Positions 1 through 64,000 of a stretch of 64,000 nt of DNA are shown here, piece by piece (position 1 is the stretch's first letter; each line of letters starts with the position of its first letter). A program made the position numbers and the translations under genes. Source of the DNA: Desulfocurvibacter africanus subsp. africanus DSM 2603 (GTDB taxonomy: Bacteria > Desulfobacterota > Desulfovibrionia > Desulfovibrionales > Desulfovibrionaceae); the NCBI RefSeq assembly GCF_000422545.1, contig NZ_AULZ01000008.1, forward strand, positions 124,001-188,000, in the 5' to 3' direction. The notes beneath the pieces are model-generated. The model saw only the letters and a list, made by a program, of their open reading frames with translations, was not told where the DNA came from and did no database searches.

Positions 1-44
1 TAGGTGACGCCACACGCCTTTGATATTCACTTTCCCGGGTCCGT

Positions 45-500
45 TCACGAGGCCCTCCTGGCGCTGACCACCAGCCAGACTCCGGCTACCAGCAGCAGCG
101 TGCCCAGGACGCGGCGCAGGTTCACCGGGTCCACACGGTAGCCGAACCAGCCGTAGTGGTCGATGACCACGGATGCCAGCATCTGGCCGGCCACGATAAG
201 CGCCAACATGGCCGTGGCGCCCAGGCGAGGGGCCAGCACCACGGAACTGGCCACGACGTACGCGCCCATGAAACCGCCGATCCAGACCCACCAAGGTGCG
301 CGGGCCACATCATGCCAGGCGGGCCAGGGCGTGCGCTGGGCCAGGGCCAGGGCGGCCAAGGCCACGGTGCCCACGAGAAAGGACATGAAAGCCGCCAGCA
401 CCGGGTCGCCCAGAAAGGTGCGCAGCTTGTAGTTGATGCCCGCCTGGGCCGGCATGACCGCGCCGGCCAGCAGGCCCATGAAAATATAGACAATGAGCAC
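45..500 (-). CDS. DMT-type inner-membrane transporter, YdcZ/DUF606 family
   Basis: This is a small hydrophobic protein of about 151 residues with four or five membrane segments and the Gly/Ala-rich style of the DUF606 (YdcZ) half-size drug/metabolite transporters. Recognisable parts are a first helix beginning FMGLLAGAVMPAQAG and a central PWWVWIGGFMGAYVV segment. Such proteins usually act as dimers; the substrate is unknown. The open frame extends upstream into tyrS, but I chose the GTG at 498-500, five bases after the tyrS stop and preceded by a GGTGGGG ribosome-binding site. Close spacing suggests co-transcription with tyrS. The family call is by eye and fairly secure; the function is not. 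Confidence 0.75.
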   Translation of the reverse strand: MLIVYIFMGLLAGAVMPAQAGINYKLRTFLGDPVLAAFMSFLVGTVALAALALAQRTPWPAWHDVARAPWWVWIGGFMGAYVVASSVVLAPRLGATAMLALIVAGQMLASVVIDHYGWFGYRVDPVNLRRVLGTLLLVAGVWLVVSARRAS

Positions 501-505
501 GCCGA

Positions 506-1762
506 CTACCCCACCTGCACCAGGCCGTAATTCTTCTTGCCCTTGCGCACCAGCAGGGCCTGGCCATGCAGGAGGTCCCCGGCAGAGGGCTTCCAGGTCA
601 GGTCGATGCGGCAATTGTTCACGTACACGCCGCCCTGTTCAAGATCCTTGCGCGCCTGTCCCTTTGACTTGCTCAGGCCCAGATCCACGAGGATTTGCGG
701 CAAGTCGGGCAGGCCTTCAAGGCCGGGGTAGCTCACGCTGGGGGCTTCGTTGAACACGATGCGCAGCATGGCCGGGTCCACCTCGCGCAAATCGCCCGTG
801 CCGAACAGTGCCGCAGTGGCCGCCTCAACCTTGAGCAACTCTTCCTCGCCATGCACCAGACGGGTCATCTCGGCCGCCAGCCGCCGCTGGGGCACGCGCT
901 GTTCGGGCCGCTCGGCCAGGGTCACTTCCAGGGCCTCGATCTCCTCGCGAGAGACGAAGGTGAAGTAGCGCAGGAAGCGGATCACGTCGCGGTCGTCGGT
1001 GCGCATGAAATACTGGTAGAACTCGTAAACAGGCGTGAGCGCCGGGTCCAAAAAGATGGCGCCCTTCTCCGACTTGCCGAACTTCTTGCCGTCGGCCGTG
1101 GTGATGAGCGGAAAGGTCAGGGCGATGGCCTCCTTGCCCAGCTTCTTGCGGATAAGCTCGGTGCCGGCCGTGATGTTGCCCCACTGGTCCGAGCCGCCGA
1201 TCTGCAGCATGCAGCCCTCCTGCTCGGCGAGCACGGAGAAGTCGTAGGCCTGCAGGATCATGTAGCTGAACTCGGTAAAGGAGATGCCCACCTCGTCGCG
1301 GGAGATACGGTTCTTGACCGACTCCTTCTGCATCATCCAGTTGACCGTGAAATACTTTCCCACGTCGCGCAGGAGCTCGATGGCCGTGGTGCGGCCGATC
1401 CAGTCGTAGTTGTTCACGAAGCGGACTTCGCCGCCGAAGATGCGGCGGACCTGGGTCTTGATGCTCTCGATGGAAGCTTCGATGGTCTCCCTGGCGATGA
1501 GCTGGCGCTCCACGTCCTTGCCGCTGGGATCGCCGATGAGCGCGGTGCCGCCGCCCATGAGCGCGATGGGCCTGTGACCAGCGCGCTGGAAGCGGTACAG
1601 GGCCAGGAGAGGCACGAGGTGGCCGATATGCAGGCTGCTGGCCGTGGGATCAAAGCCGCAATAGAGCGAGCGGCCCGGCGTGGACAGGTACTCGCGCACC
1701 TTGCCTTCGTCCGAAACCTGGTAGATGAGTCCGCGCCATTTGAGTTCGTCGATGATGTTCAC
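506..1762 (-). CDS. tyrS: tyrosyl-tRNA synthetase
   Basis: This class I aminoacyl-tRNA synthetase charges tRNA-Tyr with tyrosine in the cytoplasm. The 418-residue protein has the HIGH signature at residues 45-48, the tyrosine-pocket region LQIGGSDQWGN at about 186-196, and a KFGKS version of the KMSKS loop at 227-231. A C-terminal S4-like RNA-binding domain ends with KGQARKDLEQGGVYVN and a short tail. KFGKS in place of KMSKS is usual for the TyrZ-like branch. Length and order are normal for the family. The gene is followed at five bases by the DUF606 transporter and lies downstream of ymdB on the same strand, separated from it by a repeat block and a small plus-strand ORF. Confidence 0.97.
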   Translation of the reverse strand: MNIIDELKWRGLIYQVSDEGKVREYLSTPGRSLYCGFDPTASSLHIGHLVPLLALYRFQRAGHRPIALMGGGTALIGDPSGKDVERQLIARETIEASIESIKTQVRRIFGGEVRFVNNYDWIGRTTAIELLRDVGKYFTVNWMMQKESVKNRISRDEVGISFTEFSYMILQAYDFSVLAEQEGCMLQIGGSDQWGNITAGTELIRKKLGKEAIALTFPLITTADGKKFGKSEKGAIFLDPALTPVYEFYQYFMRTDDRDVIRFLRYFTFVSREEIEALEVTLAERPEQRVPQRRLAAEMTRLVHGEEELLKVEAATAALFGTGDLREVDPAMLRIVFNEAPSVSYPGLEGLPDLPQILVDLGLSKSKGQARKDLEQGGVYVNNCRIDLTWKPSAGDLLHGQALLVRKGKKNYGLVQVG

Positions 1763-2043
1763 GCCTGTCCTCGCTGTAATGATGGCTGAGTGCCCTTACG
1801 GTCTGCCGTTGCTTGCGCCCTGCCTTCCGAGAGCGCTTCTGGAGTGCTGAACTCGGTAGTTTTGAAGGGAATGGCTGTCCTGTCAAGGGAAAACCCTGAC
1901 GAGACCAGCATCAGGCGCGCGCAAAAGCCCTGCATTGGCTTGTCCGGCAGGCTTCCATTTCCGCCCGGACATGCTATGCTGGCTATTCTGGGCTCCAGCC
2001 CCTGCACCGCCAACCTGCGTCGGCTTCAGCGCACGGCGCACAC

Positions 2044-2232
2044 GTGAGCGACATGGCCGAATACAGACATTTCATCTACACCCTGCTCGCGCTTCTCGTA
2101 ACTCTTGCGGCGCTTTCCCTTACCGACGTCTTCAATCGACCGGCCCTGTATGTGCTCGGCTTCTCCGTGCTCGTGGCCGGCGCCTTCTGGTGGGGCGACC
2201 GCTCCCGCAGACGCATGCTTCGAGGTCGGTGA
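2044..2232 (+). CDS. small two-helix membrane protein, unknown function
   Basis: This short ORF encodes about 62 residues, or 59 if the ATG at 2053 is used. It has two clear hydrophobic stretches (about residues 12-25 and 36-49) separated by a short polar loop, and ends with an Arg-rich positively charged tail, as expected of a small inner-membrane protein. No convincing ribosome-binding site precedes either start. A strong hairpin follows 55 bases after the stop, which supports it being a transcribed unit. It is transcribed divergently from tyrS. I do not recognise a family. Coding status is plausible but unproven. Confidence 0.45.
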   Translation: MSDMAEYRHFIYTLLALLVTLAALSLTDVFNRPALYVLGFSVLVAGAFWWGDRSRRRMLRGR

Positions 2233-2287
2233 CACCACCCCCCAAGGCTTGCGGCCTCCAGCATCCCTGGTCACAGACCGGATAAAA

Positions 2288-2316
2288 TGAAAGGGCCTGC
2301 GTTGCAGGCCCTTTCA
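2288..2316. terminator. bidirectional hairpin terminator
   Basis: A perfect inverted repeat has 13-bp arms (TGAAAGGGCCTGC and its complement) around a three-base loop. It is flanked by A-rich sequence on the left and T-rich sequence on the right. It would end transcription of the small membrane-protein gene on the plus strand, and possibly readthrough from ymdB on the minus strand. Confidence 0.7.
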
Positions 2317-2347
2317 TATTTCACGAAACTGGTCCGCCAATAAAATT

Positions 2348-2409
2348 GGGGGTCCAGGGGAATCATTCCCCTGGTGGGAGGGGTTCGGGGAGGGCAAAGC
2401 CCTTCCCGG
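2348..2409 (+). repeat. GC-rich palindromic intergenic repeat (module 1, copy A)
   Basis: This unit consists of GGGGGTCC, a palindrome AGGGGAATCATTCCCCT, then TGGGAGGGGTTCGGGGAGGG and a GGGCAAAGCCC hairpin. Related copies or fragments occur at 36575-36637, 41562-41593, 41697-41768, 42376-42408 and, degenerate, 46000-46060. Nothing in it looks coding. Confidence 0.7.
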
Positions 2410-2416
2410 CTCTTAA

Positions 2417-2541
2417 AGCAGATTGCTTTTAAGACGCCCGCTCCGGCGTTGACGGCGCAAGTCAATTGCGCCTACGCCGAAGCTAGCGACAAGCCATGCC
2501 GACGCATGGCTTGCAGAGCATTTTCAAAAGCAAAATGCTCT
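2417..2541 (+). repeat. 125-bp dispersed element with terminal inverted repeats, copy A
   Basis: This is one of three copies, each exactly 125 bp and in the same orientation (others at 36796-36920 and 46069-46193). It differs from the second copy at three positions by my alignment. The ends form imperfect terminal inverted repeats (AGCAGATTGCTTTT against AGAGCATTTTGCTTTT). Inside are two palindromes: one built on CGGCGT/ACGCCG plus GGCGCAA/TTGCGCC, and one on AAGCCATG/CATGGCTT. A third hairpin occupies the right end. It ends 30 bp from the ymdB stop codon, so it would lie in the ymdB 3' untranslated region. Confidence 0.85.
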
Positions 2542-2571
2542 AGCGATTTACTCTGAACAGGAAGCTCCTGA

Positions 2572-3369
2572 TCATATTAAGCGTCTGCGAAAGATCTCGA
2601 TCGACTGTGCGCGGCCCGTGCCCTCGTCGATGCGCAGCAGCGCGCCCTCTAGCAACACAGCGCCCCCGGCCACCCGGAAGCGCGTGGGCATGCCGGTCAG
2701 GAATCGTGACAGAATGGGAGCCGCCTCCATGCCCAGGATGGATTCCTCCGGGCCGCACATGCCCAGGTCCGTCAGGGCTGCTGTATGGCCTTGGCCGTGG
2801 GCGTCGCGCAGGATGCGCGCGTCGCTTGTCTGCACGTGCGTATGCGTGCCCAGCACGGCCGAGACCCGACCTGCCAGATGGTAGGCCATGGCTATCTTCT
2901 CGCTGGTGGCCTCGGCATGGAAGTCCACCAGGATGACGCGCACGTCCTCGGGAACCTGGGACAGCAGAGCGTCCGCCGTGCGGAACGGACACTCCAGGGC
3001 CTCCATGTACGTACGGCCCTGGAGGTTGAGCACGGCATAGGAAACGCCACCGCCCGCCGAGTACACACCCAGGCCGGACCCGGGCGCGCCCTGCGGGTAA
3101 TTGGCCGGCCGCAGCAGCCGCGTGGTCCTGGGCATGTAATCCTGGATCTCGCGGTACTTCCAAATGTGGTTGCCCGAGGTCAGCACATCCAGGCCCGAAT
3201 CCAGAAGCCTTCTGGCTTCGTCAGGCTTGAGGCCCAGCCCGCCCGAGGCGTTCTCGGCATTTGCCAACGCAACGTCCAGGGCCAGTTCCTCGCGGAGCCG
3301 GCGCATCTCGCCGGCAACAGCCTCACGGCCCGGACGGCCAACAATATCACCTAGAAAAAGAACACGCAT
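2572..3369 (-). CDS. ymdB: YmdB-family metallophosphoesterase
   Basis: The protein has 265 residues, the standard length for the TIGR00282/YmdB family, whose studied members hydrolyse cyclic nucleotides such as 2',3'-cAMP in the cytoplasm and influence RNA turnover and multicellular behaviour. Metal ligands are visible: Asp8 in LGDIVG, Glu39-Asn40, Asn67-His68 in SGNH, His151 in DFHAEATSEK, and His176/His178 in GTHTHVQT. The start is well supported by GGAGG nine bases upstream. In Bacillus ymdB sits beside rny; here rny lies about 4.6 kb away with a SulP gene and a GH68-like gene between. SulP is 52 bases upstream on the same strand. Confidence 0.93.
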   Translation of the reverse strand: MRVLFLGDIVGRPGREAVAGEMRRLREELALDVALANAENASGGLGLKPDEARRLLDSGLDVLTSGNHIWKYREIQDYMPRTTRLLRPANYPQGAPGSGLGVYSAGGGVSYAVLNLQGRTYMEALECPFRTADALLSQVPEDVRVILVDFHAEATSEKIAMAYHLAGRVSAVLGTHTHVQTSDARILRDAHGQGHTAALTDLGMCGPEESILGMEAAPILSRFLTGMPTRFRVAGGAVLLEGALLRIDEGTGRAQSIEIFRRRLI

Positions 3370-3421
3370 CCAACAGCCTCCAGAGATGGCACAGCCTAGC
3401 CGGATTCACCGGCCAGGGCAA

Positions 3422-5212
3422 TCACGCCGCCTCTGGCCCCGGGCCTGTGATGGATGTCATCATCCCTCTGGGCCGTGGCTCGCTGGCAATGATCTCGCGA
3501 GCCCTGTCCAAGGCCTGGAGGATATTCACGGTGATATTCTCCTGTCCGAAGAGCTTGTCTGCACCAAGCCGCTTGAGCGTAGCCATGGGCTGGGTTCTGA
3601 CGCCCGAAAGCACGATGGTCACATGACGCTTCTTGCATTTGTCGTGCAGGGCCTCAATGGAATTTACCGCTGTGGCGTCGATGGCCGGCACATGGCGCAT
3701 GCGCAGGATGAGCACCTTGGGCGGCTTGTGCATGGCCCTTACGATGGCATTCAACCTGTCCGCGCAGCCGAAGAAAAACGGCCCATCGATCTCGTAGACT
3801 TCAACGCCGTCAGGCACATCCAGCTCGTTGGTATCCGGGTGGAGTTCCTTGGGGAGGAGCTCCGCTTCCCCTTCGCTCCCAAATTCGAGCGTGCGGCGGA
3901 TGCCCGTAAGCTCGCTCATGCGGCGCATGAACAGGAGCGAAGCGAGCACAACGCCCACCCACACGGCCACGGTCAGGTCCACGACCACCGTAAGCCCGAA
4001 GGTCAACAGCATGACCACCACGTCGCTCTTGGGCGCCTTGAACAGCCGCTTGAACCTGTGCGGCTCGCTCATGTCATAGGCCACGACCACAAGCACGCCG
4101 GCAAGGCTGGCCAAGGGAATATACGAGGCGAGCGGCGCGAGCAGATAGACGAAGGCTACCAGGAACAAAGCGTGGATCATGCCCGACACGGGCGAGAAGG
4201 CCCCAGCCTTGATGTTGGTGGCCGTGCGAGCGATGGCGCCGGTGGCCGGGATGCCGCCCATGGCCACGGAGGCGATGTTGGCCAAGCCCTGGGCCACGAG
4301 CTCCGTGTTGGAATTGTGGTGATCGCCGGTCATGCCGTCGGCCACGATGGCGGACAGGAGCGATTCGATGCCGGCCAGCAAGGCAATGGTCACGGCGGCG
4401 GGAAACACTTCGCGCACCAAGTCCAGAGTGATGTGCGGCATGGCGAAACCCGGCAGGGCACGCGGAATGCCTCCGAAGCGCGAGCCGATGGTGTCCACGG
4501 GCAGAGCGTAGACCGCGGTCAGGACCGAGGCGAGCACCACGGCCACGAAGGGAGCCGGAATGCGCGGTATCCAGCGCCGCACGCAGAAGATGGTCACGAG
4601 CGTCACGCCGCTTATGATCAGCGTGGACTGATCCATCGTGCCGATATTGGCATAGTAGGCTTCCCAGCTGGCGAAGAACTCCGGCGAGGCCTTATCCATC
4701 TGCAGACCCAGGAAATCCTTCATCTGCTGGGTGAATATGAGCAAGCCGATGCCGGCGGTAAAACCCGTAGTCACGGGATAGGGAATAAATTTTATGAGCG
4801 CGCCCATGCGGCACAGACCGAATAGCATGAGCATTGCGCCGGCCAGGAGCGTGGCCACGAGCAGGCCATCCATGCCGTACTTGGCGATGGTGCCGTAAAT
4901 GATGACTACGAAAGCGCCAGTCGGTCCGCCGATCTGGAAGCGGCTGCCGCCCAGGAAGGAAATGATGAAACCCGCCACGATGGCCGTGACCAGGCCTTGC
5001 GCTGGCGAGGCGCCGGAAGCGATGGCAAAAGCCATGGCCAGAGGCAGGGCCACGATGCCCACGGTAATGCCCGAAAGGAGATCCCGGGACAGCGGCCCTG
5101 GGCCGTAACCCTGGGACAGCACGCTGAAGGCCTTGGGAGCCTCGGGCATGAACCGGCTGAGCCGGCCGCGCCAGCCATCTTTCCTGAATGCTTCGGAAGA
5201 CTCGACTTGCAT
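3422..5212 (-). CDS. SulP-family anion permease with STAS domain
   Basis: This is a 596-residue inner-membrane transporter. The amino half has about a dozen hydrophobic segments and the SulP signature region around residues 55-115, including SGITVGIVALPLAMAFA and FQIGGPTGAFVV. A cytoplasmic STAS domain occupies about residues 473-575, with the FFFGCADRL and ILRMRHVPAIDATAVN segments typical of the fold. SulP proteins move sulfate, bicarbonate or other anions; the substrate cannot be read from the sequence, though sulfate or bicarbonate would suit a sulfate reducer. A GGAG sits nine bases before the ATG. ymdB follows on the same strand with a 52-base gap, so co-transcription is likely. Confidence 0.94.
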   Translation of the reverse strand: MQVESSEAFRKDGWRGRLSRFMPEAPKAFSVLSQGYGPGPLSRDLLSGITVGIVALPLAMAFAIASGASPAQGLVTAIVAGFIISFLGGSRFQIGGPTGAFVVIIYGTIAKYGMDGLLVATLLAGAMLMLFGLCRMGALIKFIPYPVTTGFTAGIGLLIFTQQMKDFLGLQMDKASPEFFASWEAYYANIGTMDQSTLIISGVTLVTIFCVRRWIPRIPAPFVAVVLASVLTAVYALPVDTIGSRFGGIPRALPGFAMPHITLDLVREVFPAAVTIALLAGIESLLSAIVADGMTGDHHNSNTELVAQGLANIASVAMGGIPATGAIARTATNIKAGAFSPVSGMIHALFLVAFVYLLAPLASYIPLASLAGVLVVVAYDMSEPHRFKRLFKAPKSDVVVMLLTFGLTVVVDLTVAVWVGVVLASLLFMRRMSELTGIRRTLEFGSEGEAELLPKELHPDTNELDVPDGVEVYEIDGPFFFGCADRLNAIVRAMHKPPKVLILRMRHVPAIDATAVNSIEALHDKCKKRHVTIVLSGVRTQPMATLKRLGADKLFGQENITVNILQALDRAREIIASEPRPRGMMTSITGPGPEAA

Positions 5213-5852
5213 AAGACAAACTCCATCAAAATAGTTCCTGGACCACGCAAACAGCGTAAGGCCGCCAATGGACAGTCAGGGCATGAGCCCGTATGCCGCT
5301 CGGCTCATCGACGCCAAGTTCTCCGCCATGCGGAAGCGTGCAGCTATCCACCTTTTCGCGCCTGCTTAGGCCTGCCGGAGCAAACCTGACATGCGGCCTG
5401 CGACAGGAGGCCAACTCGATCCCATTAGGATTTCAAGGTGTACGCTTGCGATTTCCCGATTCCCGCCCCAAGGCTCGCCTCTTACGCCTCTTGGCAAGCG
5501 CATTCAATTAACTGCCCAACAAGCCATTATGTTTCAAATTCACCCAACAAACTGTATCAATGGGAGACAACCTAAAACATATCCATTTTGACTCTCAGCG
5601 TCTATCTGCCACGCTACGGCCTAGGGCCATTCCCCTCACGCCAATCCTATAGCCATCTTGAAGCACTTTCCCGCTTCCATCGAATCAAGCGAGCGGCGCC
5701 ACACTTACTCGGCGGGTATGCCTGCCCAAATGGACGCTGTTATTCATTTCATTTTAGGAAATAACTGCAAATATCAAATGTCCGCACATTATCTTTACAG
5801 GGCTGGTGGCTAATGTTTCATTAACCTTAATCAACAGCAAAGGTGCAGGAAC
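5213..5852. other. 640-bp intergenic region, AT-rich on its right half
   Basis: This gap lies between the divergent sulP and GH68-like genes. I see no supported gene, RNA or repeat. Base composition falls sharply from about 5500 onward compared with the surrounding GC-rich genes, and the low-GC character continues into the first 150 bases of the GH68-like gene. Promoters for both flanking genes should lie here, but none stands out clearly. Confidence 0.6.
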
Positions 5853-7709
5853 ATGTCTATTACACACAGGGAGAAAACCGCTACAATCATTGTCAAGCTG
5901 GCTAATGGAGTGAGGAAACGCCTTACCAATTATGGAATTGCATTTCTATTCATTGCTTTTATTGCACTTCCTGCTCCTCCAATGCTTACCACTACTGCCC
6001 AAGCAACTGATCTGCCTGGCTGGCTTGTAAATGATGTTCCGACAGTGCAGTCGGATTCTGTCGGACAAAATGACCAGTCAGTGGCCGTGGCGAGGCAGGA
6101 CGACACTGCCGAGGTCTCCTCATGGCTTCTTGAGGATGCCATGGGCATACAGCCCGTTCCGGAAGAGAACACGGTTCCACCCATCATGCGGGACGATCTC
6201 TTCCCCGACCAATACTCCCCCGACCAGTGGACTTTCGAGACTTGGCCTCTGATGCGGCCCGACGGCGAGTTGGCCAGGGTGGATGGATACTTCATCTTCT
6301 TCTCGCTGGCCGTACCTGACGGTTCGGTGCAGGATCCCGAGGATCGCTACGAGCAGGCGCGCATCCGCTACTACTATAGCCAGGACGGAATGACCTGGAC
6401 CGACGGCGGCGAGCTGTTCCCGGAAGGCGACGCCTTGGGCGACGCACAATGGGCCGGTTCCGCGGTGATTGACGACTGCCGCCTGAGCATCTTCTACACC
6501 GCTGTGGGCGAGATCGAACCGGACACGCCTGATGGCGACGGCGACGGCGACGGCGACGGAACGGATACTCCGGAATGCCCGGACGGCTCCGTGCGTCAGA
6601 ATGGGCAGGAATGCCCTGGCGATCAGAACGGTCAGGATGGCGATGGTGATGGAAACGGAGACGGTGATGTCGGCGAACCGATCACCATACGTTCCCAGAG
6701 CATCGCCCTTGCCGAGGCGAACCTGACGGTCGGTCCTGATGGCCCCATCTTCAGCAACTGGTCCGAACACGAAATCATACTTGAACCTGAAGGCATGATG
6801 TACCAGACCGCCCAGCAGGCCGAGCAGCAGATCAACAACCAGAACGGCGGAACGGATAACGGTGACAGCGGCAATGGCAGCAACGGCGACGGCACTGACG
6901 ACGGCACCGGCGATGATGTGGGCGACGACGATTCCCAGCAGGGCATCGCACCCGAGCGGACCTACGCCTTCCGCGACCCGTTCTTCTTCACCGATCCCCA
7001 AACCGGTGACGACTACATCATCTTCTCCGGCGACCTGAGCCCCGACTTCACCCAGACCGATGACTGCGAGAACCGCGACCGCTTCAACGCCGCCGTGGGT
7101 ATTGCCCGCAGGGACGATGACAGCAACGGTGATGATAACAACGGTGACGATGATACCAACGATAACGGCGACAACTCCACGCAGAACTGGACACTTCTTC
7201 CCCCGCTCTTCCACGCCTCCTGCATCACCAAGATGCTCGACCAACCCCACCTCATATTCCGGGACAATATCTATCACCTCTTCGCAAACGCATACTCCGA
7301 TTCATTCGCTCCCGACATCCAAGGCTGGACCGCTCTGTACGGATTCACGTCCGAGGAGCTTATCGGCCAGTACACGCCGATCAATGGAAGCGGACTGGTC
7401 CTGGGAAATCCGGAAACGGCGCCTCTGCAGTGCTATGGCCGCCTGACCACGTCTGACCTCTCCGTGCTTTCCTTTGCCCTCTACCCCGAGGTCGAGGCCG
7501 AACGAGTGGACGAGCTTACGGAGCAGGAGCGCTTCGATGCCTTCGGCGGCACGCTGTGCCCAACGGCGCAGCTCATGACGCCTGACAATGTCACTGATAA
7601 CACGACGCAACTCGTTGTCGGCGAAGTCTGCCAGCCGGGCACTTTCCCCTGCCCACCCGATCAGTCCGACGATGATGCGGATGATGGAACTACATCCGGC
7701 AACAATTAA
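5853..7709 (+). CDS. secreted GH68-like protein (levansucrase/fructosyltransferase family) with altered catalytic residues
   Basis: The 618-residue protein begins with a signal peptide (hydrophobic core about 28-41, likely cleavage after AQA at 51). The rest follows the five-blade GH68 fold in order: WTFETWPL at 126-133, QWAGSA at 199-204, LSIFYTA, SQSIALAEANL, FRDP with Asp375, and LDQPHLIF at 462-469, then LYGFTSEELIGQYTPINGSGLVL. GH68 enzymes transfer fructose from sucrose. Against SacB, the nucleophile (Asp86) aligns with Glu129 and the acid/base (Glu342) with Asp463, while the transition-state Asp247 is kept as Asp375. Three Asp/Gly/Asn-rich insertions sit at about 222-275, 328-363 and 421-444, plus an acidic tail. 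The 5' end is AT-rich. Family confident; activity doubtful. Confidence 0.85.
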   Translation: MSITHREKTATIIVKLANGVRKRLTNYGIAFLFIAFIALPAPPMLTTTAQATDLPGWLVNDVPTVQSDSVGQNDQSVAVARQDDTAEVSSWLLEDAMGIQPVPEENTVPPIMRDDLFPDQYSPDQWTFETWPLMRPDGELARVDGYFIFFSLAVPDGSVQDPEDRYEQARIRYYYSQDGMTWTDGGELFPEGDALGDAQWAGSAVIDDCRLSIFYTAVGEIEPDTPDGDGDGDGDGTDTPECPDGSVRQNGQECPGDQNGQDGDGDGNGDGDVGEPITIRSQSIALAEANLTVGPDGPIFSNWSEHEIILEPEGMMYQTAQQAEQQINNQNGGTDNGDSGNGSNGDGTDDGTGDDVGDDDSQQGIAPERTYAFRDPFFFTDPQTGDDYIIFSGDLSPDFTQTDDCENRDRFNAAVGIARRDDDSNGDDNNGDDDTNDNGDNSTQNWTLLPPLFHASCITKMLDQPHLIFRDNIYHLFANAYSDSFAPDIQGWTALYGFTSEELIGQYTPINGSGLVLGNPETAPLQCYGRLTTSDLSVLSFALYPEVEAERVDELTEQERFDAFGGTLCPTAQLMTPDNVTDNTTQLVVGEVCQPGTFPCPPDQSDDDADDGTTSGNN

Positions 7710-7909
7710 CCCTGACGGCGATCATGGAAGCTCTGACTGTCGTGCAAACGATATCCCGCAAAACCAACGCAAAACGCGTTTGTGAGATGCGTTTGCATTC
7801 ACGCCGGCGCGACTCCGGCGAATTTGCCTTGCCAGGATAGGCACGGTTGACGTCATTCTAGACAGATACCAGCAGCCGCACACCAGCCCTGTCGGCGCTA
7901 TGAAATGAA

Positions 7910-7938
7910 AGAGGCCCCCGGTTCAACCGGGGGCCTCT
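7910..7938. terminator. bidirectional terminator between GH68-like gene and rny
   Basis: A perfect 12-bp stem AGAGGCCCCCGG with a five-base loop lies between the converging GH68-like gene and rny. On the minus strand it is followed by TTTCATTTCA, so it is best read as the rny terminator. Confidence 0.85.
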
Positions 7939-7972
7939 GTACATACGATCTGGCAAACTAGTGTTTGCAGTG

Positions 7973-9553
7973 CTACTTGGCGTACTCCACGGCTCGTTTC
8001 TCGCGGATGACCGTGACCTTGATCTGGCCTGGATAGGTCAGATTCTCCTCGATCTTATGAGCTATGTCCTTACAGAGCAGGTACGTGTTGTCGTCGGTCA
8101 CCTTGTCCGCATCGACCATGACCCGGATCTCGCGGCCAGCCTGGATGGCGAACGCCTTGGACACGCCTTCCACGTCCTTGGCCACGTTCTCCAGGTCCTC
8201 AAGCCGCTTGACGTAATTCTCCAGCAGTTCCTTGCGCGCACCGGGACGGGCTCCGGACAGGGAGTCCGCCGCCTGCACGAGCACGGCCAGAATGGACTTG
8301 GGCGGAACGTCCTCGTGGTGCGCGGCGATGGCGTGAATGATCTCCTTGGACTCGGCGTACTTCTTGGCCAGGTCAGCACCGATGATGGCATGCGGGCCCT
8401 CGACTTCGTGGTCCACGGCCTTGCCGATATCGTGCAGCAAGCCAGCGCGCTTGGCCTTCTTCTCGTCCAGGCCCAACTCGGCGGCCATGATGCCGCACAG
8501 CGAGGCCACTTCAAGCGAATGCTGCAGCACGTTCTGCGAGAAGCTGGTGCGGTAGTGCAACTGGCCCAGCAGGCGAATGATGTCGGGATGGATGCCGTGC
8601 ACGGCTACATCGAAGGTGGCCTGCTCGCCGATTTCGCGCAGCTTGACTTCCATCTCCTGCTCGACCTTCTTGACGATATCCTCGATGCGCGCCGGATGGA
8701 TGCGGCCGTCGGTGATGAGCCGCTCCAGAGCCTGCTTGGCGATTTCGCGCCGTAGCGGGCTGTAGGCCGACAGAATGACGGTCTCGGGCGTGTCGTCGAT
8801 GATGAGGTCCACGCCGGTGGCGGCCTCCAGAGCGCGGATGTTGCGCCCCTCGCGGCCGATGATGCGCCCCTTCATGTCCTCCGAAGGCAGGCTCACGGCC
8901 GTGACCGTCTGCTCGGCCACGTAGTCGCCGGCGTAACGCTGTATGGAAAGCGCCAGGATTTCCTTGGCCTTCTTGTCGGCCATCTCGCGAGCTTCCATCT
9001 CGATGGTGCGGACCATCTTGGCCGCCTCGTGACGAGTCTTGTCCTCGATATCCTGCATGATGCGCGAGCGGGCCTCTTCCTGGGTCAGGCCGGAAATCTC
9101 CTCGAGCTTGCGAGCCTGTTCCTCCTCCCGCTGCACGATGACTTCGTCCCGATCCGCCAGCAGGCGCTCCTGCTTGGTGAGCTTCTTCTCGAAATCAATA
9201 ACGCTGATTTCCTTCTGGGCCAGCTTTTCGAGCTTGCTCTCCAGCCGCTCTTCCTTCTCGGCGAGCTTGACCTCTTTATCGGCGAGCTTGCCTTCCTTGC
9301 TCTTGAGCTGCCGTTCGCGCTCCTTGTACTCGCCCTCCAGCTCCTTCTTCTGATTATAGATCTCATCCTGGGCTTGGAGCAGGCTTTCCTTCTTGGAGGC
9401 CTGGGCCTCCTTGCGAGCTTCGTCGAGGATTCGCTCAGCCAAATCCTTGGCATCACGCAACCGCCTGGACTCTATAGCCTTGTGCAGGACATAACCAGCC
9501 GCAGCGCCGATGGCTGCTCCGACCAGGATCAGTAGAATAGATATAAAACTCAT
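7973..9553 (-). CDS. rny: ribonuclease Y
   Basis: RNase Y is a membrane-anchored endoribonuclease that starts mRNA decay. The 526-residue protein has one N-terminal membrane helix ([21 protein letters not shown]), a long charged coiled coil to about residue 200, a KH domain with [13 protein letters not shown] near 235, and an HD domain with HSLEVA and LLHDIGKA between about 340 and 430. An in-frame GTG lies six bases further upstream, but it overlaps the AGGAGG ribosome-binding site, so the ATG at 9551-9553 is the start. 6S RNA and zapA lie upstream on the same strand. The partner ymdB is not adjacent here. Confidence 0.97.
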
Positions 9554-9765
9554 GCGCACCTCCTATATGGCAACAGGCATTGCCCCGCCTGCGCTAGGGT
9601 TGGAGTGATCGTTCGCGTTGGGCAGGGCCATGGCCAAGCCGCATTTCGCAATATGATAAAGGCGACGATATGCAGTCTAGGAGGAGCCGGGGTAATCCCG
9701 TGCGCGGGCATGGTAGACTTGGCGGAAGGCTCGCATATATTTCGCAACGACCGGTGTCGTTATAT

Positions 9766-9950
9766 GGCTACCCCAGGGAGCCGTGTCGTCAGTTCTTTTG
9801 AACCTGGCTTACCAGGTGGGCGCCGCTGCCAGGCCGTCAGGCTTTCCCGCTTTCGCGGGCTGCGCACGGGCCCGGACGGGAGCAGCACCCGTTATGTCGT
9901 CATTGGCTCAGAAAGAAACATGACAATCACGCACACCCCAGGGAGACCAA
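9766..9950 (-). ncRNA. ssrS: 6S RNA (SsrS)
   Basis: 6S RNA binds and sequesters sigma-70 RNA polymerase. Read on the minus strand this roughly 185-nt gap folds as a long interrupted duplex. The two ends (CTCCCTGGGG at 9945-9936 and again at 9780-9771) pair with a small internal mismatch, as in the closing stem of E. coli 6S. A CTGAGCCAATGACGAC segment follows the 5' stem, a GC-rich apical hairpin sits in the middle, and CACCTGG-TAAG-CCAGGT plus ACGACAC lie on the 3' side, matching the arrangement in E. coli. Its place directly after zapA is the conserved proteobacterial position. Exact ends are estimates; a covariance-model search would settle it. Confidence 0.8.
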
Positions 9951-9955
9951 CACAA

Positions 9956-10234
9956 CTATAAAGCCGCTTTGGCGTTTGCCAAGTCTATTTTCTCCAAAAG
10001 CCGATCAATCGTTTCTTCAAACTCGCGCAGCTTCTGGGTTGACTGCAGGGAATCGTCCGCTAAACTTAAAGCCAGGACGGTAAGGAGCTTCTCCTTGCTA
10101 AGGTTCTTCCCATCTTGATTTAAGAGGCTGTATTGTTTCTCAACATGATCACGGGCATCATAGATCCGAGTACTTCCTGCGTCAGTGACAAAGGAGATTT
10201 CAAGCCCCAGAACGGTCAAGGTATAACGGGACAT
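9956..10234 (-). CDS. zapA: cell division protein ZapA
   Basis: ZapA binds and cross-links FtsZ filaments at the division site. This 92-residue protein opens with the usual MSRYTLTVLGLEISFVTDA strand region, continues with a short helix, and ends in a long heptad-patterned helix (about residues 45-88) for dimer and tetramer formation. Length and pattern are typical. It follows a 58-codon ZapB-like gene by 15 bases and precedes 6S RNA, matching the conserved zapA-ssrS linkage. The ribosome-binding site is weak. The identification is secure by pattern, though not by long conserved motifs, since the family is divergent. Confidence 0.88.
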   Translation of the reverse strand: MSRYTLTVLGLEISFVTDAGSTRIYDARDHVEKQYSLLNQDGKNLSKEKLLTVLALSLADDSLQSTQKLREFEETIDRLLEKIDLANAKAAL

Positions 10235-10249
10235 GCAAGTGCATAATTC

Positions 10250-10426
10250 CTACAACGTTTCTTCCTGAACACGTTGTAGGAGACCGTTGACTTTAGCCAA
10301 AATCTCCTCTCTTCCTCGCTTGATATCCTCAAGCTCAGCCCTCATCTGACGATTCTCCTGCTCAAGCTCGCGCTTACGCTGGAGCAGCTCTTCTATACGA
10401 TTGGCAAGTTGCTCAATTATTTCCAT
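10250..10426 (-). CDS. small coiled-coil protein, ZapB-like
   Basis: This 58-codon ORF runs from the ATG at 10424-10426 to a TAG at 10250-10252. The product starts MEIIEQLANRIEELLQRK and is almost entirely charged heptad repeat rich in Glu, Gln, Arg and Leu, predicting one long coiled coil. ZapB of E. coli is a coiled-coil protein of similar design that binds ZapA. The position immediately before zapA (15-base gap) and after glmU (48-base gap), all on the same strand, supports a divisome role. No strong ribosome-binding site is seen. The coding call is good; the ZapB name is inference from size, coil and context. Confidence 0.72.
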   Translation of the reverse strand: MEIIEQLANRIEELLQRKRELEQENRQMRAELEDIKRGREEILAKVNGLLQRVQEETL

Positions 10427-10474
10427 ACCGAAAATTTAGCCATTTCCGCGTCGCAAATCAATAGCGGCGACGAG

Positions 10475-11851
10475 CTATTTCCTGCGCTTCAAGTTCTTCT
10501 GTCGCTGTCTCGCAATTGCCAACTCGCCAGGCTCCACATTCTTAGTCAAGGTGGAACCGGCCCCGACCAGAGATTCATCGCCAACAGTGATCGGAGCAAC
10601 CAGGGCCGTATTGCTGCCGATAAAAACTTTCCGGCCGATAACCGTCTTGTGCTTCAGCTTGCCATCGTAATTGCAGGTGATCGTGCCAGCACCGATATTC
10701 GTGCCCTCGCCCACTTCGACATCGCCCAGGTAGGTCAGGTGGTTGGCTTTGGCGCCCTTACCCAACACAGCCTTCTTCAGTTCCACGAAGTTGCCCGCAT
10801 GGGCGCATTCTTCCAGAACAGCTCCCGGCCTAAGCCGCACATAGGGCCCGGCAATGCTTCCAGGGCCAAGTCGAGCACCCTCGGCATGGCTGAAATGGCG
10901 GAGGTGGGCACCCGAGTCCAACTCGCTGTCACGCACGACGCAATTCGAATCCACCCGCGCTCCGCAATGCACGACAGTACGACCATAGAGCTCGCACGGC
11001 CCGCTGATTTCAGCTCCAGGCTCCAGGGCTACCCTGGGACCAATGCGCGCCAAACCGGGGTTGCGCACGAGAACGCCTTTCTGCAGCCACTCCGCGGCAA
11101 TTGCGGCAGCCAGTCGCTCTTCGGCACATACCAGCTCAAAGGGCGAATTGATGCCCATGAGTTCGGGCTGCTCTCCACATTCTACCGCCGTTACGGAAAG
11201 GCCCTGCGATACGGCGAGATTGACAAGATCGGTAATGTAAAATTCACCGCTCTTGTTTTCATTCTTGAGCAAAGGCAGTAGAGGAGCCATCAGTTGCATA
11301 TCAAGGAAGTAGATCCCTGCATTGACCTCGCCCCGATCAGGCCCATGCGCGGCCACGTCGTAATCCTTCGCCTCGACTATTGCCGTGACCTCGCCGTCAT
11401 CGCCACGCAAGACACGGCCGTAGGCCCCTGAATCGGACGGAGTAATGGATAGGAAAGCCAGTGCTGCATTTTCCGTAAGAGCGGCATCAACAAGTTGCTG
11501 AACCCGATTCGCGGGCAACAGAGGCGTATCGCCATTAACTATGACGACATGGCGCAGGCCAAGGGACATGATGCTTTCCCAGGCTACCTGCAGGGCATGG
11601 CCAGTGCCGAGCTGCTCGGCCTGGAGAACAAAACGGCCCTGGCACTCCGGAAAAGCGGCCTGGACCTTGTCCGCGCCGCAACCGATTACAGTATGCACCC
11701 TGTCGCCGAAGAGTTTCTCAAGGGTCTGGTGAATGTACCAAAGCATTGGCTCGCCAAGAAGCGTATGCAACACCTTAGGTAAATTCGAGCGCATGCGCGT
11801 ACCCTTGCCCGCGGCAAGCACAAGTGCATGTATGGACTCAGGAAAGCTCAA
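10475..11851 (-). CDS. glmU: bifunctional UDP-GlcNAc pyrophosphorylase / GlcN-1-P acetyltransferase
   Basis: GlmU acetylates glucosamine-1-phosphate and couples it to UTP, giving UDP-GlcNAc for peptidoglycan and LPS. The uridylyltransferase domain begins with LVLAAGKGTRM and the C-terminal half is a left-handed beta-helix with hexapeptide repeats, including the acetyltransferase segment NFVELKKAVLGKGAKANHL. An open frame continues 54 codons upstream but would run through the atp terminator. I chose the TTG at 11849-11851 because GGAGG stands five bases before it and it gives 458 residues, close to the 456 of E. coli. GlmS, the enzyme of the first step, is encoded at 32946. Confidence 0.95.
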   Translation of the reverse strand: MSFPESIHALVLAAGKGTRMRSNLPKVLHTLLGEPMLWYIHQTLEKLFGDRVHTVIGCGADKVQAAFPECQGRFVLQAEQLGTGHALQVAWESIMSLGLRHVVIVNGDTPLLPANRVQQLVDAALTENAALAFLSITPSDSGAYGRVLRGDDGEVTAIVEAKDYDVAAHGPDRGEVNAGIYFLDMQLMAPLLPLLKNENKSGEFYITDLVNLAVSQGLSVTAVECGEQPELMGINSPFELVCAEERLAAAIAAEWLQKGVLVRNPGLARIGPRVALEPGAEISGPCELYGRTVVHCGARVDSNCVVRDSELDSGAHLRHFSHAEGARLGPGSIAGPYVRLRPGAVLEECAHAGNFVELKKAVLGKGAKANHLTYLGDVEVGEGTNIGAGTITCNYDGKLKHKTVIGRKVFIGSNTALVAPITVGDESLVGAGSTLTKNVEPGELAIARQRQKNLKRRK

Positions 11852-11952
11852 TTCCGCCTCCGGCAAAACGCTGTGCTGATCATATAATCGCAACTCACGA
11901 TGGATTACGCGTTCAGCCTGTGTACGGAAGGGCGGTAGCGATTGTAAAGCAA

Positions 11953-11993
11953 AAAGAAGGCAGGCCCCGGAGAACTCCGGGGCCTGCCCTTTT
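11953..11993 (-). terminator. rho-independent terminator of the atp operon
   Basis: A perfect 12-bp stem GGCAGGCCCCGG with a six-base loop is followed on the minus strand by CTTCTTTTTGC. It lies about 50 bases after the atpC stop and before the glmU start, so it separates the two units. The plus strand also has a short T run after the stem. Confidence 0.88.
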
Positions 11994-12046
11994 GTGCATG
12001 CCAGGGCGGTCATTCCCGAGGGAAGACCTGCCGTGGGGTCAATTGT

Positions 12047-12475
12047 CTAAAGCGAGCAGGTGCCGGAGCCCTCGGCGGACGAGCGGCAACGCATACGAGC
12101 CATGGACCGCTGCAGCGAGGCCTGAGCACGTGCGAAGTTCACGTCCTCGGCACGCTTCTGCAGCCGAGACTCGGCACGCTCCCTGGCCTTGCGGGCACGC
12201 TCCACGTCGATCTCGGCAGCGCGCTCGGCAATCTCAGCCAATACGGTCACCCGATCCGGGCCGACTTCTGCAAACCCGCCGGCGATGAAGACGTAATGCG
12301 TCTTACCACCGAGCTTGTAGTACAGGTTGCCGATGCCCAGGGCGGAGAGGAACGGGATGTGGTTCGGCAGCACGCCGAACTCGCCCACGATGCCGGGCGC
12401 ACCCACGTAGTCCACCTTCTCCGAGAGCACCTTGCGGTCGGGAGTGACTATCTCAAGCTGAATCTGGTTGCTCAT
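12047..12475 (-). CDS. atpC: ATP synthase epsilon subunit
   Basis: Epsilon is part of the F1 central stalk and an intrinsic inhibitor of ATP hydrolysis. The 142-residue protein starts with [20 protein letters not shown], followed by the beta-sandwich motif [16 protein letters not shown], and ends in a two-helix Arg/Glu/Ala-rich domain. A short cysteine-containing tail after residue 125 ([13 protein letters not shown]) is unusual for the family and may be lineage-specific. It is the last gene of the operon, six bases after atpD and before the terminator. The start is an ATG at the expected position. Confidence 0.96.
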
Positions 12476-12481
12476 AGGGGG

Positions 12482-14780
<2,299 letters not shown>

Positions 14781-14801
14781 GTCTCAAGCCCTCCTTTGGC
14801 C

Positions 14802-16310
<1,509 letters not shown>

Positions 16311-16314
16311 GGCC

Positions 16315-16866
16315 CTACTCACCCCTCTTTATGTTTTCCTTCAGCATCTGAAGCTGAGCGCGCAGGCTCGCGTCCAGCACTTGATCTCCGATCTTGAGCA
16401 CCAGCCCTCCAATAATGGCGGGGTCGACACCGTAGTCGAGGACCAGCTTGCGGTCGGATTTCTTCTCCAGCGAGGCCTTGAGCTGCTCCTGGCGATTCTT
16501 GTCCAAAGCGATCGCGGTGGTCAGCTTTCCACGCAGAACGCCTTGGGCCTCATCCTGGAGCTTGGCATAAACGGCCTGGATCTCGGGCAGGTTCGCCAAA
16601 CGCTCCTTATCAGCCAGGAGCATGACGAAATTCTTGACCACCTGACCCACGCCAAGCTTGGCCATGATGGCCACAGCCACGGCCTTTATCTTGTCCGAGC
16701 CAAAGGTCGGGTTTCTGAAAACCTTGAGCACTGTGGGTTCGGCTGCAAGGACCTCAGCCAGCTTCGCCAGATCGCTGCCGTAGGCCGCCAGTTCGGCTGG
16801 GCCTTTCTTCTGGCCCAGGGCGAACAGCGCCTTGGCGTATCTGCGTGCAACAATGTTCCCGGTCAA
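16315..16866 (-). CDS. atpH: ATP synthase delta subunit
   Basis: Delta joins the peripheral stalk (b, b') to the top of F1. The 183-residue protein starts [18 protein letters not shown], the classic delta opening, has the all-helical N-terminal domain, and ends with [28 protein letters not shown], the conserved C-terminal motif. It overlaps the end of atpF by four bases, which suggests translational coupling, and precedes atpA. Confidence 0.96.
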
Positions 16867-17438
16867 TTGAGCACCACCTTTGTAACGTAGTCATCGACGA
16901 GTTGCTGCTGCTTCTTGTCCGAGAGCTTTTCCTTGAGCATCTTCTCGGCGGCTTCCACGACCATGTCAGCAACTTCGGCGCGCAGACGCTCGGTGGCGAG
17001 CTTCACTTCCTGGCTGACTGCAGTCTCGGCCTGGGCCTTGATATTATCGGCCTTGCGCTGAGCATCCGCAACGATCGAAGCCTTGAGGGCCTCTCCCTGC
17101 TTGCGGTAATCATCGAGAATGGTCTTCTTTTCCGTCTCAATGTTGGAGATGGACTTCTCGACTTCCTTGAGCTTGACCTCGGCCTGCTTGCGCCTGGCGT
17201 CGAGATCCTCCAACTCGGTCTTGATCTGGTACTGGCGTCCCGTGAAGAATTCCTTGATCTGCTTCCCCGCGAACTTCCAAATGATGGCCACAACCAGGAT
17301 GAAGTTCACGACTCGGAACAAGAAATCCTTCCAAGGCAGCCCGTGGGCCTCCCCTCCGCCCTGCTCCGCTGCGTAAGCCATGCAGGCCGTAGCCAGCAGC
17401 ATTAGCAGAGTCCAAAGCACCGTCTGCACGCGTTTCAA
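16863..17438 (-). CDS. atpF: ATP synthase b subunit with extended N-terminus
   Basis: The b subunit is the membrane-anchored peripheral stalk. The 191-residue protein has two hydrophobic stretches. The first (about residues 7-22) looks like a signal peptide ending ACMAYAA. The second (FLFRVVNFILVVAIIWKFAG, about 38-58) is the true b anchor, and it is followed by a long charged coiled coil. The extra N-terminal segment is common in deltaproteobacterial b subunits. Together with the neighbouring 138-residue b' protein it would form a heterodimeric stalk. It follows atpF' by 20 bases. Confidence 0.93.
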   Translation of the reverse strand: MKRVQTVLWTLLMLLATACMAYAAEQGGGEAHGLPWKDFLFRVVNFILVVAIIWKFAGKQIKEFFTGRQYQIKTELEDLDARRKQAEVKLKEVEKSISNIETEKKTILDDYRKQGEALKASIVADAQRKADNIKAQAETAVSQEVKLATERLRAEVADMVVEAAEKMLKEKLSDKKQQQLVDDYVTKVVLN

Positions 17439-17458
17439 GGTCCTTACCTCCTTGCCCC

Positions 17459-17875
17459 TTAGGCGAGAATCTTGTCAGTGGCCTTCTTCGCCATCTTGTC
17501 CACTTCGGACTGCAGGCTCTGCATGGCCTTCTTCACTTGCGACTCGATCTCGGCTCTGGCGGCGGAGATCTTGGAAGCTGCATCGCGCCCGGCATTGCCG
17601 ACGATCTCGGTCTCGTGGGCTTGGGCTTCAACCTTCAAGCGGTTGCGCTCATCAAGACCAGTCTTGCGCGCGGCATCCAGGGCTACCTCATAGTCCTTAA
17701 CCTTGGCTACGGCTTGGGCGTTGAACTTCTCGATGGAACTCACCTGTCCCACCATGTAATCCGAGCGCTTCTTGATAATGCCGCGGATCGGCCGGTAAAG
17801 GACGAGGCTGAGCACCATCCAGATAATCAGGAAGTTCACCAGCTGGATGAAAAATGTAATATCCAGATCGATCAT
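17459..17875 (-). CDS. atpF': ATP synthase b' subunit
   Basis: This is a second, shorter b-type stalk protein of 138 residues. It begins MIDLDITFFIQLVNFLIIWMVLSLVLYRPI with a single membrane helix and then a charged coiled coil. Having both b and b' is typical of cyanobacteria, alphaproteobacteria and Desulfovibrio-type organisms. It is the first gene of the atp operon here; the a and c subunit genes are not in the window and must lie elsewhere, as expected for the split operon of Desulfovibrio. A promoter with a perfect -35 lies upstream. Confidence 0.93.
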   Translation of the reverse strand: MIDLDITFFIQLVNFLIIWMVLSLVLYRPIRGIIKKRSDYMVGQVSSIEKFNAQAVAKVKDYEVALDAARKTGLDERNRLKVEAQAHETEIVGNAGRDAASKISAARAEIESQVKKAMQSLQSEVDKMAKKATDKILA

Positions 17876-17920
17876 GACCGCCCCCAGCTCAAGGTTGTGA
17901 ATTTTGGTTCAAAGTGGGAT

Positions 17921-17951
17921 GGGCTTTATCCCTTTTTCTGAACCCTGTCAA
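17921..17951 (-). promoter_or_regulatory. candidate sigma-70 promoter of the atp operon
   Basis: Read on the minus strand, TTGACA occupies 17951-17946 and TAAAGC lies 17 bases downstream. The -35 is perfect and the -10 is poor. The site is about 50 bases upstream of atpF', the first gene of the operon. Confidence 0.4.
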
Positions 17952-18029
17952 AACCTTTTTCCGGCGGGATACATGGAGAAACGAGCCCGGAGGCGTTGTG
18001 GCAGGCCGATTGTGACAACTTTCACGAGA

Positions 18030-18063
18030 CCTATCCTGGGTCGGATAACCGATCCAGGATAGG
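18030..18063. terminator. strong hairpin between bactofilin and atp genes
   Basis: An inverted repeat has 15-bp arms (CCTATCCTGGGTCGG and its near complement, one mismatch) around ATAA. It lies about 95 bases after the bactofilin stop on the minus strand. There is no T run, so it may be a terminator or an RNA-stabilising 3' hairpin of the mre-rod-bac unit. Confidence 0.55.
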
Positions 18064-18156
18064 CCTACGCTATAAATAAATTAAGCGCAAATGCAGGCGC
18101 TTACATGAACAACGCTATAAATGTCGTCTTTGATGCCGTTATGCGTTAAGAGTGGA

Positions 18157-18567
18157 TCAATACTGAACTGGTGACTGCTCGTCTGTAGGCGTGATGCTTT
18201 CGGCGGTCTCTACAAAAGCCTCCGGCAGTGCCTCAGCAGGCACTGTTCCCATACTGACCTGACCTTCAAGCACCGAGCCCTCCTCCATGACAAGAGAAGG
18301 CGTGCTCACACAACCGACCAGGTGCGCAGTGCGATGCAGGACAACTTTCTCTCTGGCTTCGATAGTGCCGCGCAGGTTTCCGGAGAGCACAAGCTGGCCG
18401 ACATGAATGACTCCCTTGACCTTGGCATCCTGACCTATAATCAAGGTCCCTTCACTGGACACCTCGCCTTCGAAGTCGCCATCGATGCGCACGGAGCCCT
18501 CGAAGTGCAACTTGCCTTCGTAGCTTGTTCCCGCGCCTAAAAATGCATTAATCTCGTCCTTGGCCAT
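18157..18567 (-). CDS. bactofilin-family cytoskeletal protein
   Basis: Bactofilins polymerise without nucleotides and act as scaffolds for cell-wall enzymes at the membrane. The 136-residue protein opens MAKDEINAFLGAGTSYEGKL, followed by a right-handed beta-helix core with repeating hydrophobic-Gly patterns (EGSVRIDGDFEGEV, GTLIIGQDAKVKG, GQLVLSGNLRGTI) and an acidic tail. The frame is open for 23 codons upstream, but GGGAGG four bases before this ATG fixes the start. It lies 65 bases after rodA on the same strand, so the scaffold is likely expressed with the elongation machinery. Confidence 0.92.
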   Translation of the reverse strand: MAKDEINAFLGAGTSYEGKLHFEGSVRIDGDFEGEVSSEGTLIIGQDAKVKGVIHVGQLVLSGNLRGTIEAREKVVLHRTAHLVGCVSTPSLVMEEGSVLEGQVSMGTVPAEALPEAFVETAESITPTDEQSPVQY

Positions 18568-18632
18568 GCTTCCTCCCTTGCCGTTCTTGCTGAACATATG
18601 TTGTTCGTCTCGCTTATTTTTTTGTGGTACGA

Positions 18633-19748
18633 TCAACTTTGCTTAAACATGAACCGCCGCATGCTTACGTTAAGCACCAGCCCGATGAGGCTGAAGTTCA
18701 CTATTGTCGCGCTACCGCCGTAGCTGATGAAAGGTAGGGGTATGCCCACCACGGGCATGAGCCCCAAAACCATACCCATGTTGATTAGGATTTGCCAGAA
18801 GAAATAGAAGAACACCCCGGCTGCCAGAAAGGAGCCAAAACGGTCCTTGGCGTCACGCGCAGTAACGCAAACCTGGTACAGAAACATGCAGAATAATGCC
18901 AGCAACAGCATGCTGCCGATGAAACCCCATTCCTCTCCGAACACGGCCACGGCGAAGTCCGTATGTTTCTCCGGCAGGAAGCGCAGCTGGCTTTGGGTGC
19001 CGCCCAAAAAGCCTTTACCCCAGATCTGGCCGGAGCCTATGGCTATAGTGGATTGAATGATGTGGTAGCCCGATCCTAGAGGATCATTCGTGGGGTCCAG
19101 AAAGGTCAGAATGCGCTGTTTCTGATATGGATGGAGGCAGAACCATCCTAGAGGCAGCATTGCGGGCACCACAACCGCGGCGACTTTGAGGATGAGAGGC
19201 TTCAGCCCGCGGTACAGGATAATCCCACCCAGGAGCAGCAGAACGTTGAGGCCGGAACCCAGGTCAGGTTGAAGGATAATGAGCCCCGCCGGCAGCAGGC
19301 CCACCAAGAGGACCTGGAAGAGCCTGCTCCATGAGAGAAGGCCGGACTCACGGGAAAGCAATCTGGCTCCGATAATGAGAGTGCTGATCTTGGCCAGTTC
19401 GCTCGGCTGCAGGTTGAAGAAACCCAGGTCGAGCCAGCGCCGTGCGCCGTACACCACCTTGCCGAAGAACATAACGCAAATGAGCAGTATAAGCGTGACC
19501 CAGAACAGGGGCCAAGCCGTGATCTTCAGGTGCCGGTAATCGAAGATCATGAACAGAAGCATGGCGAAGAAGCCCATTGCTCCCCATATCAGCTGCTTCT
19601 GGTAGAAGGTGTTGACCTCCATGCCCTGTTCCAGCCGAAAGCCGCTCGCGGAATAGAGATTGAGCAAGCCAAGGCCGAAGAGGATGAGCGTAAGGCCAAC
19701 CAACCCCCAGTTTATATACAGAAGCATCCGGCGATCAACGGGAGACAC
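18633..19748 (-). CDS. rodA: rod-shape peptidoglycan glycosyltransferase RodA
   Basis: RodA is the SEDS-family polymerase of the elongasome and partners with PBP2. The roughly 371-residue protein has about ten membrane helices and SEDS landmarks: NLQPSELAKIS, the LQPDLGSG segment with its key Asp near residue 164, and LPFISYGGSATIVN close to the end. Two GTG starts are possible; the one at 19748 lies nine bases after GGAGG, whereas the GTG at 19757 touches it. Either way the gene overlaps the end of mrdA, which implies coupled translation of the pair. Confidence 0.96.
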   Translation of the reverse strand: MSPVDRRMLLYINWGLVGLTLILFGLGLLNLYSASGFRLEQGMEVNTFYQKQLIWGAMGFFAMLLFMIFDYRHLKITAWPLFWVTLILLICVMFFGKVVYGARRWLDLGFFNLQPSELAKISTLIIGARLLSRESGLLSWSRLFQVLLVGLLPAGLIILQPDLGSGLNVLLLLGGIILYRGLKPLILKVAAVVVPAMLPLGWFCLHPYQKQRILTFLDPTNDPLGSGYHIIQSTIAIGSGQIWGKGFLGGTQSQLRFLPEKHTDFAVAVFGEEWGFIGSMLLLALFCMFLYQVCVTARDAKDRFGSFLAAGVFFYFFWQILINMGMVLGLMPVVGIPLPFISYGGSATIVNFSLIGLVLNVSMRRFMFKQS

Positions 19749-21747
19749 TATTTGCACCCTCCGTCGTGTCGGCAGAGACCAGGCCCACGGGTTGCGTCAT
19801 TGACTTCGGAGCTGCAAGCTTGCCGGATTTGCCGGTTTTACCTGCCTTTGCGGCTGTTTTGGGGACAATTTGGAGGGGAATGGCATACTTATCCAAGGGA
19901 TTTGGCTCAACACTCGCAATGTAAGGCCAGTTGTCCATGGTCGTCGAGGTTCCGCCAAGCGGGCCAAAAAGGTAGTCGTAGATGGCGCGGGACACGGGAC
20001 CAGCCGCCTCGCCGCCATGGCCGCCGTGCTCCACCAGGCATACAATTACCACGGCCCTGCCGTCCTTCACGCCCCAGCTTACGAGCCAGGCATGGTCGCG
20101 GAATTCGTAAGCGATCTCCTCGGTCTTCTTGCCCCGATCCTCGGTCTTGAGCTTGACCACCTGCGCAGTGCCCGTCTTGCCGCCCATGCGCGCATCGGGC
20201 CGCCGCAAACGCCTGGCAGTGCCTCGATCCATATCCACCGTGGCCACCATGGTATCCAGCACCATTTTGATCTGCTGAGCAGTGGCAAGCAGTCGTCCCT
20301 GCACTACCGGCTCGTCCGAATCCACAAGCAAGGGCTTGAGCAGGAAACCGCCGTTAAGCAGAGAGGACACGAAACGCGCCAACTGTAGCGGAGAGACCAG
20401 CGTGTAGCCCTGGCCGATGGCGAAATTCAGATTCTCGCCACCCTGCCAACGCTCGCCGAAGCGCTGCAGCTTCCAGTTCCGGCTGGGTATGAGCCCACCC
20501 TTCTCGTGAGGCAGGTCTATGCCCGTAGTGGAGCCGAACCCGGAGGCCTTGGCAAAGGCTTCCATCCGATCCACGCCAAGCCGGTTGCCCATTTCATAAA
20601 AATAGACGTCGCATGATTCCACCAGGCCGCGCTTCAAGTCCACGCGGCCGTGGCCGTGCTTATTCCAACAACGGAACACGCGCCTTCCAAGCTTCATTTC
20701 TCCGCCGCAGAAGACCGTCTCGCTCGGGTCGATGATCCCCTCGTGCAAGCCGGCCAGAGCCACAAGCAACTTGAAGGTGGAGCCTGGAGGGTATACGCCC
20801 TGGGTGGCCTTGTTCTGCAAAGGATGCCGAGGATCGTCGCGCAGGGCGGCCCACTGCTCCGTCGATAGACCCGAAGCAAATGCGTTATTGTCAAAAGTCG
20901 GGGTGGAAACCATGGCCAAGACCTGTCCCGTGAAGGGCTCCATGACGACTACCGCGCCCGCATGACCCAGCTTTTCCATCTCCTCCGTGGCGAACTGTTG
21001 CAGATCCAAATCGATAGCCATGGTCACACTCTGACCCGAGCTAGGCTGACTGACCTGTCTCTCGTTGAGCAGCCGACCCGAGGCATCCACCTCCATCTGC
21101 CGCAGCCCCTTGCGGCCACGCAGCTGAGACTCGAGAACATATTCGAGGCCCTGCTTGCCCACGGTGTCGGCAAGCTGCAGGTCGGGGTCGCGCGTGATTT
21201 CCTCATCGTTTGCCTCGGCCACATAGCCCAGAATCTGGGAGAGCAGGGGTCCTTGAGGATAATTTCGGCGCGGACGGACCATGATTTCAAGCCCAGGCCA
21301 ACGATGCGAGCCAGCTTCGATGCTGGAAAGCAGGTCAAAGGAAATGTTCGGGGCGAGGATGATACGGTCGAAAGGCTTCACCTTCTTGCGGCCTTGCCGG
21401 TAAACGGTGCGCAGTTCGGCGATGTCCTGACCGGTCCACTCCGAAACCTGGGCCAGGGTCTTTTCGATATCGGCTACGTCTTCCCGGATTAGCCCCAGCG
21501 CATAGGCGGGCTCGTTTACAGCTACGAGCACTCCGTCACGATCGTAGATGAGGCCGCGAGGCGCGTAGACGAATTCTTGCCGCAGACGATTCTCGCGGGC
21601 CTTTTGCGCGAACTGTTCGCCCTTGTGCACCTGCAGGTACCATAATCGTAGGGCAAAGGCGCAGAACAGGGCCATGATGAGCGCCTGGAGCAGGATGAGC
21701 CCATGGCGTGGAGGCTGCTGTCCCTCCGGCTCATAAGCTACGGACAC
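19735..21747 (-). CDS. mrdA: penicillin-binding protein 2 (PBP2), transpeptidase
   Basis: PBP2 is the class B transpeptidase that cross-links new glycan during cell elongation. The protein of about 670 residues has one N-terminal membrane helix, a pedestal domain to about residue 230, and a transpeptidase domain with the active-site STFK (Ser near 323), the second motif in the SCD region and the KTGTAQ motif. After the catalytic domain there is a Lys/Ala/Pro-rich tail. The GTG at 21747 has AAAGGTGG six bases before it; an ATG seven codons earlier is an alternative. It overlaps mreD and rodA. Confidence 0.96.
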   Translation of the reverse strand: MSVAYEPEGQQPPRHGLILLQALIMALFCAFALRLWYLQVHKGEQFAQKARENRLRQEFVYAPRGLIYDRDGVLVAVNEPAYALGLIREDVADIEKTLAQVSEWTGQDIAELRTVYRQGRKKVKPFDRIILAPNISFDLLSSIEAGSHRWPGLEIMVRPRRNYPQGPLLSQILGYVAEANDEEITRDPDLQLADTVGKQGLEYVLESQLRGRKGLRQMEVDASGRLLNERQVSQPSSGQSVTMAIDLDLQQFATEEMEKLGHAGAVVVMEPFTGQVLAMVSTPTFDNNAFASGLSTEQWAALRDDPRHPLQNKATQGVYPPGSTFKLLVALAGLHEGIIDPSETVFCGGEMKLGRRVFRCWNKHGHGRVDLKRGLVESCDVYFYEMGNRLGVDRMEAFAKASGFGSTTGIDLPHEKGGLIPSRNWKLQRFGERWQGGENLNFAIGQGYTLVSPLQLARFVSSLLNGGFLLKPLLVDSDEPVVQGRLLATAQQIKMVLDTMVATVDMDRGTARRLRRPDARMGGKTGTAQVVKLKTEDRGKKTEEIAYEFRDHAWLVSWGVKDGRAVVIVCLVEHGGHGGEAAGPVSRAIYDYLFGPLGGTSTTMDNWPYIASVEPNPLDKYAIPLQIVPKTAAKAGKTGKSGKLAAPKSMTQPVGLVSADTTEGANSVSR

Positions 21748-22198
21748 GCCTGACCACCTTTCGACCATAAAGACTATGGGCTATGAACCATGCCGCGACA
21801 AAATAGAGACTCTGCGCCAGGAAAACATGCAGCAGCGGACGGGAGGGCAGGAGCACGTCTTGTAGCCCGGCCAATATATATTGGCTTACAATGAGCAACA
21901 GGCTGTATCCGAGTCCAAGGATAAGCATGAATAAGGGGTTGGCTTCATCGAAGAGCCTGCACCCTAGTATGAAGCCCCCGACGAGCAGCCCATAGAGCAT
22001 GACCACCCCGCCGAAGGCCATGGAGCCTACTCCCTCCTGCACGAGTATCCAAGCCAGGAGCAACCAAAAGGTTCGCGTCCAATGCTCGCGCTGCAGACTG
22101 ACCACCAAGCCCGGAGCCAAGGCGTCCAGCCCGGGTGCGAAGAATTGAATCCACACCCCGAGCATTCCGAAAGCCACCCAGAAAACCACCGCGCTCAT
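21731..22198 (-). CDS. mreD: rod-shape-determining protein MreD
   Basis: MreD is a small polytopic inner-membrane protein of the elongasome. The 155-residue product has about five hydrophobic helices and little else conserved, as usual for this family. The identification rests mainly on its place between mreC and mrdA, its size and its membrane topology. It overlaps mreC by four bases and mrdA at the other end, so translation of the set is probably coupled. Confidence 0.9.
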   Translation of the reverse strand: MSAVVFWVAFGMLGVWIQFFAPGLDALAPGLVVSLQREHWTRTFWLLLAWILVQEGVGSMAFGGVVMLYGLLVGGFILGCRLFDEANPLFMLILGLGYSLLLIVSQYILAGLQDVLLPSRPLLHVFLAQSLYFVAAWFIAHSLYGRKVVRRVRSL

Positions 22199-23892
22199 GG
22201 CTGCTCCGCTGGTTCCGATTGGCTGACTGGGGCAGGCTGAGGACTGGTTGGGGCCGAAACCGGAGGCGACTGCAAGGCCGGAGGCCAGGTCGATTGGGCT
22301 GTCGGGCCCTCAACCTTGTCAGTTAACTGCGGAGAGCGCTCTTGAGCTTGCGCCGGGGCGGTCTGACCTGCCATCTCCTTGGGCTGGGCCTCGGGAATCG
22401 AAATAATTTGCGTCGCAGGTGTCGCTACCTGATTGGCGTTTGGCTCTGGCTGCTGGGTCGAGGTGGGAGGCTGAGGATTTCCTGTTGGACCGGTCGTTGC
22501 TTCGGGCGCGGGAATTCGAGCGACCGGCGTGCTCTTTATCTCTTTCGAAGCGGCTTGAGCTGGAACGGGCTGGGCCGGGTTGGGTTGCGCTTGCGGCTGC
22601 GTGGTCGCGGCCTGCGGCTTGGAGGCGGCCTCCCGGACGAGCGGTGTGCGTTCCTGGGCCGCCTGTGCGCTCTGCTCCACGGCCTTTGGAGGCAACGGAT
22701 TCCGCACCTGGGCATCCTGAAACCTTGGCGTTTGCGCAGCTTGGGGCTTAGGAGCCTGACTGTCCTGAGCTTTCCGCGTTAGGGCAGCCGGAGACACGTC
22801 CGTTTGCGCGCCTTGCGGCTTCGAGGCCTGATCCGCTTGAGGCCTCGCCGGCTTGGTCTGGGCAGCGGGCGTAGCGCGTTTCTGCGTTGCCGGAGGATTT
22901 TGCTCAGCCTGCTTGTGGGTAGCTTGGGGCTGGGCTACAGCTGGCTTTTGGCTCTGCGCGTTGTGGGGCGTGGCGCCCTTGGGCTGGGAAATGCCAGCCG
23001 AGCCGCCTTTCGCCGCAGGCGTCGAAGGCGCTACGGCTTCGGCTACTCCTGTTTCGGGTTCCGCAACGACCTGCCTGGTAAGCAGAAGAACTTCTTCCAG
23101 GTTGCGGACGTCCACCAGCGGTTCGGCGAGCACGGTCTTGAACAGGGAGATGTCCGAACGCTCCACAGTGACCACGCGAGCCACGGGAACACCCTTGGGG
23201 AATACGCGCGCCAAGCCGGAGCTGACCAGGATCTCACCCACCTCGATAGGCTCGTTAAGCGGCACATAGTTGACGCTGAGCGGCTCACCCTGGCCATGGC
23301 CCATGAGCACGCCCGTCGTGCGCGAATCACGGCCCTGCACGGGTATACGGCTATTGGGGTCACTCAACAGAAGCACCGTGGCATTATTCGGCGAGACACG
23401 CAGGATGCGGCCCACCGCGCCATCCGCGGTTATGGCCGGCGCATCATCGTATATGCCGTCGCCTGCGCCCTTATCCACCAAAAATGTCTCAAGGGTTCCG
23501 ATGGGGCCCAGGCGATGGGCGATGACTCTTGCCCCCTGACGTTGCCACTGTTCGGGAGGTTTGAACTCAAGGATGTGTTCCAGGCGTTTGGCCTTGGCCG
23601 AGTCCTCGCGCAGGCGGGCCATATCCAAAGCCATGCGCGCCAATGCCGTCCGCAGCCGTTCATTCTCCTGCTCCACGTCCACCAGGTGCACGTAACGTCG
23701 CCAGCGCAGGCTGACCTCGTCCGCAACCCAGTTGCCAGGCCGCAGAAGAGTGCCGGCAATCTCCAGGCCCGTGATCTCCGAGAGACGGTCGAGATAACCG
23801 TAGCGCAGGTTCCAGGTGTACAAGCTCAGGTACAGGAACAGGGCGATGAGCAACAGGAGAAAGATTCGCCTTGAAACGAAGCCTGCACGCAT
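22195..23892 (-). CDS. mreC: rod-shape-determining protein MreC with long Pro/Ala/Gln-rich C-terminal extension
   Basis: MreC is a bitopic periplasmic scaffold linking MreB to PBP2. The first 280 residues are ordinary: a membrane helix at about 10-26, a coiled coil at about 75-105, and the two-barrel domain with GDGIYDDAPAITADGAVGRI and SSGLARVFPKGVPVARV. The remaining 285 residues are a low-complexity tail rich in Pro, Ala and Gln with scattered Lys/Arg, predicted to be disordered and periplasmic. E. coli MreC has 367 residues in total, so this protein of about 565 is unusually long. The ATG at 23892 follows an in-frame TTG two codons earlier. mreB is 175 bases upstream. Confidence 0.93.
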   Translation of the reverse strand: MRAGFVSRRIFLLLLIALFLYLSLYTWNLRYGYLDRLSEITGLEIAGTLLRPGNWVADEVSLRWRRYVHLVDVEQENERLRTALARMALDMARLREDSAKAKRLEHILEFKPPEQWQRQGARVIAHRLGPIGTLETFLVDKGAGDGIYDDAPAITADGAVGRILRVSPNNATVLLLSDPNSRIPVQGRDSRTTGVLMGHGQGEPLSVNYVPLNEPIEVGEILVSSGLARVFPKGVPVARVVTVERSDISLFKTVLAEPLVDVRNLEEVLLLTRQVVAEPETGVAEAVAPSTPAAKGGSAGISQPKGATPHNAQSQKPAVAQPQATHKQAEQNPPATQKRATPAAQTKPARPQADQASKPQGAQTDVSPAALTRKAQDSQAPKPQAAQTPRFQDAQVRNPLPPKAVEQSAQAAQERTPLVREAASKPQAATTQPQAQPNPAQPVPAQAASKEIKSTPVARIPAPEATTGPTGNPQPPTSTQQPEPNANQVATPATQIISIPEAQPKEMAGQTAPAQAQERSPQLTDKVEGPTAQSTWPPALQSPPVSAPTSPQPAPVSQSEPAEQP

Positions 23893-23997
23893 GGGCAACC
23901 GACCACGAGTTGAAGGATGAACCGCAGCTACAGGGGACCTGGAAGCAGCCTCCCGGCCCCCAACTTCCGCCGTCCCCAGCTACTGGAGTAAGGGCGC

Positions 23998-24025
23998 GCA
24001 GGGGCTGCTCCAGAGCAGCCCCTGC
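23998..24025. terminator. hairpin in the mreB-mreC gap, possible attenuator
   Basis: A perfect 12-bp stem GCAGGGGCTGCT with a four-base loop lies between the mreB stop and the mreC start. No T run follows on the minus strand. It could reduce readthrough, so that mreB is expressed more highly than the downstream genes, or protect the mreB 3' end. Confidence 0.5.
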
Positions 24026-24067
24026 CAAGCCCTGCACCGGAAGATGGTCCCTCCCGGCCGGGACGGA

Positions 24068-25186
<1,119 letters not shown>

Positions 25187-25270
25187 TCAACAGCCAGGGA
25201 AAATATAGCCGGTTGCCACTGTACGCATTAACGGCCGGCCACAAGAGACTACCGGGAAGGAGCATCGGCC

Positions 25271-26248
25271 ATGAACAGAATCTATAGCCTTGCCACCTAC
25301 TTACGGCAGCGCTTCGGTAGGCGCTTGCGCAAGATACCGTTGGACGCTGGCTCCGGCTGCCCGAATCGTGACGGGAGCATATCCCGCCAGGGGTGCGCAT
25401 TCTGTAATGCGCGCGGCTCGGGCACAGGCTTGGCCACAAGCGGCTTGTCCCTGTCTGAACAGTGGGCCCGGCTTGCCTCACGCAAGACTCCCGGCCAAGC
25501 GGATGAGGCAGCCCCACCTTCCCTCATTGCCTACCTGCAGTCCTTCTCCAACACCTACGGACCAGCCGCCCGACTCGCCAATCTCCTGAAAGAGATCAGC
25601 GTATTGCCAGGACTTGCGGCCATCAGCGTAGGCACTCGACCGGACTGCCTGGACAGGGAAAAACTGGCCATCCTCGCCAGGGCCGGCATCCCCGAAACGT
25701 GGCTGGATATCGGACTGCAGTCATCCGACAACTCAACCCTCGCACGAATCGGCCGTGGCCACAACTTTGCCTGCTTCGCCTCGGCCGTGGAGCAGGCCGC
25801 CACTTTCGGACTCAAGGTCTGCGCCCATGTCATGGCCGGGCTGCCAGGCGAGGGTGAAACCGAGTTCCTGGCCACGGTCAGAGCCGTGAGCGCCCTGCCT
25901 GTGCGCGGCATCAAGTTCCACAACCTGCTCGTGTTGCGGGAAACGGCCCTGGAGACGATGTGGAGAACCGGTAAGTATTCCCCCCTCACCCCTTCGCGCT
26001 ACGTGTCCATGCTCTGCCTAGCCCTTGCAGAAACCCGGCCGGACATGGTCGTACACCGCCTCCAGGCCGATCCCGCCCCAGGCGAACTAGTCGCCCCCGA
26101 CTGGGCGGGCGATAAATCCGCCCTGCTCACGCGCATTCGCGAGGAGCTGACCAATCGAGATCTCTGGCAGGGTAAAGCGGTCGGCGCCCAAACCGGCATT
26201 CCGGTCTGGTTCGACCACACCCACGGCTTGCCGTCAACGCTGCAATGA
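25271..26248 (+). CDS. radical SAM protein, YhcC family
   Basis: The 325-residue protein matches the YhcC/TIGR01212 radical SAM family. Its iron-sulfur ligands are Cys30, Cys42 and Cys45 in the spaced arrangement GC-PNRDGSISRQ-GCAFCN that is diagnostic of this group. Other landmarks are YLQSFSNTYGP, the ISVGTRPDCL segment, and WLDIGLQSSDNSTLARIGRGH. The biochemical reaction is not established with certainty; tRNA-related or methyltransferase-like roles have been suggested for relatives. It is divergent from mreB, with a 165-base gap. A GGGAAGGAG precedes the ATG. Confidence 0.9.
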   Translation: MNRIYSLATYLRQRFGRRLRKIPLDAGSGCPNRDGSISRQGCAFCNARGSGTGLATSGLSLSEQWARLASRKTPGQADEAAPPSLIAYLQSFSNTYGPAARLANLLKEISVLPGLAAISVGTRPDCLDREKLAILARAGIPETWLDIGLQSSDNSTLARIGRGHNFACFASAVEQAATFGLKVCAHVMAGLPGEGETEFLATVRAVSALPVRGIKFHNLLVLRETALETMWRTGKYSPLTPSRYVSMLCLALAETRPDMVVHRLQADPAPGELVAPDWAGDKSALLTRIREELTNRDLWQGKAVGAQTGIPVWFDHTHGLPSTLQ

Positions 26249-26474
26249 CCATGCCTTGACAACCGTTTCATCCATGCCAACTACTTAAAGACCAAGACGT
26301 CCACGTTTATTAGACATATCACCCTAGTGGTGTCCATGCCGTCCTCCATGAAAACTCAACTCGCAGGGTATCGTCGGCCCAGGCTTCATATTTTTGACGG
26401 TCAAGCCGACGGTTCTTGCGCACTTGCCCCCCCAGCGCACACGGCACGGTGACCGCGTGGAGTAAGGAGAGCCC

Positions 26475-26957
26475 ATGAGCTTCGAAGTCATCATCTCAAA
26501 ACCGCTATGCCTGTCCCTACATTGGGAATCGGATAGCATTGCGGCCATTGGACTGGACTGGGCAGGCCCTGACGCCCCATCCGGTCCTGAACCTACAAGC
26601 AGATACGGGCGCGCCTTGGCCCAAACGTTGACCCGCTACCTGGCCGGCGAGCGCGTGGAGTGGCCCGAGCTGCCGCTCGCCATGGACGGACTAACTCCTT
26701 TCCGTCGCGAAGTGAGTGAGACCCTGGCTAAGGACGTGCGGCATGGCCAGCTCACGACCTATGGCCAACTAGCGTCCCTCGTCGGCAGGCCCGGAGCTGC
26801 CCGAGCGGTGGGCCGAGTCATGGCCACCAATCCCTGGCCCCTGGTAGTGCCCTGCCACCGGGTCATCGGGACGGGCGGAAACCTGACCGGCTTCGGGCCG
26901 GGCATTGCAATGAAAAAATTCCTCCTCGACCTTGAACAGACTTCGCAGAGCGGTTAG
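26475..26957 (+). CDS. methylated-DNA--protein-cysteine methyltransferase
   Basis: This 160-residue protein repairs O6-alkylguanine by transferring the alkyl group irreversibly to its own cysteine. The active site PCHRVIG has Cys127, and the preceding YGQLASLVGRPGAARAVGRVMATNPWPLVVP stretch is the DNA-binding helix-turn-helix of the Ogt/MGMT family. The N-terminal domain is short and divergent, as in many Ogt-type enzymes. GTAAGGAG lies before the ATG. It is followed 27 bases later by a zinc-finger regulator gene on the same strand. Whether it is closer to ogt or the ada C-domain cannot be told by eye. Confidence 0.93.
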   Translation: MSFEVIISKPLCLSLHWESDSIAAIGLDWAGPDAPSGPEPTSRYGRALAQTLTRYLAGERVEWPELPLAMDGLTPFRREVSETLAKDVRHGQLTTYGQLASLVGRPGAARAVGRVMATNPWPLVVPCHRVIGTGGNLTGFGPGIAMKKFLLDLEQTSQSG

Positions 26958-26984
26958 TCTGTACCTTTCGAGGGAGGTACCGCC

Positions 26985-27329
26985 ATGCTGCCTATGGAAA
27001 AGGCAACGCTTAAGAACCGGATTATCGACGATATGCGTGGACTGGAAGTCCATGTGGAAGAACTTAAGACCCTGTCCGCGCCCGAGACCCCGGATTGTTC
27101 CGTGGGAAGGCTTGGGCGCATGGGCGGGCTGGCCAGTCGGGCGGTCAACGAAGCAGCGCTTCAATCCGCCATGACCAGGCTAATCGGGCTCAGGCGCGTG
27201 ATGGCCTGCATCGACAGCCCTGAATTCGGCCTGTGCGAGGAATGCGGCGAGAAGATTCCAATCAAGCGGCTCATGGCCATGCCGGAGACCCGCTTCTGCG
27301 TGCATTGCGCGCAGATGGTCCAAGGCTAG
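26985..27329 (+). CDS. DksA/TraR-type zinc-finger protein
   Basis: The 114-residue protein has a helical N-terminal region and a C-terminal four-cysteine zinc finger, Cys84-x2-Cys87 and Cys105-x2-Cys108, in the pattern FGLCEECGEKIPIKRL-ETRFCVHC typical of DksA and TraR. These bind the secondary channel of RNA polymerase and modulate initiation, with or without ppGpp. The coiled-coil tip Asp residues of DksA are not clearly present, so it may be a DksA paralogue with a different effect. GGGAGG precedes the ATG. A strong hairpin follows the stop. Confidence 0.88.
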   Translation: MLPMEKATLKNRIIDDMRGLEVHVEELKTLSAPETPDCSVGRLGRMGGLASRAVNEAALQSAMTRLIGLRRVMACIDSPEFGLCEECGEKIPIKRLMAMPETRFCVHCAQMVQG

Positions 27330-27340
27330 GCTTACGGCGG

Positions 27341-27372
27341 CGGCCCCGGTCCGCGTTTGCGGGCCGGGGCCG
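27341..27372. terminator. bidirectional terminator
   Basis: Inverted arms of 14 bp (CGGCCCCGGTCCGC against GCGGGCCGGGGCCG, one wobble) surround a four-base loop. It is placed between the converging dksA-like and sppA genes, 11 bases after one stop and 7 before the other. Confidence 0.8.
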
Positions 27373-27379
27373 TTTGCCG

Positions 27380-28297
27380 TCAAAAGAGGAATACCCAGCG
27401 CGGCGCGCTGATTGCGGAAGTCATTTCGGAAACAGCCTCGGAAGCCGGCTCAATGATGGCGGCGGAGAGGACACGGAGCAACAGGCTCTTTTCTTCGATC
27501 GGGCCTTCCAGCACAGGCGTTTCACCGGTAAGGCCGCACCTCTCGCGCAACAAGTCCATGGCATCTTCCATGCCGCCCAGATGATCGACCAGGCCAAGCC
27601 CATGCGCCTGGCGACCGGTGAAGGCCCGGCCATCGGCCAGGGCGGCCACCTGCTCGCGCTCCATGCCCCGAGCTTGCGCAATGTCACTCACGAACTGGTC
27701 ATGCATGTCCATGACCACGGCCGTGAGGTATTCGCGTTCGCGCGGGCTCATCTCCCGGAACGGAGTGCCTGCGCCTTTCATCTCGCCACTTGTGATGAGC
27801 GTTTGGGACAGGCCGACCTTTTCGGCCAGGGCCCGAATGTTGAGAAGCTCCATGCGCACACCGATGGAACCCGTAAGTGTCGAGGGATTAGCCATGATTT
27901 CCTGGGCTGCGGCCGCGATATAATATCCGCCGCTGGCGGCCACGGCGCCCATGCTGGCTATCACGGGCTTGCGCTCGGCCAGGCGGAGTACGGCGGCGTA
28001 AACCTCCTGGCTCGGAGCCACCACGCCGCCAGGCGAGTCTATGCGCAGCAATACGCCTTTTATGGAATCATCGCGTTCCAACTCACCGATCCAGCCCACC
28101 AGATCCTCGGACCCGACGATAAGCCCCTCCACCCTCACGACACCGAGGCGTGCGCCGGCAAACTCGCCTGTCGGGAGAAGATGAAAGGCGGCCATGGCGC
28201 CTCCGAAGAGGGCCATGGCCGCCGCTAGGAGCATAAGACCGAAGAGAATCGGGTGGCGCTGGCTAAAACTAGCCTTCGTCGCCGCTGGATTCGGCAT
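27380..28297 (-). CDS. sppA: signal peptide peptidase SppA
   Basis: SppA degrades cleaved signal peptides in the inner membrane using a Ser/Lys dyad. This is the short form (305 residues): one N-terminal membrane helix at about 18-38, then a single peptidase domain. The nucleophile is Ser122 in VAASGGYY and the general base Lys174 in ITSGEMKG; the RIDSPGG motif at 85-91 is also present. It overlaps the end of rpsA by 29 bases on the same strand, so it is probably translated from the same mRNA. The ATG start has a weak GAGG six bases before it. Confidence 0.94.
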   Translation of the reverse strand: MPNPAATKASFSQRHPILFGLMLLAAAMALFGGAMAAFHLLPTGEFAGARLGVVRVEGLIVGSEDLVGWIGELERDDSIKGVLLRIDSPGGVVAPSQEVYAAVLRLAERKPVIASMGAVAASGGYYIAAAAQEIMANPSTLTGSIGVRMELLNIRALAEKVGLSQTLITSGEMKGAGTPFREMSPREREYLTAVVMDMHDQFVSDIAQARGMEREQVAALADGRAFTGRQAHGLGLVDHLGGMEDAMDLLRERCGLTGETPVLEGPIEEKSLLLRVLSAAIIEPASEAVSEMTSAISAPRWVFLF

Positions 28298-30041
28298 TGG
28301 CGTCCTCGAGCTTCTGCTTGATCAGGTCGCCCAGGGTGCTGCCGCCGGTATCCGCGCCGCTTGTGGTGCGGAATTCGCGTGGCTTCTTGCGTTCCTCTTC
28401 TTCCTTGAGCTGCTTGATGGACAGGCCAAGCCGACGCTCGTCAGCGCTCACGTGGATGACCTTGGCTTCGATCTCCACGCCTTCCTTGAACAGCTCGGCC
28501 GGATTCTTGACCTTCTTATGGCTGATCTCGGAAACGTGCACCAAGCCCTCGATGCCTTCCTCGACCTCGACGAACAGGCCGAAGTCGGTGATGTTGGTCA
28601 CGATGCCCTTGACCGTGGCGCCGACAGGATACTTGCCGGGGACTTCGTTCCAGGGATCTTCGTTGAGCTGCTTGACGCCCAGGGTGAACTTCTCGTTCTC
28701 CTTGTCCACGGTCAGCACCTTGGCCTGCACCGTGTCGCTGACCTTGTACATCTCGCCGGGATGGCGGATCTTCTTGGTCCAGGAGATGTCCGAGACGTGG
28801 ATCAGGCCGTCGATGCCATCCTCGATGCCGATGAACAGGCCGAACTCGGTGATGTTCTTGATGGTGCCCTCGAGGATGGTGCCCTCGGGGTACTTCTCGG
28901 CCACCAGATCCCACGGGTTGGGCTTGATCTGCTTCATGCCGAGGCTGATGCGCTTCTTGTCCGGGTCCACGCCCAGCACGACCACCTCGACCTCATCGCC
29001 GGGATGGACCATCTGGGAAGGATGGCGCAGCTTGCGCGTCCAGGACATCTCGGAGATGTGTACCAGACCTTCAACGCCGGGCTCCAACTCCACGAAGGAG
29101 CCGTAGTCCACGAGATTGGTCACGCGGCCCTTGAGCCTGGCGCCCTCGGGATACTTCTTGGTGATGTCTTCCCAGGGATCGGGCACGAGCTGCTTGAGGC
29201 CCAGGGAGACCTTCTTGTTGTCCTTGTCGAAGGACAGGACCTTGAGCTCCAGCTCGTCGCCCAGGCCGACCATTTCCTTGGGATGGCGAATGCGCCGCCA
29301 GGACATGTCCGTGATGTGCAGCAGACCGTCCAGTCCGCCGAGGTCGACGAACACGCCGTACTCGGTGATGTTCTTGACCTTGCCCGTGACAACCTGACCC
29401 TCGGACAACGTCTCCAGCAGCTCCTTGCGCATATGCTCGCGCTGCTCCTCAAGGAGCACGCGGCGGGAGACGATGACGTTGGAGCGGCGACGGTTGATCT
29501 TCAGGACACGGAACTCGTAGTCCTTGCCAACCAGCGCGTCCATGTCGGGCACGGGGCGCAGATCCACATGCGAACCGGGCAGGAAAGCCTCCACGCCGCC
29601 AAGGTCCACGGTGTAACCGCCCTTGACCCGACGCATGATGCGGCCGCTGATGGTCTTGTCGCCTTCCTGCACGTCCTCGAGCTTGTCGAAGAGCTTCATG
29701 CGCTGGGCACGCTCGCGGGACAGGACGATGGTGCCTTCGACCTCGTCCTTGCGCACCACGAAGACGTCTACCTTGTCGCCGACCTTCACGGTCACATTGC
29801 CGTTGCTATCGGTGAACTCCCCAATGGGAAGTTGGCCTTCGGACTTGAAGTTGACGTCCACCAGCACGTGGTCGGTGTCGATCTTGACCACTTCGCCGGA
29901 GACGATGTTGCCGTCTTCGATGGCCCCGAAGTCCTCATTCAGGTAGTTGTCCAGGGCCGAGGCGAAATCGATGTTCTCGGCAAAGTCGGCGTCGCCGCCG
30001 TGGGTTACTGTTTTTTCCATGCTTTGAGTTGCGTTTGTCAT
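28269..30041 (-). CDS. rpsA: 30S ribosomal protein S1
   Basis: S1 recruits mRNA to the 30S subunit. The 590-residue protein has an N-terminal ribosome-binding segment and six S1 (OB-fold) repeats, seen in the recurring pattern ITxFGxFVxxxxGxxGLVHxSEMSW; the last two thirds are particularly regular (for example GLVHISEMSW, GLIHVSDISW and GLVHVSEISH). The C-terminus is acidic. The start ATG has GGAGG seven bases before it. The leader (30042-30272) contains a GCCCCG hairpin that might be involved in S1 autoregulation. sppA overlaps its 3' end. Confidence 0.98.
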   Translation of the reverse strand: MTNATQSMEKTVTHGGDADFAENIDFASALDNYLNEDFGAIEDGNIVSGEVVKIDTDHVLVDVNFKSEGQLPIGEFTDSNGNVTVKVGDKVDVFVVRKDEVEGTIVLSRERAQRMKLFDKLEDVQEGDKTISGRIMRRVKGGYTVDLGGVEAFLPGSHVDLRPVPDMDALVGKDYEFRVLKINRRRSNVIVSRRVLLEEQREHMRKELLETLSEGQVVTGKVKNITEYGVFVDLGGLDGLLHITDMSWRRIRHPKEMVGLGDELELKVLSFDKDNKKVSLGLKQLVPDPWEDITKKYPEGARLKGRVTNLVDYGSFVELEPGVEGLVHISEMSWTRKLRHPSQMVHPGDEVEVVVLGVDPDKKRISLGMKQIKPNPWDLVAEKYPEGTILEGTIKNITEFGLFIGIEDGIDGLIHVSDISWTKKIRHPGEMYKVSDTVQAKVLTVDKENEKFTLGVKQLNEDPWNEVPGKYPVGATVKGIVTNITDFGLFVEVEEGIEGLVHVSEISHKKVKNPAELFKEGVEIEAKVIHVSADERRLGLSIKQLKEEEERKKPREFRTTSGADTGGSTLGDLIKQKLEDANAESSGDEG

Positions 30042-30156
30042 AGATACCTCCAGGCTCCTCTGACGAAAATTTACGTGTCAATACCAGAACGGAATCGTAA
30101 TGACAACTCCGGCTCTGGCCTCTGGCCGTGTTTTCTCCCTCCAGTGTTCGCAGCAT

Positions 30157-30181
30157 GCCCCGTCGGTTTTCGTGTCGGGGC
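30157..30181. promoter_or_regulatory. hairpin in the rpsA leader
   Basis: GCCCCG at 30157-30162 pairs with CGGGGC at 30176-30181, with further partial pairing inside. It lies about 115 bases upstream of rpsA and just beyond the rimO 3' end. It could be the rimO terminator or part of an S1 autoregulatory leader; the sequence does not decide. Confidence 0.4.
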
Positions 30182-30272
30182 AACGTCAGCGCGGCACATG
30201 GGTCGGGACGCGACGATGGTCAAATAAAATCCAGGGAGCGTATTGCCTCGACGGGATGAACTATTGATTGAT

Positions 30273-31589
30273 CTACGCCAATGCCGACAGGTCGTACGCG
30301 CCTGCCTCCTCCACCATGGCCTTGACCGTGCGCCCAGGGGCCACTCCCGGCCCGCTCACATAGACCACGCCGTCCACCTCCGGGGCCTGAAACCAAGCCC
30401 GTCCGATGTGCAGGCCCGGCCAATCAGGGCTCGGCTCGTCCACGAGCACGTCCAATTCCTGCCCGACATAGCCGGCCATGAGCTCCTCGCTGATTTCCTC
30501 CTGGGCTTCCATGAGCAGGCGCACGCGCTCCTGCTTGATATCCTCGTCCACCTGGCCTTCCATGCCCGCCGCTGCGGTGCCTTCCTCGGGCCAGTAGGGA
30601 AAAACTCCCAGGTGGGTCAGGCGCGCCTTGCGCACGAAATCCAGCAGGGCCTGGAAGTGTTCCTGGGTTTCGCCTGGGAAGCCGGCGATAAGGCTCGTGC
30701 GTATGGCCGCCTCGGGGAAGCGTTCACGCACGCGGTCCAGCACGCGCCAGGGATCGCGGGCGAAAGGCCGCCCCATGCGCGAAAGGATCTCGGGGTGCGC
30801 GTGCTGCAGCGGAATGTCGAAGTAGGGGAGCAGAGGCGCTCCGGCCGTACGCAGAAAGGAAAGCAGCTCGTCGGTAAGGCCGGCGGGATAGAGATACATG
30901 AGACGCAGGCGCGCCAGGCCGGACAGCGGCAGCAATTGCTCCAGCAAGCGGATCAGGCCATCGGATCCCTCGGCCTCCCGGCCGTAGGCGGTCAAATCCT
31001 GAGCCACGAGCACAAGCTCGCTCACGCCCCTGTCCAGGAGCATGCGCGCCTCGACCAGCAACCGATCCGCCGGCTCGCTGCGCAACTTTCCGCGGATCGA
31101 CGGGATGGTGCAGAAGGAGCATGCGTGGGAGCAGCCCTCGCTGACCTTGAGGTAGGCGTAGCTGACGGGTCCGCCAAAACGCGCCGGCCAAGCCGCGAGC
31201 TCCGGCCCCTGCGCCAGGCCCCGGCGCTGCAAGGCTTCGGAGACCATGCTCGGCCAGTGGTCCATGGCGTCCAGGGGCAGCCACAAGTCCACCTCGGGCA
31301 TCTCCGGCGACAGCTCGCCGGCATAGCGGCTGACCAGGCAGCCGGCCACGGCCAAAAGCGGCCGGTTCCGGGCGTCTGCCTCTCCGGCCGCCGAAGCGGC
31401 GTCGAGCACGGCCTGCAACGATTCCTCCACCGCGGGCCGGATGAATCCGCAGGTGTTTATAAAAATAAGCTGCGCATCCTCGGGCTTGTCCACGGGGCAC
31501 ACCTTGCCCAGAGCGCCGAGCAGCCGTTCGGAGTCCACGCGGGTCTTGGGACAGCCCAAGCTTACACTGTATATTTTTAGGGTTGGCAT
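30273..31589 (-). CDS. rimO: ribosomal protein S12 methylthiotransferase RimO
   Basis: RimO is a radical SAM enzyme that adds a methylthio group to an aspartate of ribosomal protein S12. The 438-residue protein has the N-terminal MTTase domain with cluster ligands Cys13, Cys47 and Cys84, the radical SAM motif CSHACSFC with Cys153, Cys157 and Cys160, and a C-terminal TRAM domain containing VLVDEPSPDWPGLHIGRAWFQAPEVDG. TRAM sequence and SLGCPKTRVDSE at the start favour RimO over MiaB. The longer open frame upstream lacks a better start than this ATG. rpsA follows on the same strand. Confidence 0.95.
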   Translation of the reverse strand: MPTLKIYSVSLGCPKTRVDSERLLGALGKVCPVDKPEDAQLIFINTCGFIRPAVEESLQAVLDAASAAGEADARNRPLLAVAGCLVSRYAGELSPEMPEVDLWLPLDAMDHWPSMVSEALQRRGLAQGPELAAWPARFGGPVSYAYLKVSEGCSHACSFCTIPSIRGKLRSEPADRLLVEARMLLDRGVSELVLVAQDLTAYGREAEGSDGLIRLLEQLLPLSGLARLRLMYLYPAGLTDELLSFLRTAGAPLLPYFDIPLQHAHPEILSRMGRPFARDPWRVLDRVRERFPEAAIRTSLIAGFPGETQEHFQALLDFVRKARLTHLGVFPYWPEEGTAAAGMEGQVDEDIKQERVRLLMEAQEEISEELMAGYVGQELDVLVDEPSPDWPGLHIGRAWFQAPEVDGVVYVSGPGVAPGRTVKAMVEEAGAYDLSALA

Positions 31590-31940
31590 GTTTGGCCTGC
31601 TTTCAAAAAGAGATTTTTTTACATCATGTCCCACGGGCTGCAAAGGCTTTTCATGCTCTCCTGGGCCACAGCCATGGTCCGCACCCGCAATAGGGCTACA
31701 CTTGATTCCCCAAGCCTTTCACTGCTACACTGTAGCGCCTTGGATTGTGGTCAAGGACGCCGGTTTCCAATGATTCAATCGCCGAGCATCACCTCTGACT
31801 GCAACCGCAATTTTTGTGCCCGCAAGGGATGTCTCCCAAAGACACCCGGCCGGCATTTCCGCGAGGAAGGAGAATCCCTGTGCGACGGGCGGCCCCTGTC
31901 CCTTCCAGGCCAACTGCCTACCGGCGCCAAATCCGAGGCC
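31590..31940. other. intergenic region upstream of a small hypothetical gene
   Basis: About 350 bases lie between the divergent rimO and the small hypothetical gene. The open frame of the latter extends back through most of it, but amino-acid composition there is not protein-like. I see no RNA or repeat, and no clear promoter. Confidence 0.5.
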
Positions 31941-32237
31941 ATGCACTCCCTAGTGGACACGCTGAGCCGGCTGCAAGACCTCAAACTTTACACCCTTCCA
32001 GGCTTTAACGCCAAGGGCGAGTTGACAAATATGGTCGAGAAGCGCCGCGACATCACCAAGCGCGCCCGTATGGCGAGCGAGTACAATTTCGTCTGGCCCA
32101 CCCAAGGCCACGCCGGCGATATGAATGCCAATGCAATGGCGCAGAAAAGCCGGTTGGGCATGGATGCCAAGCGAGTCTTGTCCCTGCGCCCGGTCCTGAG
32201 CATGCCCGCTGTCACTGACGAAGACCCGGGCGCATAA
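31941..32237 (+). CDS. small hypothetical protein
   Basis: This 98-residue protein of unknown function starts MHSLVDTLSRLQDLKLYTLPGF and reads like a genuine globular protein: a leading amphipathic helix, a short strand region, KGELTNMVEKRRDITKRARMASEYNFVW in the middle, and a Met/Arg/Ser-rich tail. The stop is 17 bases before the rdgB start, which suggests coupled expression. The frame is open as far as 31626, so the start is uncertain; I chose the ATG at 31941 because protein-like composition begins there and GAGG stands just before it. I do not recognise a family. Confidence 0.55.
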   Translation: MHSLVDTLSRLQDLKLYTLPGFNAKGELTNMVEKRRDITKRARMASEYNFVWPTQGHAGDMNANAMAQKSRLGMDAKRVLSLRPVLSMPAVTDEDPGA

Positions 32238-32254
32238 CGAATTTGGGGGGCAGC

Positions 32255-32893
32255 GTGCAAAAAATCGTACTGGCCACGCGCAACCGAGGCAAGATCGCCG
32301 AACTGTCGGCCATGCTCGGACCGCTGGATGTCGAAGTCGTGGGCCTGGACGCCTTTCCCGAGATCGGCGAGATCCAGGAGACAGGCAAGACCTTCGAGGA
32401 GAACGCGCTCATCAAGGCCCGGGCGGTATGCCAAGCCACCGGACTGCCGGCTCTGGCCGACGATTCGGGCCTGGTGGTGGACGCCCTGGCCGGCGCGCCG
32501 GGCGTATACTCGGCCCGCTTCGCCGGCGAACGCGCCACCGACGCGGACAACAATGCCAAGCTCCTGCGCGAGATGGCCACGGTCCCGCCCGAGCGCCGCT
32601 CCGCCCATTTCGTATGCGTGGTGGCTGCCGTGGCTCCCAACGGAGCCACGGTAACCGCGCGTGGCACTTGGGACGGCGAGATAGCCCGAAAGCCCAAGGG
32701 CCAGGGCGGTTTCGGCTACGATCCACTCTTCCTGGACCCCGAACTTGGCATGTCGGCGGCCGAACTCGGTCCGGAACAAAAAAACGCACGCAGCCATCGG
32801 GGCAGAGCCCTGCGCAAGCTCATGGATATTTGGCCCGATTTTTGGAAAAAGATTTCAGCCTCACCGGGCTCCCAAGGAGCAACGGAGGGCTGA
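32255..32893 (+). CDS. rdgB: XTP/dITP pyrophosphatase (RdgB/HAM1 family)
   Basis: This house-cleaning enzyme hydrolyses ITP, XTP and their deoxy forms to monophosphates so that they are not incorporated into nucleic acids. The 212-residue protein shows the family landmarks VLATRNRGKIAEL at the start, TGKTFEENALIKAR, ADDSGLVVDALAGAPGVYSARFAG, and GFGYDPLFL plus KNARSHRGRAL near the end. I chose the GTG at 32255, preceded by GGGGGG at four bases, over a TTG four codons earlier. The next gene, glmS, begins 52 bases downstream on the same strand. Confidence 0.95.
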   Translation: MQKIVLATRNRGKIAELSAMLGPLDVEVVGLDAFPEIGEIQETGKTFEENALIKARAVCQATGLPALADDSGLVVDALAGAPGVYSARFAGERATDADNNAKLLREMATVPPERRSAHFVCVVAAVAPNGATVTARGTWDGEIARKPKGQGGFGYDPLFLDPELGMSAAELGPEQKNARSHRGRALRKLMDIWPDFWKKISASPGSQGATEG

Positions 32894-32945
32894 GGCTTGA
32901 GCGTATTCAATCAGCGAACCCTATCACTCCCTGGAGTGCAGCATC

Positions 32946-34772
32946 ATGTGCGGCATCATCGCCTATTGCGGGCATAGGCCCGCGGCTCCCGTCATCCTCG
33001 AAGGCCTCAAGCGCCTGGAATACCGTGGTTACGACTCCGCCGGGCTGGCCGTGCCCCAGGGCGGCGCGCTGCGCGTGGTGCGCAAGCCCGGCAAGCTCGC
33101 GGAGCTGGAAAAGGCCGTGCCCGAGGCCGGCAACATCATGAACGCCACCCACGGCATGGGCCATACGCGCTGGGCCACCCACGGCAGCCCGAGCGAGCGC
33201 AACGCCCACCCGCACCTCGACTGCAAGGGCAGCCTGGCGCTCGTGCACAACGGCATCATCGAGAACTACCAGGAAATCAAGACCGAGCTCGCGGCCACGG
33301 GCTACACTTTCTCCTCGGACACCGACTCCGAGGTGCTGGCCAACCTCATCGCCGAAGGGCTCACGCACAAGGCGAGCGTGCCCGAGGCCATCTCCTGGGC
33401 CCTGTCACGGGCCGAAGGCGCTTACGCCATCGTCGTTATGCACAAGGACCACCCCGGTCAAATCTGGGGCGCGCGCCAGACCAGCCCGCTGGTCATGGGC
33501 CTTGGCGTGGGAGAGATCTTCCTGGCCTCGGACATCCCGGCTTTTCTGCCCTATACGCGCGAAGTGGTCTTTCTGGAGGACGGCGAACTCGTGCAGATGG
33601 ACGCCGGCTCCTGGAAGGTCATGGACGCCGCCACGCTCGCGCCCGTGGAAAAGCAGACCCACACCATCACCTGGGACGTGCAGTCGGCCCAAAAGGGTGG
33701 CTACAAGCATTTCATGCTCAAGGAGATCTTCGAGCAGCCGCGTGTCATCCACGATTGCCTGCTGGGCCGCGTGGACCACGCCACCAACGAGGTGTCTCTG
33801 CCCGAGCTCGATGCCATGCCCGTGCCCAAGCGGCTGCACATCGTGGCCTGCGGCACCTCGTTCCACGCCGGCCTGTGGGGCAAGCAGCTCATCGAGTCCT
33901 GGGCCAAGGTGCCCGTGAACGTGGAGATCGCCAGCGAATTCCGCTACCGCCAGCCCATCCTGGAGCCCGAGGACATGGTCCTGGCCATCAGCCAGTCAGG
34001 CGAGACCATCGACACCCTGGCCGGCCTGCGTCTGGCCAAGGAGCAGGGCGTCAAGGTCGTGGGCCTGTGCAACGTGGTGGGTTCGACCATCGCCCGCGAG
34101 TCCAACTACGTGGTCTACACCCAGGCCGGCCCGGAGATCAGCGTGGCCTCCACCAAGGCCATGTGCAGCCAGCTGACTTTGCTCACGCTGCTGGCCCTGT
34201 ACTGGAGCCGGCGCAAGGGGCTCATGGCCGACGACGAGCGCAAAAAGGCCATGCGCGGCCTGCTGGGCCTGCCCGAGGTGCTGGAGGCCAGCCTGCCGGC
34301 CATGCGCGACAAGGCCCGCTTCCTCGCGCGCACCTACTCCGAGGCTAAGAGCTTCTTCTACCTGGGCCGCGGCCTGTGCTACCCGCTGGCCCTGGAGGGC
34401 GCGCTCAAGCTCAAGGAGATCTCCTACATCCACGCCGAGGGCTATGCCTCCGGCGAGATGAAGCACGGCCCCATCGCCCTGGTGGACCCGAAATTCCCGA
34501 CGTTCGCCCTGGCGCTCAACGACGCCCTCTACCCCAAGGTCAAGTCCAACCTCATCGAGGTGCAGGCGCGCGGCGGCAAGATCATCGCCCTCACCCACCC
34601 CGGCCTGGACCTGAGCGTGGATCATCCCTGGCTGCTGCCCGAGGTCTGGGGCCCGCTGAACGCCTTTTTGGCCCTACCGGCCCTGCAGCTCTTCGCCTAC
34701 GAGGTGGCCGACTACCTGGGCAAGGACGTGGACCAGCCCAGGAACCTGGCCAAGAGCGTCACCGTGGAATAA
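32946..34772 (+). CDS. glmS: glutamine--fructose-6-phosphate aminotransferase
   Basis: GlmS makes glucosamine-6-phosphate from fructose-6-phosphate and glutamine, the first step toward UDP-GlcNAc. The 608-residue protein has the N-terminal nucleophile Cys2 (MCGIIAY), glutamine-binding motifs MGHTRWATHG and HNGIIENY, and two SIS sugar-binding domains: ACGTSFHAGLWGKQLIE and ISQSGETIDTL in the first, LGRGLCYPLALEGALKLKEISYIHAEGYASGEMKHGPIAL in the second. The C-terminus DQPRNLAKSVTVE is the classic ending. The amiC gene starts one base after its stop codon, so the pair is translationally coupled. I see no glmS ribozyme upstream. Confidence 0.98.
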   Translation: MCGIIAYCGHRPAAPVILEGLKRLEYRGYDSAGLAVPQGGALRVVRKPGKLAELEKAVPEAGNIMNATHGMGHTRWATHGSPSERNAHPHLDCKGSLALVHNGIIENYQEIKTELAATGYTFSSDTDSEVLANLIAEGLTHKASVPEAISWALSRAEGAYAIVVMHKDHPGQIWGARQTSPLVMGLGVGEIFLASDIPAFLPYTREVVFLEDGELVQMDAGSWKVMDAATLAPVEKQTHTITWDVQSAQKGGYKHFMLKEIFEQPRVIHDCLLGRVDHATNEVSLPELDAMPVPKRLHIVACGTSFHAGLWGKQLIESWAKVPVNVEIASEFRYRQPILEPEDMVLAISQSGETIDTLAGLRLAKEQGVKVVGLCNVVGSTIARESNYVVYTQAGPEISVASTKAMCSQLTLLTLLALYWSRRKGLMADDERKKAMRGLLGLPEVLEASLPAMRDKARFLARTYSEAKSFFYLGRGLCYPLALEGALKLKEISYIHAEGYASGEMKHGPIALVDPKFPTFALALNDALYPKVKSNLIEVQARGGKIIALTHPGLDLSVDHPWLLPEVWGPLNAFLALPALQLFAYEVADYLGKDVDQPRNLAKSVTVE

Positions 34773-34773
34773 C

Positions 34774-36555
34774 ATGCGCGTACCGGAACCGTTCGCGCCG
34801 CGGCTCATCCCGGCCATTTTTCTTTGCGTTTTGCTGAACCTGCTCATGACTTGGCCAGGCAACGGTCAAGCCTGGGCAGCCACGGCGGCAACGAGCTATA
34901 AGGCCGGCTGGCACGCCTTCCACTCCCTGCTCAAGAACCAGGACAAGGCAAGCCAGCGCAGCGCATGGTCCCAGGTTGAGGAGCATTTCCGCCGAGCATA
35001 TGCCGGTGATCCCGAAGGCTCCTACGCTCCCAAATCCCTCTTCTATCTGGGCCGGGTCCATGAAGAGCTGGGCCTGCGTTCCAACCGCAAGGACGATTTC
35101 ATCAGGGCCGTGGACTATTTCCAGCGCATGTCCACGCGCTTTCCGAATCATGCCTGGACCGACGACTCCCTTCTGCGCAAGGCCAAAATCAATCTGGAAC
35201 GCTTGGGCGAGAAGGATTTGGCCTACGTGGACCTGCTGCTTATCGTGCACAACCACAAGAAAGGTGACATGCACGCGCAGGCCCAGGCCATGCTCCTGGA
35301 TCTGGACCGAAAAAACGCCGGCTTGCCACCGCAAGCCCCGGCCCTGCAGCCGGTCATGTCCGGCCCGCCTTCGGCCAGGGCCTCGGGCGTGGTGCGGCCC
35401 GAAGTGAAGACCATAGGGCTTGCCAGCCTGAACGACATCCGCCATCGCAGTTCCAGCGATTACACGCGCGTGGTCATCGACGTGGACGCCGAAGTCGAGT
35501 TTCGCTATCAGCTGCTGCAGCCCAACGCCTCCCAGGGTCTGCCGCACCGACTGTTCATCGACCTGCAGTCGACCAAACTCGCCGGAGGCCCCGCGCGCAC
35601 CCTGAGTGTGAGCGACGGCATCCTCTCCGGCATCCGCGCGGCGCAGAATCAACCCGACGTGGCCCGCGTGGTGCTCGATTTCCAGGATCTCCAAAACTAC
35701 CACGTATTCACCCTGCCCGATCCCTACCGGGTAGTGGTGGACGTCTATGCGACGGAGCGAAAGCCCCAGGCGCTGGCCCAGGCCAAGCCCGTGCAGGGCG
35801 CGGCGGCCGGAGACGTGCCCCTTGCCGTATCCGCATCTCCGGGGGCGGTGGGCGAGCTGATCGAGCAGCTGGGGCTCACGGTGCATACGGTCATGATCGA
35901 CGCCGGCCACGGCGGCAAGGACCCGGGGGCCGTGGCCTATGGCCTCAAGGAAAAAAACATCGTGCTCTCGCTGGCCCTCAAGGTGGGCCAGCGACTTAAA
36001 TCCAAGGGCTTCAACGTGATCTACACGCGCACCACGGACGTGTTCATCCCCCTGGAAGAGCGCACGGCCATGGCCAACGTGCAGAAGGCCGACATGTTCG
36101 TGTCCATCCACGTCAACGCCAACCGCAAAACTGAAATCCACGGCCTGGAGACATACTCCTTGAACCTGGCCAGGACACAGGATGCCGTGCGCGTGGCCGC
36201 GCGCGAGAACGCGGTTTCGGAGAAGCGCATCTCGGACCTGCAAGTCATCCTGACCGACCTCATGCTCAACTCCAAGGTGCGTGAGTCAACGGACCTGGCC
36301 AAGTTCGTGCAAAGCGCCACTATCGCCTCGGTAAAAAGGTCCTACAACCTGAAGGACCACGGTACGCGCGAGGCGCCGTTCTATGTGCTCATGGGCGCCA
36401 AGATGCCCTCCATCCTCGTGGAAGCCGGCTACCTGACCAATAAGAACGAAGCGAACAGGCTCAGAAACCCGCGCTACCAGGACATGCTGGCCGACGGCAT
36501 CGTGCAGGGCGTTCTGGAATACAAGAAGAAGATCGAGCGCTACGCGAGTTTGTAA
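34774..36555 (+). CDS. N-acetylmuramoyl-L-alanine amidase with AMIN domain
   Basis: This secreted zinc amidase cuts the bond between MurNAc and the stem peptide, mainly for daughter-cell separation. The 593-residue protein has a signal peptide (hydrophobic core about 12-32), a TPR-like helical region at about 40-185, an AMIN domain that targets peptidoglycan or the septum (about 215-330, with VVIDVDAEVEFRYQ and HRLFIDLQSTKL) and an Amidase_3 domain from about 370 to 588. Zinc ligand His379 is in MIDAGHGGKDPGA, a second in FVSIHVNANR, and EAGYLTN is present. The architecture resembles AmiC plus a helical N-terminal extension. It starts one base after glmS. Confidence 0.94.
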   Translation: MRVPEPFAPRLIPAIFLCVLLNLLMTWPGNGQAWAATAATSYKAGWHAFHSLLKNQDKASQRSAWSQVEEHFRRAYAGDPEGSYAPKSLFYLGRVHEELGLRSNRKDDFIRAVDYFQRMSTRFPNHAWTDDSLLRKAKINLERLGEKDLAYVDLLLIVHNHKKGDMHAQAQAMLLDLDRKNAGLPPQAPALQPVMSGPPSARASGVVRPEVKTIGLASLNDIRHRSSSDYTRVVIDVDAEVEFRYQLLQPNASQGLPHRLFIDLQSTKLAGGPARTLSVSDGILSGIRAAQNQPDVARVVLDFQDLQNYHVFTLPDPYRVVVDVYATERKPQALAQAKPVQGAAAGDVPLAVSASPGAVGELIEQLGLTVHTVMIDAGHGGKDPGAVAYGLKEKNIVLSLALKVGQRLKSKGFNVIYTRTTDVFIPLEERTAMANVQKADMFVSIHVNANRKTEIHGLETYSLNLARTQDAVRVAARENAVSEKRISDLQVILTDLMLNSKVRESTDLAKFVQSATIASVKRSYNLKDHGTREAPFYVLMGAKMPSILVEAGYLTNKNEANRLRNPRYQDMLADGIVQGVLEYKKKIERYASL

Positions 36556-36574
36556 GACAATTCGCGGATGAATC

Positions 36575-36637
36575 GGGAAAGGGCTTTGCCCTCTCCCGAA
36601 CCCTCACCCACCAGGGAACTCGGCCCCCTGGACCCCG
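36575..36637 (-). repeat. GC-rich palindromic intergenic repeat (module 1, copy B)
   Basis: Reverse-oriented copy of the unit at 2348-2409: it contains GGGCTTTGCCC, then CCCGAACCCTCACCCACCAG and CCCCCTGGACCCC. It lies 20 bases after the amiC stop and may serve as its 3' hairpin. Confidence 0.65.
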
Positions 36638-36658
36638 CATTCCGAGACGGCCGGAGGA

Positions 36659-36682
36659 CAATAGTGCAGGACAGCACTATTG
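36659..36682. repeat. 9-bp inverted repeat between the two repeat modules
   Basis: CAATAGTGC at 36659-36667 and GCACTATTG at 36674-36682 are separated by six bases. It sits between the module 1 copy and the 125-bp element. The rest of 36683-36795 shows no feature I can name. Confidence 0.5.
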
Positions 36683-36795
36683 GACGTCGCCGCCTTGGAT
36701 GACGCCCGCAGGGCGAGGGCCAGGACGGCCCGAGTCAACCGGCCATCTCGACGTAGAGCCAACTACATAGGATTTGAAAAGGTTGTGTTCTCTAG

Positions 36796-36920
36796 AGCAG
36801 ATTGCTTTTAAGACGCCCGCTTCGGCGTTGACGGCGCAAGTGAATTGCGCCTACGCCGAAGCTAGCGGCAAGCCATGCCGACGCATGGCTTGCAGAGCAT
36901 TTTCAAAAGCAAAATGCTCT
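36796..36920 (+). repeat. 125-bp dispersed element with terminal inverted repeats, copy B
   Basis: This is the second of the three copies, and its left inverted repeat is the most complete (TAGAGCAGATTGCTTTT). It differs from copy A at three positions and from copy C at five by hand alignment. Its right end stops eight bases before the stop codon of the ABC permease gene on the minus strand, so the element forms the immediate 3' untranslated region of that gene. Confidence 0.85.
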
Positions 36921-36928
36921 AAGACGTC

Positions 36929-37699
36929 TCAGCGCCGTCCCTGGTAGCGCCAAGCGCAGACCAGGCGCTCCAGCAGGTCCGTTCCCTCGTAGAGCAGCAC
37001 GCCCAAAAGCGACATGCCGAAGATGCCGCTGAACATGCGCAGGTAATCCAGACTGCCCCACGAATCGATGATCAGGTAGCCCAGGCCAGTCTGTGTGGCG
37101 AAAGACTCCACGAAGAACAGCACTGCCACGCTGACGCCCGTGCCCAGGCGCAGGGCCGTGAAGCCGTGCGGCAGGGCCGCGGGCAGCAGCACATCCAGGA
37201 ACACGCGTAACTTGCCTGCCCCCAGGGAAGTCACCGAGTCGATATGCTTGTGGTGCACGCCGCGCACGCCGTCGCGGGTCGTGACCAGGATCTGGTAGGC
37301 CAGGATGAGCGCGATCATGGCTATCTTGGAGGCGTCGCCCAGACCAAGCAGGAGCAGGAAGATCGGCAGGAGCACGATCTTGGGGATGGGATATGTCAGG
37401 GACACGAAGGGCGACAGGAGCGCGTCGATGCGGCGGCTGCCGCCCATGAGGATGCCCAGCGGAAAGGCGATCAACCAGGCCAGCAGCATGGCCGACACGG
37501 CCCGATACGCGCTGGTCCCGAAGTGTCGCCAGAAAGCAGCCGTGAGCGCGTCGCGACCAAAGGCGGCCAAGGCTGCCTCGGGCGGCGGCAGCACGCTGGA
37601 GCCCAGCACCTCGGCCAGGGCCTTCCAGGCCAACCCAAGCAGCAGCAGAGCCAGCAGGTAGCGGCCGATCTTGGCCGCGCGGGACCGCCACGAGCGCAT
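36929..37699 (-). CDS. ABC transporter permease, SsuC/TauC type
   Basis: The 256-residue inner-membrane protein has about six hydrophobic helices and the BPD_transp_1 EAA-type loop, here SVTSLGAGKLRVFLDVLLPAALPHGFTALRLG, which contacts the ATPase. It belongs to the nitrate/sulfonate/taurine permease group. The open frame runs 71 codons further upstream in another gene's sequence; the true start is the ATG overlapping the ATPase stop codon (TGATG), which shows coupled translation. The 125-bp element begins eight bases after its stop. The substrate is unknown. Confidence 0.92.
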   Translation of the reverse strand: MRSWRSRAAKIGRYLLALLLLGLAWKALAEVLGSSVLPPPEAALAAFGRDALTAAFWRHFGTSAYRAVSAMLLAWLIAFPLGILMGGSRRIDALLSPFVSLTYPIPKIVLLPIFLLLLGLGDASKIAMIALILAYQILVTTRDGVRGVHHKHIDSVTSLGAGKLRVFLDVLLPAALPHGFTALRLGTGVSVAVLFFVESFATQTGLGYLIIDSWGSLDYLRMFSGIFGMSLLGVLLYEGTDLLERLVCAWRYQGRR

Positions 37700-38436
37700 C
37701 AGAACAGCTCCTCCATGGCAGCGCGCACCCGGCGCACCAAGCCATAGAATTCCTCGCTGTTGCGGTAGCCCTCGCTGCCGAAGCCGGGGTTGTCGAAGCT
37801 GCCGGCCACACCGGCCGGGTCGCCGGCCAGGAGCAGGATGCGCCCGCCCAGGTAGACGGCCTCCTCCACGCTGTGCGTCACCAGCACGTAGGGCACCCCC
37901 CGCCTTCTCCACATGGCCAGAAGGGTCGCCTGCAACTTCTCGCGAGTGATGGCGTCCAAGGATGAGAACGGCTCGTCCAGCAACAGCGCGCGCGGGCTCA
38001 TGACAAAGGCCCGCGCAATGGCCACGCGCTGCTGTTCGCCGCCCGAAAGACAGGCGGGCCAGTCGCGCTCACGGCCTTCCAAGCCTACCTCGACCAAGCC
38101 GGCTCGGGCGCGCTCGTTGCGCTCGGCACGTCCGATTCCGGCGATCTTCAGCCCCAGGGCCACGTTGTCCAGCACGCTCTTCCAGGGCAGCAGGCCGAAG
38201 TCCTGCAAGATGATGGCGGCATCGCCGATACCCTTGCGTACGGGCTTGCCGTCCAGCATCACCTCGCCAATGTCGGGCCGACTCAGACCGCAAAGCATAT
38301 ACAGCAGCGTGGTTTTGCCGCAGCCTGAAGGCCCGAGCACGGCCAGGCTCTCGCCCTGGCCAAGCCGCAGGGACACGTCGCGCAATATTTCACGGCCGCC
38401 CGAGAAGCGTTTACCGAGTCGCCTGGCTTCCAGCAT
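37699..38436 (-). CDS. ABC transporter ATP-binding protein, SsuB/TauB type
   Basis: The 245-residue ATPase powers the importer. Walker A GPSGCGKT is at 35-42, the Q-loop LQDFGLLPW at 76-84, the signature LSGGEQQ at 129-135, Walker B LLLDEP at 150-155, and the switch His in VTHSVEEA near 187. The Q-loop and PW residues match the nitrate/sulfonate/taurine class. It overlaps the permease start by one base and follows the binding-protein gene by 11 bases, so the three form one operon reading SBP, ATPase, permease. Confidence 0.95.
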   Translation of the reverse strand: MLEARRLGKRFSGGREILRDVSLRLGQGESLAVLGPSGCGKTTLLYMLCGLSRPDIGEVMLDGKPVRKGIGDAAIILQDFGLLPWKSVLDNVALGLKIAGIGRAERNERARAGLVEVGLEGRERDWPACLSGGEQQRVAIARAFVMSPRALLLDEPFSSLDAITREKLQATLLAMWRRRGVPYVLVTHSVEEAVYLGGRILLLAGDPAGVAGSFDNPGFGSEGYRNSEEFYGLVRRVRAAMEELF

Positions 38437-38447
38437 GGCAGCGCGGC

Positions 38448-39368
38448 CTAGCTGGCGGGCACGAGCCGCGCGTAAGGGATGGGCTGAGCGAGCAGGCCCT
38501 TGGCGAGCATCCAGTCCTGCACGTCCTTGATCTCCTGGGACGTGGGCAGGCGCGGGTCGGGATAGCGGTACATGGGGAAGGAATCCCTGAGTTCTGGCGG
38601 GATGCGACCCGTCTCGGCCATGAGCCTGCGATAATTCTCTGGCTCGGCCGCGATGCGCCGCAGGGCTTCGCAGTAGGCTGCCAGGAAGCTGTCCAGCGTG
38701 GCCCGGTCGGCAGCCAGCCGATCGGCCAAACAGAGCACCGTGAGCGGCATGGCCAGATTCTGGTCCGTTGCCAGCACAGTGCCGCCCTTGGACTCGGCCA
38801 GGGACAGCAGCGGTTCGGGCAGCAAGGCCAGATCGATCTCGCCGGCCAGCAGCATCTGCATGCGGATGGGGATCTTTTTGACTTCCAGCGGGACCAAGGC
38901 CCCGGCCGGGATGGCGTAGGCCGCCTCCATGCGCTGCAGGAGCAGCTCCATGATGGTCGCCCGCGAGATGCTCACTGAATTTTTGGACAATGTCCCCAGG
39001 GTCAGGCCAGCCTTGTGTGGAGAAGTGACGAGGCCGAACATGCGCTGGTCCGGGCGCGACTCGTAGGCGATGGACACCACCCGCAAGGGCGCGCCGGTCT
39101 TGACCAACAGGAGCGTGGCGATGAGGTCTCCGAAGTAGCCGTCGAGCCGGCCGGTCTGCATGGCCGTGTCCCGCTCCAGGGCGCTCATGAAGCTGACCAG
39201 CTCCACGTCCAGCCCCTTGGCGGCGAAAAGCCCTTCGCGCGCGGCCACCTGCAGCGGCAGCGTGTCCAGCACCGGCAGCACGCCGAAACGGATGGTCGCT
39301 GCTCCGGCCGAGGTCGCGGACATGAAAAGGATCAAGGCAATGGCGATGGATGCCGTCAGGCTGCGCAT
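38448..39368 (-). CDS. ABC transporter periplasmic substrate-binding protein, NMT1/THI5-like
   Basis: The 306-residue protein has a signal peptide (MRSLTASIAIALILFMSATSAGA, cut near residue 23) followed by the two-lobed fold of the NMT1/SsuA group, starting ATIRFGVLPVLDTLPLQVAAREGLF. Such proteins bind nitrate, sulfonates, thiamine precursors or related small molecules. The longer open frame upstream is not coding; AGGAG nine bases before this ATG and the signal peptide fix the start. The ligand cannot be read from the sequence. For a sulfate reducer an organosulfonate or a vitamin precursor would be reasonable guesses only. Confidence 0.88.
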   Translation of the reverse strand: MRSLTASIAIALILFMSATSAGAATIRFGVLPVLDTLPLQVAAREGLFAAKGLDVELVSFMSALERDTAMQTGRLDGYFGDLIATLLLVKTGAPLRVVSIAYESRPDQRMFGLVTSPHKAGLTLGTLSKNSVSISRATIMELLLQRMEAAYAIPAGALVPLEVKKIPIRMQMLLAGEIDLALLPEPLLSLAESKGGTVLATDQNLAMPLTVLCLADRLAADRATLDSFLAAYCEALRRIAAEPENYRRLMAETGRIPPELRDSFPMYRYPDPRLPTSQEIKDVQDWMLAKGLLAQPIPYARLVPAS

Positions 39369-39505
39369 GCTCGGGCTCCTGGCTTCGGATCGACTGTGGA
39401 TATGTGCGGGAACCGGAGTTTTGCTAGCACGCCGGACCGGCCAAGGGAAGCCCCTGCCCGGCGCATCAAGGCGCACGATAAGGGTCGAGACAGCGCTTCT
39501 CGCGA

Positions 39506-42328
39506 TCAGGATATAGCCGCGTCCCGCAAGGCTTGCGCCACCTCGTCCGCGCAATTCCTGTCGAGCTTCTGCCCGTCTCCGTCGCGCACGAAGAAGATAT
39601 CGGCCACGCGCTCGCCCATGGTATCGATCTTGGCCAGGAACACGGACAGGCCAAGGCGGTCCAAAGCCATGGCTAATTCGTACAGCCGGCCTGGCCTGTC
39701 CGCGGCGCGCACCTCCAGCACGGTGTAGAAATCCGAAGCCTCGTTGTCCACGCGCACCTCGGGGCAGGCTGCAGCGCCGGTACGACAGCGGTTGAGCGGC
39801 GAACGACGACGCTCGGCCAGCCGTTCGTCCAGCTTAAGCTTGCCGGTCAAGGCATTTTTGATCCCTAGCCGCACGCGCTCGAAGACCTCCTGGGGTTGCA
39901 GTCGGTCCGGCGGCTCGGCCAAGGTAAATATATCCAGCACCGTGCCGTCGCTCCAGGTGAACACCTCCGCATGCAGGATATTCAGGCCGTGCAGGGACAG
40001 GACCCCGGCCATGGTGGCAAAGAAACGTGGCTGGTTCATGGCCGCCACGGTCAGCTCCCAGGCCTTGGCTCCTTCCAGTCTTCTGGCGCGCACGATCGCC
40101 AGTCCCAGGCCGCCTCGGCCATGGGGCACGCGACGGCGTTCATCCTCCAGCTCCTTGCGGAATTCGAGCACGAGCGGAAAATGCGAGACAATGGTGGCCG
40201 CGTCGAGCGCCTGTACGTAGCGCGGCGGCATGGCCGCCAGAGCAGCTTCCACGAATGTTTGATCATATCCGCCCCTGGCCAGGCCGCGTACCCTGTCGCG
40301 CGTGGTCAGGGCCCTGCGCATGGCGTCGGACGTGGACAACCAGCCGCGCTCCAGCAGCCGGCGGGCCTTGGTGTACAATTCGCCCATGAGCGCGGCCTTC
40401 CAGCCATTCCAGGCCCGTGGTCCAGTGGCCTTGGAGTCGGCCACGGACAGCAGGTGCAGCATGGTCAGACGCGGAAGGCTTTCGGCCGCGCGTGCCACCG
40501 ATGCCGACACTACCTCGTCGCCAAGGTCGGAACGCACGGCCGTGACCGGCAACAACAGGTGCTGACTCACTAGAAAAGTCACGTCTGTTATCATGGACCT
40601 GGGCGCGCCCAGGCGGTCGAGCATGTCACGGGCCAGCACTGCCCCGCGCGCCTCGTGGTCCGGCCCGCCCTTGCCCGCATCGTGCAGCAGTCCGGCCAGG
40701 AACAAGGCGTCGCGCTGCCCGCCGCTCAACTCTTCCAGCAGCGCGCCAAGGCGCGGGTCGCGGGCTAGCACACCCAATTCGCGCACGGCTTCGATGCTGT
40801 GCCGGCCCACGGGATGCTGGTGCAGGCCGTCGAACTGCACGAGATGCTGCGCTTGGCCAAGCTCGGGCAGCAGCACGGCCAGGAAGCCGGTCTCCAGCAT
40901 GGCGGACAGTGCGTCCGCCCCATAAGGCGCGGGCAGAACGCGACGCAGAAAAGACAAGGCCATGGGCGCGGAGGCTACCGTGGCTGGCGCGCGAGCCAGC
41001 CCCTGGCGTACTGCCCGCCTGGATTCCCAAGACAAAGGCTGGCCCGAGAAAGCCATGCGCAAAAAGAGCAGAAAGCCCAGCTCCGGCCAGTCGGCCGGTG
41101 ACGAATACAAGCCGGGGCGCAGGGTTTCATGGCCCAGCAGGCTATCCAGGAGCGCCTCGCGGGCCATGCGCAGGCCAGTCATGGCCGTCTGCACCCCAGC
41201 CAGCAGGCCCTCGGCGGCCAAGCCGGGACTGCCGTCAAAGCCCATGCGCTCCGCCACGGCCGGTTGCAGTTCCTGGTGCAGCACATTGCCTTTGCCGCCG
41301 CCAATGGCGTGCAACTGCGTGCGCACGGTCAGCAGAAACTCCGCGTGCCCCTCCAGCTCTTGCCGTTCTGCCGGCTCGAAGAAGCCCTCGGCCTGCGGAA
41401 AGAGCTTACCCAGCCAAGCCAGGCGATGTGCGTCGCGCAGGCCGCCCGGCCCGCTCTTCAGGTCAGGCTCCAGGCCGGGGGCATCGCCTTCGGGCGCGCT
41501 CTGCGCCAGCCAGGCCGCGAAGTGGCGGGCGTCGATGTGGAGTTGGAATAGCCTCCGGCGGCCGGGGGGAATCATTCCCCCCGGACCCCCTGCAGTATGG
41601 GCCTTGTTGCGCCGACGATGCGTCGGCGCAACAAGGCCCATGGCGAGCTCATGGGAAACTTGGTCAGCCGGTTCGTCCTGCTGACCGGAAATACGGGGTT
41701 CAGGGGTCCATGTCTGGAAATGACCTCCCTGGTGGGAGGAGTTTGAGGAGGGCAGTGCCCTTCCCAAAGCCTTTTGCATGCGTTCCCGCAACTCCCAAAA
41801 TATACCCAAGTCACCGGCTATCAGGCGCATATCCAGGAGCGAGGCCAGCACCTGCGGGTCCTCGGCGGCCAGGTCCAGACATTCCTCGAGGGAACGCACG
41901 CCATGGCCCACGGCCAGGCGCAGGTCCCATAACGGATGGAATAAGTGGCCGGCCAGGCTTTCCATGGCGGTGGGCTCGTCGGGCCCGGTCATGGAATCAG
42001 AACAGGTGGGGGCATCAGGCGAGACGGGCTGATCACTTAAGATTTGTTCGATATGACCATCCCGTGGTCCGGGATCTTCCCGGTACACGAGCAGGACATC
42101 GATGTCCGATCCAGGACAGAGCTGCCGGCGGCCGTAGCCGCCCACGGCCAGCAGGACGAAAGGCGGCTGGAGAGGCGCATCGTCGCGCGTCTCCTCCAGC
42201 CGCCGCCGAAAGTAGTCGTCCATGGCCAACGCAAGCCGGGCCGGTGCGTCGCTGGCTTGGCCGCCTTGGGCCAGCTCGTCCAGGATCTTTCGCCTCGCGG
42301 AGGCCAAGTCCATTGTCGACTCGGTCAT
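39506..42328 (-). CDS. glnD: PII uridylyltransferase GlnD with in-frame repeat-derived insertion
   Basis: GlnD senses glutamine and adds or removes UMP on PII. The 940-residue protein has the nucleotidyltransferase motif GGYGRRQLCPGSDID at 63-77, the LEPDLKSGPGGLRD segment, an HD domain with LLHDAGKGGPDHE near 585-597, and two C-terminal ACT domains from about 730. Typical GlnD has 850-890 residues. The excess is a stretch at about 185-262 (positions 41545-41770) whose DNA is made of module 1 repeat fragments and a perfect 20-bp-stem hairpin. The residues it encodes are low complexity (Arg/Pro/Gly/His) and interrupt the nucleotidyltransferase domain without breaking the frame. Whether uridylylation survives is unknown. 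Confidence 0.94.
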   Translation of the reverse strand: MTESTMDLASARRKILDELAQGGQASDAPARLALAMDDYFRRRLEETRDDAPLQPPFVLLAVGGYGRRQLCPGSDIDVLLVYREDPGPRDGHIEQILSDQPVSPDAPTCSDSMTGPDEPTAMESLAGHLFHPLWDLRLAVGHGVRSLEECLDLAAEDPQVLASLLDMRLIAGDLGIFWELRERMQKALGRALPSSNSSHQGGHFQTWTPEPRISGQQDEPADQVSHELAMGLVAPTHRRRNKAHTAGGPGGMIPPGRRRLFQLHIDARHFAAWLAQSAPEGDAPGLEPDLKSGPGGLRDAHRLAWLGKLFPQAEGFFEPAERQELEGHAEFLLTVRTQLHAIGGGKGNVLHQELQPAVAERMGFDGSPGLAAEGLLAGVQTAMTGLRMAREALLDSLLGHETLRPGLYSSPADWPELGFLLFLRMAFSGQPLSWESRRAVRQGLARAPATVASAPMALSFLRRVLPAPYGADALSAMLETGFLAVLLPELGQAQHLVQFDGLHQHPVGRHSIEAVRELGVLARDPRLGALLEELSGGQRDALFLAGLLHDAGKGGPDHEARGAVLARDMLDRLGAPRSMITDVTFLVSQHLLLPVTAVRSDLGDEVVSASVARAAESLPRLTMLHLLSVADSKATGPRAWNGWKAALMGELYTKARRLLERGWLSTSDAMRRALTTRDRVRGLARGGYDQTFVEAALAAMPPRYVQALDAATIVSHFPLVLEFRKELEDERRRVPHGRGGLGLAIVRARRLEGAKAWELTVAAMNQPRFFATMAGVLSLHGLNILHAEVFTWSDGTVLDIFTLAEPPDRLQPQEVFERVRLGIKNALTGKLKLDERLAERRRSPLNRCRTGAAACPEVRVDNEASDFYTVLEVRAADRPGRLYELAMALDRLGLSVFLAKIDTMGERVADIFFVRDGDGQKLDRNCADEVAQALRDAAIS
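41562..41593 (-). repeat. module 1 repeat fragment inside glnD
   Basis: CCGGGGGG and CCCCCCGG flank AATCATT, followed by ACCCCCTGCAG, a reverse-oriented partial copy of the palindrome seen at 2348 and 42376. It is within the glnD reading frame. Confidence 0.75.
41597..41641. repeat. perfect hairpin with 20-bp stem inside glnD
   Basis: The arms at 41597-41616 and 41622-41641 are exact complements around the loop GATGC. The stem begins ATGGGCCTTG. It is by far the longest perfect stem inside any coding region of the window and sits between two module 1 fragments. Confidence 0.9.
41697..41768 (+). repeat. degenerate module 1 repeat inside glnD
   Basis: This is a plus-oriented copy: GGTTCAGGGGTCC, then CCTCCCTGGTGGGAGGAG, TTTGAGGAGGGC and GCCCTTCCC. 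The order of blocks matches copy A at 2348-2409 with substitutions. It is read through in frame by glnD on the minus strand. Confidence 0.7.
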
Positions 42329-42375
42329 GGGAGCCTAGGCATATGTGTGGCTGAGCATTGCACTTTAAAGCTGCA

Positions 42376-42408
42376 GGGGGTCCGGGGGAAATGATTTCCC
42401 CCGGTCGC
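42376..42408 (+). repeat. module 1 repeat fragment between glnB and glnD
   Basis: GGGGGTCCGGGGGAAATGAT and TTCCCCCGG form a palindrome of the module 1 type. It lies 16 bases downstream of glnB and about 50 bases before glnD, so it is within the operon transcript. Confidence 0.7.
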
Positions 42409-42424
42409 CGAAGGCATATTCCTG

Positions 42425-42787
<363 letters not shown>

Positions 42788-43987
42788 TTAGATCTGGTAT
42801 CCGGCTTCCTTGTGTTCGCTCACGTCAAGGCCGCGAACCTCGTCTTCCTCGCTTATCCTTAGGCCGATGGTGGCGTCCACGAGCTTGAACAGGATGTAGC
42901 TCACGATGAAGCAGAAGGCCCAGGTGGCCACGATGGATACTATCTGTATCCAGACCTGACCGGGGTTGCCGGCGATGAGGCCTTTGGCGTTCATGGTCGC
43001 GAAGATGCCCGTGGCTAATGCGCCCCAGGTGCCGCCCACGCCATGGATGCCCACAACGTCCAGGGCGTCGTCGTACTTGAATTTGCCCTTGAGCATGATG
43101 CCGCCGTAGCACAGCACGCCGGCCACCGCGCCGATGATGATGCCGGCCATGGGCCCCACGAAGCCGGCGGCCGGGGTGATGGCCACCAGGCCAGCCACTG
43201 CGCCGGAAGCGCCGCCCAGGGTCGTGGGCTTGCCGCGGTGGTGCCATTCGACGAAGATCCAACTCATGGCCGCTGCGGCCGAGGCCAAGTGCGTGGCAAC
43301 AAAGGCATTTGCCGCGGTTCCGTTAGCCGCCAGAGCCGAGCCCGCGTTGAAGCCGAACCAGCCGAACCAGAGAATGCCCGCGCCCAGGATGGTCATGGGC
43401 AGGTTGTGCGGCATGAGCGGCTCGCGGCCGAAGCCACGGCGCTTGCCCAGCACCAGGGCGCCGGCCAGGGCAGCCGCCGCGGAGCTCATGTGCACCACCG
43501 CGCCGCCGGCGAAGTCCAGGGCGCCCATCTTGCCCATCCAACCGCCGCCCCAGACCCAGTGGCACATGGGGCTGTAGACCAGGATAAGCCACAGGGTCGA
43601 GAAGACCAGAAAAGCCCCGAAGCGCATGCGTTCGGCAAAGGCTCCGGTAATGAGCGCGGGCGTGATGACCGCGAACATGCACTGGAAGATCATGAAGGCC
43701 GCGTGGGGCAGGTTGTCCACAGGTCCGTTGGCTTCGCCGCCGACGCCGTTCAGGAACAGGTAGTCGAGCCCGCCGATGATCCCGCCGATATCCGATCCGA
43801 AGGAAAGCGAGTACCCGGCCACGGCCCATACGATGGAGGCCAGCCCGAGCAGGGTGAAGCTCTGCATGGTGGTTCCGAGCACGTTCTTGGCCCGGACCAT
43901 GCCAGCATAGAAAAGCGCCAGGCCCGGGGTCATGAACATGACCAGGGCCGCGCTGACCAGTACGAAAGAGGTATCCGCCGCATTCAT
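42788..43987 (-). CDS. amtB: ammonium transporter
   Basis: Amt proteins are trimeric inner-membrane channels for ammonium, regulated by PII. The 399-residue protein has eleven hydrophobic helices and the family motifs DFAGGAVVHMSS (first conserved His) and GVGGTWGAL with GIHGVGG (second His), plus ILWFGWFGFNAGSAL. A signal peptide is not evident; the N-terminus NAADTSFVLVSAALVMFMTPGLALFYAGM is a usual shorter form. The gene leads an amtB-glnB-glnD run and has a sigma-54 type promoter about 46 bases before its ATG, as expected for ammonium-responsive control. A GGGGAGATGG precedes the ATG. Confidence 0.97.
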   Translation of the reverse strand: MNAADTSFVLVSAALVMFMTPGLALFYAGMVRAKNVLGTTMQSFTLLGLASIVWAVAGYSLSFGSDIGGIIGGLDYLFLNGVGGEANGPVDNLPHAAFMIFQCMFAVITPALITGAFAERMRFGAFLVFSTLWLILVYSPMCHWVWGGGWMGKMGALDFAGGAVVHMSSAAAALAGALVLGKRRGFGREPLMPHNLPMTILGAGILWFGWFGFNAGSALAANGTAANAFVATHLASAAAAMSWIFVEWHHRGKPTTLGGASGAVAGLVAITPAAGFVGPMAGIIIGAVAGVLCYGGIMLKGKFKYDDALDVVGIHGVGGTWGALATGIFATMNAKGLIAGNPGQVWIQIVSIVATWAFCFIVSYILFKLVDATIGLRISEEDEVRGLDVSEHKEAGYQI

Positions 43988-44032
43988 TGTCCATCTCCCC
44001 TGTCATTTGTGTAAATGCCGACAGGTGCGCAT

Positions 44033-44049
44033 AGCAACTTGTGGGCCAA
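44033..44049 (-). promoter_or_regulatory. sigma-54 (RpoN) promoter for amtB-glnB-glnD
   Basis: Read on the minus strand the 17-base site is TTGGCCCACAAGTTGCT. It matches the -24/-12 consensus TTGGCAC-N5-TTGCA with GG and GC correctly spaced. It lies 46 bases upstream of amtB, leaving a leader of about 35 bases. Activation by an NtrC-type protein would be expected. Confidence 0.75.
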
Positions 44050-44624
44050 TGATGGACATTATTGTAAGCCATAGCCGTTTGCCTTAAAAGCCGGCATCAA
44101 AAATTTACATTTGTGACTAAACAGCCCGGCAAACCCTGACTAACCTCTATTCCAGGCCTAGACAAATCAGCGGCTTCGACCTTGATTTACATAATTGCCA
44201 TCTTAATATCGTTTTTCAATGCCGACTCAGCCATGACATTCTGCCGAACCAAGCCCATGGATCTCCCGTTTTTTACGCTCAAACGCTCCCATTCACAGGG
44301 AGCCTGCCCATGGGAGAGACCCAGGATGCAGCTCAAAAGCAGCTATTTTCCCGCCGCAAGCGTGCAGTTCGTCTGCTTTTATTATGCGGCGGACTGGAGC
44401 GAAAGAGTCCTGAAAATGTCCCTGCCGTATTTTTACATCCCAAGGAGTGCCTGGACCACTCCCAACCAGTCTCGGGTTTTTCAATTATGTACTATGCTGA
44501 CATACCCGGGCAGCGCCCCCTGCCTGCACCGCAGCCAGGACGCCAAAGCGCTTGCCTTTTGCCTCAAAGCAAGCCACGTGGTAGGCGGTTTGACAACGGC
44601 ATACCGCCGCCTTCAGGAGACGCC
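44050..44624. other. 575-bp intergenic region
   Basis: Between the amtB promoter and the YkgJ-family gene I find no supported gene. The frame of the following gene is open back to 44310, but its composition is not protein-like. A GGCGGT/ACCGCC inverted repeat lies at about 44584-44608, close to the next start codon. NtrC-type enhancer sites may be present but are not obvious. Confidence 0.5.
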
Positions 44625-45446
44625 ATGCAAGAAAAATCCACACAATCCCCCGCGCCTGGCCCTATATCCAGATCCGCATCCGAGCAGGACGCAACTCAGG
44701 CCTTTTTGGAGAGCCTGCCCGAGATCGGGCTCCAGGAAACGTTCCGTTTCGCCTGCCATCCGGGAGTGCGTTGCTTCAATGCCTGCTGCGGGGACCTGAC
44801 CCTGACCATAACGCCCTATGACGCCCTGCGCCTGCGGCGCGCCCTTGGCGAGGACAGTCGGACCTTTATCACCAACCGAGGCACGCTCGTGGTCGCCCCG
44901 GACACCGGCTTCCCCTTGCTCCAGCTCAGAATGATGACCGGTCCTGGCAAGCCATGTCCCTTCGTCACGGCCAAGGGCTGCTCGGTGTACGAGCACCGGC
45001 CGGCGGCTTGCCGCACCTACCCCTTGGGACGGGCCACGCGCCTGACCTCCTCGGGCAACATCGAGCAGCAGTTTTTCCTGGTGCGCGAGGCCCACTGTCG
45101 CGGATTCGAGGAAGAGCGAGACTGGACCCCCGCGATGTGGCTCACGGATCAGGGCCTGGAGGACTACAATCGCTCCAACGACCGGCTCACGGACATCATG
45201 GGCCGTCAGAAGCTGACCGGCCAGCCCATAGCCAACCGGCACACGAACATGGCATTCCTGGCCCTGTATCAGCCGGACAACTTCCACAAGTTCATCGAAG
45301 ATATGAAGATTTTCGAGCGGCTGGATCTGGATGAGGACCGCAAGCGGGCCATATTGGGAGACGAGGAAGAAACCCTGCGTTTCGCCATGGACTGGCTGGA
45401 ATTGGCGCTTTTCGGCAACTGCGCGAACCTGCGGAGGAAAGCATGA
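44625..45446 (+). CDS. YkgJ-family cysteine cluster protein
   Basis: The 273-residue protein has the YkgJ/UPF0153 zinc- or iron-chelating cysteine pattern: Cys44, Cys50, Cys54 and Cys55 ([15 protein letters not shown]), and later Cys111, Cys119 and Cys129 in [22 protein letters not shown]. The last motif is the family signature. Function is not well established; the fold is thought to bind a metal or an Fe-S cluster. The open frame extends upstream, but GGAG six bases before the ATG at 44625 and the loss of protein-like sequence earlier set the start. It overlaps the next gene, rfaE2, by four bases. Confidence 0.88.
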
Positions 45447-45940
45447 GCCCACTACGTCTTCCCGCCAATCCCAAGCTGCGCTCGCGCAGCGAGATCATCG
45501 CCGTGCTGGCTCCCTTGCGGCCGGTGTCGAGCATCGTATTCACCAACGGCTGCTACGATATCCTGCATCCCGGACATGTGGACCTGCTGCAGCGAGCCAG
45601 GTCCATGGGCGATGTGCTCGTGCTCGGACTCAATTCCGACGAATCCGTGCGGCGGCTCAAAGGTCCTACCCGGCCCGTGAATCGCTTGGCCGAACGCGCC
45701 TTTGTCCTGGCCGGTCTGGAGTGCGTGGACTATATCGTGTCCTTTGATGAGGATACCCCGCTTGAGCTTATCAAGGCCGTACAACCGAAGGTTCTGATCA
45801 AGGGCGGGGACTGGAGCGTGGAGAACATCGTGGGCCGGGATGTGGTGGAGGCCGCCGGCGGCAGCGTGCACAGCCTGCCGCTTCTGCCCGGCTATTCGAC
45901 TACCGGGCTCATCCGTCGGCTTTGCCAGCTTGGAGAATAG
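45443..45940 (+). CDS. rfaE2: D-glycero-beta-D-manno-heptose 1-phosphate adenylyltransferase
   Basis: This enzyme makes ADP-heptose for the LPS inner core. The 165-residue protein is a stand-alone nucleotidyltransferase equal to the C-terminal domain of E. coli Hld[27 protein letters not shown] with the HxGH motif, [20 protein letters not shown], and [12 protein letters not shown] near the end. A partner kinase (rfaE1) is not in the window. It starts inside the last four bases of the YkgJ gene (ATGA type overlap), so the two are translated together. It implies an LPS-bearing Gram-negative outer membrane. Confidence 0.94.
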
Positions 45941-45999
45941 CCGGCCTGCTCCGGAGAGGGCCAGCGCAAGCCCGTGTTAAAGCACCTTGTATTTGAACT

Positions 46000-46060
46000 G
46001 GGAGAGATCGCCTCCCTCTCCCAGACCACTACCGGCAGGAGAACTATTCCCCTGCATTCC
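46000..46060 (-). repeat. degenerate module 1 repeat, copy C
   Basis: A reverse-oriented and diverged unit: GGGAGAGATCGCCTCCCTCTCCC, then ACCACTACCGGCAGGAGAA and TTCCCCTGCATTCC. The block order follows copy B, though the palindromes are eroded. It is followed directly by the third 125-bp element. Confidence 0.5.
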
Positions 46061-46068
46061 ATCATTCG

Positions 46069-46193
46069 AGCAGATTGCTTTTAAAACACTCGCTCCGGCG
46101 TTGACGGCGCAAGTGAATTGCGCCTACGCCGAAGCTAGCGGCAAGCCATGCCGACGCATGGCTTGCAGAGCATTTTCAAAAGCAAAATACTCT
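46069..46193 (+). repeat. 125-bp dispersed element with terminal inverted repeats, copy C
   Basis: Third copy, same length and orientation as the other two. It differs from copy B at five positions by hand alignment, most of them near the left end, while the two internal palindromes are intact. It lies in the gap between the converging rfaE2 and Rrf2 genes. Confidence 0.85.
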
Positions 46194-46283
46194 CAAATGG
46201 CCAGGAGCTGGCTCCCGGTATAGTTGCAAGCCGCCGTAGCCAGGGCGAAAAAGATCCGCGCGCTTCTTTCCTGGCTGACGCCA

Positions 46284-46331
46284 GGCAAACAAAAAGAAAA
46301 CGGGTACATCCCCCCTATCTTGATGTACCCG
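46284..46331 (-). terminator. rho-independent terminator of the Rrf2 gene
   Basis: CGGGTACATC at 46301-46310 pairs with GATGTACCCG at 46322-46331. On the minus strand the stem is followed by TTTTCTTTTTGTTT, a textbook tail. It is about 80 bases after the Rrf2-family stop. Confidence 0.85.
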
Positions 46332-46412
46332 CTCCTTGACCCGTGTCCGACAGGGACGCCCTGCCGGCCGTGGCCGGCCGCACGGTTGCCCGTGCGGTGA
46401 TATGGCTCGCTG

Positions 46413-46859
46413 CTACAGCTTCTTGAGGCTGAAATCGCAGCTGAATTGCTTATCCTTGGCCTCGCGTACGAGATCGGCGAACGTAACCGCGTCTAGCGCA
46501 GCGAACATGGCCTCGCTGGCATCGGTCCAGACCTTGCGCATGATGCAATCATCCACATGCTTGCAGATCTGGTCTTCCTGGGCGCACATGGTCAGGGCAT
46601 GATCGCCTTCCAACAGCCGGACCACCTCGCCCACGGAAATCTCCGCAACATCTCGAGCGAGACCGTGCCCACCAGTGGGACCACGCTTGCTGTAGACGTA
46701 TCCGGCTTTCTGCAGCTCGCGCACGAGCTTTTCCAGATACTTCACCGATACATCGAGCCGCACGGCCAAGTCCGAGAGCCGCACTAGGCCCGCGTTGCCG
46801 TAAAGAGCCATGTCCAGGACCATTCTTGCCCCGTAGCGGCTGCGAGTCGAAAGGCGCAT
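46413..46859 (-). CDS. Rrf2-family transcriptional regulator with three conserved cysteines
   Basis: The 148-residue protein has the Rrf2 winged helix-turn-helix (MRLSTRSRYGARMVLDMALY, then LAVRLDVSVKYLEKLVRELQKAGYVYSKRGPTGGHGL) and, after the dimer helix, three cysteines at 92, 99 and 105 placed almost as in IscR (92, 98, 104). This indicates an Fe-S-sensing regulator such as IscR, NsrR or RirA rather than a cysteine-less CymR type. The extra residue between the first two cysteines leaves the exact class open. The start has AAGGAG nine bases before the ATG. A 31-bp inverted repeat lies upstream and may be its operator. Confidence 0.92.
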   Translation of the reverse strand: MRLSTRSRYGARMVLDMALYGNAGLVRLSDLAVRLDVSVKYLEKLVRELQKAGYVYSKRGPTGGHGLARDVAEISVGEVVRLLEGDHALTMCAQEDQICKHVDDCIMRKVWTDASEAMFAALDAVTFADLVREAKDKQFSCDFSLKKL

Positions 46860-46898
46860 GGGGACTTCTCCTTCAAGGACCGGCTCGTTCCGTCCGGC

Positions 46899-46929
46899 CC
46901 AATTCCCTACCAAAACAGTATGGAATTGG
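46899..46929. promoter_or_regulatory. inverted repeat upstream of Rrf2 gene, candidate operator
   Basis: CCAATTCC and GGAATTGG are exact complements separated by 15 bases, 40 bases upstream of the Rrf2 start. Minus-strand CATACT inside the spacer could be a -10. Position and symmetry suit autoregulation by a dimeric winged-helix protein. Confidence 0.5.
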
Positions 46930-47059
46930 CAAGTGGCTTAAGAAGCCTTTTTCACAAACCTGCGCACGAGCCAGTTTACACGCTTCATGATTATCGCTTT
47001 CGCCATGGCAGGCTGTCTCGGCAGGCGGGTTCCGTATTCCACCATTACATCCAACGCTG

Positions 47060-47485
47060 CTAGGCCGCCGCCAAATGGGCTTCTTCCACGCGGCGGGCAA
47101 CATACTCCAGTAACTCCAGGTTTGTCCCGTCCACATCGAAACAGAGGCCATCCTCGCCCAGCAATCCGCCAGGCACGAAATCACCCAATTCTTGCGGGTC
47201 GCTGACGGTTTCGCCATAGAAACAGACGGACAGCCAGCGCTCGGCCGGGTCTTCGCCCACGACATCCATGAGCAGAAAGAGCGGCCTGACGGATTGGTCC
47301 AGACGCCGCACGCGCAATGAATGGCTGATGCCCGGCCTGGCCAGGTACTGGATTTCCGTATCGCCGAGAAAGTCGATACGCGTGAGGATCATCTGCAAGG
47401 CCTTGCGGGCGGCCCCGCCACCCTGGGCAGCCCAGCTCTCCAGAAATGCTTGCAGGTCCGCCGCGATGGTTTGCTCGCTTGTCAT
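47060..47485 (-). CDS. hypothetical protein
   Basis: The 141-residue soluble protein starts MTSEQTIAADLQAFLESWAAQGGGAARKAL. It has mixed alpha/beta character with a helical beginning, a strand-rich centre (ISHSLRVRRLDQSVRPLFLLMDVVG) and a helical acidic end. No signal peptide, membrane segment or cysteine motif is seen, and I do not recognise a family. It reads toward the Rrf2 gene with a 200-base gap, and it may or may not be linked to that regulator. An AGGTGTGACAC precedes the ATG. The amino-acid usage is clearly that of a real gene. Confidence 0.8.
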   Translation of the reverse strand: MTSEQTIAADLQAFLESWAAQGGGAARKALQMILTRIDFLGDTEIQYLARPGISHSLRVRRLDQSVRPLFLLMDVVGEDPAERWLSVCFYGETVSDPQELGDFVPGGLLGEDGLCFDVDGTNLELLEYVARRVEEAHLAAA

Positions 47486-47565
47486 GTGTCACACCTACCC
47501 TGTCGCATATTGAGTATTCAACGCATCAGCATGGATCAATGGATATACCGATATGAGAGGGATGA

Positions 47566-49395
47566 TCAACGCACCGGAAAGTTCAGGCGAAAATGTGTGC
47601 CCGCCCCTGGCACTAACTCGATGCTCCCGTGCAACTGCTTGACCAGTCTGACCACGAGTTGCAGGCCAAGCGACTTGGCTGTCCGAAAATCGTAGCCCTC
47701 GGGCAGGCCGCGGCCCGTATCCGATATTTCCAGGATCGCCCTCTCGCCCGAACGGGAGACGCTGATGGAGATCCGCCCGGCCGCGTCTTGACCGAAGGCG
47801 TGTTTGAAGGAATTGGTGACCAGTTCATTTACGATGAGCCCGCTGGGAATGGCCGCGTCGATGGTCAGGGCCACGCTTTCGCCGTCGACCATGCCCTGAA
47901 TCCTGCGCCTGTCGCCCATGGCGCTGAGCAGCCGGTCCAGGAGCTTGCGCATGTAGGCCAGCAGATCGATGGAAGCCAAGTCGTCGGAGCGGTACAACTC
48001 TTCATGGACCAGGGCCATGGTCAGAATGCGGTTCTGGCTCTCGACGAATAGATCGCGATGGGCGCCGCTTTGATCCGTGGCAGCCTGCAAATGCAGTAGG
48101 CTGGAGATGATCTGCAGGTTGTTCTTGACCCGATGATGGATCTCACGCAGCAGGATTTCCTTTTCTTGCAGGGACTTGACGATCTGTTCCTCGTAGAGCC
48201 GGCGCTTGGTCGTGTCTCGGCCCACGCACTGGAACTCGACTATCTGGCCGTCATCATCCAACAAGGCCCGGTCGCAGCGCTGCAGCCAGGTTTTGCGGCC
48301 GTTTGTCGACAACACGCAATGCTCCAGACAGTTGCTCGGCCGCTCCCGGCAGAAACCCGCAAGGTAGGCGCTAAGGTCTTCCTGATCCGCTTCGGGCACG
48401 AGGTCGAGAAAACGCATACCCAGGAGTTCATCCTTGGCGCAGCCGAAAAAACGAGCGAAAGCATCGTTTATGAAGGTCAGGCGGGTGTCGGGAGAGAAGC
48501 GGCAGACCAACTCGGTCTGATCCTCGACAATCGCTTGATAGAGCATCTGGCTCTTGCGCAAGGCCTCCTCGGCCAGCTTCTGCCGGCTGATGTCCGAAAC
48601 GCAGATCAGCACCGCAGACCCGCCGCACCAATCTATGGATTCCGAGTTCACCAACAGCCAGATTTCCTGTCCGGACTTGCACAATCCGCGCATATCGTAG
48701 GTCATGGGCATGCGCACGCCGCTCAGCCGCTGTTTGTGGCGAAGCAGGATTTTGCCGCGCTCTTCGTGATGGATCAAATCGAAAATGGACTTGTGCGCCA
48801 GTTCCTCGCGAGAGTAGCCGCAGATCTGCAAGAAGCGCGGGTTAGCGAAGCAAATGTGCTCCTCGCGGATAACCGCGATGCCCTCGAAGGCATTGTCCAC
48901 CAGCAGGCGGTAGGAGCGGTCGCCATCAGGGCGCTCAAGCTCGTTGGAGCCGACCTGGGATTCCGCATGCCGAGAACGGCTCATTTCGCGAAAGACACTT
49001 ACCACGCAGGGCTCGCAATCCAGGTTGACGATCCGCGCGGAGATATCCCCTCGCTGACTGGAACCATCCCTATGCAGCAGGGAAGCCTCGAAGCCCTCAA
49101 GTCTGCCCGCGGCCCTCAAGGCCTGCGCAAAACGCTCGCGTTGTCCCGAGTCCACCCAGAGGTCCAGGCCCAAGGATGTCCGGCCGAGCACCTCATCGCG
49201 TTCATAACCGAGCAGTTCGCTGAAACGCTGATTGACATCGAGATATACACCATCCGACAGTCGGTTGATGCTCATGGCTTCGGGGCAAAGCTCAAAAGCC
49301 AGTCGCTGGCGTTCCCGTGCATCGCCCAAGACGGTGCAGCCCTCTACGCCATCTGCGGCCCATGGTTCGGGGCCGGTTTTCAAGTCCTTGTCCAT
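47566..49395 (-). CDS. PAS-domain sensor histidine kinase, HisKA_2 type
   Basis: The 609-residue soluble kinase has three PAS domains (about 30-150, 165-285 and 295-405), recognised from repeated patterns such as GYERDEVLGRTSL, GYSREELAHKSIFDLIH and KDELLGMRFLDLVPEADQ. It then has a HisKA_2-type dimerisation segment with LLREIHHRVKNNLQIISSLLHLQA, whose His near residue 417 is the phosphorylation site, and a HATPase domain with ELVTNSFKHAFG and DTGRGLPEGYD. No membrane helix is present, so it senses cytoplasmic cues. Its response regulator is not in the window. It is divergent from the EAL-HDOD gene. Confidence 0.94.
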   Translation of the reverse strand: MDKDLKTGPEPWAADGVEGCTVLGDARERQRLAFELCPEAMSINRLSDGVYLDVNQRFSELLGYERDEVLGRTSLGLDLWVDSGQRERFAQALRAAGRLEGFEASLLHRDGSSQRGDISARIVNLDCEPCVVSVFREMSRSRHAESQVGSNELERPDGDRSYRLLVDNAFEGIAVIREEHICFANPRFLQICGYSREELAHKSIFDLIHHEERGKILLRHKQRLSGVRMPMTYDMRGLCKSGQEIWLLVNSESIDWCGGSAVLICVSDISRQKLAEEALRKSQMLYQAIVEDQTELVCRFSPDTRLTFINDAFARFFGCAKDELLGMRFLDLVPEADQEDLSAYLAGFCRERPSNCLEHCVLSTNGRKTWLQRCDRALLDDDGQIVEFQCVGRDTTKRRLYEEQIVKSLQEKEILLREIHHRVKNNLQIISSLLHLQAATDQSGAHRDLFVESQNRILTMALVHEELYRSDDLASIDLLAYMRKLLDRLLSAMGDRRRIQGMVDGESVALTIDAAIPSGLIVNELVTNSFKHAFGQDAAGRISISVSRSGERAILEISDTGRGLPEGYDFRTAKSLGLQLVVRLVKQLHGSIELVPGAGTHFRLNFPVR

Positions 49396-49823
49396 ACTTG
49401 CTTTTGCCTGCTTTTAGCGGCTCTGGTCTGATGAGCGCCGCCGGGGACAACAAATGTCGGCGGCCGTCCATGACCAGTGGGCGCCCATCCATCAGTCCTT
49501 GACCTGCCGATATGCGCATGTTGTGATATTTGTTGCGCTCCGCATGGGAGCACGCGTCATCATCCCACCCCAGGGTGGTCTAGGTCAACCCAAGCCTGCA
49601 AAGGAGCTGCCGCAAGGCATGTTTTTTGATAGTCAATGCGAGAAGCAAGCTGTCCATGATCCATGGCATGCATATCCAGGCCTCCGCTCCGCACAGGGTG
49701 GCGAATGTCCCTGCATCATGTCAGCCACGGGGGCTAGCGCGCCATCACGCCTTGCGTTATGCAAATTGGACTTCAAATTGAATCAAGCAACCTAGAAATA
49801 GGAATATTGGAAGGGCACCAAGG
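49396..49823. other. 428-bp intergenic region between divergent signalling genes
   Basis: This gap should hold promoters for the histidine kinase and the EAL-HDOD protein. A small inverted repeat (GCCGCCG and CGGCGGC) lies near 49438-49476. No gene or RNA is convincing, and I see no good -35/-10 pair. Confidence 0.5.
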
Positions 49824-51095
49824 ATGCAGGTGAACGCAAAGCAGGCAAAACCAAAGAGCGATAAAGCGCTTTTCTACATTCGACAGCCTATCTATGATCA
49901 GAGCATGTCCATATGGGGCTACGACCTGCAAGCGAAAGAGATCCATGCCGGCACGGCCTTGCAGATGCCGCCCGAGGATACCGGTAGCCTCCAGGAGGCT
50001 CGCGACAGGCGCAATGTCCTGCGGCGCATCCTGGACCGCGGAGCCCGAGCCATCCTGCCCGTTCAGGAGCGATTCCTCCTGCAGGCGGTCAGCTTCATCG
50101 CTCCGCCGGTACAGATCGGCTTCCGTATCTCCGCATCCAAACCTCTGAGTGCGGCCGGCCTGAAGGAGATCGAGCGCCTGAAGGAAGAAGGCCACGTCAT
50201 TTTGGCCGAGGTGAGTTCCGAGGAAGCCGACGGGGGCCTGCTGCAGGTCAGCGACATCATCTGTCTCGATGTCGCGGGCTTATCTCCGGACGGGGTTCGC
50301 CGCAGAATCAAGGGCTGGGAGCTCTTCGACGCCACGCTCATGGCCAGGGGCGTCGCCGACAAGTCGCATTTGGCCGAGTACCGCGACATGGGCTTCTCCC
50401 TGTTCACGGGCGCCTTCTTCAAGACTCCCGAGATCATTCCAGGCAAGGTCCTCTCGCCGCACAGGGCCTCACGGCTGCAAATATTCCAGGTAATGGAGCA
50501 GAGAGATCCCAACTTCGCCGACCTGGCCAACGCCATCCAGGCCGATGTTTCCCTAAGCCTGCGCCTGCTCGCCTACCTCAACTCGGCCATATTCTCCATG
50601 CCGGTCAAGATCACTTCCATCAAGCAGGCCATCACACTGCTAGGCTGGAAGAAGGTCAGGACGTGGTTGCGCATGGTGCTGTTGACGGACATGCTGGCCG
50701 ACGACGAAGACAGCGAACTGCTTTTCGTATCGCTGCAAAGAGGCAAGTTCCTTGAGCTGGTGACCACGCAGCATCCGGAGCTGCACTTCGATCCGGGCGA
50801 GATGTTCCTGCTTGGCGCTTTTTCCCTGCTCGAAACCATTCTGGGCGTGCCCATGAAGCAAATCCTGGCGGACCTGCCCCTGGACGAAAGGCTCAAGGGA
50901 ACCCTGTGCCGCCGCAAGACAGAGTACCTGCCTCTGCTGCAGCTCGCCGAGCTGTTCGAGGAGCCTGACTGGACGGAACTGGAAAACCTGCTCCAACTCC
51001 TGCGCCTGGATTTCGACAAGGTTGCCCTGGCCGTGTTCACGTCTTCGATCTGGGTCGAACAATTCTTCGAAACCCAGGAAGGGCTTCGGCATTGA
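49824..51095 (+). CDS. EAL-HDOD signalling protein with degenerate EAL domain
   Basis: This is a 423-residue cytoplasmic protein of the YuxH-like class. The first 200 residues align with an EAL phosphodiesterase fold (FYIRQPIYDQSMSIWGYDLQAKE, then IGFRIS, ILAEVSSEEADGG and CLDVAGLS), but the EAL triad is replaced (DLQ) and other metal ligands are lost, so cyclic-di-GMP hydrolysis is unlikely. Residues from about 205 form an HDOD domain with FADLANAIQADVSLSLRLLAYLNSAIFS and ITSIKQAITLLGWKKVRTW. HDOD proteins act in signal transduction and motility or biofilm control. It is divergent from the PAS kinase. Confidence 0.9.
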   Translation: MQVNAKQAKPKSDKALFYIRQPIYDQSMSIWGYDLQAKEIHAGTALQMPPEDTGSLQEARDRRNVLRRILDRGARAILPVQERFLLQAVSFIAPPVQIGFRISASKPLSAAGLKEIERLKEEGHVILAEVSSEEADGGLLQVSDIICLDVAGLSPDGVRRRIKGWELFDATLMARGVADKSHLAEYRDMGFSLFTGAFFKTPEIIPGKVLSPHRASRLQIFQVMEQRDPNFADLANAIQADVSLSLRLLAYLNSAIFSMPVKITSIKQAITLLGWKKVRTWLRMVLLTDMLADDEDSELLFVSLQRGKFLELVTTQHPELHFDPGEMFLLGAFSLLETILGVPMKQILADLPLDERLKGTLCRRKTEYLPLLQLAELFEEPDWTELENLLQLLRLDFDKVALAVFTSSIWVEQFFETQEGLRH

Positions 51096-51137
51096 AAGCC
51101 CCGTAGCCGAACACCTGCCTTGCGGCATGAAAGGGTG

Positions 51138-51163
51138 CGCCGCGGCCAATCCCGGCCGCGGCG
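51138..51163. terminator. hairpin between converging genes
   Basis: CGCCGCGGCC pairs with GGCCGCGGCG across a six-base loop. It lies 42 bases after the EAL-HDOD stop and 18 before the end of the next minus-strand gene. No T run, so moderate confidence. Confidence 0.55.
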
Positions 51164-51181
51164 ATGACTTGCAGTGCTGCG

Positions 51182-51610
51182 CTAGCCCGTGGTTACGGCC
51201 GTGGTCACGCGCACCTGGTAGAAGAAGTCGTTCAGGTAGCCCTTGGCCGCCAGCAGGTCGAACATGGCCTTGACCGAAGCGCGGTCAATGGCGCCAAGGT
51301 CAGCGACATACAATGAGCGACCAAGATCCTGTCCTGGCGTCATGCGGAAGAACGTGAAGGGCTTTGCGTCGTCTACCTGCAGCTCGAAAGCCAGCGCCCC
51401 CTCGGCCTTGGCCCAGGCCACCAGGGCCGTGTAGCGTGCGGCCTTGTGCCGGTCATCCTCGCCAGCGAACCAGATGTAGACGGCCTCTTCTTCCTTGACC
51501 AGCTCGACGAGCGAGGCCAAGTCAGCATTGTCTTCGTTTATGCTGTCAACCAAATGCTCGAACAGGCTTCTGACGAGCTCTTGTAGATCCATTTCTGTAG
51601 TCTGGAGCAT
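51182..51610 (-). CDS. hypothetical protein
   Basis: The 142-residue protein opens with an acidic helical stretch (MDLQELVRSLFEHLVDSINEDNADLASLVELVKEEE), then has a strand-helix core and ends VTTAVTTG. Features such as VYIWFAGEDDRHKAARYTALVAWAKAEGALAFEL look well folded and soluble. No catalytic motif or signal peptide is evident and I cannot name the family. It converges with the EAL-HDOD gene. GGGAGACTC lies before the ATG. Confidence 0.75.
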   Translation of the reverse strand: MLQTTEMDLQELVRSLFEHLVDSINEDNADLASLVELVKEEEAVYIWFAGEDDRHKAARYTALVAWAKAEGALAFELQVDDAKPFTFFRMTPGQDLGRSLYVADLGAIDRASVKAMFDLLAAKGYLNDFFYQVRVTTAVTTG

Positions 51611-51790
51611 GAGTCTCCCTCGTGCGAGAGTTTTCCAATCGGTTAAAGGCCAAAGCCGGTTTCAGCAAGCAAAAAATAACGTTTGTCGCGAGAATGGCCC
51701 GTTTTAAGCCCTAACCATGTCCTGCAACTTGCAATTCCGGCCAGCCTGGGCCATGAAACCAGGAGGTCGACCGCAACCGGGGATAGTGGC

Positions 51791-52207
51791 TTGATATCCT
51801 TCCGCAAAGAGCTGTGGCTCGAAGCGCCGACGCGCCGCGCCTTCATCAACATAACGCCGCAGGTAGAGCAATGCCTGCGCGAGTCCGGCATCCACGAAGG
51901 GCTTTGCCTGGTAAACGCCATGCACATCACGGCCAGCGTGTTCATCAACGATGACGAGCCCGGCCTGCACCACGACTACGACGCATGGCTTGAGCGGCTC
52001 GCGCCGCACGCGCCCGTGTCCCAGTACCGCCACAACGTGGGCGAGGACAATGCCGACGCACACATGAAACGGCAGATCATGGGCCGCGAAGTGGTCGTGG
52101 CCGTCACGGACGGCAGACTCGATTTCGGCACATGGGAACGCATCTTCTACGGCGAATTCGACGGCAGGCGGCGCAAGCGGGTGCTCGTGAAGATCATTGG
52201 GGAGTGA
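51791..52207 (+). CDS. YjbQ/UPF0047 family protein
   Basis: The 138-residue protein matches the UPF0047/YjbQ family along its length: [23 protein letters not shown] at the start, [36 protein letters not shown], the [25 protein letters not shown] motif and a closing [11 protein letters not shown]. Members of the family have been linked to thiamine-phosphate synthase-like activity, but the physiological role is unclear. The frame is open to an upstream TTG; I chose the TTG at 51791 because it matches the family start and has GGGG nine bases before it. Confidence 0.88.
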
Positions 52208-52268
52208 TCCTTCCGCGCCGCAGGCCTTGAGAACATCTTTCGATCCGGACCGACAAGGGGGAGAGCAC

Positions 52269-52589
52269 ATGTCCACGCAGCACGTCATGATCTTTATCAA
52301 GTTGGGCGACATATCCGCCACGAGCGTCCCGCGCCTCGACGAGGCGCTCAAGAGCTATGGATGGGAAAAGTCCAAATTCGACACCAATCTATGGCGGGCC
52401 ACGGTCGGCAGCGAGGAGGAGCAGGCCAAGCTGAGCACGCAGGTCCAGAAGCAGCTCATCACGGCGGCCAACTTCGCCGAGGCCGGCGCGTTCATGGCCG
52501 TGCTGCAGGTCGGCAACAGCCAGCCCGTGGGCTATGTGTTCAAGAAGGGCGACGCCCTCAAGTGGAACAGATCCGCGGCGGCTTTTTAA
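52269..52589 (+). CDS. small hypothetical protein
   Basis: This 106-residue soluble protein starts MSTQHVMIFIKLGDISATSVPRLDEALKSYGWEKSKFDTNLWRATVG. It has a small alpha/beta outline: a strand, a helix of RLDEALKSYG, then QVQKQLITAANFAEAGAFMAVLQVG and a final strand. The layout resembles small ferredoxin-fold or ribosome-associated domains, but no motif allows a firm call. GGGGGAG lies six bases before the ATG. It follows yjbQ by 61 bases on the same strand. A GGCGGCTT/AAGCCGCC hairpin overlaps its stop codon. Confidence 0.75.
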   Translation: MSTQHVMIFIKLGDISATSVPRLDEALKSYGWEKSKFDTNLWRATVGSEEEQAKLSTQVQKQLITAANFAEAGAFMAVLQVGNSQPVGYVFKKGDALKWNRSAAAF

Positions 52590-52595
52590 GCCGCC
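52577..52595 (+). terminator. hairpin overlapping a stop codon
   Basis: GGCGGCTT and AAGCCGCC pair across TTT, with the TAA stop inside the right side of the loop and arm. The stem is eight bp. It may be a terminator or a translation-related structure of the small hypothetical gene. Confidence 0.4.
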
Positions 52596-52789
52596 TGGGC
52601 TTGCCCTTTTCCAGGGCTGCCGCGAATAAGCACTTCCGTGACATTTGATTCGTACAGCTTTCAGCTTCGCAAATCTGTCTGTCTTTCCTTCCGTGTGTTG
52701 ACAATCCGCATGCGTTAGGTAAATTAGCCGCCTCCTCAGCCGAACCCCAGCCCTCCCTATCTTCGGGAGGAATACGAGACATCCCCTTT

Positions 52790-54184
52790 ATGTTCCGCTT
52801 CCGCTATCACGGCGTCGGTGGCTACCGCGAGGTGCTCACCGTCAGCCTGCCTCTTGTCATCAGCATGGCCTCGAACACACTCATGCAGTTCACGGACCGC
52901 ATGTTCCTGGCCAGCTATTCCGTGGACGCCATTGCCGCGGCCATGCCCGCGGGCATGGCCGCGTTCCTGGGCATCGCCTTTTTCATGGGCACCGGCGGTT
53001 ACGCCAACGTGTTCGTGGCCCAGTACGTGGGCGCGGGCAGGCCGCAGCGCGTGGGCGCGGCGCTATGGCAGGGCATCTGGTTCTCCCTGCTGGCCTCGGC
53101 TTTGCTGGCTCTGCTGGCCTTGCCGGCCGAGTCCCTGTTCTCGCTGGCCGGACATCCCGAAGCCGTGCGCAAGCTGGAGGTAACCTACTTCCAGATCCTG
53201 GCCCTAGGCGCGGGCTTCTCGGTGCTCGGCTCGGTGATGTCCTGTTTTTACACGGGCCGGGGCCAGACGCGCGTGGTCATGCTTGCCAACGTAGCCGGAG
53301 CCGCGCTCAACGTGCCGCTGGACTATGCACTCATCAACGGCGCCTGGGGCATGCCCGAGTTGGGCATCGCGGGCGCGGGAATAGCCACTATAGTCTCGGC
53401 GGCCTTTATCTGCCTTATCCTCGCCCTGCTCATCTTCCGACGCGCCAATGAGGCCGATTTCGGCGTGCGCAGCGCCTGGAAGCCGGAGCGTGAACTCTTC
53501 GGCCGGCTCATGCGCTACGGCTTGCCCGGCGGCACGCAATTCTGCATGGACATACTGGCCATCACCTTCTTCATCTTCATGGTCGGCAGACTGGGCCGAG
53601 CCGAGCTGGCGGCCACGAACATCGTCTTCAACATCTCCATGCTTGCCTTCATGCCCATGATCGGCGTGCACGTGGCCGTAAGCACTCTGGTTGGCCAAGC
53701 TATCGGCCGCGGCAAGCCCGAGGACGGCGCGCGCGCCACGACCAGCGCCGTGCATATCTCGCTATTGTACATGAGCCTGTTCGGCCTGGCCTTCCTGTTC
53801 TTGCCCGAAGCCCTGCTTGACCTGTTCCGGCCCGCCGACGCCTCAGACGCCGAGTTCGCGGCCATCGTGGAGACCGGCATCGTGCTGTTGCGCTTCGTGA
53901 CCCTGTACAACTGCTTCGACGCCATCGGCATCATCTACTCCGGGGCTATCAGAGGCGCGGGAGACACCATCTTCGTCATGAAGGCCATCGCCGTGGTCGC
54001 GCTGCTGGGTATGTTCCTGCCCGTAACGATTCTGTCCACGTTCTATCAGGGGAATCTGTACCAGCTATGGGCCTGCGCCACCCTGTACATAAGCGCCCTG
54101 GGTCTAGCCTTCGCATTGCGCTACCGCCAGGGGGCCTGGCGCTCCATGAGCGTCATCGAGTCCGAGCCGGCGAGACTGGCCTGA
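52790..54184 (+). CDS. MATE-family multidrug/cation exporter
   Basis: The 464-residue inner-membrane protein has twelve hydrophobic helices in two pseudo-symmetric halves, typical of MATE antiporters that expel cationic drugs and metabolites using Na+ or H+. Landmarks are PLVISMASNTLMQFTDRMFLA near the start, GAALNVPLDYALINGAWGMPELGIAGAGIAT in helix 6, and GVHVAVSTLVGQAIGRGKPEDGARAT opening the second half. The substrate is unknown. It begins only 200 bases after a small hypothetical gene. A terminator hairpin lies 54 bases after its stop. Confidence 0.93.
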   Translation: MFRFRYHGVGGYREVLTVSLPLVISMASNTLMQFTDRMFLASYSVDAIAAAMPAGMAAFLGIAFFMGTGGYANVFVAQYVGAGRPQRVGAALWQGIWFSLLASALLALLALPAESLFSLAGHPEAVRKLEVTYFQILALGAGFSVLGSVMSCFYTGRGQTRVVMLANVAGAALNVPLDYALINGAWGMPELGIAGAGIATIVSAAFICLILALLIFRRANEADFGVRSAWKPERELFGRLMRYGLPGGTQFCMDILAITFFIFMVGRLGRAELAATNIVFNISMLAFMPMIGVHVAVSTLVGQAIGRGKPEDGARATTSAVHISLLYMSLFGLAFLFLPEALLDLFRPADASDAEFAAIVETGIVLLRFVTLYNCFDAIGIIYSGAIRGAGDTIFVMKAIAVVALLGMFLPVTILSTFYQGNLYQLWACATLYISALGLAFALRYRQGAWRSMSVIESEPARLA

Positions 54185-54237
54185 GCTTTTGCGGACCGGC
54201 TTCAAGCAACGTCTGACCTCCCAAGGATATACAAAAC

Positions 54238-54273
54238 AAGCGGCCGCCCAAGCTTCTGCATGGACGGCCGCTT
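54238..54273. terminator. hairpin terminator between MATE and DsrE-like genes
   Basis: AAGCGGCCG at 54238-54246 pairs with CGGCCGCTT at 54265-54273, followed on the plus strand by TCATTGA and preceded by an A-rich run, so it can serve both converging genes. The loop is rather long at 18 bases. Confidence 0.65.
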
Positions 54274-54322
54274 TCATTGACCTTTCCAAAAACTGCGCGG
54301 GTCCAGGGGCGCGCCTTAAGCA

Positions 54323-54670
54323 TCAGAACGTCATCACTTCGTAGCCCTGCTCCAGAAAGCGGGCCACGGACGGATGGCCCTGCATGTCGTCCAGTAGCGG
54401 CACGCCGGCGGCCTGGACATCCTGCAGCACTCCCATCTTGGCCGAGCAGGCCTTGCAGGCCCCGGCAATGAGGCCGAGCATCTTGGCGCGCTCATACAGA
54501 TCATGGAAAGGTGCGCCCTCGCGGGCAAGCTCCGGTATGGCCTTGGTCACCTTGCCCTCGACCACGATGCGCGCTTCCCAGCCTCGGGAGTTCATGTCCA
54601 GGGCGTTGAGCAGCACATGAACGAAGCAGAGCGTTTCACCGTTGTAGGCGAACAGAGCTATCTTTCGCAT
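54323..54670 (-). CDS. DsrE/F-like protein
   Basis: The 115-residue protein has the small alpha/beta fold outline of the DsrE/DsrF-like family (MRKIALFAYNGETLCFVHVLLNALDM, then GWEARIVVEGKVTKAIPEL) with Cys72 and Cys75 in GACKACSAKMGV. The family includes sulfur-transfer subunits, and a Cys near this spot is the sulfur carrier in some. Here two closely spaced cysteines suggest redox or sulfur handling, although function is not proven. It is the last gene of a six-gene minus-strand run, 13 bases after the peroxiredoxin gene. Confidence 0.8.
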   Translation of the reverse strand: MRKIALFAYNGETLCFVHVLLNALDMNSRGWEARIVVEGKVTKAIPELAREGAPFHDLYERAKMLGLIAGACKACSAKMGVLQDVQAAGVPLLDDMQGHPSVARFLEQGYEVMTF

Positions 54671-54683
54671 GGGGGCGCAGGTC

Positions 54684-55478
54684 CTATTGTGCTTTGTTTA
54701 TGCGGTCCAACTCATCAATGAGTGTCTCCAACCTGGGCACCTTGTTGATATCGACAACCTCGGCGTAGCGGATGACGCCCTGCTTATCGATAATGAATAA
54801 GGCACGCTCGGTAAAGCCCTCGGGCCGCAGCACGCCGTAGCGCGAGGCCACCTCGCCCTGGGGATGGAAGTCCGAGAGAACGGGAAACCAGCATTTGCCC
54901 ATGGTTTCGGCCCAAGCGTGCAGGGTCGGAATGTTGTCCACGCTGATGCCCAGAATCACGGCGTCGCGCGTCTGGATCTCCTCGCGGCCAAGATTATAGC
55001 CCGGCCACTGCTCGGAACAGACAGGAGTCCAGGCCGCGGGCACGAAGGACAGCACCACGTTCTTCTTGCCGCGAAAATCACTCAGGCTGACATCCTGGCC
55101 GGAAATGGAAGGCAAGGTAAAGTCCGGGGCCATGTCGCCCACCTGCACCTTCAACTTGCTGGCCCGAGGCGGGAGCTTGCCCGGATCCCAGATAAGTCCA
55201 CCCTGATCGTGTCCTTCATGACCGCTCTTCGGCGCAATGCGCGTTGTCTGGGCAGGAGCGGGAGCGGCGGCGACCAGCGCAAGGACCAGGGCCAGCAGAA
55301 GAGCCTGGACGGCGAACAAGACCTTTCGCCTCGGTGCCGGGAGTGGCTCATCTCTCCAGGCCCTACCCACCACGATTCGGCTATGATTAAACGCCTTCTG
55401 GAGTCCGCGCGGGTCGGCAGCGGACTGCTCCAATACGCTCAGGCCCGAAAGTCGTTCGGCGTTCGCATTGTGGATCAT
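54684..55478 (-). CDS. secreted or membrane-anchored peroxiredoxin
   Basis: The 264-residue protein contains an AhpC/TSA-type peroxiredoxin domain from about 110 to 260. The peroxidatic Cys154 lies in the motif P147-AAW-T151-PV-C154 (VPAAWTPVC), the classical PxxxTxxC. An unusually long leader of some 50 residues precedes a strongly hydrophobic signal or anchor (about 53-76, ending APAPA). The start ATG overlaps the previous gene's stop (ATGA), but an internal TTG or GTG start near the signal is possible. Position next to a TlpA-like gene supports periplasmic thiol-redox work. No resolving cysteine is obvious. Confidence 0.85.
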
Positions 55479-56050
55479 TTTGTCTTCTCCAGACCGGCTG
55501 CGGAGCGAATATTCGAAAGGAATTTCTTGGGGCTGTCCATGCGCCCCTCGACGACATGCAGCACCTGCGGAGACCGGCCGCGCAGGTCAAGCAGGAAATA
55601 GGTCGGCGTGCCGGCCACGCCGGCCTGGGTCACGGCTACCATTTCCTCATCCATGATAAGCGGAAAAGGCACGCCGTACTTGTTGCGGTATAGCGTCAGC
55701 TCGAATTCCGTGTTGTTCACGCCCAATGCCAGGACCTTGAGCTGTTTCCCCAGGCCCTGCTCCTGAATCGCCGCGAAGACCTCGTTCATGTGCGGCGCGT
55801 CGGCCTGGCAGTGCGGGCACAGGGCGCTCATGACTTCCAGCAGCAGGAAATCGGACCCGACATCCGACAAAGTGAAAGGCTGACTTGGCTTCACGCCCAG
55901 ATATGCGGCATCCTCGGCCGTGGAGGGTGGCGACATGCGCAGATCCGGGAATTCCTGGCCCACTGCGGGCACGGCCCTGGACAGGTCCGGTTGCGACATA
56001 AAGAGCAGGAACATAACCGGGATCAGTATTCCGCGTGCAGGTTTCCACAT
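55475..56050 (-). CDS. TlpA/ResA-like periplasmic thioredoxin
   Basis: The 191-residue protein has a signal peptide (hydrophobic core about 8-19, cut near residue 26) and a thioredoxin-fold domain with the active site Cys78-Pro-His-Cys81 in MSALCPHCQ. The [12 protein letters not shown] segment supplies the cis-proline. TlpA/ResA relatives reduce periplasmic disulfides or assist cytochrome c maturation. The open frame begins far upstream, but AAGGAG eight bases before this ATG and the signal peptide set the start. Its stop overlaps the peroxiredoxin start by four bases, so the two are translationally coupled. Confidence 0.9.
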
Positions 56051-56112
56051 ATCAGTTTCTCCTTGCCGGATCTCCAGGCAACCGGGAGATCCTCGTGTTT
56101 TCTCGGGTCTCT

Positions 56113-57000
56113 TTACGGGCCGGCCTTCTTGGTCGGCCGCTTGAGCGGCGCGCCGTAGGTGGACATGATGCGTTTGAGCGCCTCCCGGTCCACGCCGCGC
56201 CTGGCCAGCGGCTCCTTGGGCGCGGTGGGCAGACGGTCCTCGAAGGTCGGCCGGTCGCCCTTGTAGATCACGCCGGTGGGAATGCGCTCGCCGAACTCCA
56301 CGGCCTTGTCCATGGCCTGCCGCCAATCCGTGGGGTCGTACGATTCGTCGAGCCGGTAGCAATGCTGCTTATACCACTGGAAGGTGTTTACCTTATTGAA
56401 GGACACGCAGGGCTGGAACACGTCCACCAAGGCGAAACCGGGCTGGCGCACGGCCTGGACGATAAGCTCGGCCAAGTGGTCCATGTCGCCCACGAAGCCG
56501 CGAGCCACGAAATTGGCGCGCATGGCCACGGCCACGGCCACTGGGTTGAAGGCATCGCTGGGCGCGCCAAAGGGCTGGGCCTTGGTCTTGTGGCCCGGCA
56601 TGGTCGTGGGGCTGGCCTGGCCCTTGGTCAGGCCGTAAATCTGATTGTCGTGCACCACGGCCGTTATGTCCACGTTGCGGCGGATTGCTGCGATGAAGTG
56701 GTTGCCGCCCTCGCCGTACATGTCGCCGTCGCCCGATTCCACGATGACCGTGGCCTGGGGCAAGGCCAGCTTGATGGCCTGGGCCGGCGGCAAGGCCCGG
56801 CCGTGCAGACCGTTGAACAGATTGCAGGGAATGTAGTGCGGGGCCTTGGCCGCCTGGCCTATGCCCGAGACGAAGACCACCTGGTGCGGCTCCAGCCCGA
56901 GGTTCGCCAGGGCTTGGCGCATGGCCTTGCGCAGGGGAAAGTTGCCGCAGCCGGGGCACCAGGCCGTCTCGAATTCGGGGTAGTCCTTGATATCCACCAT
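56113..57000 (-). CDS. korB: 2-oxoacid:ferredoxin oxidoreductase, beta (TPP) subunit
   Basis: This is the thiamine-pyrophosphate subunit of a CoA-dependent 2-oxoacid:ferredoxin oxidoreductase. The 295-residue protein has the N-terminal WCPGCGNF with Cys15 and Cys18, the TPP/Mg motif SGDGDMYGEGGNHF near residue 90-103, and VHDNQIYGLTKGQASPTT after it. Length and partner fit the two-subunit KorAB type. It lies nine bases after the alpha-subunit gene. 2-Oxoglutarate is the likeliest substrate by family, but pyruvate or branched-chain acids cannot be excluded. Electrons would go to ferredoxin. Confidence 0.92.
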   Translation of the reverse strand: MVDIKDYPEFETAWCPGCGNFPLRKAMRQALANLGLEPHQVVFVSGIGQAAKAPHYIPCNLFNGLHGRALPPAQAIKLALPQATVIVESGDGDMYGEGGNHFIAAIRRNVDITAVVHDNQIYGLTKGQASPTTMPGHKTKAQPFGAPSDAFNPVAVAVAMRANFVARGFVGDMDHLAELIVQAVRQPGFALVDVFQPCVSFNKVNTFQWYKQHCYRLDESYDPTDWRQAMDKAVEFGERIPTGVIYKGDRPTFEDRLPTAPKEPLARRGVDREALKRIMSTYGAPLKRPTKKAGP

Positions 57001-57009
57001 ATGGCTTCC

Positions 57010-58704
57010 CTAGCGCATCTCTTGGAGACGGTTGAGGATGTAGGCAGCCGTGAAGGGCAGGCCGTCGTAGCGCGGCACGAGCTTGTCGATGCGGAAGCCC
57101 GACTGCACTTGCAGGATACCCCGGAACTGGCCCGTGGAGTTACCCTCGACCATGACCACCTCGCGAGCCTCGATCAGGCGGCGGGCGAATTGCGATGGGT
57201 CCAGGGGCCAGACCTGATTGAAGCACAGTGTGGCCACCTTGCGGCCCTGCTCGCGCAGGGTGCGGGCCGCCTCGAGCAGCGGGCCCATGGTCGAACCCCA
57301 ACACACCAGCAGCAGGTCGGGCTTGTCTGACCCCTCGTACACGGGCGGCAGGACTTCCTTCAGCAGGCCCAGGAACTTGCGGTTGCGCTTGTCCACCATG
57401 GCCGTGCGCACGCCGAAGTCTTCGGTGATGTGACCCTGTTCGTCGTGCTCGTCCGAATCCACCACGACCAGCGCCCGGCTAAGGGTCGGGATGGCCCTGG
57501 GCGAAACGCCCGTGTCCGTCAGTGCATAGCGTTTATAGCTCTCCGGGTCCGGCGGCTCGATGAGCAGCGCCGGAGGCTCGGGCAGGGAATCGATGTCAAA
57601 CGGCTCGATGCTGCGGAAGGAGTCGGCCAGGAACTGGTCGGTAAGCACGAAGACCGGCGACTGCCAACTCTCTGCCAGCCCAAAGGCCCGATGCGTGAGG
57701 TGAAAGCACTCTTCCACGCTGCCGGGAGCGAGGATTGCCCGTGGAAACTCTCCATGACCCGAGAAAAGGGCCAGGTTCAGGTCGCCTTGTTCCGTGCGCG
57801 TGGGCAGGCCCGTGGCCGGGCCGGGACGCATGGCCAGCACGATGACGATGGGCGTCTCGGTGATGCCGGCCAGGGACAAGCCCTCGCTCATGAGATCAAA
57901 GCCGCCGCCCGAGGTGGCGGTCATGGCTCGCGCTCCGGCATAGGACGCACCCAGGGCCATGTTCATGGCCGCGATCTCGTCCTCGGCCTGCTCGACCACC
58001 ACGCCCAGCTCCTGGCCCTTGGCGATGAGGTTGAGCGGCACGCTGGTTGACGGCGTCATGGGATAGAAGGAGCAGAAGTTCGCTCCCGCAGCCAGCGCGC
58101 CCAGGGCGATGGCCTCGTTGCCGTCCATGGTCAGCAGCCCCGCGCGGACCTCGGGCGGCATGGGGCACTCGAAAATCTTCTCCTGGCGCGACTTCCACTC
58201 GTAGGCGGCTCGCAGGACATCCACGTTCTGGCGCACGATCTCCTGGCCCTTCTTCTCGAAGGTGTCGGCCAGCAGATCCTCCAGAATGCTCATGTCCAGG
58301 CAGACCACCGAGGCCAGCACGCCCAGAGCCACGGTGTTGTAGAAAATCTTCTTGGGGGCCAGTTCCTCGTAGGGCACGCCGAAGGTACGCGCATGACCAT
58401 GCACGTTCATCTCCCTGCCGGCCACGATGACGCCCCGCTCGGACAGGGCCTCCCTGTGAAGGTCTATGCTCGGCTGATCCAGGGCCACCAGCACGTCGAC
58501 GCTCTCCCTGGGACCGAGCACCGGCTCGCTGTCCATGCGGATGGCGAAGGTGTTGTGGCCGCCCCGGATGCGCGACATGTAGTCCTGGGTGACCAGGATA
58601 TGGTAGCCGCTGCGCGTCAGGGCATTGGCCAGGAGCGTGCCGATGGTGGCCAGGCCCTGGCCGGCCTCGCCGCCGATGAGAATGTTCACGCTCGCGCCGG
58701 TCAT
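57010..58704 (-). CDS. korA: 2-oxoacid:ferredoxin oxidoreductase, fused gamma-alpha subunit
   Basis: The 564-residue protein fuses the gamma domain (MTGASVNILIGGEAGQGL, then QDYMSRIRGGHNTFAIRM; about 1-190) with the alpha domains carrying GNEAIALGALAAGANFCSFYPMTPSTS (about 200-220) and MSEGLSLAGITETPIVIV. This is the KorA-type architecture. AGGAGG lies six bases before the ATG at 58704; the longer open frame upstream is not coding. Paired with korB it forms the catalytic heterodimer. No ferredoxin-like subunit (PorD type) is adjacent. Confidence 0.94.
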   Translation of the reverse strand: MTGASVNILIGGEAGQGLATIGTLLANALTRSGYHILVTQDYMSRIRGGHNTFAIRMDSEPVLGPRESVDVLVALDQPSIDLHREALSERGVIVAGREMNVHGHARTFGVPYEELAPKKIFYNTVALGVLASVVCLDMSILEDLLADTFEKKGQEIVRQNVDVLRAAYEWKSRQEKIFECPMPPEVRAGLLTMDGNEAIALGALAAGANFCSFYPMTPSTSVPLNLIAKGQELGVVVEQAEDEIAAMNMALGASYAGARAMTATSGGGFDLMSEGLSLAGITETPIVIVLAMRPGPATGLPTRTEQGDLNLALFSGHGEFPRAILAPGSVEECFHLTHRAFGLAESWQSPVFVLTDQFLADSFRSIEPFDIDSLPEPPALLIEPPDPESYKRYALTDTGVSPRAIPTLSRALVVVDSDEHDEQGHITEDFGVRTAMVDKRNRKFLGLLKEVLPPVYEGSDKPDLLLVCWGSTMGPLLEAARTLREQGRKVATLCFNQVWPLDPSQFARRLIEAREVVMVEGNSTGQFRGILQVQSGFRIDKLVPRYDGLPFTAAYILNRLQEMR

Positions 58705-58771
58705 GGCCGCCTCCTGGTCGTATTGCTGCCCGCGACTTGCGTGTCGAGCCGGGTCGGGCGGTATTTCAACA

Positions 58772-59296
58772 TCAAGGCTCCTCCAGCAGGGAGTCCTCGG
58801 CATCCGGCTCCCAGCCTTCAGGGTCCTCGTAAAAGCCCTGCAGGTTTGAAAGCAGCACGTGCATGGCCTGCTGAACCTCCATCAGGCGCTCCACCATCCG
58901 TTCTTCGTCCGGGTCCTCGGCTTCATCCAGCCACTGCTCGTAGAATTCCAGGACCGGCGGGAGCTTCTCCAGGGCCGAGGACGCGGCCTCGACCTCCTCG
59001 GGATTGGGTTCATAGCCCGCATGGCGCTCAACGATTTCCGAGATCAACTCGTCCATGTCCTCGACGGCCTCGTCCAAGTCCATATCCGCGGCGGCCCCGA
59101 AGCCTTCTTCCTCGGCATGAGCGCGCTCGGCCTCCTCCAGCCGAGTCAGCACTGCGGCCTCCTGCTCGCGCAGGATCTCGAAAACTTCCGCGCCTGGGCC
59201 TTCCCCGCCCGCGGAAATGCCCTCTTCCAGAACTTCCGCAGTCTTGGCCGAAAGGCGCATGGCCTTGCGCAGCATGCTCTTGGCCCTATCCGCCAT
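58772..59296 (-). CDS. acidic helical protein of unknown function
   Basis: The 174-residue protein is strongly acidic, with MLRKAMRLSAKTAEVLEEGI at the start and long Glu/Asp-rich helical stretches (DMDLDEAVEDMDELISEIVERH and LPPVLEFYEQWLDEAEDPDEERMVERLMEVQQAMHVLL). I recognise no family, metal motif or signal peptide; it is probably soluble and mostly coiled or helical. AAGGGG lies before the ATG. It is the first gene of the run that continues with korA 67 bases later, so a role with the oxidoreductase is possible but only inferred from position. Confidence 0.75.
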   Translation of the reverse strand: MADRAKSMLRKAMRLSAKTAEVLEEGISAGGEGPGAEVFEILREQEAAVLTRLEEAERAHAEEEGFGAAADMDLDEAVEDMDELISEIVERHAGYEPNPEEVEAASSALEKLPPVLEFYEQWLDEAEDPDEERMVERLMEVQQAMHVLLSNLQGFYEDPEGWEPDAEDSLLEEP

Positions 59297-59628
59297 GATC
59301 CATCCCCTTGCTATGATCGGTTTATGCTTCTCGTGTTTGCGCGGCCAGGATGCGGAAGCGGTCGCCGTCCGCAACCAAGCCACTCCACAGGACATTGGCC
59401 CCTATTTAAAATCATTTCCCCAAGCTTTGGGCAAGGAGAAAAACGGCTGCGGTGCGAACGGCTCAAAAGCCGTTCGCGCCGATGGCGATATGTTTAAGGC
59501 ACACTGGGCATCGGCCCAATGCGGGTAGGCTCGCGGGCGTCCGCCCACGAATGTCATGGAATGATAATGGTGGAGTCGAGTAAGGACGCAAATACGGTGG
59601 AAGGCCGAAGCTGGTTCCGGTTTGAACC
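59297..59628. other. 332-bp intergenic region
   Basis: Between the acidic protein gene and the ArsD-like gene, both on the minus strand, I see no supported gene or RNA. The promoter of the acidic-protein/kor run should be here but is not obvious. Confidence 0.5.
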
Positions 59629-59964
59629 TTATGCGCCGAGGCGGCCCGTGTTTTCTCGCTCGTTCAGGGCCGCTTCCAGCTCCTCGCGCACGGGATATGA
59701 GCCCTTGAAGCGCAACTCGCCTTCCACGAAGATCAGCGGCAGGGCGTCGTGACCTTCGTCTCGCAGAACCGCCGCGACCTGAGGGTTGGTCTTGAACATG
59801 GCGAAGTGGGTGTTCAGGGCGAACACGCGGTAAGCCAGACCGGGCCGCTGCTCCTTGAGGTCCAGCAGCAGCGCGTTGAAGCGATCCACCTTGGGGTCGT
59901 TCCTGGCCGGCGAGCAGGGGCAGCTCGCATGGGGAATGTAGAGATCGATGATGACGTTCGGCAT
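59629..59964 (-). CDS. ArsD-like thioredoxin-fold protein
   Basis: The 111-residue protein has the outline of ArsD-type metallochaperones: a first strand VIIDLYI, a cysteine pair (Cys15, Cys17 in ASCPCSP), DPKVDRFNALLLDLKEQRPGL, then NPQVAAVLRDEGHDALPLIFVEGELRFKGSYPVREELEAAL, which follows ArsD closely. True ArsD has three N-terminal cysteines for arsenite; only two lie close together here and no arsA or arsB is nearby. It may instead be a thiol-redox or metal-binding relative. It follows the 25-bp hairpin and the lipoprotein gene on the same strand. Confidence 0.72.
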   Translation of the reverse strand: MPNVIIDLYIPHASCPCSPARNDPKVDRFNALLLDLKEQRPGLAYRVFALNTHFAMFKTNPQVAAVLRDEGHDALPLIFVEGELRFKGSYPVREELEAALNERENTGRLGA

Positions 59965-59978
59965 GGCTTCAAACTATC

Positions 59979-60037
59979 GGGCCCCGCACTCGCCAGACTC
60001 CACGGCATTGCGGTGGAGTCTGGCGAGTGCGGGGCCC
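59979..60037. terminator. perfect hairpin with 25-bp stem
   Basis: Arms at 59979-60003 and 60013-60037 are exact complements with a nine-base loop GGCATTGCG. The stem starts GGGCCCCGCACTCGCC. It lies seven bases after the lipoprotein stop on the minus strand. There is no T run, so termination may depend on the stem alone, or the element may protect the mRNA end. Confidence 0.7.
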
Positions 60038-60044
60038 TGAAGAC

Positions 60045-60611
60045 CTAGTTGGCCTTGGCTTGCTTGATGATGTCGGGCACCACCTGGCGCATCATGTCCT
60101 GCAGGGCGCTCTGCATCAGCTTGGTGCGGTTGCTGCGCGAGGCGACGAGCACGGTGTTCTCAAACTTGCCCTCGTAATTCTTGATGAAAGCTTCCCGGCC
60201 GTCCTTCTTCATGACCACCCGAAAGCGCAGGGTGGTTATGTAATTCGTCACCGAGGACTGGCTCGTGTAGGCCTCCATAAGCTGACCGCTCACCACGGCG
60301 TCGGTGTCGAAAGCGTACTCCTTGTCGTGGTACTCGACGCGACAACCGGCCGCCTCGAGCTGACGCTGCAGGGCTTCCGTCAGCCAGACAGCCACATCTC
60401 CCTGAGGATAGAACAGCTGATTGTCCGTATTATGGCCGATCTGGGGCTTGGCGCGATTGTCGCTGAACTTGACCACGGCCAGGCGGCCCGCGCAAGTCGG
60501 AGCCTCCAAAGCCACGGGCTGGTAGACAAGGGGCACCTGGTTGCTGGTCGCGCAGGCGGAACCCAGGACAAGTACCGCGAGCAGTCCGATGCACCGGACA
60601 CTGAATCTCAT
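60045..60611 (-). CDS. YajG-like lipoprotein
   Basis: The 188-residue protein has a lipoprotein signal: MRFSVRCIGLLAVLVLGSAC with the acylated Cys20 in LGSAC. The mature part is alpha/beta (CAGRLAVVKFSDNRAKPQIG, then YPQGDVAVWLTEALQRQLEAAGCRVEYHDKEYAFDTDAVVSGQL and RTKLMQSALQDMMRQVVPDI) and resembles the YajG/LPP20-like outer-membrane lipoproteins that assemble at the envelope. Function is unknown in the family as far as I can tell. It is a single gene, followed by the perfect 25-bp hairpin. Confidence 0.8.
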   Translation of the reverse strand: MRFSVRCIGLLAVLVLGSACATSNQVPLVYQPVALEAPTCAGRLAVVKFSDNRAKPQIGHNTDNQLFYPQGDVAVWLTEALQRQLEAAGCRVEYHDKEYAFDTDAVVSGQLMEAYTSQSSVTNYITTLRFRVVMKKDGREAFIKNYEGKFENTVLVASRSNRTKLMQSALQDMMRQVVPDIIKQAKAN

Positions 60612-60854
60612 GCCATACTCCTTTCCATCGCTGAAGACATGCGGTCAACGCCAAGTCGGCGAAGCTCTCCACTCTTAGAGCATTTCCCCGCGCCACACAA
60701 GGGATGTCGGCCATGACGAGCCTTACACGGGAATGTCGAAGGCCAACCCTCCTGAGAGACGGCACATGGTTTAATCATGGCGTGCCCGTGCGGCAAGACT
60801 TAGGGTTCAGTCGTCACGCTGAGGCAGGTCCCGCGCACCTCTCGGCTCTGCCGC

Positions 60855-61817
60855 TCAATTTTCTGGCCGGTGGCTGCTCTTCCTGATCCACGGGCGCGGG
60901 ACACCCGCAAGCCGCTCACCGGCCAGAAAATTGAAGCCCCGCAACAGCATCCACAGCATGGCTAACGGCAAGAGCACCGTCTGCACCGTAAAGACCACCA
61001 TGAGCGTCACTGCATTCTCCACATAGACATCCACCAGATCGCCGATCCGACCCACCCTCTCCATGATTTTGGCGGGCGAAAACGCACGCACGGAATCCCA
61101 GGCAGTGCCCTGCGCAGCCTGCACGGACACGCCCTCGGACTGGCCGTCGCGGCTGACCGGCCCGCGCGCTTCAGGCACCTGGATGTCCTGAGCCGGTAAG
61201 ATCTCCTCCTGGAACCGCTCCATGCCCAAAGAAGCCTGCTCGTACTGGCTGCGCAGCACGCTTTGGAAGAACAGCTCGCCGCCCACGGCCACCACGGGCA
61301 CGCAGAAGCGCGCCAGCAAAGCCGCCAGGGCCAGCCGCGCGCCAAGCCTTCGCAGAGCCTCGCCGCGCTTGCCCGGCCACCAAGCGCCCGCAAGCCAAGC
61401 CAGTGCGGCCAGACTGAGCAGTATAGACAACCCCAGCCACACGCCGGCCTTGATCATGGCCAGTTGAATTCCCAAGGACATGGCGCTGGCCAGGATCACC
61501 CAGGAAAATCTCTCCACCAGATCGTCCACCGGGTCCAGCAGTTGGCCCAAGGCCACGCTGCCGCCCACGCCCAGCAGGCTCACGTCCAACTCGCTGCCCT
61601 GAATCACGGAAACCACGGCGTTGATGCCCCTGGCCACGGCGTAAGCCCCCATGGCGCGGACCATTCCGGACTTGATATGCTCCTCGGCGGCATGGTCCAG
61701 GCGTTCGGCAAGCGGGTTGGCGACGATTGCAGGCCGCAGGGCAGGAACGTGCAGGCAGGCAAGCAAAGCGAGAATGGCGGCGCTGGCGGCCAGCCGCATA
61801 TAGAGGGTGCGTTCCAT
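60855..61817 (-). CDS. integral membrane protein of unknown function
   Basis: The 320-residue protein has an N-terminal signal or anchor (MERTLYMRLAASAAILALLACL), a helical region with a Gly/Ala core (AMGAYAVARGINAVVSVIQGSEL), and several membrane helices around residues 100-190 and near the end (VTLMVVFTVQTVLLPLAMLWML). A polar stretch of about 70 residues (RSQYEQASLGMERFQEEILPAQ to SPAKIMER) sits between them and may be periplasmic. I do not recognise a family. AAGGAG lies six bases before the ATG. It is 37 bases from a hairpin that also serves the next gene. Confidence 0.7.
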   Translation of the reverse strand: MERTLYMRLAASAAILALLACLHVPALRPAIVANPLAERLDHAAEEHIKSGMVRAMGAYAVARGINAVVSVIQGSELDVSLLGVGGSVALGQLLDPVDDLVERFSWVILASAMSLGIQLAMIKAGVWLGLSILLSLAALAWLAGAWWPGKRGEALRRLGARLALAALLARFCVPVVAVGGELFFQSVLRSQYEQASLGMERFQEEILPAQDIQVPEARGPVSRDGQSEGVSVQAAQGTAWDSVRAFSPAKIMERVGRIGDLVDVYVENAVTLMVVFTVQTVLLPLAMLWMLLRGFNFLAGERLAGVPRPWIRKSSHRPEN

Positions 61818-61894
61818 GGTGGCTCCTTGGCTGCACGGGACGAATACATGCTGAATCCGCGCCGACGTTTGCAAGGGAAGTACCATGGAAAACG

Positions 61895-61918
61895 CGGCCC
61901 GGCCAGAAGGCCGGGCCG
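61895..61918. terminator. hairpin terminator
   Basis: CGGCCCGGCC and GGCCGGGCCG pair perfectly over AGAA. It is 11 bases after the stop of the ferritin-like gene on the minus strand. No strong T run. Confidence 0.6.
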
Positions 61919-61928
61919 GCGTGGTTGG

Positions 61929-62462
61929 TTAGGAGATCCTGTTCAATGTCTGCTCGATCCAGCTCAGGTGCGTCTTCTCGTCGCCGTAGAAGCGCTCCAG
62001 GATGGACCGCAGGGCAACCGGGAAGCGCATGTCGCCGCTGGCCTGGGAATACTTCCGGTTGGTCATCTCCTCGTTGGTCTTCATGGCCTTGAGCGCGCCT
62101 TTGGTGCCCATGGCGCTACGCAGGGACGTGAAGCCCGCGATGAGGTAGCCCTTGAAGTCGCGCGAGAACTCGGGCGGGTTGCCGCCATGTTCGCGGATGA
62201 TCCTGGACAGTTCCACATAGTGCCTCTCGTGGTCGCTCTGATAGCGCTCCAGATGGCTTCTGAGATCCATCTCCTCCACGCTGTCGATGGCCTGCCCGTA
62301 GGCGTGGAAGGCATCGACGTCCAGTTGGGCCAGATCAGACAGCTTGTCGATGATCTCGCTGGTGTCCATCTGGGCCGTTGAGATCGGGCGTTCTGCCCTG
62401 GCAGCGCTTTCGGCCGGCGCCGTTCCTGTCGCGTATGACTTGGGCCTTCTTGGTTCAGGCAT
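61929..62462 (-). CDS. ferritin-like four-helix protein, DUF2383-type
   Basis: The 177-residue protein has an unstructured start (about 1-30) and then a helical bundle: MDTSEIIDKLSDLAQLDVDAFHAYGQAIDSVEEMDLRSHLERYQSDHERHYVELSRIIREHGG, with a glutamate/histidine pattern compatible with a dinuclear metal site, and a final pair of helices ending DEKTHLSWIEQTLNRIS. It fits the ferritin-like DUF2383 group (ferritin/rubrerythrin superfamily) rather than a true ferritin. The exact metal ligands cannot be assigned by eye. Hairpins flank both ends. Function is likely in metal or oxidative-stress handling, an inference from the family. Confidence 0.78.
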   Translation of the reverse strand: MPEPRRPKSYATGTAPAESAARAERPISTAQMDTSEIIDKLSDLAQLDVDAFHAYGQAIDSVEEMDLRSHLERYQSDHERHYVELSRIIREHGGNPPEFSRDFKGYLIAGFTSLRSAMGTKGALKAMKTNEEMTNRKYSQASGDMRFPVALRSILERFYGDEKTHLSWIEQTLNRIS

Positions 62463-62667
62463 GAGCGTCCTCCTTGGGTTGGTCTTTGGCTAAGGCTCCG
62501 GCCCGGTTCGCCGAACCGTCCGCGCGCCGGATTGGCGCGTTCCCACTGGTACGACAAAGTCCGTGATCCTTCTGTAGGACGCCGCAGAAAAATAATGTCG
62601 GAATCAGCCCGGGCGCGCCGTCGGAAACCATCTGGACTTTGGACCCGGGCTTGGCTATGCCCCGGCC

Positions 62668-63183
62668 ATGCGCGCAATCCTGCTTACCCTTTTCCTGCTG
62701 ACGCTCCTGCTCGTACCGGCCACGGCCGTGCAGGCCCGGCCGCCCCTGAACGGCTATGTGCTGTGGGTCCACGACGGCGACACCGTGGACGTGCTGACCT
62801 ACGACCTGTCTACGGTCCGCGTGCGGCTTTACGGCGTGGACTGCCCCGAATCGGACCAGCTCCACGGCTTGGCGGCCACGTTGTTCGTTGTCTGGGAGGC
62901 CTGGTTGCGCAAGGTGGAGGTGCGCGTCATGGACCGTGACCGCTACGGTCGCTCCGTGGGCTGGGTGACCGTCGATGCGAGTAGGAAGAGCCTGAACCAC
63001 ATGCTCGTGGAGCAAGGCCATGCCTGGGTCTACAAACAGTATTGCCGCGCTCGGGAGTGCGCCGTCCTGCTTCGTGCGGAGGATGTGGCCCGCCAGGCTC
63101 GGCTGGGGCTTTGGCAAGATCCGAGCCCGATGCCGCCATGGGAGTGGCGCAGGCTGAAGCGTAGTGAAAGATGGTCTTGGTAG
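62668..63183 (+). CDS. secreted staphylococcal-nuclease-like thermonuclease
   Basis: The 171-residue protein has a signal peptide (hydrophobic core about 4-20, cut near QARP) and an SNase-fold domain. Catalytic residues align with staphylococcal nuclease by spacing: Arg53, Asp58 and Glu61 in VRLYGVDCPE (R35, D40, E43 of SNase) and Arg95 in DRYGR (R87). The HDGDTV segment at 35-40 supplies the early Asp. It is probably exported and degrades extracellular or periplasmic DNA or RNA. A rather basic tail follows (RRLKRSERWSW). It converges with the next gene, whose stop is seven bases away. Confidence 0.86.
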   Translation: MRAILLTLFLLTLLLVPATAVQARPPLNGYVLWVHDGDTVDVLTYDLSTVRVRLYGVDCPESDQLHGLAATLFVVWEAWLRKVEVRVMDRDRYGRSVGWVTVDASRKSLNHMLVEQGHAWVYKQYCRARECAVLLRAEDVARQARLGLWQDPSPMPPWEWRRLKRSERWSW

Positions 63184-63190
63184 GTAGGGG

Positions 63191-63631
63191 CTAATCGCCG
63201 CGAAGGAACTCCACGGCCCAGGAAGACATTTTGGACGAGCCTTTGACGATGGTGCCGCGGCTCAAATAGTGGTTTTTGTCGAGCATGACCAGGCACTCGC
63301 TGAGGGTGAACGCGCCGCCGAGGGTCTGTCCCAGGCAGAGTATGGCATCGGCCGCGAGCACATATTTCCCGTGCATGATCCCAAACCCCGGTGTGTCCGC
63401 CTCCCAGGTCGTCCAGTCGTTTCCACAAAAGGGACGCACCAGGCATGCCATGGTAAATTCCAGAGATTCTTCGGGCCACAACAGTCGCGTGACGCCGTCG
63501 CAGCGCCAGCCGTCCGCCTGGTGGCTGACCAGCGTTTCTCCCGCAGCCGGTACAGAGCTGCCATCCATTCCGTAGTATTTCCCTTGCACTGACCAGCGCG
63601 CGGGCTCGAAAAGAAAGCTGTGTGAACGCAT
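63191..63631 (-). CDS. hypothetical protein
   Basis: The 146-residue soluble protein starts MRSHSFLFEPARWSVQGKYYG, continues with strand-rich sequence (LVSHQADGWRCDGVTRLLWPEESLEF), a Trp/Cys stretch CLVRPFCGNDWTTWEADTPGFGIMHG, and a GTIVKGSSKMSSWAVEFLRGD ending. No membrane segment or familiar catalytic motif is seen and I do not recognise a family. ACGGAG lies before the ATG; the longer open frame upstream is not coding-like. It converges with the nuclease gene and is read away from the window edge. Confidence 0.75.
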   Translation of the reverse strand: MRSHSFLFEPARWSVQGKYYGMDGSSVPAAGETLVSHQADGWRCDGVTRLLWPEESLEFTMACLVRPFCGNDWTTWEADTPGFGIMHGKYVLAADAILCLGQTLGGAFTLSECLVMLDKNHYLSRGTIVKGSSKMSSWAVEFLRGD

Positions 63632-64000
63632 GGACTTACTCCGTAGCTGCTTTGCGACGACAGGCCTTGCCATTCCTCTCCGTTCCGGCAACAGCCCTGG
63701 CATTGCGATCACTGGCCAAAATCAATCAGTCAGCCCTTCCATAGGCTCTATAAATACTTCCATAGCGGATACGCCTATAGCAAAACCAGGAATACATGCG
63801 CGCATCGACTGTAAATTTAATAAACTTGTGCGTATAATCACAATCGATTCAAACGTAGACCGATTTAGCCGGATGCAGCCACAATGGAGACTTCGGCACT
63901 GACACTAGGCCCGTGAATCGTTTGATCGATGCACCGGCTACCGCACTCCCCTAGCAAATCGTGCATTTCGCCCGAAAACTCTCTCATACGGATAATACGA
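63632..64000. other. terminal intergenic region
   Basis: No supported gene in the last 369 bases. A perfect TATAAT lies at 63833-63838 on the plus strand with a poor -35, so a promoter reading out of the window is possible. The sequence is AT-rich relative to the rest. Confidence 0.4.

Follow-up and report, generated by a model that had tools for sequence, protein, structure and literature searches.

Among the enzymes of family GH68, the SacB mutants D86A and E342A have been called inactive (PMC2277421), while in Lsc3 of Pseudomonas syringae the mutants W61A/N, D62A, E303A/Q and R304A/C are reported as inactive or strongly hampered (PMC6271050). By motif, we took W61, D62, E303 and R304 of Lsc3 to be the four residues of the Trp-Asp nucleophile dyad and the Glu-Arg acid/base dyad. 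The Arg of the RDP motif (SacB R246) has been proposed to raise the pKa of the acid/base residue (PMC3360783). A double mutant of SacB, D86A/E342A, still binds a levan oligosaccharide in the crystal, and it follows that a dead GH68 protein can hold sugar; the same report names 16 sugar-contact residues of SacB (PMC7948499). The haloarchaeal inulosucrase HmcIsc is described as rich in acidic residues, an enrichment regarded as typical of extracellular halozymes, and as lacking the calcium site of SacB, and its H88 contacts sucrose in a docking model (PMC8066391). Plant defective invertases are natural non-catalytic proteins of clan GH-J with a biological role; their changes are said to spare the catalytic triad in every case and to lie in a neighbouring couple and in Trp residues (PMC3713406). 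The open-licence literature searched yielded no GH68 protein in nature whose catalytic acids are exchanged, no paper on a GH68 pseudoenzyme and no GH68 paper dealing with sulfate-reducing bacteria, and a search for levansucrase together with Desulfovibrio gave, among the matches listed, no title on GH68 of that group.

The window, that is the whole stretch of 64,000 nucleotides analysed, carries a gene for a GH68-homologous protein that is altered at both of these dyads:

5853..7709, + strand: GH68-homologous protein; open reading frame with an ATG start, 618 aa; Pfam PF02435; PDB matches include 7bj4
6234..6239, + strand: F128-E129, in the place of the Trp-Asp nucleophile dyad (SacB W85-D86); W and D in 38/38 homologues
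6450..6452, + strand: W200, equivalent of SacB W163, kept; W in 38/38 homologues
6972..6980, + strand: R374-D375-P376, transition-state stabiliser motif, kept; present in 38/38 homologues
7239..7244, + strand: D463-Q464, in the place of the Glu-Arg acid/base dyad (SacB E342-R343); E and R in 38/38 homologues

Homology to GH68 is established by the Pfam profile Glyco_hydro_68, which matches the product of 5853-7709 with 168.3 bits against a curated cut-off of 27 (E=3.6e-49). It is the sole Pfam family above its cut-off, GH32N reaching 13.9 bits and thus staying below its own 22.1, and no NCBIfam family was assigned to this frame at E values up to 1. Among solved structures the best match is to the Halalkalicoccus jeotgali inulosucrase 7bj4 (E=9.2e-54). 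The frame of 618 codons is intact, so the gene is no pseudogene in the sense of a broken frame. Of its 13 fifty-codon blocks, 9 have a GC3 of 0.72-0.86; the value falls off at both ends and is 0.62 in one block. Regarding the fold, a full-length model (4 sequences) has a mean pLDDT of 50 and retrieves 7bj4 as best Foldseek match (E=7e-26), while a model of residues 90-582 has 189 of 493 residues at a pLDDT of 70 or more and aligns with 7bjc in VIA-align over 327 residues (Z 33.9, rmsd 3.2). A five-bladed propeller is seen in this second model, which is of modest quality (mean pLDDT 60) and was built with GH68 homologues, and as far as such a model shows, the propeller appears to be retained.

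For comparison, the protein and 38 GH68 homologues were aligned with MAFFT, the latter comprising 11 tandem Neobacillus-like Bacillota paralogues, 8 SacB-type Bacillota sequences, 8 sphingomonads, 5 other proteobacteria, 5 haloarchaea and 1 actinomycete. From the 46 homologue rows of the MAFFT input 8 had been dropped before counting, namely seven open reading frames of SacB-type loci that had been taken by length and were unaligned at the motifs (probably GH32 levanases), and one Paraburkholderia fragment (L041) without the N-terminal half. Of the 62 plasmid records 20 were retrieved, and the interrupted third paralogue of genome G880 is not among the aligned rows. Since several of the 38 are closely related, a set of 29 sequences was derived with pairwise identities below 80% and identities to our protein below 60%; invariant columns were defined on this non-redundant set, and per-position counts and the comparison of sugar contacts were made on all 38.

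The first-pass annotation, made from the sequence, had placed E129 at the position of the SacB nucleophile Asp86 and D463 at that of the acid/base Glu342, with the Asp of RDP conserved as D375, and these three placements hold. The residues lie in the motifs FETWPL (F128-E129), FRDP (R374-D375-P376) and MLDQPHL (M461-L462-D463-Q464-P465). In the four printed HMMER alignments (7bj4, 9ibs, 4d47, 7ehr) the nucleophile Asp stands opposite E129 and the acid/base Glu opposite D463, without gaps at either catalytic motif, and in the MAFFT alignment the two columns have Asp in 38/38 and Glu in 38/38 homologues. Of the comparison with the GH68 sequences of CAZy that had been suggested as a check, these 38 homologues were covered, and the double exchange withstood it; homologues with the same residues were not encountered among them, as none of the 38 has Glu at the position of E129 or Asp at that of D463. 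Given the ungapped pairings and the uniform Asp and Glu columns, the exchange of the catalytic residues is, in these alignments, neither chance nor misalignment, and with all 38 sampled homologues canonical the changed state of the dyads would most simply be derived. An alternative sequence alignment, in which a different acid would occupy the nucleophile or the acid/base position, was considered and rejected, the motifs being ungapped in the four printed HMMER alignments and in MAFFT.

Measured against the features of a GH68 enzyme, the protein has neither the Asp nucleophile of the W-D dyad nor the Glu acid/base of the E-R dyad, while RDP is present. All three triad positions are still occupied by carboxylates (E129, D375, D463). 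The alteration extends beyond the carboxylates to their dyad partners, W128F and R464Q, in columns that hold W and R in 38/38 homologues; neither of these, nor the changed equivalents of SacB E262, E340, R360 and S412 described below, had been mentioned in the first-pass annotation. W200, Y528 and RDP are retained, so that SacB W163, Y411 and R246 have their counterparts.

Eighteen columns are invariant in the 29 homologues, and the protein breaks four of them (W128F, D129E, E463D, R464Q), which together make up the W-D and E-R dyads, whereas the remaining 14, RDP included, are kept. If four breaks were placed at random in 18 columns, exactly this set would be expected in 1 of 3060 cases, a figure to be taken as a guide only, because the members of each pair are adjacent. 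In a leave-one-out control, 30 other homologues showed 0-2 breaks of 18-20 columns, and eight distant SacB-type rows broke 10-11 of 30, but never the dyads. Within the 38 homologues, therefore, breaking invariant columns is not unique to our protein, while breaking the dyads is. At columns conserved to at least 75% it departs at 18 of 77, which is within the range of the homologues (3-47%). Since overall deviation is ordinary in this respect, the departure is, as far as aligned sequences tell, concentrated in the active site.

These counts bear on the possibility of a decaying gene, i.e., a horizontally acquired levansucrase that is unselected in a host without sucrose use and is drifting while its frame is still open. 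The gene is the only GH68 in its genome, which has no second GH68 and no GH32, its terminal branch of 1.28 is the longest in the tree, and slippage-prone repeats lie inside it, all of which would suit such a history. However, 14/14 non-dyad invariant columns are intact despite about 63% of aligned residues differing from the nearest relative, and drift should not single out two dyads. As these other invariant columns and the reading frame have been retained, simple decay is argued against and we consider it unlikely; the best reading of the sequence is that the protein may still be under constraint.

Changes are also found elsewhere in the pocket, at the following positions:

6348..6350, + strand: Y166, at the His taken for HmcIsc H88 (equivalence inferred by motif); H in 30/38 homologues, gap in 8
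7026..7028, + strand: S392, equivalent of SacB E262; E in 29, T in 5, A in 3 and V in 1 of 38, Ser unseen
7233..7235, + strand: M461, equivalent of SacB E340; E in 25 and Q in 13 of 38
7293..7295, + strand: Y481, equivalent of SacB R360; H in 23, R in 8 and Q in 7 of 38
7437..7439, + strand: G529, equivalent of SacB S412; S in 29, A in 6 and C in 3 of 38

Our protein has a residue unseen in the 38 homologues at 8 of the 16 sugar contacts of SacB (W85F, D86E, E262S, E340M, E342D, R343Q, R360Y and S412G in SacB numbering) versus 60 of the 351 other aligned columns, with a Fisher p of 0.0035 in a test that assumes independent columns, although the dyad positions are adjacent. Any single homologue shows at most 2 of 16 such unusual contacts.

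The proposal that a one-methylene shift of each carboxylate has re-balanced the site accounts for 2 of these 8 positions. It would imply a re-tuned catalyst with Glu129 as nucleophile and Asp463 as acid/base, in which side-chain lengths compensate each other and W128F makes room, and which would still act on fructosyl units by transfer or hydrolysis, perhaps at a low rate or a different pH. A Zymomonas mutant with the acid/base Glu changed to Asp reportedly has much reduced turnover; the open-licence literature searched gave no paper on it. The presence of a carboxylate at both positions, with lengths exchanged reciprocally, fits such a catalyst, as does the clustering of changes at the catalytic dyads with RDP, W200 and Y528 kept. 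However, the equivalents of SacB R343, E340, R360, S412 and E262 are changed too, neither residue is used by any of the 38 homologues, and the Lsc3 mutants of R304 and W61 are reported to be strongly hampered on their own (PMC6271050). We thus find this proposal very doubtful.

Alternatively, the pocket may have been rebuilt for a non-fructoside sugar, giving a glycosidase or transglycosidase in which E129, D375 and D463 work in a different geometry; inverting five-bladed propellers, e.g., those of GH43, provide a parallel for a different triad geometry. The donor-pocket residues are replaced, not deleted, and new polar or aromatic residues have appeared (Y166, Y481, R530), as might be expected of a new substrate. 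Against this stand the Pfam result, in which GH68 alone passes its cut-off, and the lack of any operon partner hinting at a substrate, the neighbours being a gene for a SulP permease and genes that we take to be rny, ymdB and tyrS. A new-substrate enzyme is in our opinion quite doubtful. More broadly, it appears rather improbable that a sulfate reducer exports a working enzyme of new specificity or geometry whose catalytic pair has truly been exchanged along with its partners and the pocket.

Additional features concern export and the loops of the protein:

5853..6011, + strand: probable signal peptide, about aa 1-53, with an AQA/TD boundary; read from the translation, inferred
6516..6671, + strand: insert 1, about aa 222-273, Asp/Gly-rich, with two Cys; limits approximate
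6534..6559, + strand: hexanucleotide repeat (GGCGAC)4.3, in frame, coding DGDG; from a repeat search
6828..6950, + strand: insert 2, about aa 326-366, Asp/Gly/Asn-rich, just before the RDP strand; limits approximate
7113..7184, + strand: insert 3, about aa 421-444, Asp/Asn-rich; TRF array at 7113-7161

The putative signal peptide consists, as read from the translation, of a basic n-region followed by a hydrophobic stretch, and the protein is probably exported. Without these 53 residues it contains 1 Lys, 20 Arg and 20% Asp+Glu, with a pI of 4.05. Nothing corresponding to the three inserts occurs in the 17 homologues of alignment A1. At E values up to 1, Pfam gave no calcium-repeat family for the protein, and the exact DGDGDGD-coding pattern had no match elsewhere in its own genome. 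Slippage at the repeats 6534-6559 and 7113-7161, the latter degenerate and longer, could make the Asp-rich loops longer or shorter. Nine Cys are present (residues 209, 242, 254, 405, 457, 527, 569, 593 and 600), with Cys absent from all 38 homologues at the positions of C527 and C569 (at C569, Ala in 37 and Ser in 1). Extra disulfides would be conceivable in an exported protein.

With regard to origin, the genome carries dsrA (612 bits against a cut-off of 393), indicating a sulfate reducer or a related organism, and its gene content looks like that of Desulfovibrionaceae. Within the class, GH68 was detected at E values up to 1e-10 in this genome only (1/348), and no matches beyond it were obtained among 39 relatives, 297 genomes of the order (protein queries) or 395 of the phylum, sets that overlap. 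A scan of genome contigs for closer relatives returned a single Neobacillus locus. In the class of that genome GH68 was found in 12 of 200 genomes; the search of its phylum, covering 398 genomes, gave 6, none of them additional to those 12. Two scans of viral contigs and a search of phages yielded no matches, and the 62 records of the plasmid search are all below 60% identity to our protein. The gene is thus a singleton, with no orthologue or close relative in the genomes, plasmids and viral contigs searched. The highest sequence scores belong to the Neobacillus-like paralogues (up to 252 bits), the nearest having 36-37% identity over aligned positions, and in the tree our protein stands beside these Neobacillus-type paralogues, a grouping without usable support, as the next node up has a value of 39 and the pairing bears none in the printed tree. 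Of the three GH68 matches in tandem in the Bacillota genome G880, the third (L035) is interrupted by an internal TAG and the first two have open frames. The Acinetobacter and Rahnella plasmid GH68 genes (L012, L016) adjoin genes annotated as lambda-family holins, which hints at phage-linked spread.

The gene is adjoined by that of the SulP permease (PF00916). In the loci of 5 of 18 relatives the presumed ymdB comes after rny at a distance of up to about 0.4 kb, whereas here the SulP and GH68 genes lie between them; the short loci of the other 13 gave no match to ymdB. At window positions 3369-7973 the two genes fill the ymdB-rny gap, which may be an insertion spot. The roughly 640 bases between them (5213-5852) contain no assignable open reading frame and are AT-rich immediately ahead of the GH68 start codon. 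The restriction of GH68 to this genome in the class and the sampled phylum, together with the occupied ymdB-rny gap, points to horizontal gain. An artefact of assembly or sequencing, or a contaminating contig, is scarcely credible: nothing was found in its favour, the neighbouring rny is 68-76% identical in 18/18 relatives, with matches to what we take to be glmU, ymdB or tyrS around it in most loci, genome contamination is given as 0.28, and the differences at the catalytic dyads are in-frame codon replacements.

On the whole, we lean towards a horizontally acquired and probably exported protein of GH68 fold that is no longer a sucrose-splitting fructosyltransferase. Having neither the Asp nucleophile nor the Glu acid/base, nor the adjacent Trp and Arg, the protein would turn over sucrose very slowly or not at all, and we believe that ordinary sucrase activity has probably been lost, judging from sequence. 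The pocket or surface may then have been recruited to another job, most likely the binding of fructan or another glycan, or, alternatively, the protein may serve through its Asp-rich loops as an acidic matrix protein outside the cell or in the periplasm. A lectin-like role is possible by analogy to dead SacB; because the pocket itself is altered here, the ligand may not be fructan. The first-pass annotation had also considered a fold kept for carbohydrate binding, and this is the nearer of its two readings, given that four dyad residues have changed together and that the corresponding Lsc3 mutants are reported as hampered (PMC6271050). However, with half of the 16 published contacts altered it is unsafe to assume unchanged binding of sucrose or fructan, and the loss of contacts needed for sucrose counts against a sugar-binding role, so that a binding role specifically is put forward only tentatively.

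Some observations also weigh against the loss of activity. The three triad carboxylates are kept, which a simply dead protein need not do, and so are the equivalents of SacB W163, R246 and Y411. Furthermore, the severe loss of activity invoked for changes at the SacB nucleophile or acid/base residue is borne out for the Ala mutants D86A and E342A (PMC2277421), but this does not extend to Asp/Glu exchanges: the published mutants compared are Ala, Asn, Cys or Gln changes, with no conservative change between Asp and Glu in the parts of the reports used, and some residual activity is therefore possible. Since the dyads W-D and E-R are invariant in 38 aligned GH68 homologues and all four residues are changed here, the protein lends itself as a natural test case for two questions, namely whether exchanged carboxylates can sustain a retaining fructosyltransferase and in what way an enzyme acting on sugars turns into a non-enzyme.

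Compared with known systems, the haloarchaeal inulosucrases (7bj4/7bjc of Halalkalicoccus jeotgali and HmcIsc of Halomicrobium) are the best solved match by sequence and fold. HmcIsc is, like our protein, reported to be rich in acidic residues (PMC8066391), and 7bj4 shares with it a Cys just before the acid/base motif. In contrast, these inulosucrases have canonical W-D and E-R dyads, and the five aligned haloarchaeal sequences are without the Asp-rich inserts. The tandem paralogues of Neobacillus-like Bacillota (L001, L028-L036) are closest by score, and all 11 aligned keep W-D and E-R. The SacB mutants D86A, E342A and D86A/E342A resemble our protein in having the GH68 fold altered at the same positions, but they are laboratory-made, contain Ala and not exchanged carboxylates, and leave the rest of the pocket unchanged. 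Finally, plant defective invertases such as tobacco Nin88 (GH32) are reported to keep the triad (PMC3713406), whereas here, in a bacterial GH68 protein, two of the three triad residues are themselves changed, which would set this member apart from the dead enzymes of clan GH-J described in that source.
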